Below, piece by piece: positions 1-37,426 of a stretch of DNA of 37,426 nt (position 1 is the first letter of the stretch; each line of letters begins with the position of its first letter). The translations under genes and the position numbers were made by a program. Source of the stretch: a virus. The notes under the pieces were generated by a model. The model did not search any database. It was not told the DNA's origin and saw only the letters and a list, made by a program, of their open reading frames with translations. The DNA is taken from IMG/VR virus record IMGVR_UViG_3300031251_000064, positions 1 to 37,426 of that record. One strand, given 5' to 3'.

Positions 1-130
1 TTGGCTCCTTCGAGGTTGGCTCCTTCGAGGTTGGCTCCTTCGAGGTTGGCTCCTTCGAGGTTGGCTCCTTCGAGGTTGGCTCCTTCGAGGTTGGCTCCTT
101 CGAGGTTGGCTCCTTCGAGGTTGGCTCCTT
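1..130. repeat. 15-bp tandem repeat, left copy at the contig join
   Basis: The unit TTGGCTCCTTCGAGG is repeated without error for eight copies plus ten bases. The first break in periodicity is at 131 (T for C). Diverged copies continue to about 225. On the minus strand each unit encodes one pentapeptide (A-N-L-E-G). Bases 1-127 are identical to 37300-37426, so these are the two ends of a circular sequence. Copy number in the real genome is uncertain because the perfect array is at least as long as the overlap. Confidence 0.97.
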
Positions 131-314
131 TGAGGCTGGCTCCATAGAGGTTGGCTCCATAGAGGTAGGCTCCACAGAGGTTGGCTCCATAGAGGTAGGC
201 TCCTTCGAGGTTGGCTCCTGCTTTAACGGCAATTTCCAAACCTATTTTTAATGAATCGGCTTCGCATTTAAATAATAACGCCGAAGTATATCTATTTTTA
301 ATTTCTAGTTTCAC
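1..314 (-). CDS. Pentapeptide-repeat protein, N-terminal part (continues at 37426)
   Basis: The reading frame starts at a GTG (312-314) behind AGGAGAGCAA and runs leftward off the window start. The first 32 or so residues ([20 protein letters not shown] and on) are non-repetitive. They are followed by pentapeptides such as [15 protein letters not shown] and GASLK, then near-identical GANLE units. Joined at the 127-base overlap, the frame continues without a shift into 37092-37299 and gives 173 residues as assembled. Pentapeptide-repeat proteins fold as right-handed quadrilateral beta-helices; some mimic DNA, but most phage members have no known role, and none is assigned here. It is the sixth or later gene of the leftward arm, just after a zinc-finger-like gene. 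The length is a minimum, since the repeat array may be collapsed in the assembly. Confidence 0.9.
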
Positions 315-335
315 TTGCTCTCCTTTGCTGCGGGG

Positions 336-584
336 TTATCTAGCTTCACAAGTACCTCTTTTAAAATCTCCTGGCATCCATCCATCAGCTAATTCATCTG
401 GCTTCATTTTTCTCATGCCATTTTTATAGCACTCCATATGTTGTCTAGCGTCGTTAAAATCTCCTTCATATTTATAAACCCTATGTAGTTGTGCTTCTCC
501 TTTTGGAATTATTTCATCACACCATTCGCAGAGATATTCTTTTCTGCCCTGTACAAATTTAAAACGTATTTCTTCGTAGCTCAT
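336..584 (-). CDS. Small CxxC...HxxC zinc-finger-like phage protein
   Basis: 82 residues, starting at an ATG behind a strong GGGGGAG site. Cys19-x-x-Cys22 and His49-x-x-Cys52 form a plausible single zinc site, with a basic and charged surround and the C-terminal end GDFKRG. Proteins of this general pattern are common in phage early regions, but the function is unknown. It lies between the pentapeptide-repeat gene (22 bases downstream) and a 102-residue hypothetical gene in the leftward arm, and is probably cotranscribed with them. Confidence 0.8.
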   Translation of the reverse strand: MSYEEIRFKFVQGRKEYLCEWCDEIIPKGEAQLHRVYKYEGDFNDARQHMECYKNGMRKMKPDELADGWMPGDFKRGTCEAR

Positions 585-626
585 CTCACTCCCCCTTTCC
601 TTGCTCTCTCGCTGCCTTGAGGATTG

Positions 627-935
627 TCATTTGATTTCCTCCAAAAGATAATACTCGTTTGAATTTACATGATACAAAAATGTACATTTATTCGTCATAA
701 AAATTCTAATTGAGTCTGTATTAGTTTTTGAGTCCAACCACTCTCTTAAAGTCATTGATTTAATAGCAGGATACAAAGGCTTTTCCTTCCGCTTGGGTAC
801 TAGCCGAACGCAGTCGGATTTGTGCCATATTCTTTTACCATGAATAACTTCATCTAATTTAATAACATAGTGACCCGTTAGTTCTTCTAACTCTACTGTT
901 CCTTTTTGTCTTGTAATACGATGTATAACTCTCAT
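627..935 (-). CDS. Hypothetical protein, 102 residues
   Basis: Starts at ATG 933-935 behind AAGGAG. Its start overlaps the stop of the upstream 44-residue membrane protein by four bases (ATGA), so the two are probably translationally coupled. The N-terminal half is basic and beta-rich in appearance (MRVIHRITRQKGTVELEELT); no catalytic or metal-binding motif is seen. Not recognised. Reading-frame length, ribosome site and coupling support a real gene. Confidence 0.75.
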   Translation of the reverse strand: MRVIHRITRQKGTVELEELTGHYVIKLDEVIHGKRIWHKSDCVRLVPKRKEKPLYPAIKSMTLREWLDSKTNTDSIRIFMTNKCTFLYHVNSNEYYLLEEIK

Positions 936-1066
936 TTACACTCCTTTAGCAAATCTCTTATAATAAGCTCTTTATGCTCTATATCGTCGTAGCATAAGCT
1001 ATAAGTTACTCCAGCAATCAGCATCGCAAATAATAGCACGCACAGCCAATCGGTTAGGGGTTTCAT
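932..1066 (-). CDS. Small single-pass membrane protein, 44 residues
   Basis: ATG at 1064-1066, TGA at 932-934. The protein begins MKPLTDWLCVLLFAMLIAGV and has one hydrophobic segment (about residues 7-25) followed by an acidic/basic tail ending LLKECK. Both ends use four-base ATGA overlaps: its start with the stop of the HTH gene (1063) and its stop with the start of the 102-residue gene (935). That double overlap is strong evidence for translation. Function unknown; a small inner-membrane protein in the early arm could be an inhibitor or modulator, but this is only a guess. Confidence 0.78.
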   Translation of the reverse strand: MKPLTDWLCVLLFAMLIAGVTYSLCYDDIEHKELIIRDLLKECK

Positions 1067-1272
1067 TTTATTTCCCATCCAAAAACTTGATTTATTTTAG
1101 CAATTTTAGAGTAGTTAGAATCCTTGCTTCCCTTCAGGACTTTGCTTATCGTGGTGTAATGAAGTCCACACTTCCTTGCTAGATCACCCTGAAACCAATC
1201 TCTAGAATTTAGCTCTCTTCTAACCTTGATTGCGTATTGTCTGTTTAAGGAAATTCTTTCTTCTTTTGTCAT
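1063..1272 (-). CDS. XRE/Cro-type helix-turn-helix DNA-binding protein
   Basis: 69 residues. The segment QGDLARKCGLHYTTISKVLK (about residues 28-47) is a classic helix-turn-helix, with the second helix spacing and T-T-I-S recognition helix of the Cro/C1 superfamily. The protein is little more than the DNA-binding domain, as in Cro-like regulators. Its start overlaps the stop of the ERF gene by four bases (ATGA), placing it in the recombination operon rather than divergent to it. A role as early-gene repressor is plausible; no cognate operator was identified. A complete lysogeny switch is not apparent (no integrase, no large CI). Confidence 0.85.
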   Translation of the reverse strand: MTKEERISLNRQYAIKVRRELNSRDWFQGDLARKCGLHYTTISKVLKGSKDSNYSKIAKINQVFGWEIK

Positions 1273-1742
1273 TTTACATATCCATTCTGGGCCGGTGTTT
1301 TAAATGGATTTATTGTTGCTTGACCAGCTTGTTGCATTTGTGTTGTTGGCTTTGCTTGTTGTGTTGAGTTTCCATCGTCGTCAATTTGCGATACTCCAGC
1401 CATGGCACTCAATAATCCTCTTCTAGCGTAAGTTGTGGCAGCAAGAACAGCTTGCATATCTTCTTTTGCTGGCTTAATTGGATGGGTGGCGCTTATCCAT
1501 TGACCGGAAGAGTGCATAATCATTGTTTCAAGCTCAAGTCCTTTTTCTGTTGAAATAGTATATTGCATATAGCTCAATCCATTTTCTGAGAAAGGAAGTC
1601 TAATATCATCTATCACGTTTGCCAAGTCTGCATATTTGCTTTTAAAGAAAGGATTGCTGCTGTCCTTAATTGCTCCCTTCATTTTACCTTGTGCCTTTGC
1701 TAGTGCTGTTGCTAATTCATTAATTTGTTCTGATTTGTTCAT
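1269..1742 (-). CDS. erf: ERF-family single-strand DNA annealing protein
   Basis: 157 residues. The N-terminal part (INELATALAKAQGKMKGAIK ... SNPFFKSKYADLANVIDDIR) and the later ATTYARRGLLSAMAGVSQID-DDGN block are the hallmarks of the ERF superfamily, of which P22 Erf is the type. These proteins promote annealing of complementary single strands, usually with a partner 5'-3' exonuclease; that partner is the RecE-like gene at 2435-3238. The C-terminal tail (about residues 125-157) is Gln/Thr-rich and probably disordered. RBS AAGGAA upstream of ATG 1740-1742. The start overlaps the upstream HTH/zinc gene by 23 bases, so the genes are likely coupled. Confidence 0.92.
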   Translation of the reverse strand: MNKSEQINELATALAKAQGKMKGAIKDSSNPFFKSKYADLANVIDDIRLPFSENGLSYMQYTISTEKGLELETMIMHSSGQWISATHPIKPAKEDMQAVLAATTYARRGLLSAMAGVSQIDDDGNSTQQAKPTTQMQQAGQATINPFKTPAQNGYVK

Positions 1743-2154
1743 TTTGTTTTTTTCCTTCTTTATATTTTTTTGATAATCTCCAAACAGTTCCTTTTCCGAT
1801 TCGTAAAATGTCGGCTATTGCCTGATTTGTTAATCCGTCTTCTAATAATCTTACTATTTCTTCTGTTTTATGAAGATGTTTGCATTCCCTACCAATTTTT
1901 ACTCCCAATGATCTAGCTTTTTCTATTCCTTCTTTTGTTTTCAATGAATGAATTTCTGCTGCTTCTGCTTTTAAACAAAGAAGAGCAAACATGGAAGACG
2001 AAATTGGACATTCTTTATCCATAACATCTAATAATTTAACTACACATTTTCCGCAAATTGGATTATTTATAGAAAATTCATTTTTTAAATGTTTTTGTCT
2101 TATAGATCTTGCACAAACAATACATCTATTTGCAGACCATGTTTGCTTTTCCAT
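1720..2154 (-). CDS. Zinc-ribbon plus resolvase-type HTH protein
   Basis: 144 residues. The N-terminal half has Cys pairs (RCIVCARS at about 11-14 and PICGKC at about 34-37) resembling a four-cysteine zinc ribbon. The C-terminal half (EGIEKARSLGVKIGRE, then EEIVRLLEDGLTNQAIADIL and GKGTVWRLSKKY) matches the hinge and helix-turn-helix of small serine recombinases such as Hin. The catalytic N-terminal domain of those enzymes (with its active-site Ser and Arg residues) is absent, so this is more likely a DNA-binding regulator built from a recombinase HTH than a recombinase. It sits between a small conserved gene and the ERF gene. Confidence 0.75.
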   Translation of the reverse strand: MEKQTWSANRCIVCARSIRQKHLKNEFSINNPICGKCVVKLLDVMDKECPISSSMFALLCLKAEAAEIHSLKTKEGIEKARSLGVKIGRECKHLHKTEEIVRLLEDGLTNQAIADILRIGKGTVWRLSKKYKEGKKQNEQIRTN

Positions 2155-2156
2155 AT

Positions 2157-2411
2157 TTATGCCAACTTTATAGAATCTACTGTATTTTTACCATTGCCCA
2201 ATTCATTCATGAATTTTGCATATTGAACTTCTAGTTTTGCGCTATCTAGAATTACTGCAGATGCTTTGGTTATAGCGTTTGCTCTCTGTGGATTTGATTT
2301 CCCGTTTCTTATATTATCTAATTCATCAAAGAGCATTTCTCTAAGCCCTTGAGAACTTCTTTTTGTTGTTATTACTAGTTTGTTTGTTTGTTCGTTTGTT
2401 TCTGTTTGCAT
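2157..2411 (-). CDS. Conserved phage hypothetical protein, 84 residues
   Basis: Starts at ATG 2409-2411 behind AAGGAGAAACATAA, a leader almost identical to that of the exonuclease gene upstream. The core SSQGLREMLFDELDNIRNGK, followed by SNPQRANAIT, is a pattern I recognise from many phage early regions, where such proteins are annotated only as hypothetical. The central region is helical in appearance. Two bases separate its stop from the next start. It probably acts with the recombination module, but no biochemical function can be claimed. Confidence 0.8.
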   Translation of the reverse strand: MQTETNEQTNKLVITTKRSSQGLREMLFDELDNIRNGKSNPQRANAITKASAVILDSAKLEVQYAKFMNELGNGKNTVDSIKLA

Positions 2412-2434
2412 TTATGTTTCTCCTTGTTTTTTGT

Positions 2435-3238
2435 TTATTTACCAAAGTAAGCAACTGAAAGCGTTTGTGTGTCGTTTCCATAGCCATACCAATTATTATT
2501 TTCAACGCAATACTGATAGATTTCTAAACCACGTCTAACATCTTCCATCGCTCTAGCCATGCTTTCTTGATCTAAATTATAGAAAGCCATTTCATATGGA
2601 GAATCTTTCTCAATAGCTAGGAATGTAAAGTCTATGTCATTAACACTGCATCCCAAATGCAAAGACATGACAATTTTATAAAAACACATAGCCAATTCCA
2701 TACCATATCGGCTTATAGAGCCTTGGAATGCCCTAGGATCGGCGCTTTCAGTAGTCTTAACATCCACCATGCTACCATTAGACAAAAGTATGTCTGGGCG
2801 ACATTTAAGCGTTATCTCTGTGTTTGGTATTTTAACGAAGATGCTTTGCTCAAACTTAGATCCAGTCATTAATTCCATAGCACGCGAGTTATTATTTACT
2901 GCATTATGAATCCCGTGGCATGTATGATAATCATCGTAAGAAAGAATTTCTAATCCTTCGTGTTGTTCCTTCCAAAGCTTTCCTTCTTTGGTAGCAAAGT
3001 TCATTCCCTCTGGCTTACAAGTATAAATTTTATCAAATTTGTGTGGTTCTAAAATTATAGAATGAATAGCAGATCCAAGTCTCATTGCAGGAGTGCTTTC
3101 ACGTTTACCGGAAATGTATGCCTTATAGTGCGCTGGTGTTTGCTTAACAAGTTTAATCAATCCAGTGGAAGAAAGACCTTCTGCTGCATGATATTCTTGA
3201 TTGCTTAGATTGTTATATTCGCCTAGATACTTTGACAT
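2435..3238 (-). CDS. RecE-like PD-(D/E)XK 5'-3' exonuclease
   Basis: 267 residues. The layout matches the RecE/exonuclease VIII-like C-terminal nuclease (DUF3799 type): a GSAIH motif with His59, acidic Glu130, RPD with Asp149, and VDVKTT with Asp159-x-Lys161, followed by a helix with Tyr residues (SRYGMELAMCFY). Such enzymes resect double-strand ends to give 3' overhangs on which the annealing protein (here the ERF gene) loads. At 267 residues it is a free-standing nuclease domain, not the full-length E. coli RecE. RBS AAGGAG. A consensus sigma70 promoter (3262-3290) lies just upstream, making it the first gene of its transcription unit. Confidence 0.9.
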   Translation of the reverse strand: MSKYLGEYNNLSNQEYHAAEGLSSTGLIKLVKQTPAHYKAYISGKRESTPAMRLGSAIHSIILEPHKFDKIYTCKPEGMNFATKEGKLWKEQHEGLEILSYDDYHTCHGIHNAVNNNSRAMELMTGSKFEQSIFVKIPNTEITLKCRPDILLSNGSMVDVKTTESADPRAFQGSISRYGMELAMCFYKIVMSLHLGCSVNDIDFTFLAIEKDSPYEMAFYNLDQESMARAMEDVRRGLEIYQYCVENNNWYGYGNDTQTLSVAYFGK

Positions 3239-3261
3239 TTGTGTTTCTCCTTGTGCGATGG

Positions 3262-3290
3262 AGTATAACGAAAACGTATTACACTGTCAA
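3262..3290 (-). promoter_or_regulatory. Consensus sigma70 promoter for the recombination operon
   Basis: On the minus strand TTGACA (3285-3290), a 17-base spacer and TATACT (3262-3267) sit between the stop of the upstream nuclease gene and the start of the exonuclease gene. The -35 is a perfect match and the -10 differs by one base. Transcription would start near 3255, giving a short leader with the AAGGAG site. Confidence 0.85.
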
Positions 3291-3294
3291 TAGG

Positions 3295-3723
3295 TTATTT
3301 ATAATTTTTTGGAATTATTGTGCTAGTAACTTTTGGGTTTTTGTAACTTCCCGAATAGACTAGTAGTTTTTTGTCGCAGCATAAAATCCAATATTTTACT
3401 TTTCTCTTCCAATCCTGCGTGTTTGTATCGCCCTTAGCCTCAACGTAGTATTGTTCTTTGGTGTTTGTGTCTTCAACAAAGAAATCAGGAATATAACCGA
3501 GAAGTTTTTCGCTGCCTTTTACTTTAGAAAATGGAGATGTGAATAAAATATTATTGCTGTCTGCAAAGAAGTTGAATTTTATTTGCCTGTCAAGAATAAT
3601 ATTCTCTTTATTATTATAAAACTTATTAGCTACAGCGGCCTCTAGCTTGCTTGCGTAATTATATCCGTCTAATCCCTTAGACCTACAAGAGTTAAACTTA
3701 TTCCTTCTCTGCCACATCTTCAC
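3295..3723 (-). CDS. PD-(D/E)XK nuclease, Holliday-resolvase/DUF1064-like
   Basis: 142 residues. Glu28 in ASKLEA, Asp80 in GYIPDFFVED and the pair Glu95-Ala-Lys97 in YYVEAKG give the ordered E...D...ExK signature of small PD-(D/E)XK nucleases. DUF1064 proteins and phage T7 endonuclease I-type resolvases have this arrangement. In a recombination module the natural job would be cutting branched DNA such as Holliday junctions; that is inference. Length is normal for the group. Its start overlaps the upstream gene by 26 bases. Confidence 0.78.
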   Translation of the reverse strand: MKMWQRRNKFNSCRSKGLDGYNYASKLEAAVANKFYNNKENIILDRQIKFNFFADSNNILFTSPFSKVKGSEKLLGYIPDFFVEDTNTKEQYYVEAKGDTNTQDWKRKVKYWILCCDKKLLVYSGSYKNPKVTSTIIPKNYK

Positions 3724-4081
3724 TCTTTCCTAGAATCTTAAATATTTCCTTCAATGATTCTTTTCCAGTTTCGCTTGTTAAATTCTTATTAGACTTTTTG
3801 TATTGATCTTCCCACTTCTCTTTTTCTTCTTGCATTTTAGCTTCTATCTTTATTTCCATAAGAGTAGAGCTAGTAATTAATTTTATGTTGTAGCATTTTT
3901 CTAGGAAATCTTTAGTAACATTTTCTTTCATTTCAAGAAGAATCTTCATCTCTCTATTACTAAATACAGGAAGTCCTTCTACTGAGCTTCCTTCTCTATC
4001 CGATAACCAGTATTCTTTATCAATGAGCTTAAATCTAAGTTTCTTCATCAGAGGCTGAAAGTTTAATTTAGTGTTTTCCAT
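3698..4081 (-). CDS. Hypothetical protein, 127 residues, coiled-coil C-terminus
   Basis: First gene of the leftward arm. ATG at 4079-4081 with a modest GGTGA site. The N-terminal half includes LMKKLRFKLIDKEYWLSDRE; the second half (about residues 75-127) is rich in Glu and Lys with a likely coiled coil (MQEEKEKWEDQYKKSNK). Not recognised. It overlaps the nuclease gene by 26 bases, suggesting coupled expression. No clear promoter was found between it and the structured region at 4112-4690. Confidence 0.72.
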   Translation of the reverse strand: MENTKLNFQPLMKKLRFKLIDKEYWLSDREGSSVEGLPVFSNREMKILLEMKENVTKDFLEKCYNIKLITSSTLMEIKIEAKMQEEKEKWEDQYKKSNKNLTSETGKESLKEIFKILGKSEDVAEKE

Positions 4082-4582
4082 GTTTCACCGCGTCAATGTT
4101 TTAATAAAGCTAGCACCTTACCCTGTACTGTATTCAAGTGCCTTCGTGTTGTTAAAGCGTCCAGTAGAGATAGAATGTTTTGCGCTATCAGAGTACAGGT
4201 TCGAGCCTGTTGTCCAAGCCTCTCTGTAAGGCTCTAAGGTTTTGGCTATTCCCCTTCGTCTATTCCGAAGTGTCAATTCTATCCCTAGTGCATGCTTTAA
4301 CCTAATCTTGGCGGTGCATTTCCAAAAAGCATCCATCCAAAGGCAAAAGTCTGAGCCAACGCAGCTCTTGAATCCTATTTCTAGTCTCATTGGAATATTT
4401 CGAGTGGGACAACTACTGATGCTATACCCTGAAAGAGCGCAGCCATTCATCCGTGCTGATCTTCCTAGTTTTGGGAGCGCCCGAATCCTTAACGGAATGC
4501 CCCATCCCTTACCTTTTATCCAATTCCACATATTTAGTGGTACTTCTTAGTTAAAGAGTGAAGAAATATAGATTCTCTGCGC

Positions 4583-4611
4583 TTGACAAACTTGGATCTA
4601 ATGGTTTAGAT
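4583..4611 (+). promoter_or_regulatory. Sigma70-like promoter upstream of a terminator
   Basis: TTGACA (4583-4588), 17-base spacer, TTAGAT (4606-4611). A transcript starting near 4618 would end at the terminator at 4644-4690, giving a short RNA of about 60-70 bases. It could also be a coincidental match within the larger RNA. Confidence 0.45.
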
Positions 4612-4643
4612 TAGACACAAGTTGTTGTTCGCACTTCCAACTT

Positions 4644-4690
4644 AAGCCCCAAGCACTAAAAATGCAAGGGGCTTTGTCTTTTTATTTTAA
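4644..4690 (+). terminator. Rho-independent terminator, rightward
   Basis: Stem AAGCCCC (4644-4650) pairs with GGGGCTT (4668-4674), extended by GCA/TGC inside, and is followed by TGTCTTTTTATTTT. It marks the 3' end of plus-strand transcription through the non-coding region and insulates the first rightward gene from it. Confidence 0.88.
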
Positions 4691-4714
4691 ATATATGATT
4701 TTATTATTGAACTC

Positions 4715-4748
4715 CTAGCTCTTCACACCTCCTTGTGTTCCGAGCTAG
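4715..4748 (+). promoter_or_regulatory. Hairpin exposing an anti-Shine-Dalgarno sequence
   Basis: CTAGCTC (4715-4721) pairs with GAGCTAG (4742-4748); an inner ACAC/GTGT stem (4725-4728/4735-4738) closes a loop CTCCTT. The stretch CACCTCCTT (4726-4734) equals the core of the 16S rRNA 3' end on the plus strand; on the minus strand the loop reads AAGGAG. No T-run follows on either strand, so it is not a standard terminator. It may be an operator or an RNA element. Confidence 0.5.
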
Positions 4749-4798
4749 TTGTAGGTGTCTAGGTAATTAAATTAAACCACATTATTTTAAATTAGCTA

Positions 4799-4826
4799 TT
4801 TACTTGTATAACAAATGTGCTATACT
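4799..4826 (+). promoter_or_regulatory. Promoter of the first rightward genes
   Basis: TTTACT (4799-4804), 16-base spacer, TATACT (4821-4826), about 22 bases before the ATG at 4848. A similar promoter (TTTACA, 16 bases, TACACT) lies before the gene at 6220. The -10 box overlaps an in-frame upstream ATG at 4815, which therefore cannot be the start used from this promoter. Confidence 0.75.
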
Positions 4827-4847
4827 ACGCTACAAGGAGAAATTAAC

Positions 4848-5114
4848 ATGAAAAAATTAGTAAAAGTAGAAGAAGTAATCGGCGAAGGTCTAATAGGATT
4901 AATCGGTGAAACAGTAACTCTGTTTTGCTTAAATTATATCTATACTGGAAAACTCGTGGGAGTAAATGATAGCTTTGTAAAACTAGAAAAGGCAAAGATA
5001 GTTTATGAAACGGGTGCATTTTCAGATAAAGAATTTAAAGATGCTCAACCACTTCCAAACGATTGGTATGTACAAACTGGTGCAATTGAATCATTTGGTA
5101 TTTTGAAAGTTTAA
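4848..5114 (+). CDS. Hypothetical protein, 88 residues, first rightward gene
   Basis: The start is set at ATG 4848, behind AAGGAG (4834-4839); an earlier in-frame ATG at 4815 lies upstream of the promoter -10 box and lacks a ribosome site. The protein (MKKLVKVEEVIGEGLIGLIG and on) is beta-rich in appearance. The segment GETVTLFCLNYIYTGKLVGV, followed by NDSFVKLEKAKIVY, resembles an Sm/Hfq-like or KOW-like small barrel that binds RNA or other ligands, but the match is too loose to name. It is directly under the 4799-4826 promoter and is probably expressed early. Confidence 0.78.
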   Translation: MKKLVKVEEVIGEGLIGLIGETVTLFCLNYIYTGKLVGVNDSFVKLEKAKIVYETGAFSDKEFKDAQPLPNDWYVQTGAIESFGILKV

Positions 5115-5115
5115 A

Positions 5116-5250
5116 ATGAAAAGATCTATTAAAAATAAACATAGGTCAGGGTCAGGGTCAAGGTCAAGGTCATGGTCAAGGTCATGGTCAGGGTCAGGGT
5201 CATTGTCAAGGTCATGGTCAGGGTCATGGTCATGGTCATGGTCAGTATAA
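5116..5250 (+). CDS. Small Ser-X dipeptide-repeat protein, 44 residues
   Basis: ATG 5116-5118 to TAA 5248-5250, one base after the upstream stop. After a basic start (MKRSIKNKHR) the rest is a dipeptide repeat in which Ser alternates with Gly, Arg, Trp or Leu, built on the hexamer GGTCAN. All three forward frames are open through the repeat (the others would give Gly-Gln/His or Val-Arg/Lys), but only this one has an ATG start. The ribosome site is weak (GAAAG), so translation may depend on coupling. Whether the protein or the DNA repeat matters is undecided. Confidence 0.5.
   Translation: MKRSIKNKHRSGSGSRSRSWSRSWSGSGSLSRSWSGSWSWSWSV
5144..5244 (+). repeat. Hexanucleotide tandem repeat GGTCAN
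   Basis: About 17 uninterrupted units of GGTCA followed by G, A, T or (once) a variant unit. The fifth and sixth positions vary in a non-random run (CAG, CAA, CAT). The array is in frame as dipeptides in any reading frame and could vary in length by slippage without causing a frameshift. Confidence 0.9.
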
Positions 5251-5269
5251 TTTTTAAGGAGAATCACTT

Positions 5270-5548
5270 ATGTACTTTGGAAGAATAGAACGAAGAATAG
5301 GTTCAAGATGGGTTTCACAAGATGATGACTCTAAGAAGTGTGCAGATATAGAAGATGCTCAAAAAGAACTTACTTCTCACTTTGCTACCATATGCAACGA
5401 AGAGTACCTTACTGAAGGTCAATCAGTCCTTTTCAGGTTGCAACTTTGTCAGAAAACAATACTATACCCAGATGATTCTTTCGATTACTCTGTTATAGAA
5501 TCAAACAACAAAGAACTTTCGCTAACTAAGAGAATCACTTCCCTATGA
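5270..5548 (+). CDS. Hypothetical protein, 92 residues
   Basis: ATG 5270 behind AAGGAG. The sequence begins MYFGRIERRIGSRWVSQDDD and has no recognised domain. The stop overlaps the next start by four bases (ATGA at 5545-5548), so the two genes are coupled. Function unknown. Confidence 0.75.
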   Translation: MYFGRIERRIGSRWVSQDDDSKKCADIEDAQKELTSHFATICNEEYLTEGQSVLFRLQLCQKTILYPDDSFDYSVIESNNKELSLTKRITSL

Positions 5549-5838
5549 AATGTAAACACCCAAACTGCAACAACACAGTAATTAAAAAAGGAGCCACCTA
5601 CTGCTCCCCAATGTGCGCTCCTTTAGGCATGTTCTCTCGTGATCCTGCTAACAACAAAGGCCCATCAATAACTAAAGAAGCCTTTGAAAAAGAAGAGCAT
5701 ACTAAATTCTTCTCGGTACGCATTAGCCCTAAGATTATAGCAGCAGCTAATAAAAAACGATTGACTCTTGGTCTTGGTTGGAGATCAATTACAGAAGCCA
5801 TGCTAGTTAGGTTTACTAATGAAGAGGAAATTAAGTGA
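5545..5838 (+). CDS. Small zinc-finger-like protein, 97 residues
   Basis: The first 25 residues contain MKCKHPNCNNTV and YCSPMCA, giving Cys3, Cys8, Cys20 and Cys24, a plausible four-cysteine zinc site. The rest is charged; FFSVRISPKIIAAANKKRLT suggests a short strand and helix that could contact DNA, as in ribbon-helix-helix proteins (strand then helix), but the match is partial. It is coupled to both neighbours by four-base overlaps (ATGA upstream, GTGA downstream). Likely a DNA- or RNA-binding early protein; not named. Confidence 0.75.
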   Translation: MKCKHPNCNNTVIKKGATYCSPMCAPLGMFSRDPANNKGPSITKEAFEKEEHTKFFSVRISPKIIAAANKKRLTLGLGWRSITEAMLVRFTNEEEIK

Positions 5839-5978
5839 AACATCTTATCGGATCATTAAAAGAGTTTAGTGATTCCTGCGAGAAAGAACATAAGGAATAC
5901 AAAGAACATGCGGAATTAACTGGATATATTCATTTGTGCGAAAAGTGCCAAGGAAGCGGTGTATGGAGTTCAAAATAG
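5835..5978 (+). CDS. Small protein with a CxxCxGSG zinc motif, 47 residues
   Basis: GTG 5835-5837 to TAG 5976-5978. The start overlaps the stop of the preceding gene (GTGA). The protein begins VKHLIGSLKEFSDSCEKEHK and ends LCEKCQGSGVWSSK. CEKCQGSG is one half of a DnaJ-type zinc centre. No known partner is visible. Overlap coupling on both sides supports translation. Confidence 0.68.
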   Translation: MKHLIGSLKEFSDSCEKEHKEYKEHAELTGYIHLCEKCQGSGVWSSK

Positions 5979-6124
5979 GACAAAAAGTAAAGTATAAAAA
6001 ACGAATAGGTAAAATCACCAGAATACTACCTGAATCAGGACATGCATGCGTTATGTTCGACAACAAAATCATTAAAATTTGCGCAATAACTTTGTTAGAA
6101 CCATATGAACCTGAAACTGTTTGA
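5963..6124 (+). CDS. Small KOW/SH3-like protein, 53 residues
   Basis: Start chosen at ATG 5963, with AAGGAAG (5950-5956) as ribosome site; an upstream GTG in frame (5936) has none. The sequence KIGQKVKYKKRIGKITRILP, followed by an acidic/aromatic strand and NKIIKICAITLLEP, looks like a small five-stranded barrel of the KOW type. It overlaps the zinc-motif gene by 16 bases. A nucleic-acid-binding role is plausible only by fold. Confidence 0.68.
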   Translation: MEFKIGQKVKYKKRIGKITRILPESGHACVMFDNKIIKICAITLLEPYEPETV

Positions 6125-6167
6125 ACTTTATTTGCTAATGGCACTCTGCGTATACGTAACTTATCTC

Positions 6168-6195
6168 TTTACATCGTAAATTACTTGTGTACACT
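6168..6195 (+). promoter_or_regulatory. Promoter TTTACA-16-TACACT
   Basis: TTTACA (6168-6173), a 16-base spacer and TACACT (6190-6195), 25 bases before the ATG at 6220 and in the only sizeable gap of this gene block. It is closely similar to the promoter at 4799-4826 (same spacing), which suggests co-regulation. Confidence 0.65.
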
Positions 6196-6219
6196 CTTCT
6201 TAAACAAGGAGACACAGTA

Positions 6220-6486
6220 ATGTCAGAACCATTAAAAGAAGCAACTAAACAAGAAAAATTCGACTCTCAAAACGAAGAGTTCAACAAACTAGCTTTCAAT
6301 GCTGGTGTTACTCAACTAAATATCCAAAAATCAGAATACGCTCTTTCAGACTTAAATCTAAAGATGTCCAATCTTCTAATCGATATGAAGAAATCTAAAG
6401 ACGCACTAGACGCAGAAATTGCAGATGCTAAACTTAAAGAAGTTGCTGCTCAACAATCGGAGGCGGCTCGTGAATCTACTACGTAA
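6220..6486 (+). CDS. Hypothetical coiled-coil protein, 88 residues
   Basis: Start chosen at ATG 6220 behind AAGGAG (6206-6211); an upstream in-frame GTG (6187) falls inside the promoter spacer. The protein (MSEPLKEATKQEKFDSQNEE) is nearly all helix: heptad-like spacing of Leu, Met and Ala through QLNIQKSEYALSDLNLKMSN and the Lys/Ala/Glu-rich end indicate a coiled coil. The stop lies 17 bases inside the next gene. Unknown function. Confidence 0.75.
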   Translation: MSEPLKEATKQEKFDSQNEEFNKLAFNAGVTQLNIQKSEYALSDLNLKMSNLLIDMKKSKDALDAEIADAKLKEVAAQQSEAARESTT

Positions 6487-6814
6487 ACTACTAACAGGTA
6501 AAGAATCCATTAAAGAACAACTAATGGAAAAACGCCCACTGCCCATAGGACTTACAGAGTTCCATGAATGGTCTGAACGCATTATTTCAGGAGCTATGCT
6601 ACCAGCAGACGTTGACTCCCAAAAGTTCGCTCTGGCTAACGAAATCATGCATTGCGGTCCTAATGTAGCCTTTGAACAAGACGCTTACTTCATCCATAGA
6701 TTACGCAAATACGCAGCCAACCAAGTAGCCGACGAAGTTCGCAAATCTCTATACGAAACCAAAAAACAACAGGCTGAAGTGACGCCACCCACAGCCGAGT
6801 GTGCAAAAACTTAA
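6470..6814 (+). CDS. Conserved phage hypothetical protein, 114 residues
   Basis: Start set at GTG 6470 behind GGAGG (6459-6463), overlapping the previous gene by 17 bases; the frame extends further upstream without a better start. Central block PLPIGLTEFHEWSERIISGA and later FALANEIMHCGPNVAFEQDA resemble a hypothetical protein seen in phage genomes near the terminase. A helical C-terminus is rich in Lys, Gln and Glu. No catalytic motif. Function unknown. Confidence 0.75.
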   Translation: MNLLRKLLTGKESIKEQLMEKRPLPIGLTEFHEWSERIISGAMLPADVDSQKFALANEIMHCGPNVAFEQDAYFIHRLRKYAANQVADEVRKSLYETKKQQAEVTPPTAECAKT

Positions 6815-7235
6815 ATCTTTACAAAAAGAATGGTACAAGAAACTCAAAAACTCTGGATTCCAAGACATTGAAAAGGAAATAAAAGGAGAATGCGTTCTAA
6901 AAAGCCAATCTACTTGTGAAGGTAAATACGCTGGGATTTATAGATTTATGTCTCAAGTAGAAAGAGAAGCAAAAGAAGATTACTTTAGAATCCTATTTCA
7001 AAAAGCTTCTCAAGAACAAAACTTCTTAGACGACTCAGATAAATTAATAATGGAGAGAACCGCAGAAGGTAAAAACATTAGAGAAATATCAGAGGAACTT
7101 ATTGAAAGAAAACTTCATAAATATGATAGACATACAATATTATATGTAAGAAGACGCTATGAGAATAAATGGGGAATAAAAAAGTGGACCAAACAACAAA
7201 TGGTATCGAGACGCAAAAAAATACCTACTCTATAA
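6801..7235 (+). CDS. Hypothetical protein, 144 residues
   Basis: Begins at GTG 6801 (MQKLKSLQKEWYKKLKNSGF when read as Met), overlapping the previous gene by 14 bases; no better start is in frame. Highly charged and helical. The section IMERTAEGKNIREISEELIE followed by YDRHTILYVRRRYENKWGIK has the feel of a helix-turn-helix (ISEEL... then a basic recognition helix), which would suit a small regulator, but the match is weak. The 3' end overlaps the next gene by 67 bases. Confidence 0.68.
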   Translation: MQKLKSLQKEWYKKLKNSGFQDIEKEIKGECVLKSQSTCEGKYAGIYRFMSQVEREAKEDYFRILFQKASQEQNFLDDSDKLIMERTAEGKNIREISEELIERKLHKYDRHTILYVRRRYENKWGIKKWTKQQMVSRRKKIPTL

Positions 7236-7627
7236 TATCCTATAAGAGTTCCAGCTTTCCCGAACAATATAGGAATCTTATATTCTCTAAATGGATGCGC
7301 TCTTTCCGCTATGGCAATGATTACATTAAACTAATTAACTCCGATGACTACTTTGCGGCTTACGAAATCTACATAACATCACTGCTCAACAAACCAAACA
7401 GCACACTAAGACTTGCAGTACTATCAGAAGACAAAGACGTTGTGCTAGGCTGGAGCTTAATAGACGGAGAAACACTCCATTATGTCTATGTTCAGAACGA
7501 ACAACGCAACAAGGGAATAGCCAAATTCCTTGTCCCAGTATCAATTAAAACAATCACTCACGTAACAAAATCAGGTTTAGCGATATGGAATAAGAAAATC
7601 CCGTTTGCTAAATTCAATCCATTCTAA
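7169..7627 (+). CDS. GNAT-like acetyltransferase, 152 residues
   Basis: The C-terminal half contains a GNAT-like core: strand LRLAVLSEDKDVVLGWSLID, then LHYVYVQNEQRNKGIAKFLV, where R-x-x-G-I-A corresponds to motif A (acetyl-CoA pyrophosphate loop, usually R/Q-x-x-G-x-G/A). The N-terminal region (SSFPEQYRNLIFSKWMRSFR) resembles phage GNAT-like proteins that begin with a short helix-rich part. Substrate unknown. ATG 7169 gives a 67-base overlap with the previous gene; a later start is possible. A second GNAT-type gene is at 24851. Confidence 0.68.
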   Translation: MGNKKVDQTTNGIETQKNTYSIISYKSSSFPEQYRNLIFSKWMRSFRYGNDYIKLINSDDYFAAYEIYITSLLNKPNSTLRLAVLSEDKDVVLGWSLIDGETLHYVYVQNEQRNKGIAKFLVPVSIKTITHVTKSGLAIWNKKIPFAKFNPF

Positions 7628-7636
7628 AGGAGATAT

Positions 7637-8002
7637 ATGAAAATAAAACTAAGCAGCGCAGAACTACATGATGTACTATTTTTTATGGGTGTTAACTTTG
7701 ATAAAAAGCTAACAACACGTATGAAAAACAGAGATTTAACATTAACTTATGATAGAGTAGAAAAAGAATTAATCGTTGGTTGTGAAAATAAAATAAAGAT
7801 AATACCTTGGACTAATGTTGCTGGTATGGAACCAATAGCGTTTCCGGTTATTGAACAAGAACCAGTTGCACCACAACCAACAGTTTTGGAAGCCGTTGCA
7901 CCTACACCAAAAACAATTCGCAGAAATCTAAGCTCTCAAGCATCTTCACCAACAGACCATGTTCATGCTGGACCAGGAGCAGGAAAGACCAATGACAAAT
8001 AA
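7637..8002 (+). CDS. Conserved phage hypothetical protein, 121 residues
   Basis: ATG 7637 behind AAAGGAGATAT. The N-terminal domain (MKIKLSSAELHDVLFFMGVN through IKIIPWTNVAGMEP) resembles a small conserved phage protein with a single alpha/beta domain. From about residue 78 a Pro/Gln/Ala-rich linker (EPVAPQPTVLEAVAPTPKTI) leads to a polar, disordered-looking tail with GPGAGK. The tail is not a real Walker A because no nucleotide-binding domain surrounds it. Function unknown. Confidence 0.75.
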   Translation: MKIKLSSAELHDVLFFMGVNFDKKLTTRMKNRDLTLTYDRVEKELIVGCENKIKIIPWTNVAGMEPIAFPVIEQEPVAPQPTVLEAVAPTPKTIRRNLSSQASSPTDHVHAGPGAGKTNDK

Positions 8003-8630
8003 ACTAGGCGATTTCACCGTAAAAGAAGGCTATATCCCTAACATGCTGGAGATAGACTATCGTAATCGTATGGTTAAGGAACTGTTGGAAAAGCCACGCC
8101 CAAAACCAAGCGTTCCAACTCACTTTAATGGTAAGCCAATATCCGAACTATCATCTTCAGAGAAGTCAGAGTTCTACCTATCCATGCAACCTGCTTCTAC
8201 TCAAGCTATCTTACGCAGAGATCCTAAAGACGATGTTAAGCTATGGGAACGTAAGACTCTTAACTGGAAAGCTAACCCAGAAGCTAAATCATTAGATGAA
8301 TCAGTTGGTAAACGCACATTAGACGCTCAAGATGTTATTTTGCATAACTCAACCAAACAAAGAAACCAATTGGGCGATTCTAAAGAATCTTCAGTATCAC
8401 CAGACAAGAGAAACTCAGGAATATGGGCTTTCGCCTATTCAAAGCCAGCCGATCTATCCAAGGAAGACACTAGGAAGATAACCAAACTAACTGAAATGAA
8501 ATCGGAAAAGATAGATCCTCCAGAAAAACAAAGCTTTTGGAGTAGATTCTTTAAAAAGAAAACAATTGAAAACGATTTTAAACCCACGCTCAAATTAAAG
8601 GGCAACTATATAGTGAAAATAGAGGACTAA
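7992..8630 (+). CDS. Hypothetical protein, 212 residues
   Basis: Start set at ATG 7992 (MTNKLGDFTVKEGYIPNMLE) behind AGGAAAG; an upstream in-frame ATG at 7959 lies deeper inside the previous gene without a ribosome site. Polar and low-complexity in the middle (about residues 90-165, Ser/Lys/Asp-rich), with a basic segment FWSRFFKKKT near the C-terminus. No domain recognised. The stop shares its last base with the ATG of the next gene. Confidence 0.75.
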   Translation: MTNKLGDFTVKEGYIPNMLEIDYRNRMVKELLEKPRPKPSVPTHFNGKPISELSSSEKSEFYLSMQPASTQAILRRDPKDDVKLWERKTLNWKANPEAKSLDESVGKRTLDAQDVILHNSTKQRNQLGDSKESSVSPDKRNSGIWAFAYSKPADLSKEDTRKITKLTEMKSEKIDPPEKQSFWSRFFKKKTIENDFKPTLKLKGNYIVKIED

Positions 8631-8923
8631 TGCAAACACCTATTAGTTTTATATTAGATTTGATCCTTGACTACGAACTACCAGCAGACGCTCAGAAAGC
8701 CTGTAGGAAGTACGTTCGAGAACTAGAAAAGAATATGTCAGTAGCTCCAAGGATTACCAGCTTCACTCCTCCACTTAGGCCAACAATAGAACAATCACCA
8801 AGCACCCTTGCTCTAATGGCCAAGCACGAACTAACAGCTCCCATTACCGCACCAATACAGGCCAGAATAGTAGGCGGTGAAGTAAGCACAGGAAATGGAA
8901 CACGGGGACCAAAGAAATGGTAA
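8630..8923 (+). CDS. Hypothetical protein, 97 residues
   Basis: ATG 8630 overlaps the previous stop by one base (TAATG). The first 35 residues (MQTPISFILDLILDYELPAD) form a helical domain; the rest is Pro/Ala/Thr-rich and probably flexible, ending GNGTRGPKKW. It immediately precedes the terminase operon. Not recognised. Its TAA overlaps the AAGCACC motif. Confidence 0.72.
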   Translation: MQTPISFILDLILDYELPADAQKACRKYVRELEKNMSVAPRITSFTPPLRPTIEQSPSTLALMAKHELTAPITAPIQARIVGGEVSTGNGTRGPKKW

Positions 8924-8966
8924 GCACCGAAATTGAATCTAATGTAACGCGTTATGCTAATTTAGC
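8923..8966 (+). promoter_or_regulatory. AGCACC-type motif and inverted repeats before the terminases
   Basis: AGCACC (8923-8928), seven bases, AATCTA (8936-8941), then a perfect palindrome TAACGCGTTA (8945-8954) and a short inverted repeat GCTAATTTAGC (8956-8966). The same AGCACC-plus-seven layout recurs at 10942, 18375, 24799 and 30705, each in a gap before a late gene block. Candidate late promoter or operator. This copy has a weaker second box. Confidence 0.5.
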
Positions 8967-8977
8967 AAAGGAATAGC

Positions 8978-9262
8978 ATGTTTAAGAAAGGTGATAAAAA
9001 GCCAGAACGTAGCGGCAGAAAGCCTAATACACCTAACAAGAGACGATCTATCGAGGATGTATGCCGTGATATGGGCGTTGATCCTTTTAGCATCATGGCT
9101 GAAATGGCTGCGTCTACTACACCAGAGGAAAGAGTACTAAAATTCAATGCAGCCAAAGAGCTTGCTCAGTACCTTGAGTCAAAGAAGAAGGATGTTACAG
9201 TAGCAATAGATCCAGAAGCTAATGAGATAAAGGTGATAATAGAACGTTATGGAAAAAAGTAA
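8978..9262 (+). CDS. Terminase small subunit-like protein
   Basis: 94 residues behind AAAGGAATAGC. The start MFKKGDKKPERSGRKPNTPN is the basic, Gly/Pro/Lys-rich N-terminus typical of DUF5681-type and other small terminase proteins, followed by a helical domain (SIEDVCRDMGVDPFSIMAEM; ERVLKFNAAKELAQYLESKK) like phage terminase small subunits. It would bind packaging-site DNA and recruit the large subunit encoded 250 bases downstream. It is shorter than many TerS proteins, so the call is moderate. Confidence 0.72.
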   Translation: MFKKGDKKPERSGRKPNTPNKRRSIEDVCRDMGVDPFSIMAEMAASTTPEERVLKFNAAKELAQYLESKKKDVTVAIDPEANEIKVIIERYGKK

Positions 9263-9530
9263 GTATAGCATTGACAGTATATTTGAGAACCCTTCAATTT
9301 ATGCTTATTGCAATGAAAACGCCAAGAACATGCGTAAAGTTTACAACTTCCTAAGTAAATGCCATGACTTCCGTGGTATGAGAAAATCATTGTGTTCAGA
9401 TACTAGAGAATACGCTTTCGGTAATTCTTCTGATTTTTATATACTGAGCATTGGCAATGAAGCTACATTGGATGTTGCAAAGAATCTACTCGCTGAACTT
9501 AGGAAAGCACAGCATGGAAATAAGGATTAA
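9249..9530 (+). CDS. Hypothetical protein between the terminase genes, 93 residues
   Basis: ATG 9249 overlaps the small-terminase gene by 14 bases and its stop overlaps the large-terminase start by 17. Contains three scattered Cys residues and a C-terminal helix (NEATLDVAKNLLAELRKAQH). No family recognised. Position suggests a packaging accessory, but it may equally be unrelated cargo. Confidence 0.68.
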   Translation: MEKSKYSIDSIFENPSIYAYCNENAKNMRKVYNFLSKCHDFRGMRKSLCSDTREYAFGNSSDFYILSIGNEATLDVAKNLLAELRKAQHGNKD

Positions 9531-10941
9531 ACTACAACCAAAGCAGGAGCTATTTGATGATTCGATTAGACGATACCCTATTACCGGATTTGGAGGGGCA
9601 AAAGGCGGAGGGAAATCTTATTCGCTTAGAAATATCCTTTTGGCAAGACGATTTGAGTACCCCAAAAGTACAGGAGCTATATTTAGAAAGACTTATCCAG
9701 AACTTGAAGCAAACCATATACGACCACTATTCGCAGAACATCCAGGACTAAGGACTTATTGGAATGAATCAAAGAAAATCTTATCTCTACCTAATGGCTC
9801 AACACTTCAATTCTCTCATTGCGCGACTGAAATGGATGTTTACTTGTATCAAGGTCGGGAGATTAATGACCTGGGAATTGATGAGGCTGGTCAATGGTCA
9901 GAAGCAATGTTCCGGACATTATTGGGAAGCAACAGGAGTTCAATACAAGGTATTCCAGCCAGATGCGCTCTCACGTTCAATCCAGGAGGCATTGGGCACG
10001 GATGGATTAAGCGTCTGTTTATCGATAAGAGATTCAATGAACGAGAGCGCCCGAATGACTATAACTTTATTCAAGCGCTAATCTCCGACAACAAAGCCTT
10101 GACCGATAACGATCCTGATTATATACATAGGCTGAATACTGAAACTTCCGAAGCATTACGAAAGGCTTATCTTTATGGAGATTGGGACATACTTGCCGGT
10201 CAGTTTTACTCTGAACTCAACAGAAGTATTCATTTTATTCCGCCCTTTACAATTCCCCAGCACTGGAACAAATTCGCAGCATATGACTATGGTTATAATC
10301 ACCCTGCGGCCTTTGGATGGTTCGCCACAGACGAAGATGGAAATACCTTTCTCTACAGAGAGCTTATACAAGCGGGCCGCCGCGTTGACGAACTTGCTGA
10401 GGCCGTTAATAGGTACCCAGAAACTAGCGATTTGTACGTCTTTGCCGGACACGATTGCTGGGCCAAAAGATCCAGTACAATAAACAAGGAGCAAGGAAAT
10501 CCACCAACTATAGCTGAGGAGTTTGCGACACATGGAATATATCTCAAGCATGCTACTATTGATCGTATTGCTGGAGCTGCTCATCTACGAAGTTATCTGG
10601 CTTTGCGAGGTGAGAAAAAGCGGCCGCGCTTCTATATATTCAATACGTGTCCTATTACCTATGATTGCCTTAGCCGCATGGTTCATGATCCTAATCGTGT
10701 GGAAGATGTTCTTAAAGTAGACGCCGTCGAGGGCGATGTAAATACCGGCGATGATCCATATGACATGGTTCGTTATGGTCTTATGTCCAGACCTAGCATA
10801 ACAGACAAGCCAGAAGAGAAGATAGTAGTAGGTTCTAAAGAATGGCACGCCAAGAGCGCTGCTATTGATTGGATGAAAGAACGCGAAAAACTCATGGAAA
10901 ACGCTGGTAATTGGCCAGATATGCCAGAATTTAATCAATAA
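9514..10941 (+). CDS. terL: Terminase large subunit
   Basis: 475 residues from ATG 9514 behind AGGAAAGC; an upstream in-frame ATG (9451) adds 21 residues deep inside the previous gene and is not preferred. ATPase domain: Walker A GGAKGGGKS (residues 27-35) and Walker B LGIDEA (120-125). RNase H-like nuclease domain: AAYDYGYNHP with Asp258, FAGHDCW with Asp314, and DDPYDMVRYGL near the C-terminus. These acidic positions match the metal-binding residues of Terminase_3/Terminase_6 nucleases. It packages concatemeric DNA into the prohead through the portal. Packaging strategy cannot be read from the circular assembly; headful permutation would fit circularity. Confidence 0.96.
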   Translation: MEIRIKLQPKQELFDDSIRRYPITGFGGAKGGGKSYSLRNILLARRFEYPKSTGAIFRKTYPELEANHIRPLFAEHPGLRTYWNESKKILSLPNGSTLQFSHCATEMDVYLYQGREINDLGIDEAGQWSEAMFRTLLGSNRSSIQGIPARCALTFNPGGIGHGWIKRLFIDKRFNERERPNDYNFIQALISDNKALTDNDPDYIHRLNTETSEALRKAYLYGDWDILAGQFYSELNRSIHFIPPFTIPQHWNKFAAYDYGYNHPAAFGWFATDEDGNTFLYRELIQAGRRVDELAEAVNRYPETSDLYVFAGHDCWAKRSSTINKEQGNPPTIAEEFATHGIYLKHATIDRIAGAAHLRSYLALRGEKKRPRFYIFNTCPITYDCLSRMVHDPNRVEDVLKVDAVEGDVNTGDDPYDMVRYGLMSRPSITDKPEEKIVVGSKEWHAKSAAIDWMKEREKLMENAGNWPDMPEFNQ

Positions 10942-10976
10942 AGCACCATAATCGTATCATGTAGGAGAAATCTACA
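10942..10976 (+). promoter_or_regulatory. AGCACC-7-TATCAT motif before the structural genes
   Basis: AGCACC (10942-10947), ATAATCG, TATCAT (10955-10960), then TAGGAGAAATCTACA and the ATG at 10977. The first part starts right after the terminase stop codon. Together with 24799 (AGCACC, AAAAACG, TATCAT) it is the best pair defining the motif. Candidate late promoter with a short leader. Confidence 0.55.
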
Positions 10977-11201
10977 ATGATACCTTTTCTAAAGCTTAAA
11001 CAAGACGCATCAGCATCAGCACCAGTTGATTCAATTGAACGTAAGCCAGACAATGAGCCTGAGTACGACTCTCTTGAGAGCGCAGCAGAAGAGCTTTGTC
11101 ATGCAGTAGAATCCAAAGACTACAAGGCCATTGCCGTAGCTCTTAGATCAGCATTTGAAATAATGGAATCAGAAACACACGAGGAAGAATCACATGGCTA
11201 A
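10977..11201 (+). CDS. Small acidic phage protein, 74 residues
   Basis: ATG 10977 behind TAGGAG. Acidic: PDNEPEYDSLESAAEELCHA followed by VESKDYKAIAVALRSAFEIM. I recognise this pattern (SLESAAE.L.HAV..KD...IA.ALRSAFE) as a conserved hypothetical next to phage terminase/portal genes. Helical, without catalytic residues. Overlaps the next gene by eight bases. Confidence 0.75.
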   Translation: MIPFLKLKQDASASAPVDSIERKPDNEPEYDSLESAAEELCHAVESKDYKAIAVALRSAFEIMESETHEEESHG

Positions 11202-11523
11202 TACTTTAATAGCAGATAAGTCTTTTGTATTTGTAGGCTTAGGAACGTTAACTTATACGATTCCATCTACTGGAATTTATTATGTTAAATTCGAGATAAC
11301 AGATTATCCACCATCTGGAATTAGCATCTTAGTTAAAGACAATGGCGCAACTGTGTTCACGGCTCCCGTACTAGCTGACTACCAAGGCGAGCTTCAATTT
11401 AAATTCTCGTCAATGCTTACGGCTGCACATGTAATTACTGTTGTAATCGCATCTGCTGTAGACGTTGAAGACAACCAACTTAACACTGTAAAATCAATTA
11501 CTAGCATTGGCCTAGGTTTATAA
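11194..11523 (+). CDS. Beta-rich structural-type protein A, 109 residues
   Basis: Begins MANTLIADKSFVFVGLGTLT. Rich in Val, Thr, Ile and Gly with alternating strands, as in capsid decoration or fibre proteins. It is a tandem relative of the next gene: TYTIPSTGIYYVKFEIT here matches TYSFTAPVAGPYEIEWKIS there, and both end LNTVKSITSIG/LNTVKATISIS. The role is probably a virion surface or accessory protein; not proven. RBS GAGGAAGAATCAC. Confidence 0.72.
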   Translation: MANTLIADKSFVFVGLGTLTYTIPSTGIYYVKFEITDYPPSGISILVKDNGATVFTAPVLADYQGELQFKFSSMLTAAHVITVVIASAVDVEDNQLNTVKSITSIGLGL

Positions 11524-11533
11524 AGGAGAACTC

Positions 11534-11890
11534 ATGTTTAATCAGAACGTAGAATTAGTAGGACCATACGCATCATGCGCACCAGCAGCTACAGGCTGTT
11601 CAACATATTCTTTTACAGCACCAGTTGCAGGACCATACGAGATTGAATGGAAGATTAGTCTACCAACTATCGTAATGGGTGGCGGTCAATCCGGTGTTAT
11701 CGTTACGATTACTAACGCAACAGGCCCAGTTACTTTGTATAGCGGTCCTGCCGGTGGTGAAGGTGGCAAGCTATCGCTTATCGCTGCTGCTCTTGACGTT
11801 ATCTCTTTCAGCCTATCCAGCGTAACTGCTGCTGATTTGGTTAGCCTAAACACAGTTAAAGCAACAATTTCTATTAGTTCAGGAGTTTAA
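11534..11890 (+). CDS. Beta-rich structural-type protein B, 118 residues
   Basis: ATG 11534 behind AAAGGAGAACTC. Paralogue of the preceding gene, separated by ten bases: same order of strands, a shared aromatic strand (PYEIEWKIS), a Gly-rich loop (MGGGQSGVIVTITNATGPVT) and the LNTVK C-terminal motif. Two cysteines near the N-terminus (SCAPAATGC) may form a disulfide or loop. Likely a duplicated virion surface protein. Confidence 0.72.
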   Translation: MFNQNVELVGPYASCAPAATGCSTYSFTAPVAGPYEIEWKISLPTIVMGGGQSGVIVTITNATGPVTLYSGPAGGEGGKLSLIAAALDVISFSLSSVTAADLVSLNTVKATISISSGV

Positions 11891-11891
11891 T

Positions 11892-12323
11892 ATGAGCATG
11901 GCAATGAAAAGAGCTTTGATGAAGCGCTCTCAGAGAATGGCTAAGGGTGGAGAGGTTAAGAAGGAGTCGAAAGTCTTAACACCACAGCAAGTAAATGGCG
12001 CTAGTCTTAAAGACATTGAGCCACACATGTCTAAATACGCCGAAGGCGGCGAAGTACACGAAGAAGACATGATTGCACGCTTAATGCACAAGCACATGAT
12101 GTCTAAAGGTGGCATGATTGCTAACGACGATGAGCCAATTGCAGATGAAGAGCCAGCTCAATACGACGATCTAGCATTAGATGACCACTTATCAGAGCAT
12201 TACACAGAAGAAAACTCTGGTGATGAAGTTGGCGATGAAGACCAAGACGCTAGAGATGCTGATCTAATTTCTAAGATAATGAAATCAAGAGCTAAAAAAG
12301 ACAGACTACCAAGACCTGCTTAA
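11892..12323 (+). CDS. Phage protein with MAKGGEV-type repeats, 143 residues
   Basis: ATG 11892 behind AGGAG. Short Gly-Gly motifs recur (RMAKGGEVKK, KYAEGGEVHE, MMSKGGMIAN), a feature common in phage virion-associated proteins of unknown role, and also seen in the internal protein at 25176 (MAKGGMVDAV). The C-terminal half is strongly acidic (DDHLSEHYTEENSGDEVGDE) with a basic end (KSRAKKDRLPRPA). Position between small structural genes and portal suggests a virion component. Confidence 0.7.
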   Translation: MSMAMKRALMKRSQRMAKGGEVKKESKVLTPQQVNGASLKDIEPHMSKYAEGGEVHEEDMIARLMHKHMMSKGGMIANDDEPIADEEPAQYDDLALDDHLSEHYTEENSGDEVGDEDQDARDADLISKIMKSRAKKDRLPRPA

Positions 12324-12330
12324 GGAGCAT

Positions 12331-12549
12331 ATGGAACTGCCTAATATTAAAGAGCTTGAGAAGCTTCTAAAGATGTGCCGAAAGCAAGGTGTATTTGACC
12401 TTACTATTGGCACTATGTCTTTTAAACTCGGTGATCTTCCTAAAGAATACACAGAAGAAGAGACAGAAACACCTGCAGGAGCATCTGAAGAAGAAATTAT
12501 CTATTGGAGCACTCATAACCCAATGGCTGCTCGTGAGGCTAATCAATGA
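12331..12549 (+). CDS. Conserved small phage protein, 72 residues
   Basis: ATG 12331 with AAGGAG overlapping the previous stop. The first 40 residues (KELEKLLKMCRKQGVFDLTI, followed by GTMSFKLGDLP) form a conserved helix-strand unit seen in phages upstream of the portal gene; the tail is acidic. The stop overlaps the portal start by four bases (ATGA), so portal synthesis is probably coupled to it. Function unknown. Confidence 0.75.
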   Translation: MELPNIKELEKLLKMCRKQGVFDLTIGTMSFKLGDLPKEYTEEETETPAGASEEEIIYWSTHNPMAAREANQ

Positions 12550-14465
12550 AGATATCCAAGGCCAAGAAATCACCTGAAAAGATTATAATGAAGACCAAGG
12601 CTGTTGGAGACGGAGCCACGCGCGGTGTTCTTTCTGAGTGGTGGAAGGCTGAAGGAGATCAGCAGCTAGCTAACGAGCTATGTGGAACTGCGGCATATCT
12701 AAAGACCAATCAAACATACAGATCAAGACAGCTTGCTTCGAGTGTTCGTTTATATTGCGGTTTATCTGTTTACTCGTATGCTGGTTCTAACGTTAGCCAG
12801 ATGAACAAAACCAAGTCTCTTCCAGAAGACCGCCCTACATTTAATCTAATCCAATCCTGCACAGATACATTAGTCGCACGCCTTGGACAAGACAGGCCAG
12901 AGCCTAAGTTTCTAACAGACGGAGCAGACTATAAGCAACGCCACCTAGCCAAGCAGCTCAATCAATTTATTCTAGGCGAGTTTTACCAAACTAAAGCATA
13001 CGAGAAAGCAATCAAGATGCTTCGTGATGGTATTGTTATGGGAACGGGAGCCTTGAAGGGTTATGAAGGTGAAGACGGCAAGGTTTGCATTGACCGCGTA
13101 ATGATTACTGATTTGTTTGTTGACGACAATGACTCTATTAATGGAGAGCCTCAACAGATGATCCAGCTTAAGCTAATGGATCGTGACAAGCTTCTAGCTA
13201 ATAGCGTTAAGAAAGTAGCCGGAATCATTGAAGGAACTCCGCAAAGCTATCCAGATAATTCAACAGATTCAGGCCGAACTGTAGCAGATCAGATTATGGT
13301 AGTTGAGGGCTGGAAGCTTCCTAGCGGTCCCGACAAAGATGCTCCTGGTTATGTACCAGGACGCCACACCATTGCAACCGTTAACGGAATAGTATTCGAC
13401 GAAGAATGGCATAAGAACAAATTCCCATTCGTATTTTTTAATTACTCTGATCCTTACCTTGGATTCTTTGGTCAAGGATTGGCTACACAACTTTTCGGAA
13501 CCCAACTGACACTGAATCGCATATTATATACAATTGCTAAGGCGATAACGTTGGTCGGTGTTCCGAGAGTATTTATCGAAGATGGATCTAAGGTAACAAA
13601 GTCATCAATTAATGACCAAATTGGTGTAATTTGTAACTATAAAGGGGTGAAACCTTCTTACGAAGTAGCTCCCTGTAATGCTCCTGAACTATACAGTGAG
13701 CGCGATAAGCTAATTCAATACGGTTTCCAGCAAGCTGGTGTGTCCATGATGCAGGCTAGTTCTCAGAAGCCAATGGGTTTGGATTCAGGTGAGGCTATTC
13801 GTTCCTATGACGACATTTCCAATGACAGAATGGCCACCATTGCAAAGAAATACTCTAATGTATTTGTAGATTTAGCTTACTTGATTGCTGATACCGCTAT
13901 GGATATAGCCAAGCGTGATGGCAAATATTTGACGGTCTATCCTAATAAGGATGGGACCAAAGAGATTGATTTACCAGCTATGAAGTTTATGGAAGATCCT
14001 TTTGTTATTCAGTGCTTTAGCGAGTCTTCATTGCCAAGAACTCCTGCCGGACGTATTCAAACCGTCACTGAGCAAGTTCAAGCTGGAATGCTTACGATTA
14101 AAGAAGGCCGCCGCTTAATGAAGTTCCCAGACTTAGAGCAGAACGAGAAGCTAGATAATGCTTCTGAGGAAAGAATATTTAAGTATTTAGACGATATAGT
14201 TGAAAACGGTAAGTATAATCCTCCTGATGCTTTTATTGACTTACAGTTAGCCACACAATTAACTGTTCAATATATTAATCTGTATTTGGCGGCAAATCTA
14301 GAAGAGAAGAAAGCAGATCTGCTTAGATTATTCTTCCAGCAATGCCAAGCTCTAGTGATGGCAGCTACTCCACCGCCTGCGCCAATGCCACAAGCTAATC
14401 CTCAAGCTTTGCCACAATCACCTTTAGTCCCAAACGCTGTGCAGCCACAACCAGCAGCGCAATAA
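12546..14465 (+). CDS. Portal protein
   Basis: 639 residues. N-terminal part SVRLYCGLSVYSYAGSNVSQ, then RPTFNLIQSCTDTLVARLGQ-DRPEPKF and the wing/stem region with FVFFNYSDPYLGFFGQGLAT match podovirus portal proteins. The portal ring sits at one capsid vertex, feeds DNA in with the terminase and later binds the head-tail adaptor. The C-terminal 30 residues are Pro/Gln/Ala-rich and probably flexible. Start ATG 12546 overlaps the previous gene by four bases; length is normal for portals of this group. Confidence 0.93.
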   Translation: MKISKAKKSPEKIIMKTKAVGDGATRGVLSEWWKAEGDQQLANELCGTAAYLKTNQTYRSRQLASSVRLYCGLSVYSYAGSNVSQMNKTKSLPEDRPTFNLIQSCTDTLVARLGQDRPEPKFLTDGADYKQRHLAKQLNQFILGEFYQTKAYEKAIKMLRDGIVMGTGALKGYEGEDGKVCIDRVMITDLFVDDNDSINGEPQQMIQLKLMDRDKLLANSVKKVAGIIEGTPQSYPDNSTDSGRTVADQIMVVEGWKLPSGPDKDAPGYVPGRHTIATVNGIVFDEEWHKNKFPFVFFNYSDPYLGFFGQGLATQLFGTQLTLNRILYTIAKAITLVGVPRVFIEDGSKVTKSSINDQIGVICNYKGVKPSYEVAPCNAPELYSERDKLIQYGFQQAGVSMMQASSQKPMGLDSGEAIRSYDDISNDRMATIAKKYSNVFVDLAYLIADTAMDIAKRDGKYLTVYPNKDGTKEIDLPAMKFMEDPFVIQCFSESSLPRTPAGRIQTVTEQVQAGMLTIKEGRRLMKFPDLEQNEKLDNASEERIFKYLDDIVENGKYNPPDAFIDLQLATQLTVQYINLYLAANLEEKKADLLRLFFQQCQALVMAATPPPAPMPQANPQALPQSPLVPNAVQPQPAAQ

Positions 14466-14505
14466 CAACCTAAACCGAACAAAGTAATGTTCAGAAGGAA
14501 TCGAA

Positions 14506-15471
14506 ATGAAAGTCAGTCCAATCGCCAGTTCGTCTGGTCAACCAGGTCAATCACTCGGATCAGTAGATGTAGGTAGAACAGCAGATCCAATGAAGATGGA
14601 TAGAGCCATAGCCATCGCACGAGGCGAAACCCCAACAGAACAATCAGGAGATCCACAAGCAGATAGAGTGAGACAAAATGTCCGATCTATTAGAATGAAG
14701 ACTCAACAAGAGTCTATAGAAGCTCCTGAAATAGTTGAAGAAACTCCTGTAAGCACCAAAACTGAATCAGTTGAGCAAGCTACTGTTGAAGCAACGCAGC
14801 CGCTTAGCCCTCAATTTGCCGCTCTTGCTAAACAAAAGCGGGCTTTTCAGTTAGAAAAGGCGCAATGGGAAAAAGACAAGTTATCGGCTCAAACATCAAA
14901 CAGTGGGACAGAAGAGCTAATAGCTAAAATAAAATCCCAGCCATTGAGCGTGTTACAAGAACACGGCGTTACTTACGATCAGCTTACCGAAGCAATTTTA
15001 AACGGTTCAGATAAAATCAATCCAGAAATCCAAGAATTAAAAGCAGAAATCAAAGCCCTTAAAGAAGGTGTTGACCAAACTTTTATTACTAAGGAGCAGC
15101 AACAGGAAGAGGCAGCCTTAACAGAGATGTTATACGAAGCCGAAGCACTAGCTAAAGATGGTGAAGATTATGTAATGATTCGTGAGAATAATGCTTACGA
15201 TAAAGTTCTTCGATTAATCCACAGCACCTATAAACAGACAGGACGTGTCTTGAATGTTTCAGATGCCATGAATAAAGTCGAAACAGATGAGTTAATTAAA
15301 GCCGAAAAAGTAGCACGAATTAATAAGGTACAGAGCAGAATAGCTCCTGCGCCAACATTGCAGCAACAAAGAAGACCAATGACAACTTTAACCGCCCGCG
15401 ACACAGCAACCTCAATAATGTCTGCAAAGGCACGAGCGATTGCGGCGTTCAACGGCACACTAAAAAAATAA
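14506..15471 (+). CDS. Head scaffolding protein
   Basis: 321 residues, directly between portal and major capsid genes as usual for scaffolds. The N-terminal 90 residues are polar and disordered; a helical, charged middle (AKQKRAFQLEKAQWEKDKLS; EIQELKAEIKALKEGVDQTF) should form coiled coils; the C-terminus is basic (MSAKARAIAAFNGTLKK), as in scaffolds that bind coat protein through a basic tail. RBS AGAAGGAAT. Identification is by position and composition rather than by motif. Confidence 0.85.
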   Translation: MKVSPIASSSGQPGQSLGSVDVGRTADPMKMDRAIAIARGETPTEQSGDPQADRVRQNVRSIRMKTQQESIEAPEIVEETPVSTKTESVEQATVEATQPLSPQFAALAKQKRAFQLEKAQWEKDKLSAQTSNSGTEELIAKIKSQPLSVLQEHGVTYDQLTEAILNGSDKINPEIQELKAEIKALKEGVDQTFITKEQQQEEAALTEMLYEAEALAKDGEDYVMIRENNAYDKVLRLIHSTYKQTGRVLNVSDAMNKVETDELIKAEKVARINKVQSRIAPAPTLQQQRRPMTTLTARDTATSIMSAKARAIAAFNGTLKK

Positions 15472-15483
15472 GGAATTAATTTT

Positions 15484-17492
15484 ATGGCAGTAGCACCAGT
15501 ATATGCAAATAGTAGCAACCAGATTGCTGCATTGAAAGAATTGTACACAGACGATAAAGATTACATGAAGAACATCGTTAAATAGCGTAGACGATGAGTA
15601 TTTTCCTGAAACTGTACGCAAAAAATCCAGCGTTGGCAATGTTCCCAAAGAACGAGTCACCGGACGGGTTTGCGGGAAAATACATTCCGGTATAAGTAGT
15701 TGAAATTACTAGAGAAGCCGGAATAAAATTGGGCAATATCGGGGGAAGCTGAAATGTCAATCCCGAGGTAAACTAAGTGAATAAAAACACATAGTCACCG
15801 TAGAGCGTAGTGGATGAAACTAACAAGTTATGTTAGAATATAAGCCGCCAAGAGTGCCCGACACTCAAAAGGAGTGAAAATGTACGCCGAACTTGAACGA
15901 ACTTGTAAAGATTGTGGAATTAGTAAATCAATTTCTTTATTTACATCTTCTGGGAATAGCGCATCCGCCAGATCAAGAGCCAAAAACTTTTGTCACGAAT
16001 GTCAGAAGAAAGTCGGTAAAGAAAGAATGAAAATATTCCGCAATAAATATCCCGAAAAAATAAGGGATTCTAAGTTAAAAAGTGTTTATGGATTAACTCT
16101 AGCAGAATACGAAGAGAAATCCAAAAAACAAAATGGTGTTTGTGAAATATGCAAAACGAAGTCTAACCGAAAAAACGGAGTGACTGGAAAGCCAGAAAAC
16201 TTAGTAGTAGATCATGACCATAAAACAGGATTGGTCAGAGATTTATTATGTCACAAGTGTAATATGGAAGTTGGTATAATTGAGAATAATTTACCAAGAC
16301 TTTTAAATTACTTAAATAAGTTTAAGAAGTAGGGGATAAAAAGCCACTACGATAACAAAATTGTCCTCTAGAATACGGTAACCCAGCGGGTCGAGCACAC
16401 GTATTTGCTAACGCACAGAATCAGCAAACTGCTTCTAGCGTAGTAAGTTACTTTGTGTACGCCGTTCAGGACTACCAACTCGTAACAATCACTAATCTAT
16501 TGATGGAACAAACCAAGTCTAATGCTGGCGCATTCGTAGACGAAGCTAGCCGCACACTTGATAACGGTTTCCGCAATATTTCTAACAACATGGCATTCGA
16601 ATTGTTCTTCGGTGGTACAGCTTCTCGCGGTATTATCGGCAGTGTAACAAGCTTGTCTGCTGGTGTATTGACATTCGTACTTAGCAACCCACAAACAGTT
16701 GTACAATTCGAAGTTGGTATGGTTCTCCAGAACTCTACAACTGACGGTGGTGCAGCTCTTCTTATCGGCGGTACAGTAATCGACGCAGTACAAATCACTG
16801 CTGTAAACCGTGGAACTGGTTCCATTGTTGCAACAGTAGTTCAAGGTGATGGTACATCCTTCACTGCTGGACACTTTGTACAAATCTTGGGAGACATTGG
16901 ATCTGCCGGTGCAACTACAATCGCAGGTCTTTTAGGATTGAGCGGTTTGGCTGCATGGGTTCCTGCTAGTGATCCTATTAGCTCTGATAACTTCTGGGGT
17001 GTTAATCGTTCTGCTGATCCAACTCGTTTGGGTGGTTTACGTTATAACGCTGCTGCTCAAAGTATCTCTGAAGGTATTACTAACGCTCTCGCATTCGGTA
17101 ACCGTGAAGGCGCGGCTTTCGATCTAATCATATTAGACTTCGTAAGCTACAGCACTCTGATTAACGAACTTGGAGCCAAAGTACAATACGTACAACTTGA
17201 GCATGACGAAGTAGAAGTTGCTTTCGAAGCAATCCACTTCCATAGTGCTTATGGTAAGATCCCAGTATTGGCCGATCGTTCGTGTCAGGCTCAAACAGCT
17301 TGGTGCTTGACTCTCGATACATGGAAGCTACGAACACTCGGTAAAGCTCCACATATCCTTACTTACGGTATGGAGGGCCTCGAAGGCTTGCGTGTGGGTA
17401 ACGCGGATGCTCTTGAGATACGCGTGGCTTATTATGGCAACGTGATAAATTCAGCCCCAGGTTTTAATATGGTTGTTGCTTTAAGCGCTTAA
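15484..17492 (+). CDS. Major capsid protein, interrupted gene
   Basis: Reconstructed as three exons: 15484-15579, 15615-15691 and 16364-17492, giving 433 residues. Exon 1 encodes MAVAPVYANSSNQIAALKEL through NIV; exon 2 encodes YAKNPALAMFPKNESPDGFA and GKYIP; exon 3 starts PLEYGNPAGRAHVFANAQNQ. This matches the N-terminal pattern of HK97-fold capsid proteins from podovirus-like phages (LYTDDKDYMK...VYxKNPALA..PK...GKYIPVPL.YG). Gap one is a 35-base element with a stop codon (TAG 15583-15585); gap two is a 672-base group I intron with an endonuclease gene. Unless both are removed or skipped, no full capsid protein can form. A rightward terminator follows at 17509. RBS AAGGAAT. Confidence 0.9.
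15580..15614 (+). other. 35-base coreless group I intron-like insertion in the capsid gene
   Basis: The element starts after exon T15579 and ends in G15614, as group I introns do. Its segment GACGATG (15590-15596) pairs with the exon 1 end CATCGTT (15573-15579), with a G.U pair exactly at the splice site (P1). The adjoining GCGTA (15585-15589) pairs with the start of exon 2, TACGC (15615-15619) (P10). Thus 12 contiguous bases form a guide to the ligated exon junction. Nothing resembling the catalytic core (P3-P8) is present. Removal restores the frame exactly. It also contains TAG (15583) and an in-frame ATG (15594). Confidence 0.85.
15692..16363 (+). ncRNA. Group I intron with endonuclease gene
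   Basis: 672 bases. P1: exon ATTCCGGT (15684-15691) pairs with GCCGGAAT (15717-15724), U.G at the splice site. P10: CTAGAG (15709-15714) pairs with CTCTAG of exon 3 (16366-16371). The P4-P5 region with CGGGGGAAGCT and TCAATCCCGAGGTAA is typical of phage group I cores. CGTAGTGG (15806-15813) and CCACTACG (16344-16351) form an eight-pair helix, likely P7, across the endonuclease gene. The intron ends in G16363. Splicing joins codon GT|T (Val). The inner hairpin CTAAC/GTTAG (about 15820-15836) may be P8. Confidence 0.92.
15880..16332 (+). CDS. Intron-encoded endonuclease VII/HNH homing endonuclease
   Basis: 150 residues from ATG 15880 behind AGGAG (a GTG six bases upstream is less likely). N-terminal zinc pairs (CKDCG, CHECQ), then YGLTLAEYEEKSKKQNGVCE-ICK, LVVDHDHKTGLVRDLLCHKC and NMEVGIIENN. 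The D-H-D-H core with flanking CxxC pairs is the recombination endonuclease VII (His-Me finger) signature. Such enzymes make intron-minus alleles competent for intron invasion by cutting the capsid gene. A GAGTG/CACTC hairpin just upstream may mask the ribosome site. It is related to the free-standing genes at 19188 and 21008. Confidence 0.9.
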   Translation: MYAELERTCKDCGISKSISLFTSSGNSASARSRAKNFCHECQKKVGKERMKIFRNKYPEKIRDSKLKSVYGLTLAEYEEKSKKQNGVCEICKTKSNRKNGVTGKPENLVVDHDHKTGLVRDLLCHKCNMEVGIIENNLPRLLNYLNKFKK

Positions 17493-17508
17493 CATCATTA
17501 ATAAAACC

Positions 17509-17534
17509 AAGCCCCTTGATTGGGGCTTTTTTAT
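17509..17534 (+). terminator. Rho-independent terminator after the capsid gene
   Basis: AAGCCCC (17509-17515), loop TTGATT, GGGGCTT (17522-17528), then a T-run. It probably limits read-through from the capsid operon into the GIY-YIG gene. The stem sequence is the same as in the terminator at 4644-4674 (AAGCCCC/GGGGCTT). Confidence 0.9.
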
Positions 17535-17557
17535 TGTCTAAAATGTTGTAATTGCAG

Positions 17558-17586
17558 TTGCTATTGAGATGATTTGTGTGTATAGT
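17558..17586 (+). promoter_or_regulatory. Sigma70-like promoter of the GIY-YIG gene
   Basis: TTGCTA (17558-17563), 17-base spacer, TATAGT (17581-17586). Transcription would start around 17593, at or next to the ATG at 17594, so the message could be leaderless; no Shine-Dalgarno sequence is seen. It lies between the capsid terminator and the gene. Confidence 0.6.
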
Positions 17587-17593
17587 AATAAAC

Positions 17594-18301
17594 ATGAACA
17601 TATACAAGTTGAAAAATAAAATTAACGGCAAGATCTATATCGGACAAACAACACAAACAATCAGACAAAGGATTAGGGGTCATGTAAATAATTCTAGATT
17701 TGGATCTAAACTTCCAATTCATTGCGCTATTAGAAAATATGGGATTGATGGATTTATCATAGAAGAAATTGCTGAAGCAAAAACAATAGATGGATTAAAT
17801 GAATTAGAAATTCATTATATTAAGATTCTTAACTGCTTGGTTCCATATGGCTATAATTTAACCAGCGGTGGAAAAAATTATAAAAAGCATCAAGAAACAA
17901 AAGATAAGATAAGGATTGCAGCAAAAAAAAGAATGGCAGCAGATGGAGGAAAACAATTAAGAGAAGCCTTAGAAAAAGCACACCAGGCACGAATAGGACA
18001 ATCTACTTGGAATAAAGGTTTTAAAACATCAGCAGAAGTTTGTCTTAAGTTATCAGAATCACATCTAGGACAGAAACCATGGAATAAGGGAAAAACAACT
18101 TCGGAAGATGTAAAAGAAAAGCAAAGGATTGCGAAGTCTAAGATCTCAAAACCTGTTAAATGCTTAGAAAATGGCAATAAATGGGATTCAATAGAACAAG
18201 CATCAAAATCAACTGGAATATCAACAACTCATATTAAAAGACTTATAGCATCTGGTAAAAAATCTGGAATAGGTTTATCGTTTAAATATATTTGCGTCTG
18301 A
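17594..18301 (+). CDS. GIY-YIG homing endonuclease with NUMOD motifs
   Basis: 235 residues from ATG 17594 (MNIYKLKNKINGKIYIGQTT); an upstream GTG (17576) would lie before the -10 box. Order of domains: GIY-YIG nuclease (residues 1-90; NIYK...KIYIG pair, Arg27/Arg29 region, YG near 54, Glu78-type acidic segment NELEIHYI, NLTSGG); NUMOD3-like repeats (STWNKGFKTS and KPWNKGKTTS); a C-terminal IENR1/NUMOD1-type HTH (KPVKCLENGNKWDSIEQASK ... ISTTHIKRLI). It is free-standing, not inside a recognised intron. Its 3' end overlaps the tRNA-like sequence by nine bases. Confidence 0.9.
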   Translation: MNIYKLKNKINGKIYIGQTTQTIRQRIRGHVNNSRFGSKLPIHCAIRKYGIDGFIIEEIAEAKTIDGLNELEIHYIKILNCLVPYGYNLTSGGKNYKKHQETKDKIRIAAKKRMAADGGKQLREALEKAHQARIGQSTWNKGFKTSAEVCLKLSESHLGQKPWNKGKTTSEDVKEKQRIAKSKISKPVKCLENGNKWDSIEQASKSTGISTTHIKRLIASGKKSGIGLSFKYICV

Positions 18302-18369
18302 CCTAGCTTAGTGAAAGGGCCGAACTGTTAATTCGGATTAGCTTGGTGCAAAACCAAGAGACGCAGCCA
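18293..18369 (+). tRNA. tRNA-Asn (GTT)-like gene with encoded CCA
   Basis: 77 bases fold as a cloverleaf: acceptor TGCGTCT/AGACGCA (seven pairs), D-stem CCT/AGG, anticodon stem CCGAA/TTCGG with loop CTGTTAA (anticodon GTT, Asn), variable ATTAG, T-stem CTTGG/CCAAG with loop TGCAAAA, then discriminator G and CCA. The first nine bases are also the last codons and stop of the GIY-YIG gene. It is atypical: position 8 is G rather than U, the D-loop lacks the GG pair, and the T-loop is TGC rather than TTC. It could be a degenerate or tRNA-like element. Confidence 0.68.
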
Positions 18370-18374
18370 TCCAA

Positions 18375-18477
18375 AGCACCACATTTGAATAGTATGAAGC
18401 TCATCAAGAGCATACTGCTAGGCAAGTGGATAGGGGCTACCTAGAGAGAAATTCCCTTTCAATTTAGGAGACAGCCT
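18375..18477 (+). promoter_or_regulatory. AGCACC motif and structured leader before the 18478 gene
   Basis: AGCACC (18375-18380), then a hairpin AGTAT/ATACT (18391-18395/18412-18416) with inner GCTC/GAGC, a second hairpin CTAGG/CCTAG (18418-18422/18440-18444), and an RBS TTTAGGAGACAG before the ATG. The -10-like box of the motif is weak here (AATAGT at 18388). It may be a late leader whose 5' stem-loops stabilise mRNA for an abundant virion protein. Confidence 0.45.
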
Positions 18478-19176
18478 ATGTCAGTAGCTCGTGGTTTTGG
18501 TTTAAACGGTAAATCTATTTATATGAACGTGGCAAAGCCACAAATTGTTGAGTGTAACTTCGTTATTGATGCTGCTAATGGAAACGGTCTTGGACTTCGT
18601 TCCCTTAAGAGCAACGGTTACATTGAAAACATTTTCATGCATACTTCTGCAACCCCTGCAACAGGAAGCCCAAACCCAGCAGCAGGCTTGGCAATGATTC
18701 AATTCAAACAGAACTTCAACAAATACCTTGGTGGTTTCACTGGGTTTGTTAGCACAGTTCAAACATCGACCAAGATCGACAACAGCGCATTAACTGCTGG
18801 TGGTGCTTATGTAATTACTACTCTTGGAAACGCTTCTTTAGCTAAATGGCAATCTATCGGTGTTCCTGCCGGTGTAACTCCTGCTGTTGGTCTTCCTTTT
18901 ATAGCTACAAGTGACGGTGGTGCTGCTAACGTTTCTACTTCTAGAGTAATGGTTCCCAAAGTTTCTGGGATCCAATGCCTTGAAGTTGTTGGTGACGCTA
19001 ACCTAACAGTTAACTCGAATATTGCTGCTAACGGTGGACAAATATTAATCGTTCAGTTCTTGGCCGCAACTGCTGCTGGTAACACGGCTCTTATTCCAAC
19101 GGCTCCAGTTGACGGTTCTGTTTGCGCAATGAGTTTCTGGTTTGACGGTTCTAGCGTAAGCATAGACGGATTGTGA
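18478..19176 (+). CDS. Probable virion structural protein, 232 residues
   Basis: ATG 18478 behind AGGAGA. The sequence is Ala/Gly/Thr/Ser-rich with beta character (FGLNGKSIYMNVAKPQIVEC; NANGLGLRSLKSNG-type loops; VSTVQTSTKIDNSALTAGGA). Placement just after the capsid gene and composition suit a head decoration or head-associated protein. No specific family recognised. Codon use is richer in GC-ending codons than the flanking homing genes, as in the capsid gene, consistent with high expression. Confidence 0.75.
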   Translation: MSVARGFGLNGKSIYMNVAKPQIVECNFVIDAANGNGLGLRSLKSNGYIENIFMHTSATPATGSPNPAAGLAMIQFKQNFNKYLGGFTGFVSTVQTSTKIDNSALTAGGAYVITTLGNASLAKWQSIGVPAGVTPAVGLPFIATSDGGAANVSTSRVMVPKVSGIQCLEVVGDANLTVNSNIAANGGQILIVQFLAATAAGNTALIPTAPVDGSVCAMSFWFDGSSVSIDGL

Positions 19177-19187
19177 TATAAATAGTC

Positions 19188-19655
19188 ATGTTAAAAACAT
19201 GCACAAAATGTAATGAAGAAAAGCCCCTAACAGAATACTGGAAACAACCAGGAGGAAAATGGGGGCTAACTCCTAATTGTAAAATGTGCATAAATGCAAG
19301 AAATAAAGAATTTTATTTAAATAATCCAGACAAAAGGATAGCAAAATTAGCAAGGAAAAAAGCTTACGAAAAAGAGAATCCATATGAAGCAAGAAGTAGA
19401 AAGCTAAAATATGAATATGGAATTGATCTTAAAAAATGGAATTCAATGTTTTCAGATCAAGATGGTCGATGCGCAATATGTTCACGACATCAATCGGAGT
19501 TATCATATATGCTTCAAGTAGACCACAACCATAATACTGGTAAAATAAGATCACTTTTATGCACAAAATGTAACACCAAGCTATCGGCGATTGAAAACGG
19601 TGATTTTTTACAAAAAGCTACAGAGTATTTAAATTCATTTTTGGGGGACATTTAA
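19188..19655 (+). CDS. Free-standing endonuclease VII/HNH homing endonuclease
   Basis: 155 residues. N-terminal zinc pairs (CTKCNE, CKMC), then YGIDLKKWNSMFSDQDGRCA-IC and LQVDHNHNTGKIRSLLCTKC-N. Same architecture as the intron gene at 15880, but here with no intron features. It is squeezed between two structural genes, with a poor ribosome site of its own. Its 3' end carries the GGGGGAC site for the next gene. A-rich codon use differs from the neighbours, as expected for an invader. Confidence 0.9.
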   Translation: MLKTCTKCNEEKPLTEYWKQPGGKWGLTPNCKMCINARNKEFYLNNPDKRIAKLARKKAYEKENPYEARSRKLKYEYGIDLKKWNSMFSDQDGRCAICSRHQSELSYMLQVDHNHNTGKIRSLLCTKCNTKLSAIENGDFLQKATEYLNSFLGDI

Positions 19656-19656
19656 T

Positions 19657-20715
19657 ATGCCTGCGCCTATTGCCCCAAGCGGGTTAACGTCTGAGCAATC
19701 AGACGGAAATATACTTCTAACATGGACTGGATCTCTGGGAGCCACAAGCTACAAGATCCAGCGCTCCACTGACGGGGTAAACTTTACAGACTTAGCAACA
19801 GTAGGAATAGTTAGTCAATATGTTGATTCATTGCCTGGTGTTGGAATCATGTATTGGTATCAAGTTGCGGCCGTTAATCTATCTGGAACCAGTTCATACA
19901 GCAATATTGCCCAGATGGTAGCCGCGCCTCCTTCAGAAATGTCATTATTTGAACTAAGACTAAGAGCGCAGCAAACAGCAGACAGGGTTAACTCTCAGTT
20001 TGTGGTTCAAAGCGAGTGGAACTCATTTCTAAGATTAGCAATGTATGAGCTTTATGACATTCTCATGACTTCTTATGAGGATTATTTCGCTGATTCTTAT
20101 ATTGCTATTCAGACAGACGGAACTACTTCTCGTTATCCATTGCCTGACGGTGTTTCTAATTACAAAGGTTTGAACTATAACGGCGTAAGTGGAACACCAG
20201 CTCCAGCGTTCTATAAGCTTGCTGGTATGGATTTGAATGTTAATACCAGTGCATTGACTCCTTCTAGGGTAACTCTGCTAAAGTTTAACTTCATTGAGAG
20301 AAATAAATACGTTTACCCAAATAGTACAAGCACGATCTATGGTGTGTACAATATGCGCTATAGAATCATGGGTAACTTCATAGATATTATTCCAATTCCA
20401 GCAGGGAATCAGACTTTGATTGCTTGGTATTCTTCAAGGCTTAAGGCTTTACTTCAAGACACAGACTTAACGACACTCGGTGTTTCTGGGTGGCTAAGAT
20501 ATGTAATCGTTAGAGCTGCAAAGTATGCTCTCGATAAAGAAGAAGGCACTGACACTTCAAAACTAGATACTGAGATAGTTTACTTAAAAGATAGAATAGA
20601 ATCTGCTGCACAGAACAGAGACAACGGTGTACCTGATACTATTTCAGCAACTCGCCAAGATCCTATATATGGCGGAAATGGTTGGGGCGGAGGCAGCTCG
20701 AACGCGGGCTGGTGA
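19657..20715 (+). CDS. Head-tail adaptor with N-terminal fibronectin type III domain
   Basis: 352 residues. Residues 1-90 form an FN3 domain (PAPIAPSGLTSEQSDGNILL, LTWTGSLGATSYKIQRSTDG, YWYQVAAVNLSG). The rest resembles a podovirus head-to-tail connector or Gp4-like adaptor: helical SLFELRLRAQQTADRVNSQF, WNSFLRLAMYELYDIL, and a late helix (LRYVIVRAAKYALDKEEGTD). An FN3 domain fused to an adaptor is unusual; FN3 domains in phages often sit on the particle surface and may bind carbohydrates. The tail GGNGWGGGSSNAGW is flexible. RBS GGGGGAC. Confidence 0.82.
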   Translation: MPAPIAPSGLTSEQSDGNILLTWTGSLGATSYKIQRSTDGVNFTDLATVGIVSQYVDSLPGVGIMYWYQVAAVNLSGTSSYSNIAQMVAAPPSEMSLFELRLRAQQTADRVNSQFVVQSEWNSFLRLAMYELYDILMTSYEDYFADSYIAIQTDGTTSRYPLPDGVSNYKGLNYNGVSGTPAPAFYKLAGMDLNVNTSALTPSRVTLLKFNFIERNKYVYPNSTSTIYGVYNMRYRIMGNFIDIIPIPAGNQTLIAWYSSRLKALLQDTDLTTLGVSGWLRYVIVRAAKYALDKEEGTDTSKLDTEIVYLKDRIESAAQNRDNGVPDTISATRQDPIYGGNGWGGGSSNAGW

Positions 20716-20718
20716 TGC

Positions 20719-21006
20719 ATGTCTTTACCTATATTAAAAGACTTCAACTTAATGCTCACAACATGGAAGCAGCAATTAGATCCTGTTATTGCTAATCCAA
20801 TTATTCAAGGAAGAGCTATCACTGGAGTTATTTTAAACGCCGGAAAAGAAGTAAATATCCCAACTGGCTTGGGGAGAATGCAGCAAGGCTGGATTATCAC
20901 AGACCAGCTAGTTAATTGTTACGTTAAAAGAACCCAGCCTTTCACTAATAATTTATTAACATTGGAGTCTAGCGCAGACACTACGATTTCAATATGGGTT
21001 TATTAG
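20719..21006 (+). CDS. Conserved small virion protein, 95 residues
   Basis: ATG 20719 three bases after the adaptor stop. Contains NPIIQGRAITGVILNAGKEV, GLGRMQQGWIITD and the C-terminal strand TISIWVY. I recognise the GLGR.Q.GW...D pattern from small conserved podovirus proteins between adaptor and tail genes, which are annotated as hypothetical or virion-associated. Beta-rich, without catalytic residues. Confidence 0.75.
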   Translation: MSLPILKDFNLMLTTWKQQLDPVIANPIIQGRAITGVILNAGKEVNIPTGLGRMQQGWIITDQLVNCYVKRTQPFTNNLLTLESSADTTISIWVY

Positions 21007-21007
21007 A

Positions 21008-21478
21008 ATGAAAACATGTTTTAAATGCAAAGAAGAAAAAGAATTGAAAGAATTTTATAAACATCCAGGAATGACAAGCGGATATTTAAATAAATGCATT
21101 AAATGTTCAATAAAAGATTGTAATAGAGCAACAATTAAACAAAGAAAAGAAAATCCAATTAAAACAAAAAGCGATAGGGCACTGTCTTATGCTAGAAGAA
21201 GAAGGAAAGAACTAGATACAAGATATAAAAGAGAATATGGAATATCTATAGAAGAATTTGATAAATTTTATATATCACAAAATGGATGTTGCGAAATTTG
21301 CAAAAGACATCAATCTATTCTTAAGCATCCATTATGTGTAGATCATGACCACAAAACAGGAAGATTTAGAGGATTATTGTGCAGACCATGTAATTCTGCA
21401 ATAGGATTATTACAAGAAGATATATATGTTATAAATAATGCATCTATTTATTTGGTTAAAAATAAAGAGGTATTTTAG
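21008..21478 (+). CDS. Free-standing endonuclease VII/HNH homing endonuclease
   Basis: 156 residues, third member of the family. CFKCKE and CIKC zinc pairs, then YGISIEEFDKFYISQNGCCE-IC and LCVDHDHKTGRFRGLLCRPC-N. The start ATG 21008 follows the previous stop by one base and has no clear ribosome site, so it probably relies on coupling; its own end supplies GAGGT for the large structural gene at 21479. Very A-rich codon use compared with neighbours. Confidence 0.9.
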   Translation: MKTCFKCKEEKELKEFYKHPGMTSGYLNKCIKCSIKDCNRATIKQRKENPIKTKSDRALSYARRRRKELDTRYKREYGISIEEFDKFYISQNGCCEICKRHQSILKHPLCVDHDHKTGRFRGLLCRPCNSAIGLLQEDIYVINNASIYLVKNKEVF

Positions 21479-24400
21479 ATGAAACCTATGAAACAATCTG
21501 TCCCTATTAATTTCTCTGGAGGATTGGATCTTAAAAATGATCCCTGGCAGATAGGACCAGCAAGTTTTCTATCATTAAATAACTCTGTGTTTACAACTGG
21601 TGGAAGACTTACTAAAAGAAATGGTTTTCCTTCTCTTGGAACTACGATAAATACTCCTGTTCCTGCATTGACTTATTCTAATATTGGGGCAACTGCTAGT
21701 GTTGCTAATGCTCGTAAGGTTTTCTCCTATGAGAATGAGCTTTGCATTAATGATGGATTTAATCTTTACAGCTACGATGAGAATAGCAATTCATGGTCTT
21801 ATAAAGGACGCTCTACAATCTTAGGATTAAGCACATCTAATATTGCTCAGGATGGAAACAATAAGACTAATATGGATATGTCTATTGATACGCAGACAGG
21901 CATTAAAGTTTACGCTTGGTGTGAGAGTGATACTGGGAATTACGTTAAGTATTCTATTCAAGATTCATTAACTGGGCAGTTTATTGTTAACAAAGCAACA
22001 CTAGGAAGCACATATGTAAGACCTAGATGTTTGTCTATCGCTGGAAAGAGCTGGATTTTCGCTGTTAACTCTACTGACGGAAAGATTTATTATCAGGCAA
22101 TTGTAGGGAAGACGGTAACAGGATCGCCAACAGCTTTAATTACTGATTTAAATGCAACACAACAATATTATGATGTTGATGTAAGTGCTGGAAATATTTA
22201 TTTAACTTATTTTACAACTGGTCCTGCGATTAAGATTGCGCAGTTAAACTCGTCTTTAGCAATAGTAAACAGTATTACTCAAAGTGAAAGTGCAACTCAT
22301 GGACTTTCAATGTTTGGAGATGGAACAAATATTTGGGTTTGCTATAATAACGGAACAAACACCAAGGCATTAATTGTAAACAATGCTGTAACGGCTACAG
22401 TTCTTGCTCCATTGGTTCTTTCTGTTTTGGGTTCTTCTGCTGTTGTTAATGTAACTGGATCTTATTCAAGTACGCTTTCCAAAGGTTTTATCTTTTGGGA
22501 AGCAAGCAATGTGATTTATTTTATAGCTTTGACTGTAGCTGGAACAGCAGATGTTCCACTTCAAATAATGAGAAGTGTTAATATTGTTTCGAAAGCATTC
22601 TCGCAAAACGGTATTCCTAATCTAGTGGCAGTTTATCAATCTGTAGTCCAGCCAAGTTATTTCTTATTAAATTTATACAATCTTGGTCCAAATGCAGCGG
22701 TAAACCCTTACGGAGATGTTGCCGCAAACATAGCAGCAAAAATTGCACCAGATCAATCTGGAGCCAGCAATAGCGCAGGGTTCTTGTGTGGTGTTCATAA
22801 TCCAATAGGATCTACTTGGGAATTGGCTCTAGGTCAGAAAACAAATCTAACGGAGGCCACAAGTGCTACTACATTATATTCCCCGATTGGTGTTATTGAT
22901 TGTTTGTTTGATTTTGCTTTATCGAATCCTGACCAACAAGTATTAGCAAACAATGCACACATAGCAAGCGGACAGTTAACGATGTATGACGGTTCAAATG
23001 TTTGCGAGCAAAACTTTCATATATATCCAGAAGGAACAACTGCTGTGATAAGCGGTTCTGCTCCTGGTATTTTAGTTTATGCAAACCTTGCAGCATTTCC
23101 TGGAAGCGCGAATGTTGGGACTCTAGCTATTGCTTTTAATTCCGGATCTTGTATTGGATATATTTGGAACGGATCTTCCTGGTCTTATCCTCAAAGCATT
23201 AACTCTTACACTAATCTAGCAGCGTTTCCTTCTTCTGCGCTTAGCGGTTCTGTTGCTGTTGATAATGCAACCGAGAATGTTTATAAATTCAATGGAACAG
23301 CTTGGATTTTAGTGGGTGGAACTTCTCCAACAATCGTTGCTCTAGGAAGTGCTTCTGCAAATTCTTTATATAGCTATAAAATTACTTACGAGTGGATAGA
23401 TAATCAAGGACAGCTACACAGAAGCTCACCAAGTCCTGTTTTAACTCCTCTTGCTTCTGGGCAGGTATACACTTTTGCATCTGGAACAACTTCAGGTGTT
23501 GTTACGCTGACAATTCCAACTCTTCGAGTAACAAATAAGAATGGTGTATTAATTAAGATATACAGAACTTTAGCAAATCAAAGTGTTTATTTCTTGGTTA
23601 ATGCTTCTTTATTGAGCTTAGCAAATGATTCAACCGCAGACTCAGTAATATTTATAGATCAGACTCCTGATTCTATTATTCAAGGAAACAATCAGATTTA
23701 CACAACTGGAGAGCTAGAAGATTACGCAGTACCAGCTACAAAGTCATTGAGTGTATTTAAGAACCGTATATTAACCGTAGATTCAGAATCTGGTTATAAT
23801 TTTAATTATTCTAAGCAAGCATTACAGGGGTTTCCTGTTGAGTTTTCTCCTGAGTTTGTGCAGAATGTTGGAAGTGTTGCTGGAGCTATTTCAGCTATTG
23901 CGGGGATGGATGATAAAATCATTATTTTCAAATCAGGTCTTTCGGCTGGTCCTTCTATATTGTACATGGTTGGTACTGGTCCTGCTGCTAGCGGTGCTGG
24001 TAACGATTTCACCGATCCTTTGCCTGTTGCCGTTGACTGTGGTTGTGTTGATAGAAGCTCTATAGTTCTAACTCCTAATGGTTTAATATTTAAGTCTGAC
24101 AAGGGAATTTACCAGCTAGATAGAAGTTTACAGGCTTCATATATTGGAGCGCCTGTAGAAAGTTATAATCAGTTTAGTGTTGTGTCTTCTCAGCTTATAC
24201 CAAATTCGACACAGGTTAGATTCTTGCTGTCTAATGGTACTTTATTGATGTACGACTATTTCTTTCAGAAATGGGCTTCTTTCTCTAACCCTGCCGGTAT
24301 TTCTGATTGCATATTTCAAGGACAGCACACATATATTGCTGTTGATGGTAAAGTATATCAAGAGTATGGACTAAAAGCAGCATCATCGAATATATTAGTT

Positions 24401-24799
24401 AATCCTTCTCAAATTAATTATTACGATGGGACAAATACTCCCATATTGATGTCATTCCAGACCGCATGGATTAAGCTAGCCGGTCTTCAAGGATACCAGA
24501 GATCGTTCTTCTTTTACTTATTAGCTAATTATCTTTCTGACCATCAGCTTAGCGTTAGCCTTTACACGAACTTCTCCAGCACTCCAGACCAGACAGATTT
24601 AATTACTCCTAATGCTAGCGATTTCCTTGAAAACTGGAGAATATTTGTTAAGAATCAGAGATGTCAGTCATTCCAGATAGCTTTGCAAGAGGTTTATACT
24701 GGTACTATCGGTGCAGCATTCACCATGTCTGGTGTTAACTTGATTGTTGGCGCTAAGTCTCAGTTCAGGACAATTCCTTCTGCTCAATCGATGGGATAA
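21479..24799 (+). CDS. Large virion protein, stabilisation/tail-hub type
   Basis: 1106 residues. The start MKPMKQSVPINFSGGLDLKN-DPWQIGPASFLSLNNSVFTTGG-RLTKRNG is the standard opening of podovirus stabilisation or tail-nozzle proteins (P22 gp10-like, T7 gp12-like in role), which plug the portal vertex. It is longer than typical members. Between about residues 535 and 620 two copies of a short module (NLAAFPGSANVGTLAIAFNS ... IWNGSSW, and NLAAFPSSALSGSVAVDNAT ... KFNGTAWILVGG) are inserted; a third copy is in the gene at 31135. The later part (RLLSNGTLLMYDYFFQKWAS-type segment) matches the usual C-terminal beta-propeller-like repeats. Confidence 0.85.
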   Translation: MKPMKQSVPINFSGGLDLKNDPWQIGPASFLSLNNSVFTTGGRLTKRNGFPSLGTTINTPVPALTYSNIGATASVANARKVFSYENELCINDGFNLYSYDENSNSWSYKGRSTILGLSTSNIAQDGNNKTNMDMSIDTQTGIKVYAWCESDTGNYVKYSIQDSLTGQFIVNKATLGSTYVRPRCLSIAGKSWIFAVNSTDGKIYYQAIVGKTVTGSPTALITDLNATQQYYDVDVSAGNIYLTYFTTGPAIKIAQLNSSLAIVNSITQSESATHGLSMFGDGTNIWVCYNNGTNTKALIVNNAVTATVLAPLVLSVLGSSAVVNVTGSYSSTLSKGFIFWEASNVIYFIALTVAGTADVPLQIMRSVNIVSKAFSQNGIPNLVAVYQSVVQPSYFLLNLYNLGPNAAVNPYGDVAANIAAKIAPDQSGASNSAGFLCGVHNPIGSTWELALGQKTNLTEATSATTLYSPIGVIDCLFDFALSNPDQQVLANNAHIASGQLTMYDGSNVCEQNFHIYPEGTTAVISGSAPGILVYANLAAFPGSANVGTLAIAFNSGSCIGYIWNGSSWSYPQSINSYTNLAAFPSSALSGSVAVDNATENVYKFNGTAWILVGGTSPTIVALGSASANSLYSYKITYEWIDNQGQLHRSSPSPVLTPLASGQVYTFASGTTSGVVTLTIPTLRVTNKNGVLIKIYRTLANQSVYFLVNASLLSLANDSTADSVIFIDQTPDSIIQGNNQIYTTGELEDYAVPATKSLSVFKNRILTVDSESGYNFNYSKQALQGFPVEFSPEFVQNVGSVAGAISAIAGMDDKIIIFKSGLSAGPSILYMVGTGPAASGAGNDFTDPLPVAVDCGCVDRSSIVLTPNGLIFKSDKGIYQLDRSLQASYIGAPVESYNQFSVVSSQLIPNSTQVRFLLSNGTLLMYDYFFQKWASFSNPAGISDCIFQGQHTYIAVDGKVYQEYGLKAASSNILVNPSQINYYDGTNTPILMSFQTAWIKLAGLQGYQRSFFFYLLANYLSDHQLSVSLYTNFSSTPDQTDLITPNASDFLENWRIFVKNQRCQSFQIALQEVYTGTIGAAFTMSGVNLIVGAKSQFRTIPSAQSMG

Positions 24800-24850
24800 G
24801 CACCAAAAACGTATCATTAGAGGCTGCTTGACGCGCTCTAATGGAGAACC
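24799..24850 (+). promoter_or_regulatory. AGCACC-7-TATCAT motif with 5' stem-loop leader
   Basis: AGCACC (24799-24804, overlapping the TAA stop), AAAAACG, TATCAT (24812-24817). Then a perfect seven-pair hairpin ATTAGAG/CTCTAAT (24816-24822/24836-24842) and GGAGAACC before the ATG. A late promoter followed by a 5'-terminal stem-loop would explain the arrangement. Confidence 0.55.
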
Positions 24851-25183
24851 ATGCATAAACTTGCTCAATATATTAAGGAAAGAGAAGGTTTTGACTCTAT
24901 CGTTACCGATAATGGGTTTGCGTCTTACTTAATAAGCGGTGAAGAATGCTATATTAAAGACATTTGGGTTTCTCCAGACTATCGCAAAAGCAATATTGCC
25001 GCATCTATGGCAGATCAAATAGCAGAACACGCCAAGTTAATGTGTTGCAAGTACCTAACTGGTACTGTATGCCCAACAACAAACAATTCAACGGAAAGTG
25101 TAAAAGTATTATTGGCTTATGGTTTTAAACTCCATAGCTCTATTAATAATGGTATTTATTTCAGGAAGGACCTCTATGGGTAA
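24851..25183 (+). CDS. GNAT family acetyltransferase
   Basis: 110 residues. Core motif YIKDIWVSPDYRKSNIAASM (V-x-x-x-Y-R-x-x-x-I-A, motif A for acetyl-CoA) followed by helix ADQIAEHAKL and the strand YLTGTVCPTTNNS with the later SVKVLLAYGFKLHSSINNG end, which are typical of small phage GNAT proteins placed between tail and internal virion genes. The usual R-x-x-G-x-G/A loop has Ser-Asn in place of Gly-x, which is a variant. Substrate unknown. Overlaps the next gene by eight bases. Confidence 0.82.
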   Translation: MHKLAQYIKEREGFDSIVTDNGFASYLISGEECYIKDIWVSPDYRKSNIAASMADQIAEHAKLMCCKYLTGTVCPTTNNSTESVKVLLAYGFKLHSSINNGIYFRKDLYG

Positions 25184-26327
25184 TATAGGAAGTTATTTAG
25201 GTTTTGGCGGTGGACAATCTGGTACAGGTATAGATAAACAAAGCACAGCTAATTTAATACCTACGGTTAATGGACAAAATGTCCAAGATGCCATGAGTGG
25301 CACTCAGGGATCAATGCAATCCCAGCAAGCTCTTTTACAGGCATTGCAACAACAGCAAGGTATTCAGAACCAAAATCAGGTTTATGGTCAATTGCAAGGT
25401 GTTGCTAATGGAACTGGACCAAACCCAGCGCAAGCCCAATATCAGCAGAATGTAAATAACCTTGCACAGCAACAGGCAGGAGCAATGGCATCAGCTAAAG
25501 GTATTTCTCCTGCTTTGCAAGCTAGACTTATTTCTCAACAAGGTAGCGCGGCCATGCAGAACGCTGCAGGTCAGGGAGCAACTAATCAGGCTGCACAACA
25601 AATGGCAGCAATCGGTGGTGCAGGTCAAATGGCTAATACAATGGCCGGTCAGCAAATAGGACAAACAAACACCAATGCACAAACAAATCTTTCTAATCAA
25701 GGTCAAATTCTTGGCGCTGCTGGACAAAACAACCAAACGGTAGCCGGTGAACAGAATCAAATTAATTCTGGTAATGCAAGCATGGCAAATACCCAGATGG
25801 GGAACCAATATAATACATTTTCTGGTTTGGCTGGTTCTGTTCCTTTTTTGAAGGGATTTGCTGGTGCGGAGGGTGGAGAAGTTCAAGCAATGCCTATTGC
25901 TCCTAGCCCACAACATCAAAGTGGTGGTGGAGGAATGGAATCCATGCTTCCAATGCTAGCTATGTTATCCAATGGTGGACAAGTTCAACCACAAGGAAAT
26001 TATTTATTAGATTATTTTAAAGGATGGACTCCAGGTATGGCAAAAGGAGGAATGGTTGACGCTGTTCTTTCTCCTGGTGAGGCTTATCTTCCACCGTCAA
26101 GCGTAAATGAAGTAGCAAAAGATGGTAAAAATCCATTATCAGTGGCTCAAAGAGTGCCTGGAAAACCTAAAGTTCCTGGTAATTCGTATGCAAACGATGT
26201 AGTTCCTGCAGAGTTGGAAAAGGGAGGAGTTGTGATACCTAATAGTGTTATGCAATCTAAAAATCCTTCCGGAGACGCCATGAAGTTTGTTGAAGCAATT
26301 CTTTCTAAGAAAAAGGCAACAAAATGA
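25176..26327 (+). CDS. Internal virion/ejection protein, Gln-rich, 383 residues
   Basis: Start set at ATG 25176 (MGNIGSYLGFGGGQSGTGID) behind AGGAAGGA; an upstream in-frame ATG inside the GNAT gene is not used. The first 240 residues are Gln/Ala/Asn/Gly-rich helices. The C-terminal part (MAKGGMVDAVLSPGEAYLPP; LEKGGVVIPNSVMQSKNPSG) is a pattern I know from internal virion or pilot-type proteins of short-tailed phages. Such proteins are ejected with the DNA and are thought to form a channel across the envelope. The stop overlaps the next start by four bases. Confidence 0.8.
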   Translation: MGNIGSYLGFGGGQSGTGIDKQSTANLIPTVNGQNVQDAMSGTQGSMQSQQALLQALQQQQGIQNQNQVYGQLQGVANGTGPNPAQAQYQQNVNNLAQQQAGAMASAKGISPALQARLISQQGSAAMQNAAGQGATNQAAQQMAAIGGAGQMANTMAGQQIGQTNTNAQTNLSNQGQILGAAGQNNQTVAGEQNQINSGNASMANTQMGNQYNTFSGLAGSVPFLKGFAGAEGGEVQAMPIAPSPQHQSGGGGMESMLPMLAMLSNGGQVQPQGNYLLDYFKGWTPGMAKGGMVDAVLSPGEAYLPPSSVNEVAKDGKNPLSVAQRVPGKPKVPGNSYANDVVPAELEKGGVVIPNSVMQSKNPSGDAMKFVEAILSKKKATK

Positions 26328-27991
26328 ATTTAAAGAATTTTAAAAAAGTATCTTCAGATAAAGACTCTACAACATTGCAGCATCCAGACGGTCATCAGAT
26401 TAAAATTGCCCACAAATCATTGAGTGCTAAAGTTAAGAAAAGTCTATCTGATTTACCTGTTCATTATGCAGAAGGAACACCAGACGAGCCAGTTGGTGAA
26501 GAGGATGATTCCGATAGAGAACCAGCTTCTTCTAGAGATTCTGCAATGAAGAGATTGTCGATGACTCCAAGTGAGCAAGCATTCATTAATGGAGGAATGC
26601 AAAATTATGCTGTTCCTCCAGAACAACAATCATTTGGTAATGAACCAGCTCCGGTTATTCCAGAAGAAAAACCACAAATTTCTATTAGCAATAAAGATGA
26701 TGGCGTTGGATACGGTGGAGAATCCACCATTCATCCCAGCGGCGTCGGATCAATCCCAACCCCAGAATCTATACAGTCACAACTAACTCCAAAACAGGGG
26801 GAAATGCCAGCACAATCTGTTCTTAGAAATGTTGGTCAAGGAGCAAATTTAGAGGCTCAGGCTATACAATCTCAGGCAGCAAATACTAAACAATTTTCTA
26901 ATGTTGCTGCAGCTCAGAATTTTAATACAGCAGAAAATCTAGGTAAAGTTCTTGCGCAGTCAAAAAGTGATTTAGATGATTTTAGAAGTACCTCAACAGA
27001 TATATTAAAACAGTTTGCAGATGCAAAAGTTAAGATACCACAGGAAATGCTTTGGGGTGATAAAAATACTGGTCAGAAGATTTTAACCGGTTTAGGTCTT
27101 TTAATTAATGGTATGGGTGGCCCTCAGAACAATAAATTGTTAATGGATCAACTTAAGATGGCTCAGGATGCGCAAAAAGCGAATCTAGGAAAGTTTCCAA
27201 CACTATTAGAAGCAAATATTCGTAAATATGGATCTACTCAACTTGGTATGCAAGCATATAAAATGCAGCAACTTGACATGGCATCAACAATGTTGCAGGG
27301 TTTTGCAAATCAATATCAAGGAACAACTGCCGGCAACAATGCTCTACAAGGCATAGGTCAATTGTTACAAAATAAATCGATGCAAGAGGCTCCTTTTTTA
27401 CAGCAATTATTTATTCAGAAATTTTTAAATGATCCATCTTTTAAACAAGGAAAACCAGAGAGCCAGATAGATGCTCTAGGACAATATGGAGTTATTCCAC
27501 CAGAAAGAGCAAAAGAGATGAAGGAAAATCTGACTAACTATAGAAGCGTAATGACTTCTAGAGATAATGCGTTGAGGATTTTTGATCAAATGAATGCTAT
27601 GGCTGGTAAGGGTACTCTTTCACCAAATGAATATACTGCGATGAGGGATCAAGCGTTTACTACAATGATGCCTTATTTATCCACATCTGGTGGTGGTAGA
27701 TGGAGTCCTGAGAGATCAGAAACAGAAGCTACAGCATTTTTCCCACAGAAATTAAGCATGCTAAATACTGGTGATTGGAAAAGTACTATTGCGCAGAAAC
27801 GACAGGCATTGATTCAAGAATATAATGCTCATCCTAATATGCAAAAGGGAGAGACTTTAAACAATTCATTCCCTCCTATTAATATGAATAACGAGAATTT
27901 CCAATACGATAAATATGGGAATAGTAAACTACAAATGAATCCACCTGTTATACCTAAAAAACAAGTTTCTCACGCGCCAAAGGTTAAATAA
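26324..27991 (+). CDS. Internal virion/ejection protein, 555 residues
   Basis: ATG 26324 (ATGA overlap). N-terminus (NFKKVSSDKDSTTLQHPDGH-QIKIAHKSLSAKV) is a small conserved unit often found at the start of phage internal proteins. The next 100 residues are acidic and Pro/Ser-rich; the remainder is long-helical and Gln/Met/Leu-rich (QLGMQAYKMQQLDMASTMLQ). No lytic transglycosylase motif is seen. Likely part of the ejectosome with the neighbours at 25176 and 27991; order and size resemble the T7 gp14-gp15-gp16 or P22 gp7-gp20-gp16 sets in position only. Confidence 0.78.
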   Translation: MNLKNFKKVSSDKDSTTLQHPDGHQIKIAHKSLSAKVKKSLSDLPVHYAEGTPDEPVGEEDDSDREPASSRDSAMKRLSMTPSEQAFINGGMQNYAVPPEQQSFGNEPAPVIPEEKPQISISNKDDGVGYGGESTIHPSGVGSIPTPESIQSQLTPKQGEMPAQSVLRNVGQGANLEAQAIQSQAANTKQFSNVAAAQNFNTAENLGKVLAQSKSDLDDFRSTSTDILKQFADAKVKIPQEMLWGDKNTGQKILTGLGLLINGMGGPQNNKLLMDQLKMAQDAQKANLGKFPTLLEANIRKYGSTQLGMQAYKMQQLDMASTMLQGFANQYQGTTAGNNALQGIGQLLQNKSMQEAPFLQQLFIQKFLNDPSFKQGKPESQIDALGQYGVIPPERAKEMKENLTNYRSVMTSRDNALRIFDQMNAMAGKGTLSPNEYTAMRDQAFTTMMPYLSTSGGGRWSPERSETEATAFFPQKLSMLNTGDWKSTIAQKRQALIQEYNAHPNMQKGETLNNSFPPINMNNENFQYDKYGNSKLQMNPPVIPKKQVSHAPKVK

Positions 27992-30705
27992 TGGATACGC
28001 AAGAAGGAATAAATATTGTTGATCCTGATGGAAATCTGGGTTCCATAGATCCTTCTCAATTAGATACATATTTGAGCAAGGGATATAGACAAGCAACTCC
28101 GCATGATGTTTCTCATTATGAAGCCCAACAACAATATGGAACTCCATTACAGACTGCCGCTGGTGTAGCTGAGGCCGTTGGTAGGGGCGCTCTTCCATTT
28201 GGAATTAGTACAGGTATAGAGCGTGCTGCTGGTGTTAGCCCAGAGGGAATATTAGGAAGACAAGAAGCATTGCCTGAAGGAGTTGAACCGGTTGCCCAAA
28301 TAGCAGGATTAGGTTTAAGCGCATTAATACCCTACGGCGGGGCTGCAAATGTATATGAGCATGCTGGTCAGGCTGCTGCAAAAGGATTGGGTCTGGGAGT
28401 AGAAGGCGCTGGGATACTAAATCAGATAGGATCTAAAGCAGTTCAAGGTGCGGCAGAGATGGCCCTAATGGCAGGTGGAGACGAAGCCAGCATGGCTCTT
28501 GCTAACGATCCAAATGCTGGTGTTGAGCATGCTATTCCAAACATTGGTTTAAGTGCATTATTGGGGGCTACCGGTGGTGCTGCAATGGGGGTTGTTTCTC
28601 CATTATGGAAAGCAACAGCAGGAAAAGAGATAGGTAAAGTATTAGATTTAGCCAAGTTACGATACGGCGGTGGAGCGCAAGACGCAGTTAATGACGTATT
28701 GGTAAAAAGTGGGATGGACGTAGCTCCAGAAATAAGAGGAGCATTAAATAGCGATCCGGCTGCTCGTTCTGCATTTGAAAGTCTTTATAAATCTTCAACA
28801 GGAACCGGTGAAGAAATGCGTTCTGCTGTTGCTACATTTAAAGAAGGAATTAATCAATCTGTAATGGACGCTTTTCAAAAAACTCCGGAAGAGCTTTCAG
28901 AGTTGGGGAATCTGTCTAATTATCAAGTTGGTGAAAAAATACAGAAGCAAATAGCAGACAAAATAAATGAAAATTATGCTCCCATAAAAGACACTTATGA
29001 AAATGTAAGAAAATCTTTGGAAAAGATACCACTTCAAACTGGTGAAAGGGAAGAGTTAGTTAATAAAATAGCCATGGGATCTATTGAGAATGGATTCGAT
29101 AAAGCTCCATCATCTCCGCAGTTTAAACTTATTAAAAACGCAATAGAAGACATTCCCGAACATGTTGTAGGAATCAATGATATTTCAAAATACAGGAATA
29201 ATTTTAAGTATAATTTCTCTGATCCAGCGGAAGTACAGATAGCTAAAAAAGTAATCAGGGGTGCGCTTAGAGATACTGAGTTTGCTGCTACTGATAGAGC
29301 TGTTGGGCAGACCATGCCTGATCTTCTTGATTCATATAGGGCTGCAAATGAACAGTACAAAGGATTAAGTCAAACTATAGAGGGTTTAGATTCTAGATTT
29401 AATGTTCCCCATTGGGAAGGTCCAAGCTCGTTTGTTAGATCTCTAAAAGACATGCAGCCTGAAAAGATTGCAGCAAGGGCAATTAATAAAAACGATGCGG
29501 AGTTTTTGTCTCATTTGTCTCAAAATTTCCCAGATGCTGCGCAAACAGTTAAAAGTTATTTCTCTGATCAAGTTTTTAAAAATGCCCAAAAGGGTGCAGG
29601 AGATCAGTTATTTAACACTAAGAAGGTTTTAGATAATTTTAGAGATCAGACACCAGAGGTTAAAGATTTCTTAATGGACAAAATGTCTCAAGAGAGAATG
29701 GAAGCATTAAGACAAGTACATGAGTCTATGCCAAAAGACATGTTTAAAGAGTACAAAAGCATAAACGGAGAATTGCTGGGTAAAGCTCCAACAGCTATTG
29801 CTTTGATAGCTGGATTAACTGGACACGGGGCAATACCTGCTCTTATTGCAGCAGCAGGATCTAAATTAGTTGAAAAAATGTATTCTCAGGGTAGAGAAGC
29901 ATTTAATCTTAGTTTGTTAAAGTATTTGGGATCTGGCGAGCAGATGAGTTCTACTGGGTTTAAGGCAATGTTTGATCATGTAGACTCTGTTTTAAAGGGT
30001 GATGCTCAGATAACAAAAGTAGTCAAAAATGTCTTTGAAAAGGGAGCGCAAGAAGTTGTATCTGCTCCAGATAAGAAGGATTTAGAAAGATTAGATAAAA
30101 GAGTAAAACAGCTTTCTGCTGATAAAGAGCCATTATTGAATACAGCTAGTGATTTGGGACATTATTTGCCAGATCATGCTGTTGGTGCGGCAATGGTAGC
30201 CTCTAAAGCATTGGATTATTTATCATCTATTTCCCCCAAAGCAGCGCAGGGTTTGGCATTCGATAAAGAGAATGAAGTTACAACTGCCGATAAGAGAGAG
30301 TATTACAGAAATTTATCTATTGCAGAGCAGCCGCTGATGGTTATGAATCACATTAAAAGTGGTACATTAATACCAAGTGATGTTAAAACACTATCGTCTA
30401 TTTATCCTGCTTTATACGATAAAATGAAAAGCAAAATTCAAAGCCAGATAATAGAAACTGTTCATGCTGGAGAAACAGTACCGTACAAAATGCGTCAGTC
30501 TATGTCTTTGTTTGTTTCTGAGCCTCTGGATAGTTCATTTACTCCGCAGTCCATACAAGCTTCACAATCAGTATTTATGGCTCAAAAACAGCAATCACAG
30601 CCTCAAATGGGTAAACCTAAAAGAGGTACCGCTAATATGAGTAAAATTTCCAATCAATATATGACGGCAGATCAGAGCCGACAATCTAGAATGTCAAAGG
30701 TTTAA
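27991..30705 (+). CDS. Large internal virion/ejection protein, 904 residues
   Basis: ATG 27991 overlaps the previous stop by one base. Begins MDTQEGINIVDPDGNLGSID. Two hydrophobic, glycine-rich regions (about residues 80-220, GLGLSALIPYGGAANVYEHA and ALMAGGDEASMALANDPNAG; and about 600-640, APTAIALIAGLTGHGAIPAL) could insert in membranes, fitting a channel-forming ejection protein. Long helical segments lie between. No peptidoglycan hydrolase signature recognised. Its TAA overlaps the AGCACC motif that precedes the fibre genes. Confidence 0.78.
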   Translation: MDTQEGINIVDPDGNLGSIDPSQLDTYLSKGYRQATPHDVSHYEAQQQYGTPLQTAAGVAEAVGRGALPFGISTGIERAAGVSPEGILGRQEALPEGVEPVAQIAGLGLSALIPYGGAANVYEHAGQAAAKGLGLGVEGAGILNQIGSKAVQGAAEMALMAGGDEASMALANDPNAGVEHAIPNIGLSALLGATGGAAMGVVSPLWKATAGKEIGKVLDLAKLRYGGGAQDAVNDVLVKSGMDVAPEIRGALNSDPAARSAFESLYKSSTGTGEEMRSAVATFKEGINQSVMDAFQKTPEELSELGNLSNYQVGEKIQKQIADKINENYAPIKDTYENVRKSLEKIPLQTGEREELVNKIAMGSIENGFDKAPSSPQFKLIKNAIEDIPEHVVGINDISKYRNNFKYNFSDPAEVQIAKKVIRGALRDTEFAATDRAVGQTMPDLLDSYRAANEQYKGLSQTIEGLDSRFNVPHWEGPSSFVRSLKDMQPEKIAARAINKNDAEFLSHLSQNFPDAAQTVKSYFSDQVFKNAQKGAGDQLFNTKKVLDNFRDQTPEVKDFLMDKMSQERMEALRQVHESMPKDMFKEYKSINGELLGKAPTAIALIAGLTGHGAIPALIAAAGSKLVEKMYSQGREAFNLSLLKYLGSGEQMSSTGFKAMFDHVDSVLKGDAQITKVVKNVFEKGAQEVVSAPDKKDLERLDKRVKQLSADKEPLLNTASDLGHYLPDHAVGAAMVASKALDYLSSISPKAAQGLAFDKENEVTTADKREYYRNLSIAEQPLMVMNHIKSGTLIPSDVKTLSSIYPALYDKMKSKIQSQIIETVHAGETVPYKMRQSMSLFVSEPLDSSFTPQSIQASQSVFMAQKQQSQPQMGKPKRGTANMSKISNQYMTADQSRQSRMSKV

Positions 30706-30763
30706 GCACCATTTGGCTATCTTGTGAGCTAGGACGAAAAGTCCCAAACCCACTAGGAGCGAT
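30705..30763 (+). promoter_or_regulatory. AGCACC-7-TATCTT motif and leader before the fibre genes
   Basis: AGCACC (30705-30710), ATTTGGC, TATCTT (30718-30723). The leader has a small hairpin GGAC-GAAAA-GTCC (30734-30746) flanked by CTAG repeats, then TAGGAGCGAT before the ATG at 30764. Third close match to the late motif. Confidence 0.5.
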
Positions 30764-31135
30764 ATGTCTACAAGACCATTTTTAAAGCCATTTAGCGTAG
30801 TTTCTGCAGGTGATATGAGCGGAAATGTAACAAGCGCAGCAACAATCATTCAAATGATTTCTTATGTTTCCTATACATTAGTATGGACAGGAACGCCAAC
30901 CGGTACTTTTACGGTTGAGGTGTCTAATGATTATGCACTCGATTCCGCTGGTGCTGTAAAAAATGCAGGTAATTGGGTTGCTTTGACTCTTTCTGCTCCT
31001 ACTGCGGCCTCTGGTTCGGCTGGCAATGGGTTTATAGACATTGACGGAGTGGCAGCATACGCAATTAGATTAAAGTACACCGCCGGATCAAGCACAGGAA
31101 CATTAGACGCCACCATTAACGGTAAGGTGATTTAA
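30764..31135 (+). CDS. Beta-rich virion surface protein, 123 residues
   Basis: ATG 30764 behind TAGGAGCG. Sequence VSYTLVWTGTPTGTFTVEVS-NDY ... GNWVALTLSAPTAASGSAGN-GFIDIDGVAAYAIRLKYTAG has the F.VE.SND......W..L......D......Y.IRL.Y pattern of phage structural proteins placed before tail-fibre genes. A related protein is at 34566. Probably a small fibre or appendage subunit. TAATG overlap with the next gene. Confidence 0.72.
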   Translation: MSTRPFLKPFSVVSAGDMSGNVTSAATIIQMISYVSYTLVWTGTPTGTFTVEVSNDYALDSAGAVKNAGNWVALTLSAPTAASGSAGNGFIDIDGVAAYAIRLKYTAGSSTGTLDATINGKVI

Positions 31136-31644
31136 TGAGTACCTTTTATGCTAAATACCCCGTAAGTGGTGTGGGCGGTGTTTCAATTTATCCTAACTTT
31201 GGCGCTTTTCCAGTAGGAACGACTATAGGTCAATTAGCGGTTGATGCTTCAACTGGAAATCTTTACGAGTGGAACGGTACTTCTTGGGTTATTATAGGTG
31301 GTCCTGGTTCTGTTATTAGTCAGATTTTTGGCACTCGTGCTGCTCCTTTAAACATAACGGCTGCCGGAGGGATTACGTTTGCAAGTCTTGCCGCTCAGGT
31401 AACAATATTTGTTCAAGGCAGCGGTGGAGCAGTTACTATAACTAAAAATCCAGCTATAGTTAATTCATCAACTGCATTTATAGGACAACGAGTTCAATTG
31501 ATTTTTGTATCAGATACCAATACTTTAAGAATAAATAATGCACTTGGAACAGACCAGAATGGCGATATTATAGGTACATCAAACAATGCCATTGAGTACG
31601 AGTGGGACGGAACAAATTGGTTTGAGCTTAATAGGAGAGCGTAA
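31135..31644 (+). CDS. Tail-fibre-associated protein with WNG module, 169 residues
   Basis: The N-terminal 57 residues (YPNFGAFPVGTTIGQLAVDA, then TGNLYEWNGTSWVIIGG) are a copy of the module inserted twice in the protein at 21479. The rest is beta-rich with a second EYEWDGTNWFELN strand at the C-terminus. The sequence of strands with W-[ND]-G-[TS]-x-W motifs is common in phage tail fibres and collar proteins. Likely a fibre attachment or tip protein. One-base overlaps (TAATG) with both neighbours. Confidence 0.72.
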   Translation: MSTFYAKYPVSGVGGVSIYPNFGAFPVGTTIGQLAVDASTGNLYEWNGTSWVIIGGPGSVISQIFGTRAAPLNITAAGGITFASLAAQVTIFVQGSGGAVTITKNPAIVNSSTAFIGQRVQLIFVSDTNTLRINNALGTDQNGDIIGTSNNAIEYEWDGTNWFELNRRA

Positions 31645-34121
31645 TGAAAAAGATTTTACTTTATTTGTTTCTAACGTCTAATGCGTTTGCAGGGACTACT
31701 TTAATCAATAGAGATATTGATATTATTAATTCTCCTAGTGGTTCGCTTACGGTTAAGGCTCTTGGCGCTGGTGTTGTTCATTCTAACATTAACGGATTGT
31801 TTTCTGCTTCTTCTATTATCAATACAGATATTGCCAACACTACTATTGATTTAACTGCTAAAGTAACAGGGATTCTTCCTATAGCAAACGGAGGAACAAA
31901 CAACGCTACTGCATATACTGCTGGATCTATTATTTATTCAGACGGAACATCTTTAACCCAGGACAATACTGGTTTGCATTATTATGCAGCTACAAAGCAT
32001 GTTGTAATTGGCAGTAACATAGACGGTGATACTTCTGTTCTTTATCTTCATAATGTTGCCGCTGATAATTCTCCAGTTCTTACAATGGATGCTGGTGGTG
32101 GTGGTTTTTATAAAACATGGACTATGACAGTTTACCAGGGTGGCGCATGGTCTTTATTTAATGCAGACACTTCTAGTTATGGAATCAACTTAGACGTAGC
32201 TAATAGATTAATGGTTGGAAATGGTCTTGGAACTCCTGCCAATGAAAAGTTTGCAGTAAAAAATGATTATGCATCAGAAGTGACTTCAGCATTTTACTCT
32301 ATCGTAGGGCAAACAGCAGATTTAACTGATTGGTATGTTAATAATATTTTGGTTGCTCATATAGACAATACAGGGAAAGCATTTTTCCCAAATTTAAACA
32401 TTTCAAGTGCAACCGCTTCAACTTTAGCGAAATTTGATGCCAGTAAAAACATTATAAGCGCTACTTCTGGAACTGATTATGTTGCCCCTGGAGCAGACAT
32501 TAATACTTCTGGACAGGTTACATCTACGCATCTTTCTTCGGCTCTTCCTGTTGCTCAAGGTGGTACAAACGCAACAAGCTATAATGCTCCTGCTGGCGGT
32601 ATTAATCCAATTCCTTATTGGGATGGAACTAGATTTGTTACTGATGCAACTGTTGCAGATCTTGGGTATAATCCAACAACAGATACGTTTTACAGTGGAG
32701 CTGTTGTAATTTCTGGAGCAACAACACAGACGGCTAAATTTACCAATACAGCAGCTCAAGGAACTACTGGTGGATCTGGAATGCAAGGTTTTGCAGATTC
32801 TGGCGCTGCTATGATTTCTGGGAATCGGTTAGGATTCTATTCTCTAGGTGGAGCAAAAGACGCTGCTCATACTACTGCAAACTCTAGTCTTATTTCTGCT
32901 TTTGCAACAGAGACGTGGAATGCTGGTGCCACTGGTTCTGATTTAGAATTTGAAGTTACTGCAAACGGTGGAACAACAAGAACTGCCGCTGTTGTAATTG
33001 GTAATAATGGAGCAGTAAAAATAAACAATTTGACCGCTTCTGAGCTTGTGGCTACGGATGCTAGTAAAAACCTTGTATCTGTAACAGCATTGCCAAATGG
33101 AACTACAGCAACTACTCAGACTGCTGGTGATAATAGCACAAAAGTTGCAACCACTGCTTATGTTGATACTGCTGTGGCTGGTGGTGGTGGATCTGCTAAG
33201 GTTGGACAGTTTACTTGTGGGACAGGAACACCAGACGCAAACACAACTGCCCTTTTAACATTTGATACAAGTGCACCGTTTGATTATGTAAGTTCTTCAA
33301 ACTATTTAACTGGTGGTTCTCCTTCCTATGGTGGATCTTACGCAAAGTTTGGAGCAAGTGGAGCACATCAGGGTGGTGGTGGTGGTTATGTTGGAGCGGG
33401 TACTTGTCCATCATTTGGAACTGCTAATTTTGAGTTTGATGTATGGGCTAAGGCCGATGTGGCAAATCAATATTTTGGTTTTATGCAGAATGGTTCTGGA
33501 ACTGGTGGAAGCGCAGGAAATTGGGGTCTTTCATATAATAATGGAAATCATACACTATACTTCCAAAATGGTTCTGGTGATGCTGCTAGTGGTTCTTATA
33601 CAATGCCCGATACAAACTATCATCACTATGAGGTAGATAGATCCAGTGGAGTAACATATCTATTTGCCGATGGTGTTTTATTAAATGCGGGAGGAACAGC
33701 GGACACATATAATTATGTTGCTTCCGCAGGTAACTTCACATTAGGACTATCAAACGAGCATGTTCATGGTGGTGGGGGCCTTAATTACTCTGGATCTTTT
33801 GACGAGCTAAGATTTTCAAATATTGCTAGACATACTGCAAGCTTTACACCTCCAACTAGTGCTTATGCCATAACAAATACTATAAACAATAACCCATCAA
33901 GTTGGATAACAAGTGTTAGTGGCGGTGGTACTGTTGGTGTATGTACAATTAATTCTGCTAGTATTACTACTTCAACAAATTGTACATGCAATGTTATAAC
34001 ATCTAATGCCGCAGGGGGTAACTGTACTCCTAGCGCTGTTGCTGGGAGCGGTACACAGAGTTTGAATACATTTATAGCCGGAAGTGCAGCTAATGCTACA
34101 GTAAATATGCTTTGCCAATAG
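31644..34121 (+). CDS. Tail fibre with signal peptide and LamG-type C-terminal domain
   Basis: 825 residues. The N-terminus MKKILLYLFLTSNAFAG looks like a Sec signal peptide with an AFA|G cleavage site, which is odd for a virion protein. Two LPIANGGTN/LPVAQGGTN repeats (about residues 75-83 and 305-315) are typical tail-fibre elements. From about 510 to 740 lies a concanavalin/LamG-like domain (SYAKFGASGAHQGGGGGYVG ... FDVWAKADVANQYFGFMQNG ... GSFDELRFSNIARHTASFTP), a carbohydrate-binding fold. The last 70 residues are Cys/Thr/Asn-rich. Likely receptor-binding protein. One-base overlap with the previous gene. Confidence 0.85.
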   Translation: MKKILLYLFLTSNAFAGTTLINRDIDIINSPSGSLTVKALGAGVVHSNINGLFSASSIINTDIANTTIDLTAKVTGILPIANGGTNNATAYTAGSIIYSDGTSLTQDNTGLHYYAATKHVVIGSNIDGDTSVLYLHNVAADNSPVLTMDAGGGGFYKTWTMTVYQGGAWSLFNADTSSYGINLDVANRLMVGNGLGTPANEKFAVKNDYASEVTSAFYSIVGQTADLTDWYVNNILVAHIDNTGKAFFPNLNISSATASTLAKFDASKNIISATSGTDYVAPGADINTSGQVTSTHLSSALPVAQGGTNATSYNAPAGGINPIPYWDGTRFVTDATVADLGYNPTTDTFYSGAVVISGATTQTAKFTNTAAQGTTGGSGMQGFADSGAAMISGNRLGFYSLGGAKDAAHTTANSSLISAFATETWNAGATGSDLEFEVTANGGTTRTAAVVIGNNGAVKINNLTASELVATDASKNLVSVTALPNGTTATTQTAGDNSTKVATTAYVDTAVAGGGGSAKVGQFTCGTGTPDANTTALLTFDTSAPFDYVSSSNYLTGGSPSYGGSYAKFGASGAHQGGGGGYVGAGTCPSFGTANFEFDVWAKADVANQYFGFMQNGSGTGGSAGNWGLSYNNGNHTLYFQNGSGDAASGSYTMPDTNYHHYEVDRSSGVTYLFADGVLLNAGGTADTYNYVASAGNFTLGLSNEHVHGGGGLNYSGSFDELRFSNIARHTASFTPPTSAYAITNTINNNPSSWITSVSGGGTVGVCTINSASITTSTNCTCNVITSNAAGGNCTPSAVAGSGTQSLNTFIAGSAANATVNMLCQ

Positions 34122-34128
34122 AGGATTT

Positions 34129-34326
34129 ATGGATCAATCAGATAGAGATTTAATGCTGGGAGAGATACACGAAGCAGTGAAATGTCTTCCTGAGTTAAAG
34201 GCTAAAGTAGAAAAGCATGACAAAGCTATTTGGCTTTTAAGTGGTCTTGGTATATTTTTATCTTCTGTTTTGGTAATAGTTAGTGGATCGTGGGTAGTAA
34301 GTTTAATCAATAAAATGAAGGGGTAA
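34129..34326 (+). CDS. XhlA/holin-like small membrane protein
   Basis: 65 residues. Amphipathic, charged N-terminal half with a likely short coiled coil (LGEIHEAVKCLPELKAKVEK) followed by one transmembrane segment (AIWLLSGLGIFLSSVLVIVS) and a basic end (INKMKG). This layout is that of haemolysin XhlA-like or single-pass phage holin-associated proteins. It opens the lysis region. RBS GAGG. Confidence 0.72.
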   Translation: MDQSDRDLMLGEIHEAVKCLPELKAKVEKHDKAIWLLSGLGIFLSSVLVIVSGSWVVSLINKMKG

Positions 34327-34329
34327 TAT

Positions 34330-34560
34330 ATGACATTAGAACAAGAACAAAGAATTAAAGATGCATTGGTACTTTTGGGAATCCCTGCAAGTGCTGAAAT
34401 TAAATTTAAAACAATTGGAGCTTTGCCAGCAGAAGGTGAAGTTAGCATAGCTTGCTCTGTAAGCTTTTCAGGCGCTTCTGGAAATCTTAGTGTAGCAGCA
34501 GACGGAACAATCACGGGTGGCATTGAAGTACAACCTGAAGTTGTAATTACACAAGGTTAA
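34330..34560 (+). CDS. Hypothetical protein, 76 residues
   Basis: ATG 34330 with GAAGGGG upstream. Small, beta-rich C-terminal half (EVSIACSVSFSGASGNLSVA), helical N-terminus. Not recognised; lies between a holin-like gene and a surface-protein gene, so it may belong to either the lysis or the fibre group. Confidence 0.62.
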   Translation: MTLEQEQRIKDALVLLGIPASAEIKFKTIGALPAEGEVSIACSVSFSGASGNLSVAADGTITGGIEVQPEVVITQG

Positions 34561-34565
34561 TAAAT

Positions 34566-34925
34566 ATGAAAACAGTAAACACCGCTATTATAAGTGATGC
34601 AACAAATGCAAGTACAGAATCAGTAGCAATAGATACATTGCAAGTATACGCCGCGTCCTTTATGGCGGTTTTTACTGATAATTCTGCTGCTGGAACATTG
34701 AAACTTCAGTTTTCTAATGATGTTAGCAAGTCTCAGAATTTGCCAAGTGGTTGGACGCCAACAAACTGGCTTGATGTTCCCAGCGCCACGGTAACAGTAT
34801 CTTCTGGAGCAACATCATCAATCCCCATGCCATTAAGCTTTTCATATAGATGGCTTAAGCTTGTTTGGACTAGAACAGGTGGAGCCGGTACTTTCACAGT
34901 AAACATGAACTCACAGGGTTTCTAA
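34566..34925 (+). CDS. Beta-rich surface protein, related to the 30764 gene, 119 residues
   Basis: TLQVYAASFMAVFTDNSAAG, LKLQFSNDVSKSQNLPSGWT and FSYRWLKLVWTRTGGAGTFT follow the same order as the protein at 30764 (F.VE.SND, W..L, IRLKYT...GT). Probably a paralogous virion accessory protein, displaced into the lysis region. The stop overlaps the next start by one base. Confidence 0.7.
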   Translation: MKTVNTAIISDATNASTESVAIDTLQVYAASFMAVFTDNSAAGTLKLQFSNDVSKSQNLPSGWTPTNWLDVPSATVTVSSGATSSIPMPLSFSYRWLKLVWTRTGGAGTFTVNMNSQGF

Positions 34926-35317
34926 TGGTCATATTTCTTTCTAGGCAGAGATTTGATGAGCATGGTATTTTTGGAACAATCAAGGATTCCAAAGGTAAGT
35001 TTATCTGCTACTCACTTGAGCACAACTATGGTGGTAACGCCAAGCTAGCGGAGGGCGAATATACTTGCGTTAGGCATCCTCCAAACAGGCTTCCTTACGA
35101 GACATTTATGGTTGAGAATGTGCCTGATTTCGGTGGTGAAAAAGTAGATGGTATTTTGATTCATGTTGGAAACTACAACCAAGACAGCTCTGGTTGTATC
35201 CTACTAGGAGAATCAACATTTAACACCTACATAGGATGCAGCAAATCAGCCTTCGAACACTTTATGTCTTTACAAAGAGAAGTTAACGAGTTTAAACTGG
35301 TAGTTAAAAAGGAGTAA
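34925..35317 (+). CDS. DUF5675-family protein, candidate endolysin
   Basis: 130 residues. The pattern KGKFICYSLEHNYGGNAKLA, EGEYTCVRHPPNRLPYETFM, GILIHVGNYNQDSSGCILLG matches DUF5675 (L.E....G.Y.......F.V..V....GILIH.GN...D..GCIL.G). The IHVGN...SSGC block resembles the active site of L,D-transpeptidase-like folds (H...S.GC), so a cell-wall role is plausible; many phages of this type have no other lysis enzyme. It sits among holin-like genes. No other endolysin was found in the window. Confidence 0.8.
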   Translation: MVIFLSRQRFDEHGIFGTIKDSKGKFICYSLEHNYGGNAKLAEGEYTCVRHPPNRLPYETFMVENVPDFGGEKVDGILIHVGNYNQDSSGCILLGESTFNTYIGCSKSAFEHFMSLQREVNEFKLVVKKE

Positions 35318-35320
35318 TAT

Positions 35321-35518
35321 ATGGAACAAATTAAACCGTGGTATCTTTCAAAAACAATTTTGGTTAATATTTTTATGGGATTAGCCATGATTATTGGATC
35401 ATTCAAGCCAAGCGTAGCTGATTTTATTAAAGTATATTTCGCTGAAGCTGGTACTGCTTGGGCATTTATTAACATTATCCTTAGAGCAATTTCTAAAGAT
35501 AAACTTTCATTAAGTTAA
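35321..35518 (+). CDS. Small membrane protein, holin-like
   Basis: 65 residues, ATG 35321 behind AAGGAG. The segment KTILVNIFMGLAMIIGSFKP is a clear transmembrane helix; a second amphipathic or membrane helix follows (AGTAWAFINIILRAISKD). The W(Y/F).SKT...N pattern at the start is common in small phage membrane proteins next to endolysins, often annotated as holin. Candidate holin with one or two membrane passes. Confidence 0.72.
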   Translation: MEQIKPWYLSKTILVNIFMGLAMIIGSFKPSVADFIKVYFAEAGTAWAFINIILRAISKDKLSLS

Positions 35519-35521
35519 TCT

Positions 35522-35701
35522 ATGACATTAGCTGCGATATTAGAAATAATTCAAGGAGTTCTTAAATTCCCTGATTCTATATTGCAGCTAGTTCGTGTTC
35601 TTCAAGCTACACCAGCAGAGCAGCATCAAGCTATTATTCTGTCGGTACAGGCTCAATCTGATAACTATAAGAAAACTGGTCGTCCTCAATGGGGAATTTA
35701 A
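35522..35701 (+). CDS. Small conserved phage protein, 59 residues
   Basis: ATG 35522 to TAA 35699-35701, three bases after the holin-like gene. Begins MTLAAILEIIQGVLKFPDSI and ends KKTGRPQWGI; helical, with the pattern ILEI...LKFPD.IL.LVR.LQ.TP.E. and TGRPQW that I recall from small phage lysis-region proteins. Overlaps the next gene by 13 bases. Function unknown. Confidence 0.72.
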   Translation: MTLAAILEIIQGVLKFPDSILQLVRVLQATPAEQHQAIILSVQAQSDNYKKTGRPQWGI

Positions 35702-35958
35702 TTAAGGGAATCATTATTGGATTTCTTTTGTGTGCATTTGGATGCGCTGGTGCAGTAGTATTCCCTTACAAATTTTACAATATTCAAGTGGCTTCTTATA
35801 TAGGAAAGCTATTAGGACCAACTCCAGCAGATGATCTAGACTTCTCTAAATGCGCAGAGAATGAATGCGTTTTAATGCTTCGACCAGAGTTCGATGCCAT
35901 GGAAACAGACTATAAAACCACTAAGTCTGATCTTATAACTTGTCAAAAGGGACAGTAA
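35689..35958 (+). CDS. Membrane-anchored protein at lysis-cassette end, spanin-like
   Basis: 89 residues from ATG 35689. One N-terminal transmembrane helix (IKGIIIGFLLCAFGCAGAVV) and a soluble, charged, helical C-terminus with several Cys (CAENECV, ITCQKGQ). This is the arrangement of an inner-membrane spanin, although short; the FGC segment is not a good lipobox, so a lipoprotein is less likely. Last rightward gene; its stop is one base from the convergent minus-strand stop. Confidence 0.65.
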   Translation: MGNLIKGIIIGFLLCAFGCAGAVVFPYKFYNIQVASYIGKLLGPTPADDLDFSKCAENECVLMLRPEFDAMETDYKTTKSDLITCQKGQ

Positions 35959-35959
35959 G

Positions 35960-36469
35960 TCACTTGTTTGGTTGTTTCTTTTCGAGCGCTTTACGCAACT
36001 CTTGTCGCTGTTCTTTTAACATATTTACAACTCTTTCCTTGGTAGCTAAAGCCACTTCAAGCGTGGCGATTCTCCCCTTCAGCGTCAAGTTCTCTTGGTC
36101 AATTCTTGATATTGCTGTATCTTTACGACAAGAAGTAGTAGCCCATGCATCTTTTATATCAGACAAATACTTATCCTTCTCCTCCAAGATAGCTTGGTGT
36201 TCTTCTAGAGAGACAAACTCAACATCGTCATAAGATTTGATATGTTTAAATGGTGCATATTCCCATTGCTCTGGGCAAAACCAATATGGTTCTTTATCAT
36301 CCATATACTTTCTTAAATAACCTCTAACTCTAGGAGGAAACTCCGCCGACTTCTCTACTTCCTCGTGTAACGGGCTTGCTGGCTTGTCAAATAGCTTTCC
36401 ACTTTCACATACATGCTCGTCATTAAATTCGCCATTCTTACAAAATTGGCATTGGTTCTTGCTTGTCAT
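35960..36469 (-). CDS. Zinc-finger plus coiled-coil hypothetical protein, 169 residues
   Basis: Start set at ATG 36467-36469 behind GAGGAT, with an ATGA overlap to the small gene upstream; an earlier in-frame ATG (36532) would run through that gene. N-terminus MTSKNQCQFCKNGEFNDEHV-C has CxxC plus H/C residues, a possible zinc knuckle. The C-terminal 90 residues (SLEEHQAILEEKDKYLSDIK ... LEVALATKERVVNMLKEQRQ) form a long coiled coil. Last gene of the leftward arm. Unknown function. Confidence 0.7.
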   Translation of the reverse strand: MTSKNQCQFCKNGEFNDEHVCESGKLFDKPASPLHEEVEKSAEFPPRVRGYLRKYMDDKEPYWFCPEQWEYAPFKHIKSYDDVEFVSLEEHQAILEEKDKYLSDIKDAWATTSCRKDTAISRIDQENLTLKGRIATLEVALATKERVVNMLKEQRQELRKALEKKQPNK

Positions 36470-36600
36470 ATAATCCTCACATGATTTAAAAAATATTCTA
36501 TACTCCAAATTAAGATTTCTATTACTTTCCAAACAGAAAGCAAAAACATCACTTGTGTACTAATTGGTGGTGCTTCATACCAAATTGGACTTCTACTCAT
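36466..36600 (-). CDS. Small hydrophobic protein, 44 residues
   Basis: ATG 36598-36600, stop overlapping the next start (ATGA). Begins MSRSPIWYEAPPISTQVMFL and continues with a hydrophobic helix (LSVWKVIEILIWSIEYFLNH). RBS GGGGGC. Likely membrane-associated. Four-base overlap on its 3' side and a short upstream frame support coupled translation. Not recognised. Confidence 0.6.
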   Translation of the reverse strand: MSRSPIWYEAPPISTQVMFLLSVWKVIEILIWSIEYFLNHVRII

Positions 36601-36665
36601 ACCGCCCCCTTATGCTTTAGTTTCTTGCTTAGCTTCTTAAATAGAGTATTCATCATTTCTGCCAT
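36597..36665 (-). CDS. Possible tiny coupling peptide, 19-22 residues
   Basis: Frame MAEMMNTLFKKLSKKLKHKG-AV, beginning inside the end of the gene at 36653-36889 (ATG at 36663-36665, or the ATG at 36654-36656 that overlaps its TGA) and ending with a TGA that overlaps the ATG of the next gene. Basic and amphipathic. It may only carry ribosomes between two genes. Confidence 0.35.
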   Translation of the reverse strand: MAEMMNTLFKKLSKKLKHKGAV

Positions 36666-36889
36666 GATTCTTTTTCATTATCATCCATATATCGATACAT
36701 TGTAGTTGTTGTATAGGAAAGATTTGTTACTGATTCGCAAAATTGAATCATTTCTAATAAAATTGAACCTGCCATATAATATTGCTCTTTTTCTATTATT
36801 TCTTTTAATTCTTCTAATTGAAGAGCTATGCTTTCTTTTTTCTCTTTAAGATCATTTTTTTGAATTTGATAAAAACTAATAATACTCAT
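36653..36889 (-). CDS. Hypothetical coiled-coil protein, 78 residues
   Basis: ATG 36887-36889, directly abutting the TAG of the upstream gene. Helical with heptads (KNDLKEKKESIALQLEELKE-IIEKE). The C-terminal YRYMDDNEKESWQK is polar. Not recognised. Its TGA overlaps a short downstream frame. Confidence 0.65.
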   Translation of the reverse strand: MSIISFYQIQKNDLKEKKESIALQLEELKEIIEKEQYYMAGSILLEMIQFCESVTNLSYTTTTMYRYMDDNEKESWQK

Positions 36890-37069
36890 CTAACCCTTCT
36901 TTCTTTTCTTCTCGGCGAGGCAGCGTAGACATGTGACTCGCTTCCAATCTTTAGTTACTTCTGGATCATCCAAACAAGGAATATTTTCGCACTCTATCTC
37001 ATACCAGTATTCTGTGTTTGACTCTGTTGGTTCTTGTTCCCAAGATATTTTATGCACTTTCTTCTTCAC
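36890..37069 (-). CDS. Small four-cysteine protein, 59 residues
   Basis: GTG 37067-37069 behind AAGGAGAGCGA, TAG 36890-36892. The sequence KKKVHKISWEQEPTESNTEY ... CENIPC ... VTCLRCLAEKKRKKG has four Cys that could bind one zinc, and a basic tail. It lies 22 bases after the pentapeptide-repeat gene. Its leader (AAGGAGAGCGAGTG) resembles that of the pentapeptide-repeat gene (AAAGGAGAGCAAGTG), both with GTG starts. Confidence 0.68.
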   Translation of the reverse strand: MKKKVHKISWEQEPTESNTEYWYEIECENIPCLDDPEVTKDWKRVTCLRCLAEKKRKKG

Positions 37070-37091
37070 TCGCTCTCCTTCTGCCTTTTTA

Positions 37092-37426
37092 TTATTTTAA
37101 CGCCTTCGCTGCTAGTTTAATAAAAGCACCATAAGCATCTATCTCAACTTTAGAATATTTATTTTCTTTTCCTATGGTTTTGTACTCTTTCATCCACTCT
37201 TTTATCGGCTTGCAAATACAGCCAATTTTTATCCAAATTGTTTTTTCAAAATTCCATGCAAAAGCAAAGTGCTGTGAAAAGGCAAATGAGATAATATTTT
37301 TGGCTCCTTCGAGGTTGGCTCCTTCGAGGTTGGCTCCTTCGAGGTTGGCTCCTTCGAGGTTGGCTCCTTCGAGGTTGGCTCCTTCGAGGTTGGCTCCTTC
37401 GAGGTTGGCTCCTTCGAGGTTGGCTC
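37092..37426 (-). CDS. Pentapeptide-repeat protein, C-terminal part (continues from 1)
   Basis: Continuation of the gene starting at 314. After the last ANLEG unit the frame reads [20 protein letters not shown] and ends [21 protein letters not shown] with TAA at 37092-37094. The C-terminal domain ([20 protein letters not shown] and on) is of a type often fused to pentapeptide or other repeats in phage and bacterial proteins. The protein would have an N-terminal cap, a beta-helix of variable length and this helical cap. Bases 37300-37426 duplicate 1-127. Confidence 0.88.
37300..37426. repeat. 15-bp tandem repeat, right copy (127-base terminal overlap)
   Basis: Eight perfect units plus seven bases, identical to 1-127. 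The first base of perfect periodicity is 37300 and the overlap is exactly 127 bases, a length used as k-mer in common assemblers. It is therefore an assembly overlap of a circular contig rather than a packaged terminal repeat. Confidence 0.95.

Follow-up and report, generated by a model that had tools for sequence, protein, structure and literature searches.

The DNA analysed here, hereafter the window, is a viral record of IMG/VR of 37,426 bases. A leftward block of genes occupies the - strand before 4.1 kb and encodes recombination proteins. Its first gene (3698-4081) codes for an unknown protein and is followed by genes for a Holliday-junction-resolvase-like protein, exonuclease VIII and Erf. 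The first gene of the rightward operon (4848-5114, + strand) encodes a small protein, and the terminase (about 9.5-10.9 kb), portal (12.6-14.5 kb), capsid and tail genes are also rightward. The small protein resembles the DUF6948-type gene of the related locus L002; its likeness to the DUF6948 family was judged by eye, a Pfam search being without match. Region 4112-4690 lies in the gap separating the leftward recombination operon from the rightward operon, so that its location in a divergent region, as given by an earlier note on this DNA, is correct. The portal and capsid genes have many close relatives in IMG/VR (71 loci; in the capsid, the first 152 residues are about 93% identical), which makes the phage a member of a well-represented group. 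The structural genes are well conserved across relatives, and the early region is a mosaic.

The region was also correctly described as richer in G+C than its surroundings: it has 42.8% G+C versus 31.9% at 3295-4081 and 35.0% at 4691-5548. This value stands at the 98th percentile of 579-nt windows whose start lies within the first 9 kb, and at only the 84th percentile over the whole window.

Within its 579 nt, the region holds an open frame of unusual length, 137 codons on the - strand (4118-4531), which could be an orphan protein gene standing first in the leftward operon. The stop-free run of 142 codons that contains it was reached in 0.1-0.5% of shuffles (P 0.001-0.005), and the frame lies on the same strand as the next leftward gene, 36 nt before it. 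Its composition nevertheless argues against coding. Its codon score was lower than that of every gene tested, codon position 2 has more G than position 1, opposite to the phage's own genes, the 137 residues comprise no Gln and a single Val, and the amino-acid score is the same as for shuffled DNA. Ahead of the frame, no ribosome-binding site was seen, and no relative of its product was detected in Pfam, PHROGs, GenBank phages, IMG/VR or genome contigs. The fold predicted for the product was disordered (pLDDT 31.7), a value obtained from a single sequence and uninformative alone. The frame was thus judged not to be a gene, an orphan gene being very unlikely, and the region is probably non-coding. 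The absence of coding signals agrees with the earlier statement that no plausible gene is present, a wording that was too strong for a region with a frame of this length.

Folding energies were compared with those of dinucleotide shuffles (1000 shuffles for the modules) and expressed as z values. In a scan by 150-nt windows, two places were distinct from the background, for which 250 windows of this genome were used. The first, module A (4151-4301), consists of small hairpins flanked by the arms of an imperfect inverted repeat of 26 nt. Its arms (4151-4176 and 4276-4301) are complementary at 22 of 26 positions and lie 99 nt apart, the best inverted repeat in 300 shuffles reaching 19 of 26, and the hairpins that they enclose have 5-bp stems and 6-7-nt loops. 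The second, module B (4585-4678), consists of a closing stem GACA/TGTC around three hairpins. The z values were -4.17 on the + strand and -5.51 on the - strand for module A, and -3.56 and -4.85, respectively, for module B, both modules folding at or beyond the level of 1 in 1000 shuffles. Between module B and the candidate rightward promoter, a dyad CTAGCTC..CACA/TGTG..GAGCTAG (4715-4748), assigned to no strand and a candidate leader hairpin or operator, gave z values of -5.62 on + and -6.35 on - when folded as 4712-4750.

The middle stretch (4302-4584, no strand assigned), which is 283 nt long and makes up about half of the region, showed no excess structure (G+C 43.5%; z -0.64 on + and -0.95 on -). 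The one long-range helix predicted there (about 4360/4580) is not clearly above chance, the segment 4355-4585 having z values of -1.26 and -1.78. For the whole region, z was -1.8 to -2.2 on + and about -3 on -. Taken part by part, these values describe modules that fold separately and are joined by an ordinary stretch. Several of the local stems reported earlier are present, but the excess structure of the region is limited to its two modules. Perfect hairpins with at least 5 bp and a 7-nt loop numbered 3 for 0.56 expected (P=0.01), further hairpins with 7-base loops appearing only when G-U pairs or internal loops are allowed. Module A, module B and the dyad all fold better on the - strand, though they fold on both, and we tentatively assign the modules to the - strand on this preference, which is not decisive. 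The count of G-U pairs favours the - strand for module B (2 on -, 0 on +) and is nearly even for module A (4 on -, 5 on +).

At the end of the region, where a rho-independent terminator had been proposed, an intrinsic-terminator-like hairpin was seen by eye and in the folds of the + strand (4644-4684). It reads AAGCCCC-AA-GCA(CTAAAAA)TGC-AA-GGGGCTT and is followed by the tail TGTCTTTTT. The hairpin proper (4644-4674) has an outer stem of 7 bp, five of them G-C, and a 3-bp inner stem. It was absent from the output of a consensus terminator scan, which its internal loop probably explains. No terminator facing leftward was seen, so that no attenuation switch is evident.

Promoter-like sites were scored as matches out of 12 to the sigma-70 consensus, whose rules may not apply in the host of this phage, and all arguments drawn from them are weak. 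The best + strand site, TTGACA-18-TAGATT (4583-4612), scored 10/12 and is itself weak, since 7% of shuffles hold an equally good one. Its predicted start, 4619, is exactly the first base of the stem-loop that abuts the terminator hairpin. The putative RNA of about 66 nt read from this fold (4619-4684, + strand) would comprise the stem-loop AAGTTG..CAACTT, the terminator hairpin and a U-rich tail; alone, it folds moderately above shuffles (z -2.05 on +). On the - strand, the candidate leftward promoter or promoters at 4785-4814 combine a -35 box TTGTTA (from 4814) or TATACA (from 4810) with a -10 box TAAAAT, a consensus match of 9/12 with a predicted start at about 4775. An alternative leftward site, TTAACA-17-TACAGT (4127-4155), also scored 9/12; its predicted start at about 4120 lies downstream of all modules and would exclude the region from the leftward leader. 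Rightward transcription has a candidate promoter in TTTACT-16-TATACT (4799-4826, + strand), which carries TG ahead of its -10 box and has its predicted start at about 4833, just before gene 4848-5114.

The earlier note proposed that the whole region is one large structured RNA and named ROOL and GOLLD as possible identities. ROOL has a length similar to that of the 580-base region. When Rfam was searched with the whole window at the gathering score, no family matched, and a search of 3900-5000 with permissive filters at E<=10 returned nothing except a chance snoRNA-type match outside it. These searches with Rfam models do not support ROOL or GOLLD. Both are phage-encoded RNAs of unknown function, ROOL being found in phages and prophages and GOLLD being large, with many members exceeding 800 nt and a universally conserved 3' region, and both often lie near tRNA islands in phages (PMC12286853). 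The region is like ROOL in its folded hairpins, its phage location and its length; it differs by the lack of an Rfam match, of a tRNA island and of structure in the middle. The difference from GOLLD is the lack of a covariance-model match, together with the size above 800 nt and the conserved 3' region of many GOLLD RNAs. The tRNAs that had been supposed nearby were not found either: a tRNA/tmRNA search of the window detected no tRNA island and a single tRNA-Asn, at 18293, 13.6 kb away.

A single non-coding RNA of a new class could still be encoded on the + strand (about 4112-4685, about 575 nt, ROOL-sized). Its size, a G+C content above that of the flanks, structured modules at both ends, a terminator at the + strand end and the probable absence of a gene inside are consistent with such an RNA. 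Within module B, the loops GGTTTAG and CTAAAAA share a 5-nt complement and could kiss, a weak point since the complement is too short to count. The whole-region z values on the + strand are nevertheless small and the modules fold better on the - strand; the middle does not exceed chance and, being unstructured, fits poorly with one ornate RNA. No + strand promoter-like site of at least 8/12 was found upstream of 4112, leaving a 575-nt transcript without an evident start, and the best + strand site would instead give the RNA of about 66 nt. The failure of every search described below to find a relative of the region also counts against a large RNA. For these reasons the unity of the region as one large RNA was not borne out, while its secondary structure is real. 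We consider a new ROOL-sized class doubtful. In its narrower form, a structured RNA of about 575 nt of a class absent from Rfam and restricted to one phage lineage, with no relatives in the collections searched, it is unlikely; beyond size and local structure, nothing speaks for a new class of large RNA. Should the region produce one large RNA, a new class would join the few large RNAs of phages whose function is unknown. More generally, being non-coding, richer in G+C and rich in stems is insufficient for calling an ornate RNA, and the strand, the promoter, the middle part and the relatives should be checked.

Relatives of the phage were fetched through its terminase, portal, exonuclease VIII and small rightward gene, giving over 100 loci. 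Neither blastn, nhmmer nor covariance models recovered a copy of the region among them, including in phages with a capsid about 93% identical. blastn against GenBank phages and plasmids gave no homologue of the region, and scanning genome contigs for the terminase returned no match. Covariance models built from the single sequences of A and B detected no further copy in 0.98 Mb of phage DNA, most of it related, and neither module has a second copy elsewhere in the window. The strongest DNA match was of 19 bases in one record, with an E value of 7e-4 for that genome, which is at chance level over 45 records. Among gaps of at least 300 nt, nothing comparable was present in nine relatives read nearly whole and in G003 (32.9 kb), read in large part.

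L002, whose terminase is 59% identical, has a syntenic non-coding gap of 950 nt that also lies upstream of the DUF6948-type gene. The words CATTCATCCG..GGAGCGCC shared by the two gaps made it a candidate homologue, which was rejected: alignment scores equalled those of shuffles (P 0.43-0.69), an equally long pair of words occurs on the opposite strand, and a search of all IMG/VR for the pair returned L002's own record and four chance matches, all within long open frames. The DUF6948-like gene was likewise rejected as a marker of the RNA, the DNA upstream of it being coding in most of the other places where it occurs and resembling the region in none.

The lack of detectable conservation, with the region absent from relatives whose structural genes are very similar, is what would be expected if this part of the mosaic early region were neutral or in decay, its inverted repeats having no function. 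This is rather improbable in view of the folding of A and B, at the limit of 1000 shuffles or beyond, and of the terminator-like hairpin at one end. A further explanation is that the region acts as DNA and not as RNA, through operator inverted repeats or a replication origin, or that it keeps the trace of a small inverted-repeat insertion. Folding of the modules on both strands and the dyad adjoining the candidate promoters agree with it, and so do the palindromic repeats in the divergent gaps of some relatives; for the inserted element, module A would be a unit of 151 nt with 26-nt ends. A repeat search, on the other hand, found no iterons or clearly repeated operator words within the region, and A encloses nested hairpins. 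The missing second copy of A or B also speaks against an element of DNA, as does the absence of a target-site duplication around module A by eye. We regard it as improbable. In two distant relatives, the divergent gaps are strongly folded (L087 6436-7164, z -6.1; L080 1347-1906, z -5.7); by eye, their palindromic repeats and terminator-like hairpins are those of ordinary control DNA.

Lying between divergent genes, with three elements that fold non-randomly, a terminator-like hairpin and no known RNA family, region 4112-4690 is best explained as the control region of a tailed phage, flanked by two divergent operons. Our preferred reading of it, held with less than even confidence, is a structured leader of the leftward operon together with a short antisense RNA, an arrangement comparable to that of the lambda OOP RNA. 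Leftward transcription from about 4775 would pass the dyad at 4715-4748, then B, then A, before reaching the gene that ends the gap at 4081. With three folded elements ahead of the first leftward gene, the region would give the recombination operon a long, structured 5' leader. The presence of a rightward terminator in a divergent gap calls for a rightward transcript to end, and the + strand RNA of about 66 nt, starting near 4619, would form two stem-loops and end with the terminator 4644-4684. As an antisense RNA of the leader, it could base-pair with the leader transcript and reduce leftward expression, in the manner of lambda OOP RNA on cII. We infer transcription of either strand, the start positions and the interaction of the two RNAs from these predicted features.

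OOP is a small RNA with its own promoter; it ends at a terminator hairpin and overlaps a phage transcript that runs the other way (PMC5869508). What we propose for 4619-4684 is an arrangement of the pO-oop-tO kind, with the difference that the overlap of OOP is with the end of cII, whereas the RNA proposed here would overlap a leader. Promoter, transcript and target are predicted, and no relation in sequence to OOP is claimed. The leader and antisense RNA are favoured by the folding of A, B and the dyad, which beat shuffles and are all better on the - strand, and by the strongly folded divergent gaps of some related phages (L087, L080). Against them count promoters that are 9-10/12 consensus matches, close to chance, the rival leftward promoter (4155-4127) downstream of all modules, and the length of the leader, about 690 nt. 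The lack of a leftward terminator and of homologues in which conservation could be checked also counts against them. If present, the leader and antisense RNA would be a further case of RNA control in the divergent switch region of a phage.

Some observations were made elsewhere in the window and in related phages. Directly after the small DUF6948-like gene, a short frame (5117-5255) consists of GGTCAN hexamer repeats. In L052 (2962-3189), a small DUF6948-like gene 75% identical is accompanied by a similar GGTCAN-type repeat in another context, and L002 (1907-2170) has a Gly-Asp/Tyr/Asn version of the repeat frame. The contig end of L002 (1-150) carries tandem repeats with a unit of roughly 60 nt (GTGCATCGAGCTTCGCTGTGCCATACACG..). 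The only tRNA found, tRNA-Asn GTT (18293-18369), contains in its start the end of a GIY-YIG homing-endonuclease gene (within 17576-18369); L087 also has a tRNA-Asn GTT.

The major capsid gene (15484-16646) shows two interruptions relative to the uninterrupted genes of L020, L029 and L021. Between residues 58 and 59 is inserted an endonuclease VII/HNH-type gene (15874-16332), and the same insert gives a weak match to a group I intron (15667-15905), which at 19.3 bits and E 0.03 falls short of the gathering score. After residue 32, an insert of about 35 nt (about 15580-15614) causes a frameshift and brings in a stop codon, which lies within a CATCGT/ACGATG hairpin; this insert could be an assembly error, the sign of a disabled gene or a bypassed segment. 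In L046, L033, L041 and L031, the capsid gene is also split, at sites that are similar or different (near residues 50-58 and 104), which suggests repeated gain of introns or inserts in the capsid gene of related phages. Finally, the three strongest + strand fold signals among the background 150-nt windows (15901, 16201 and 19201) fall within endonuclease-type genes, as if these genes carried structured elements.
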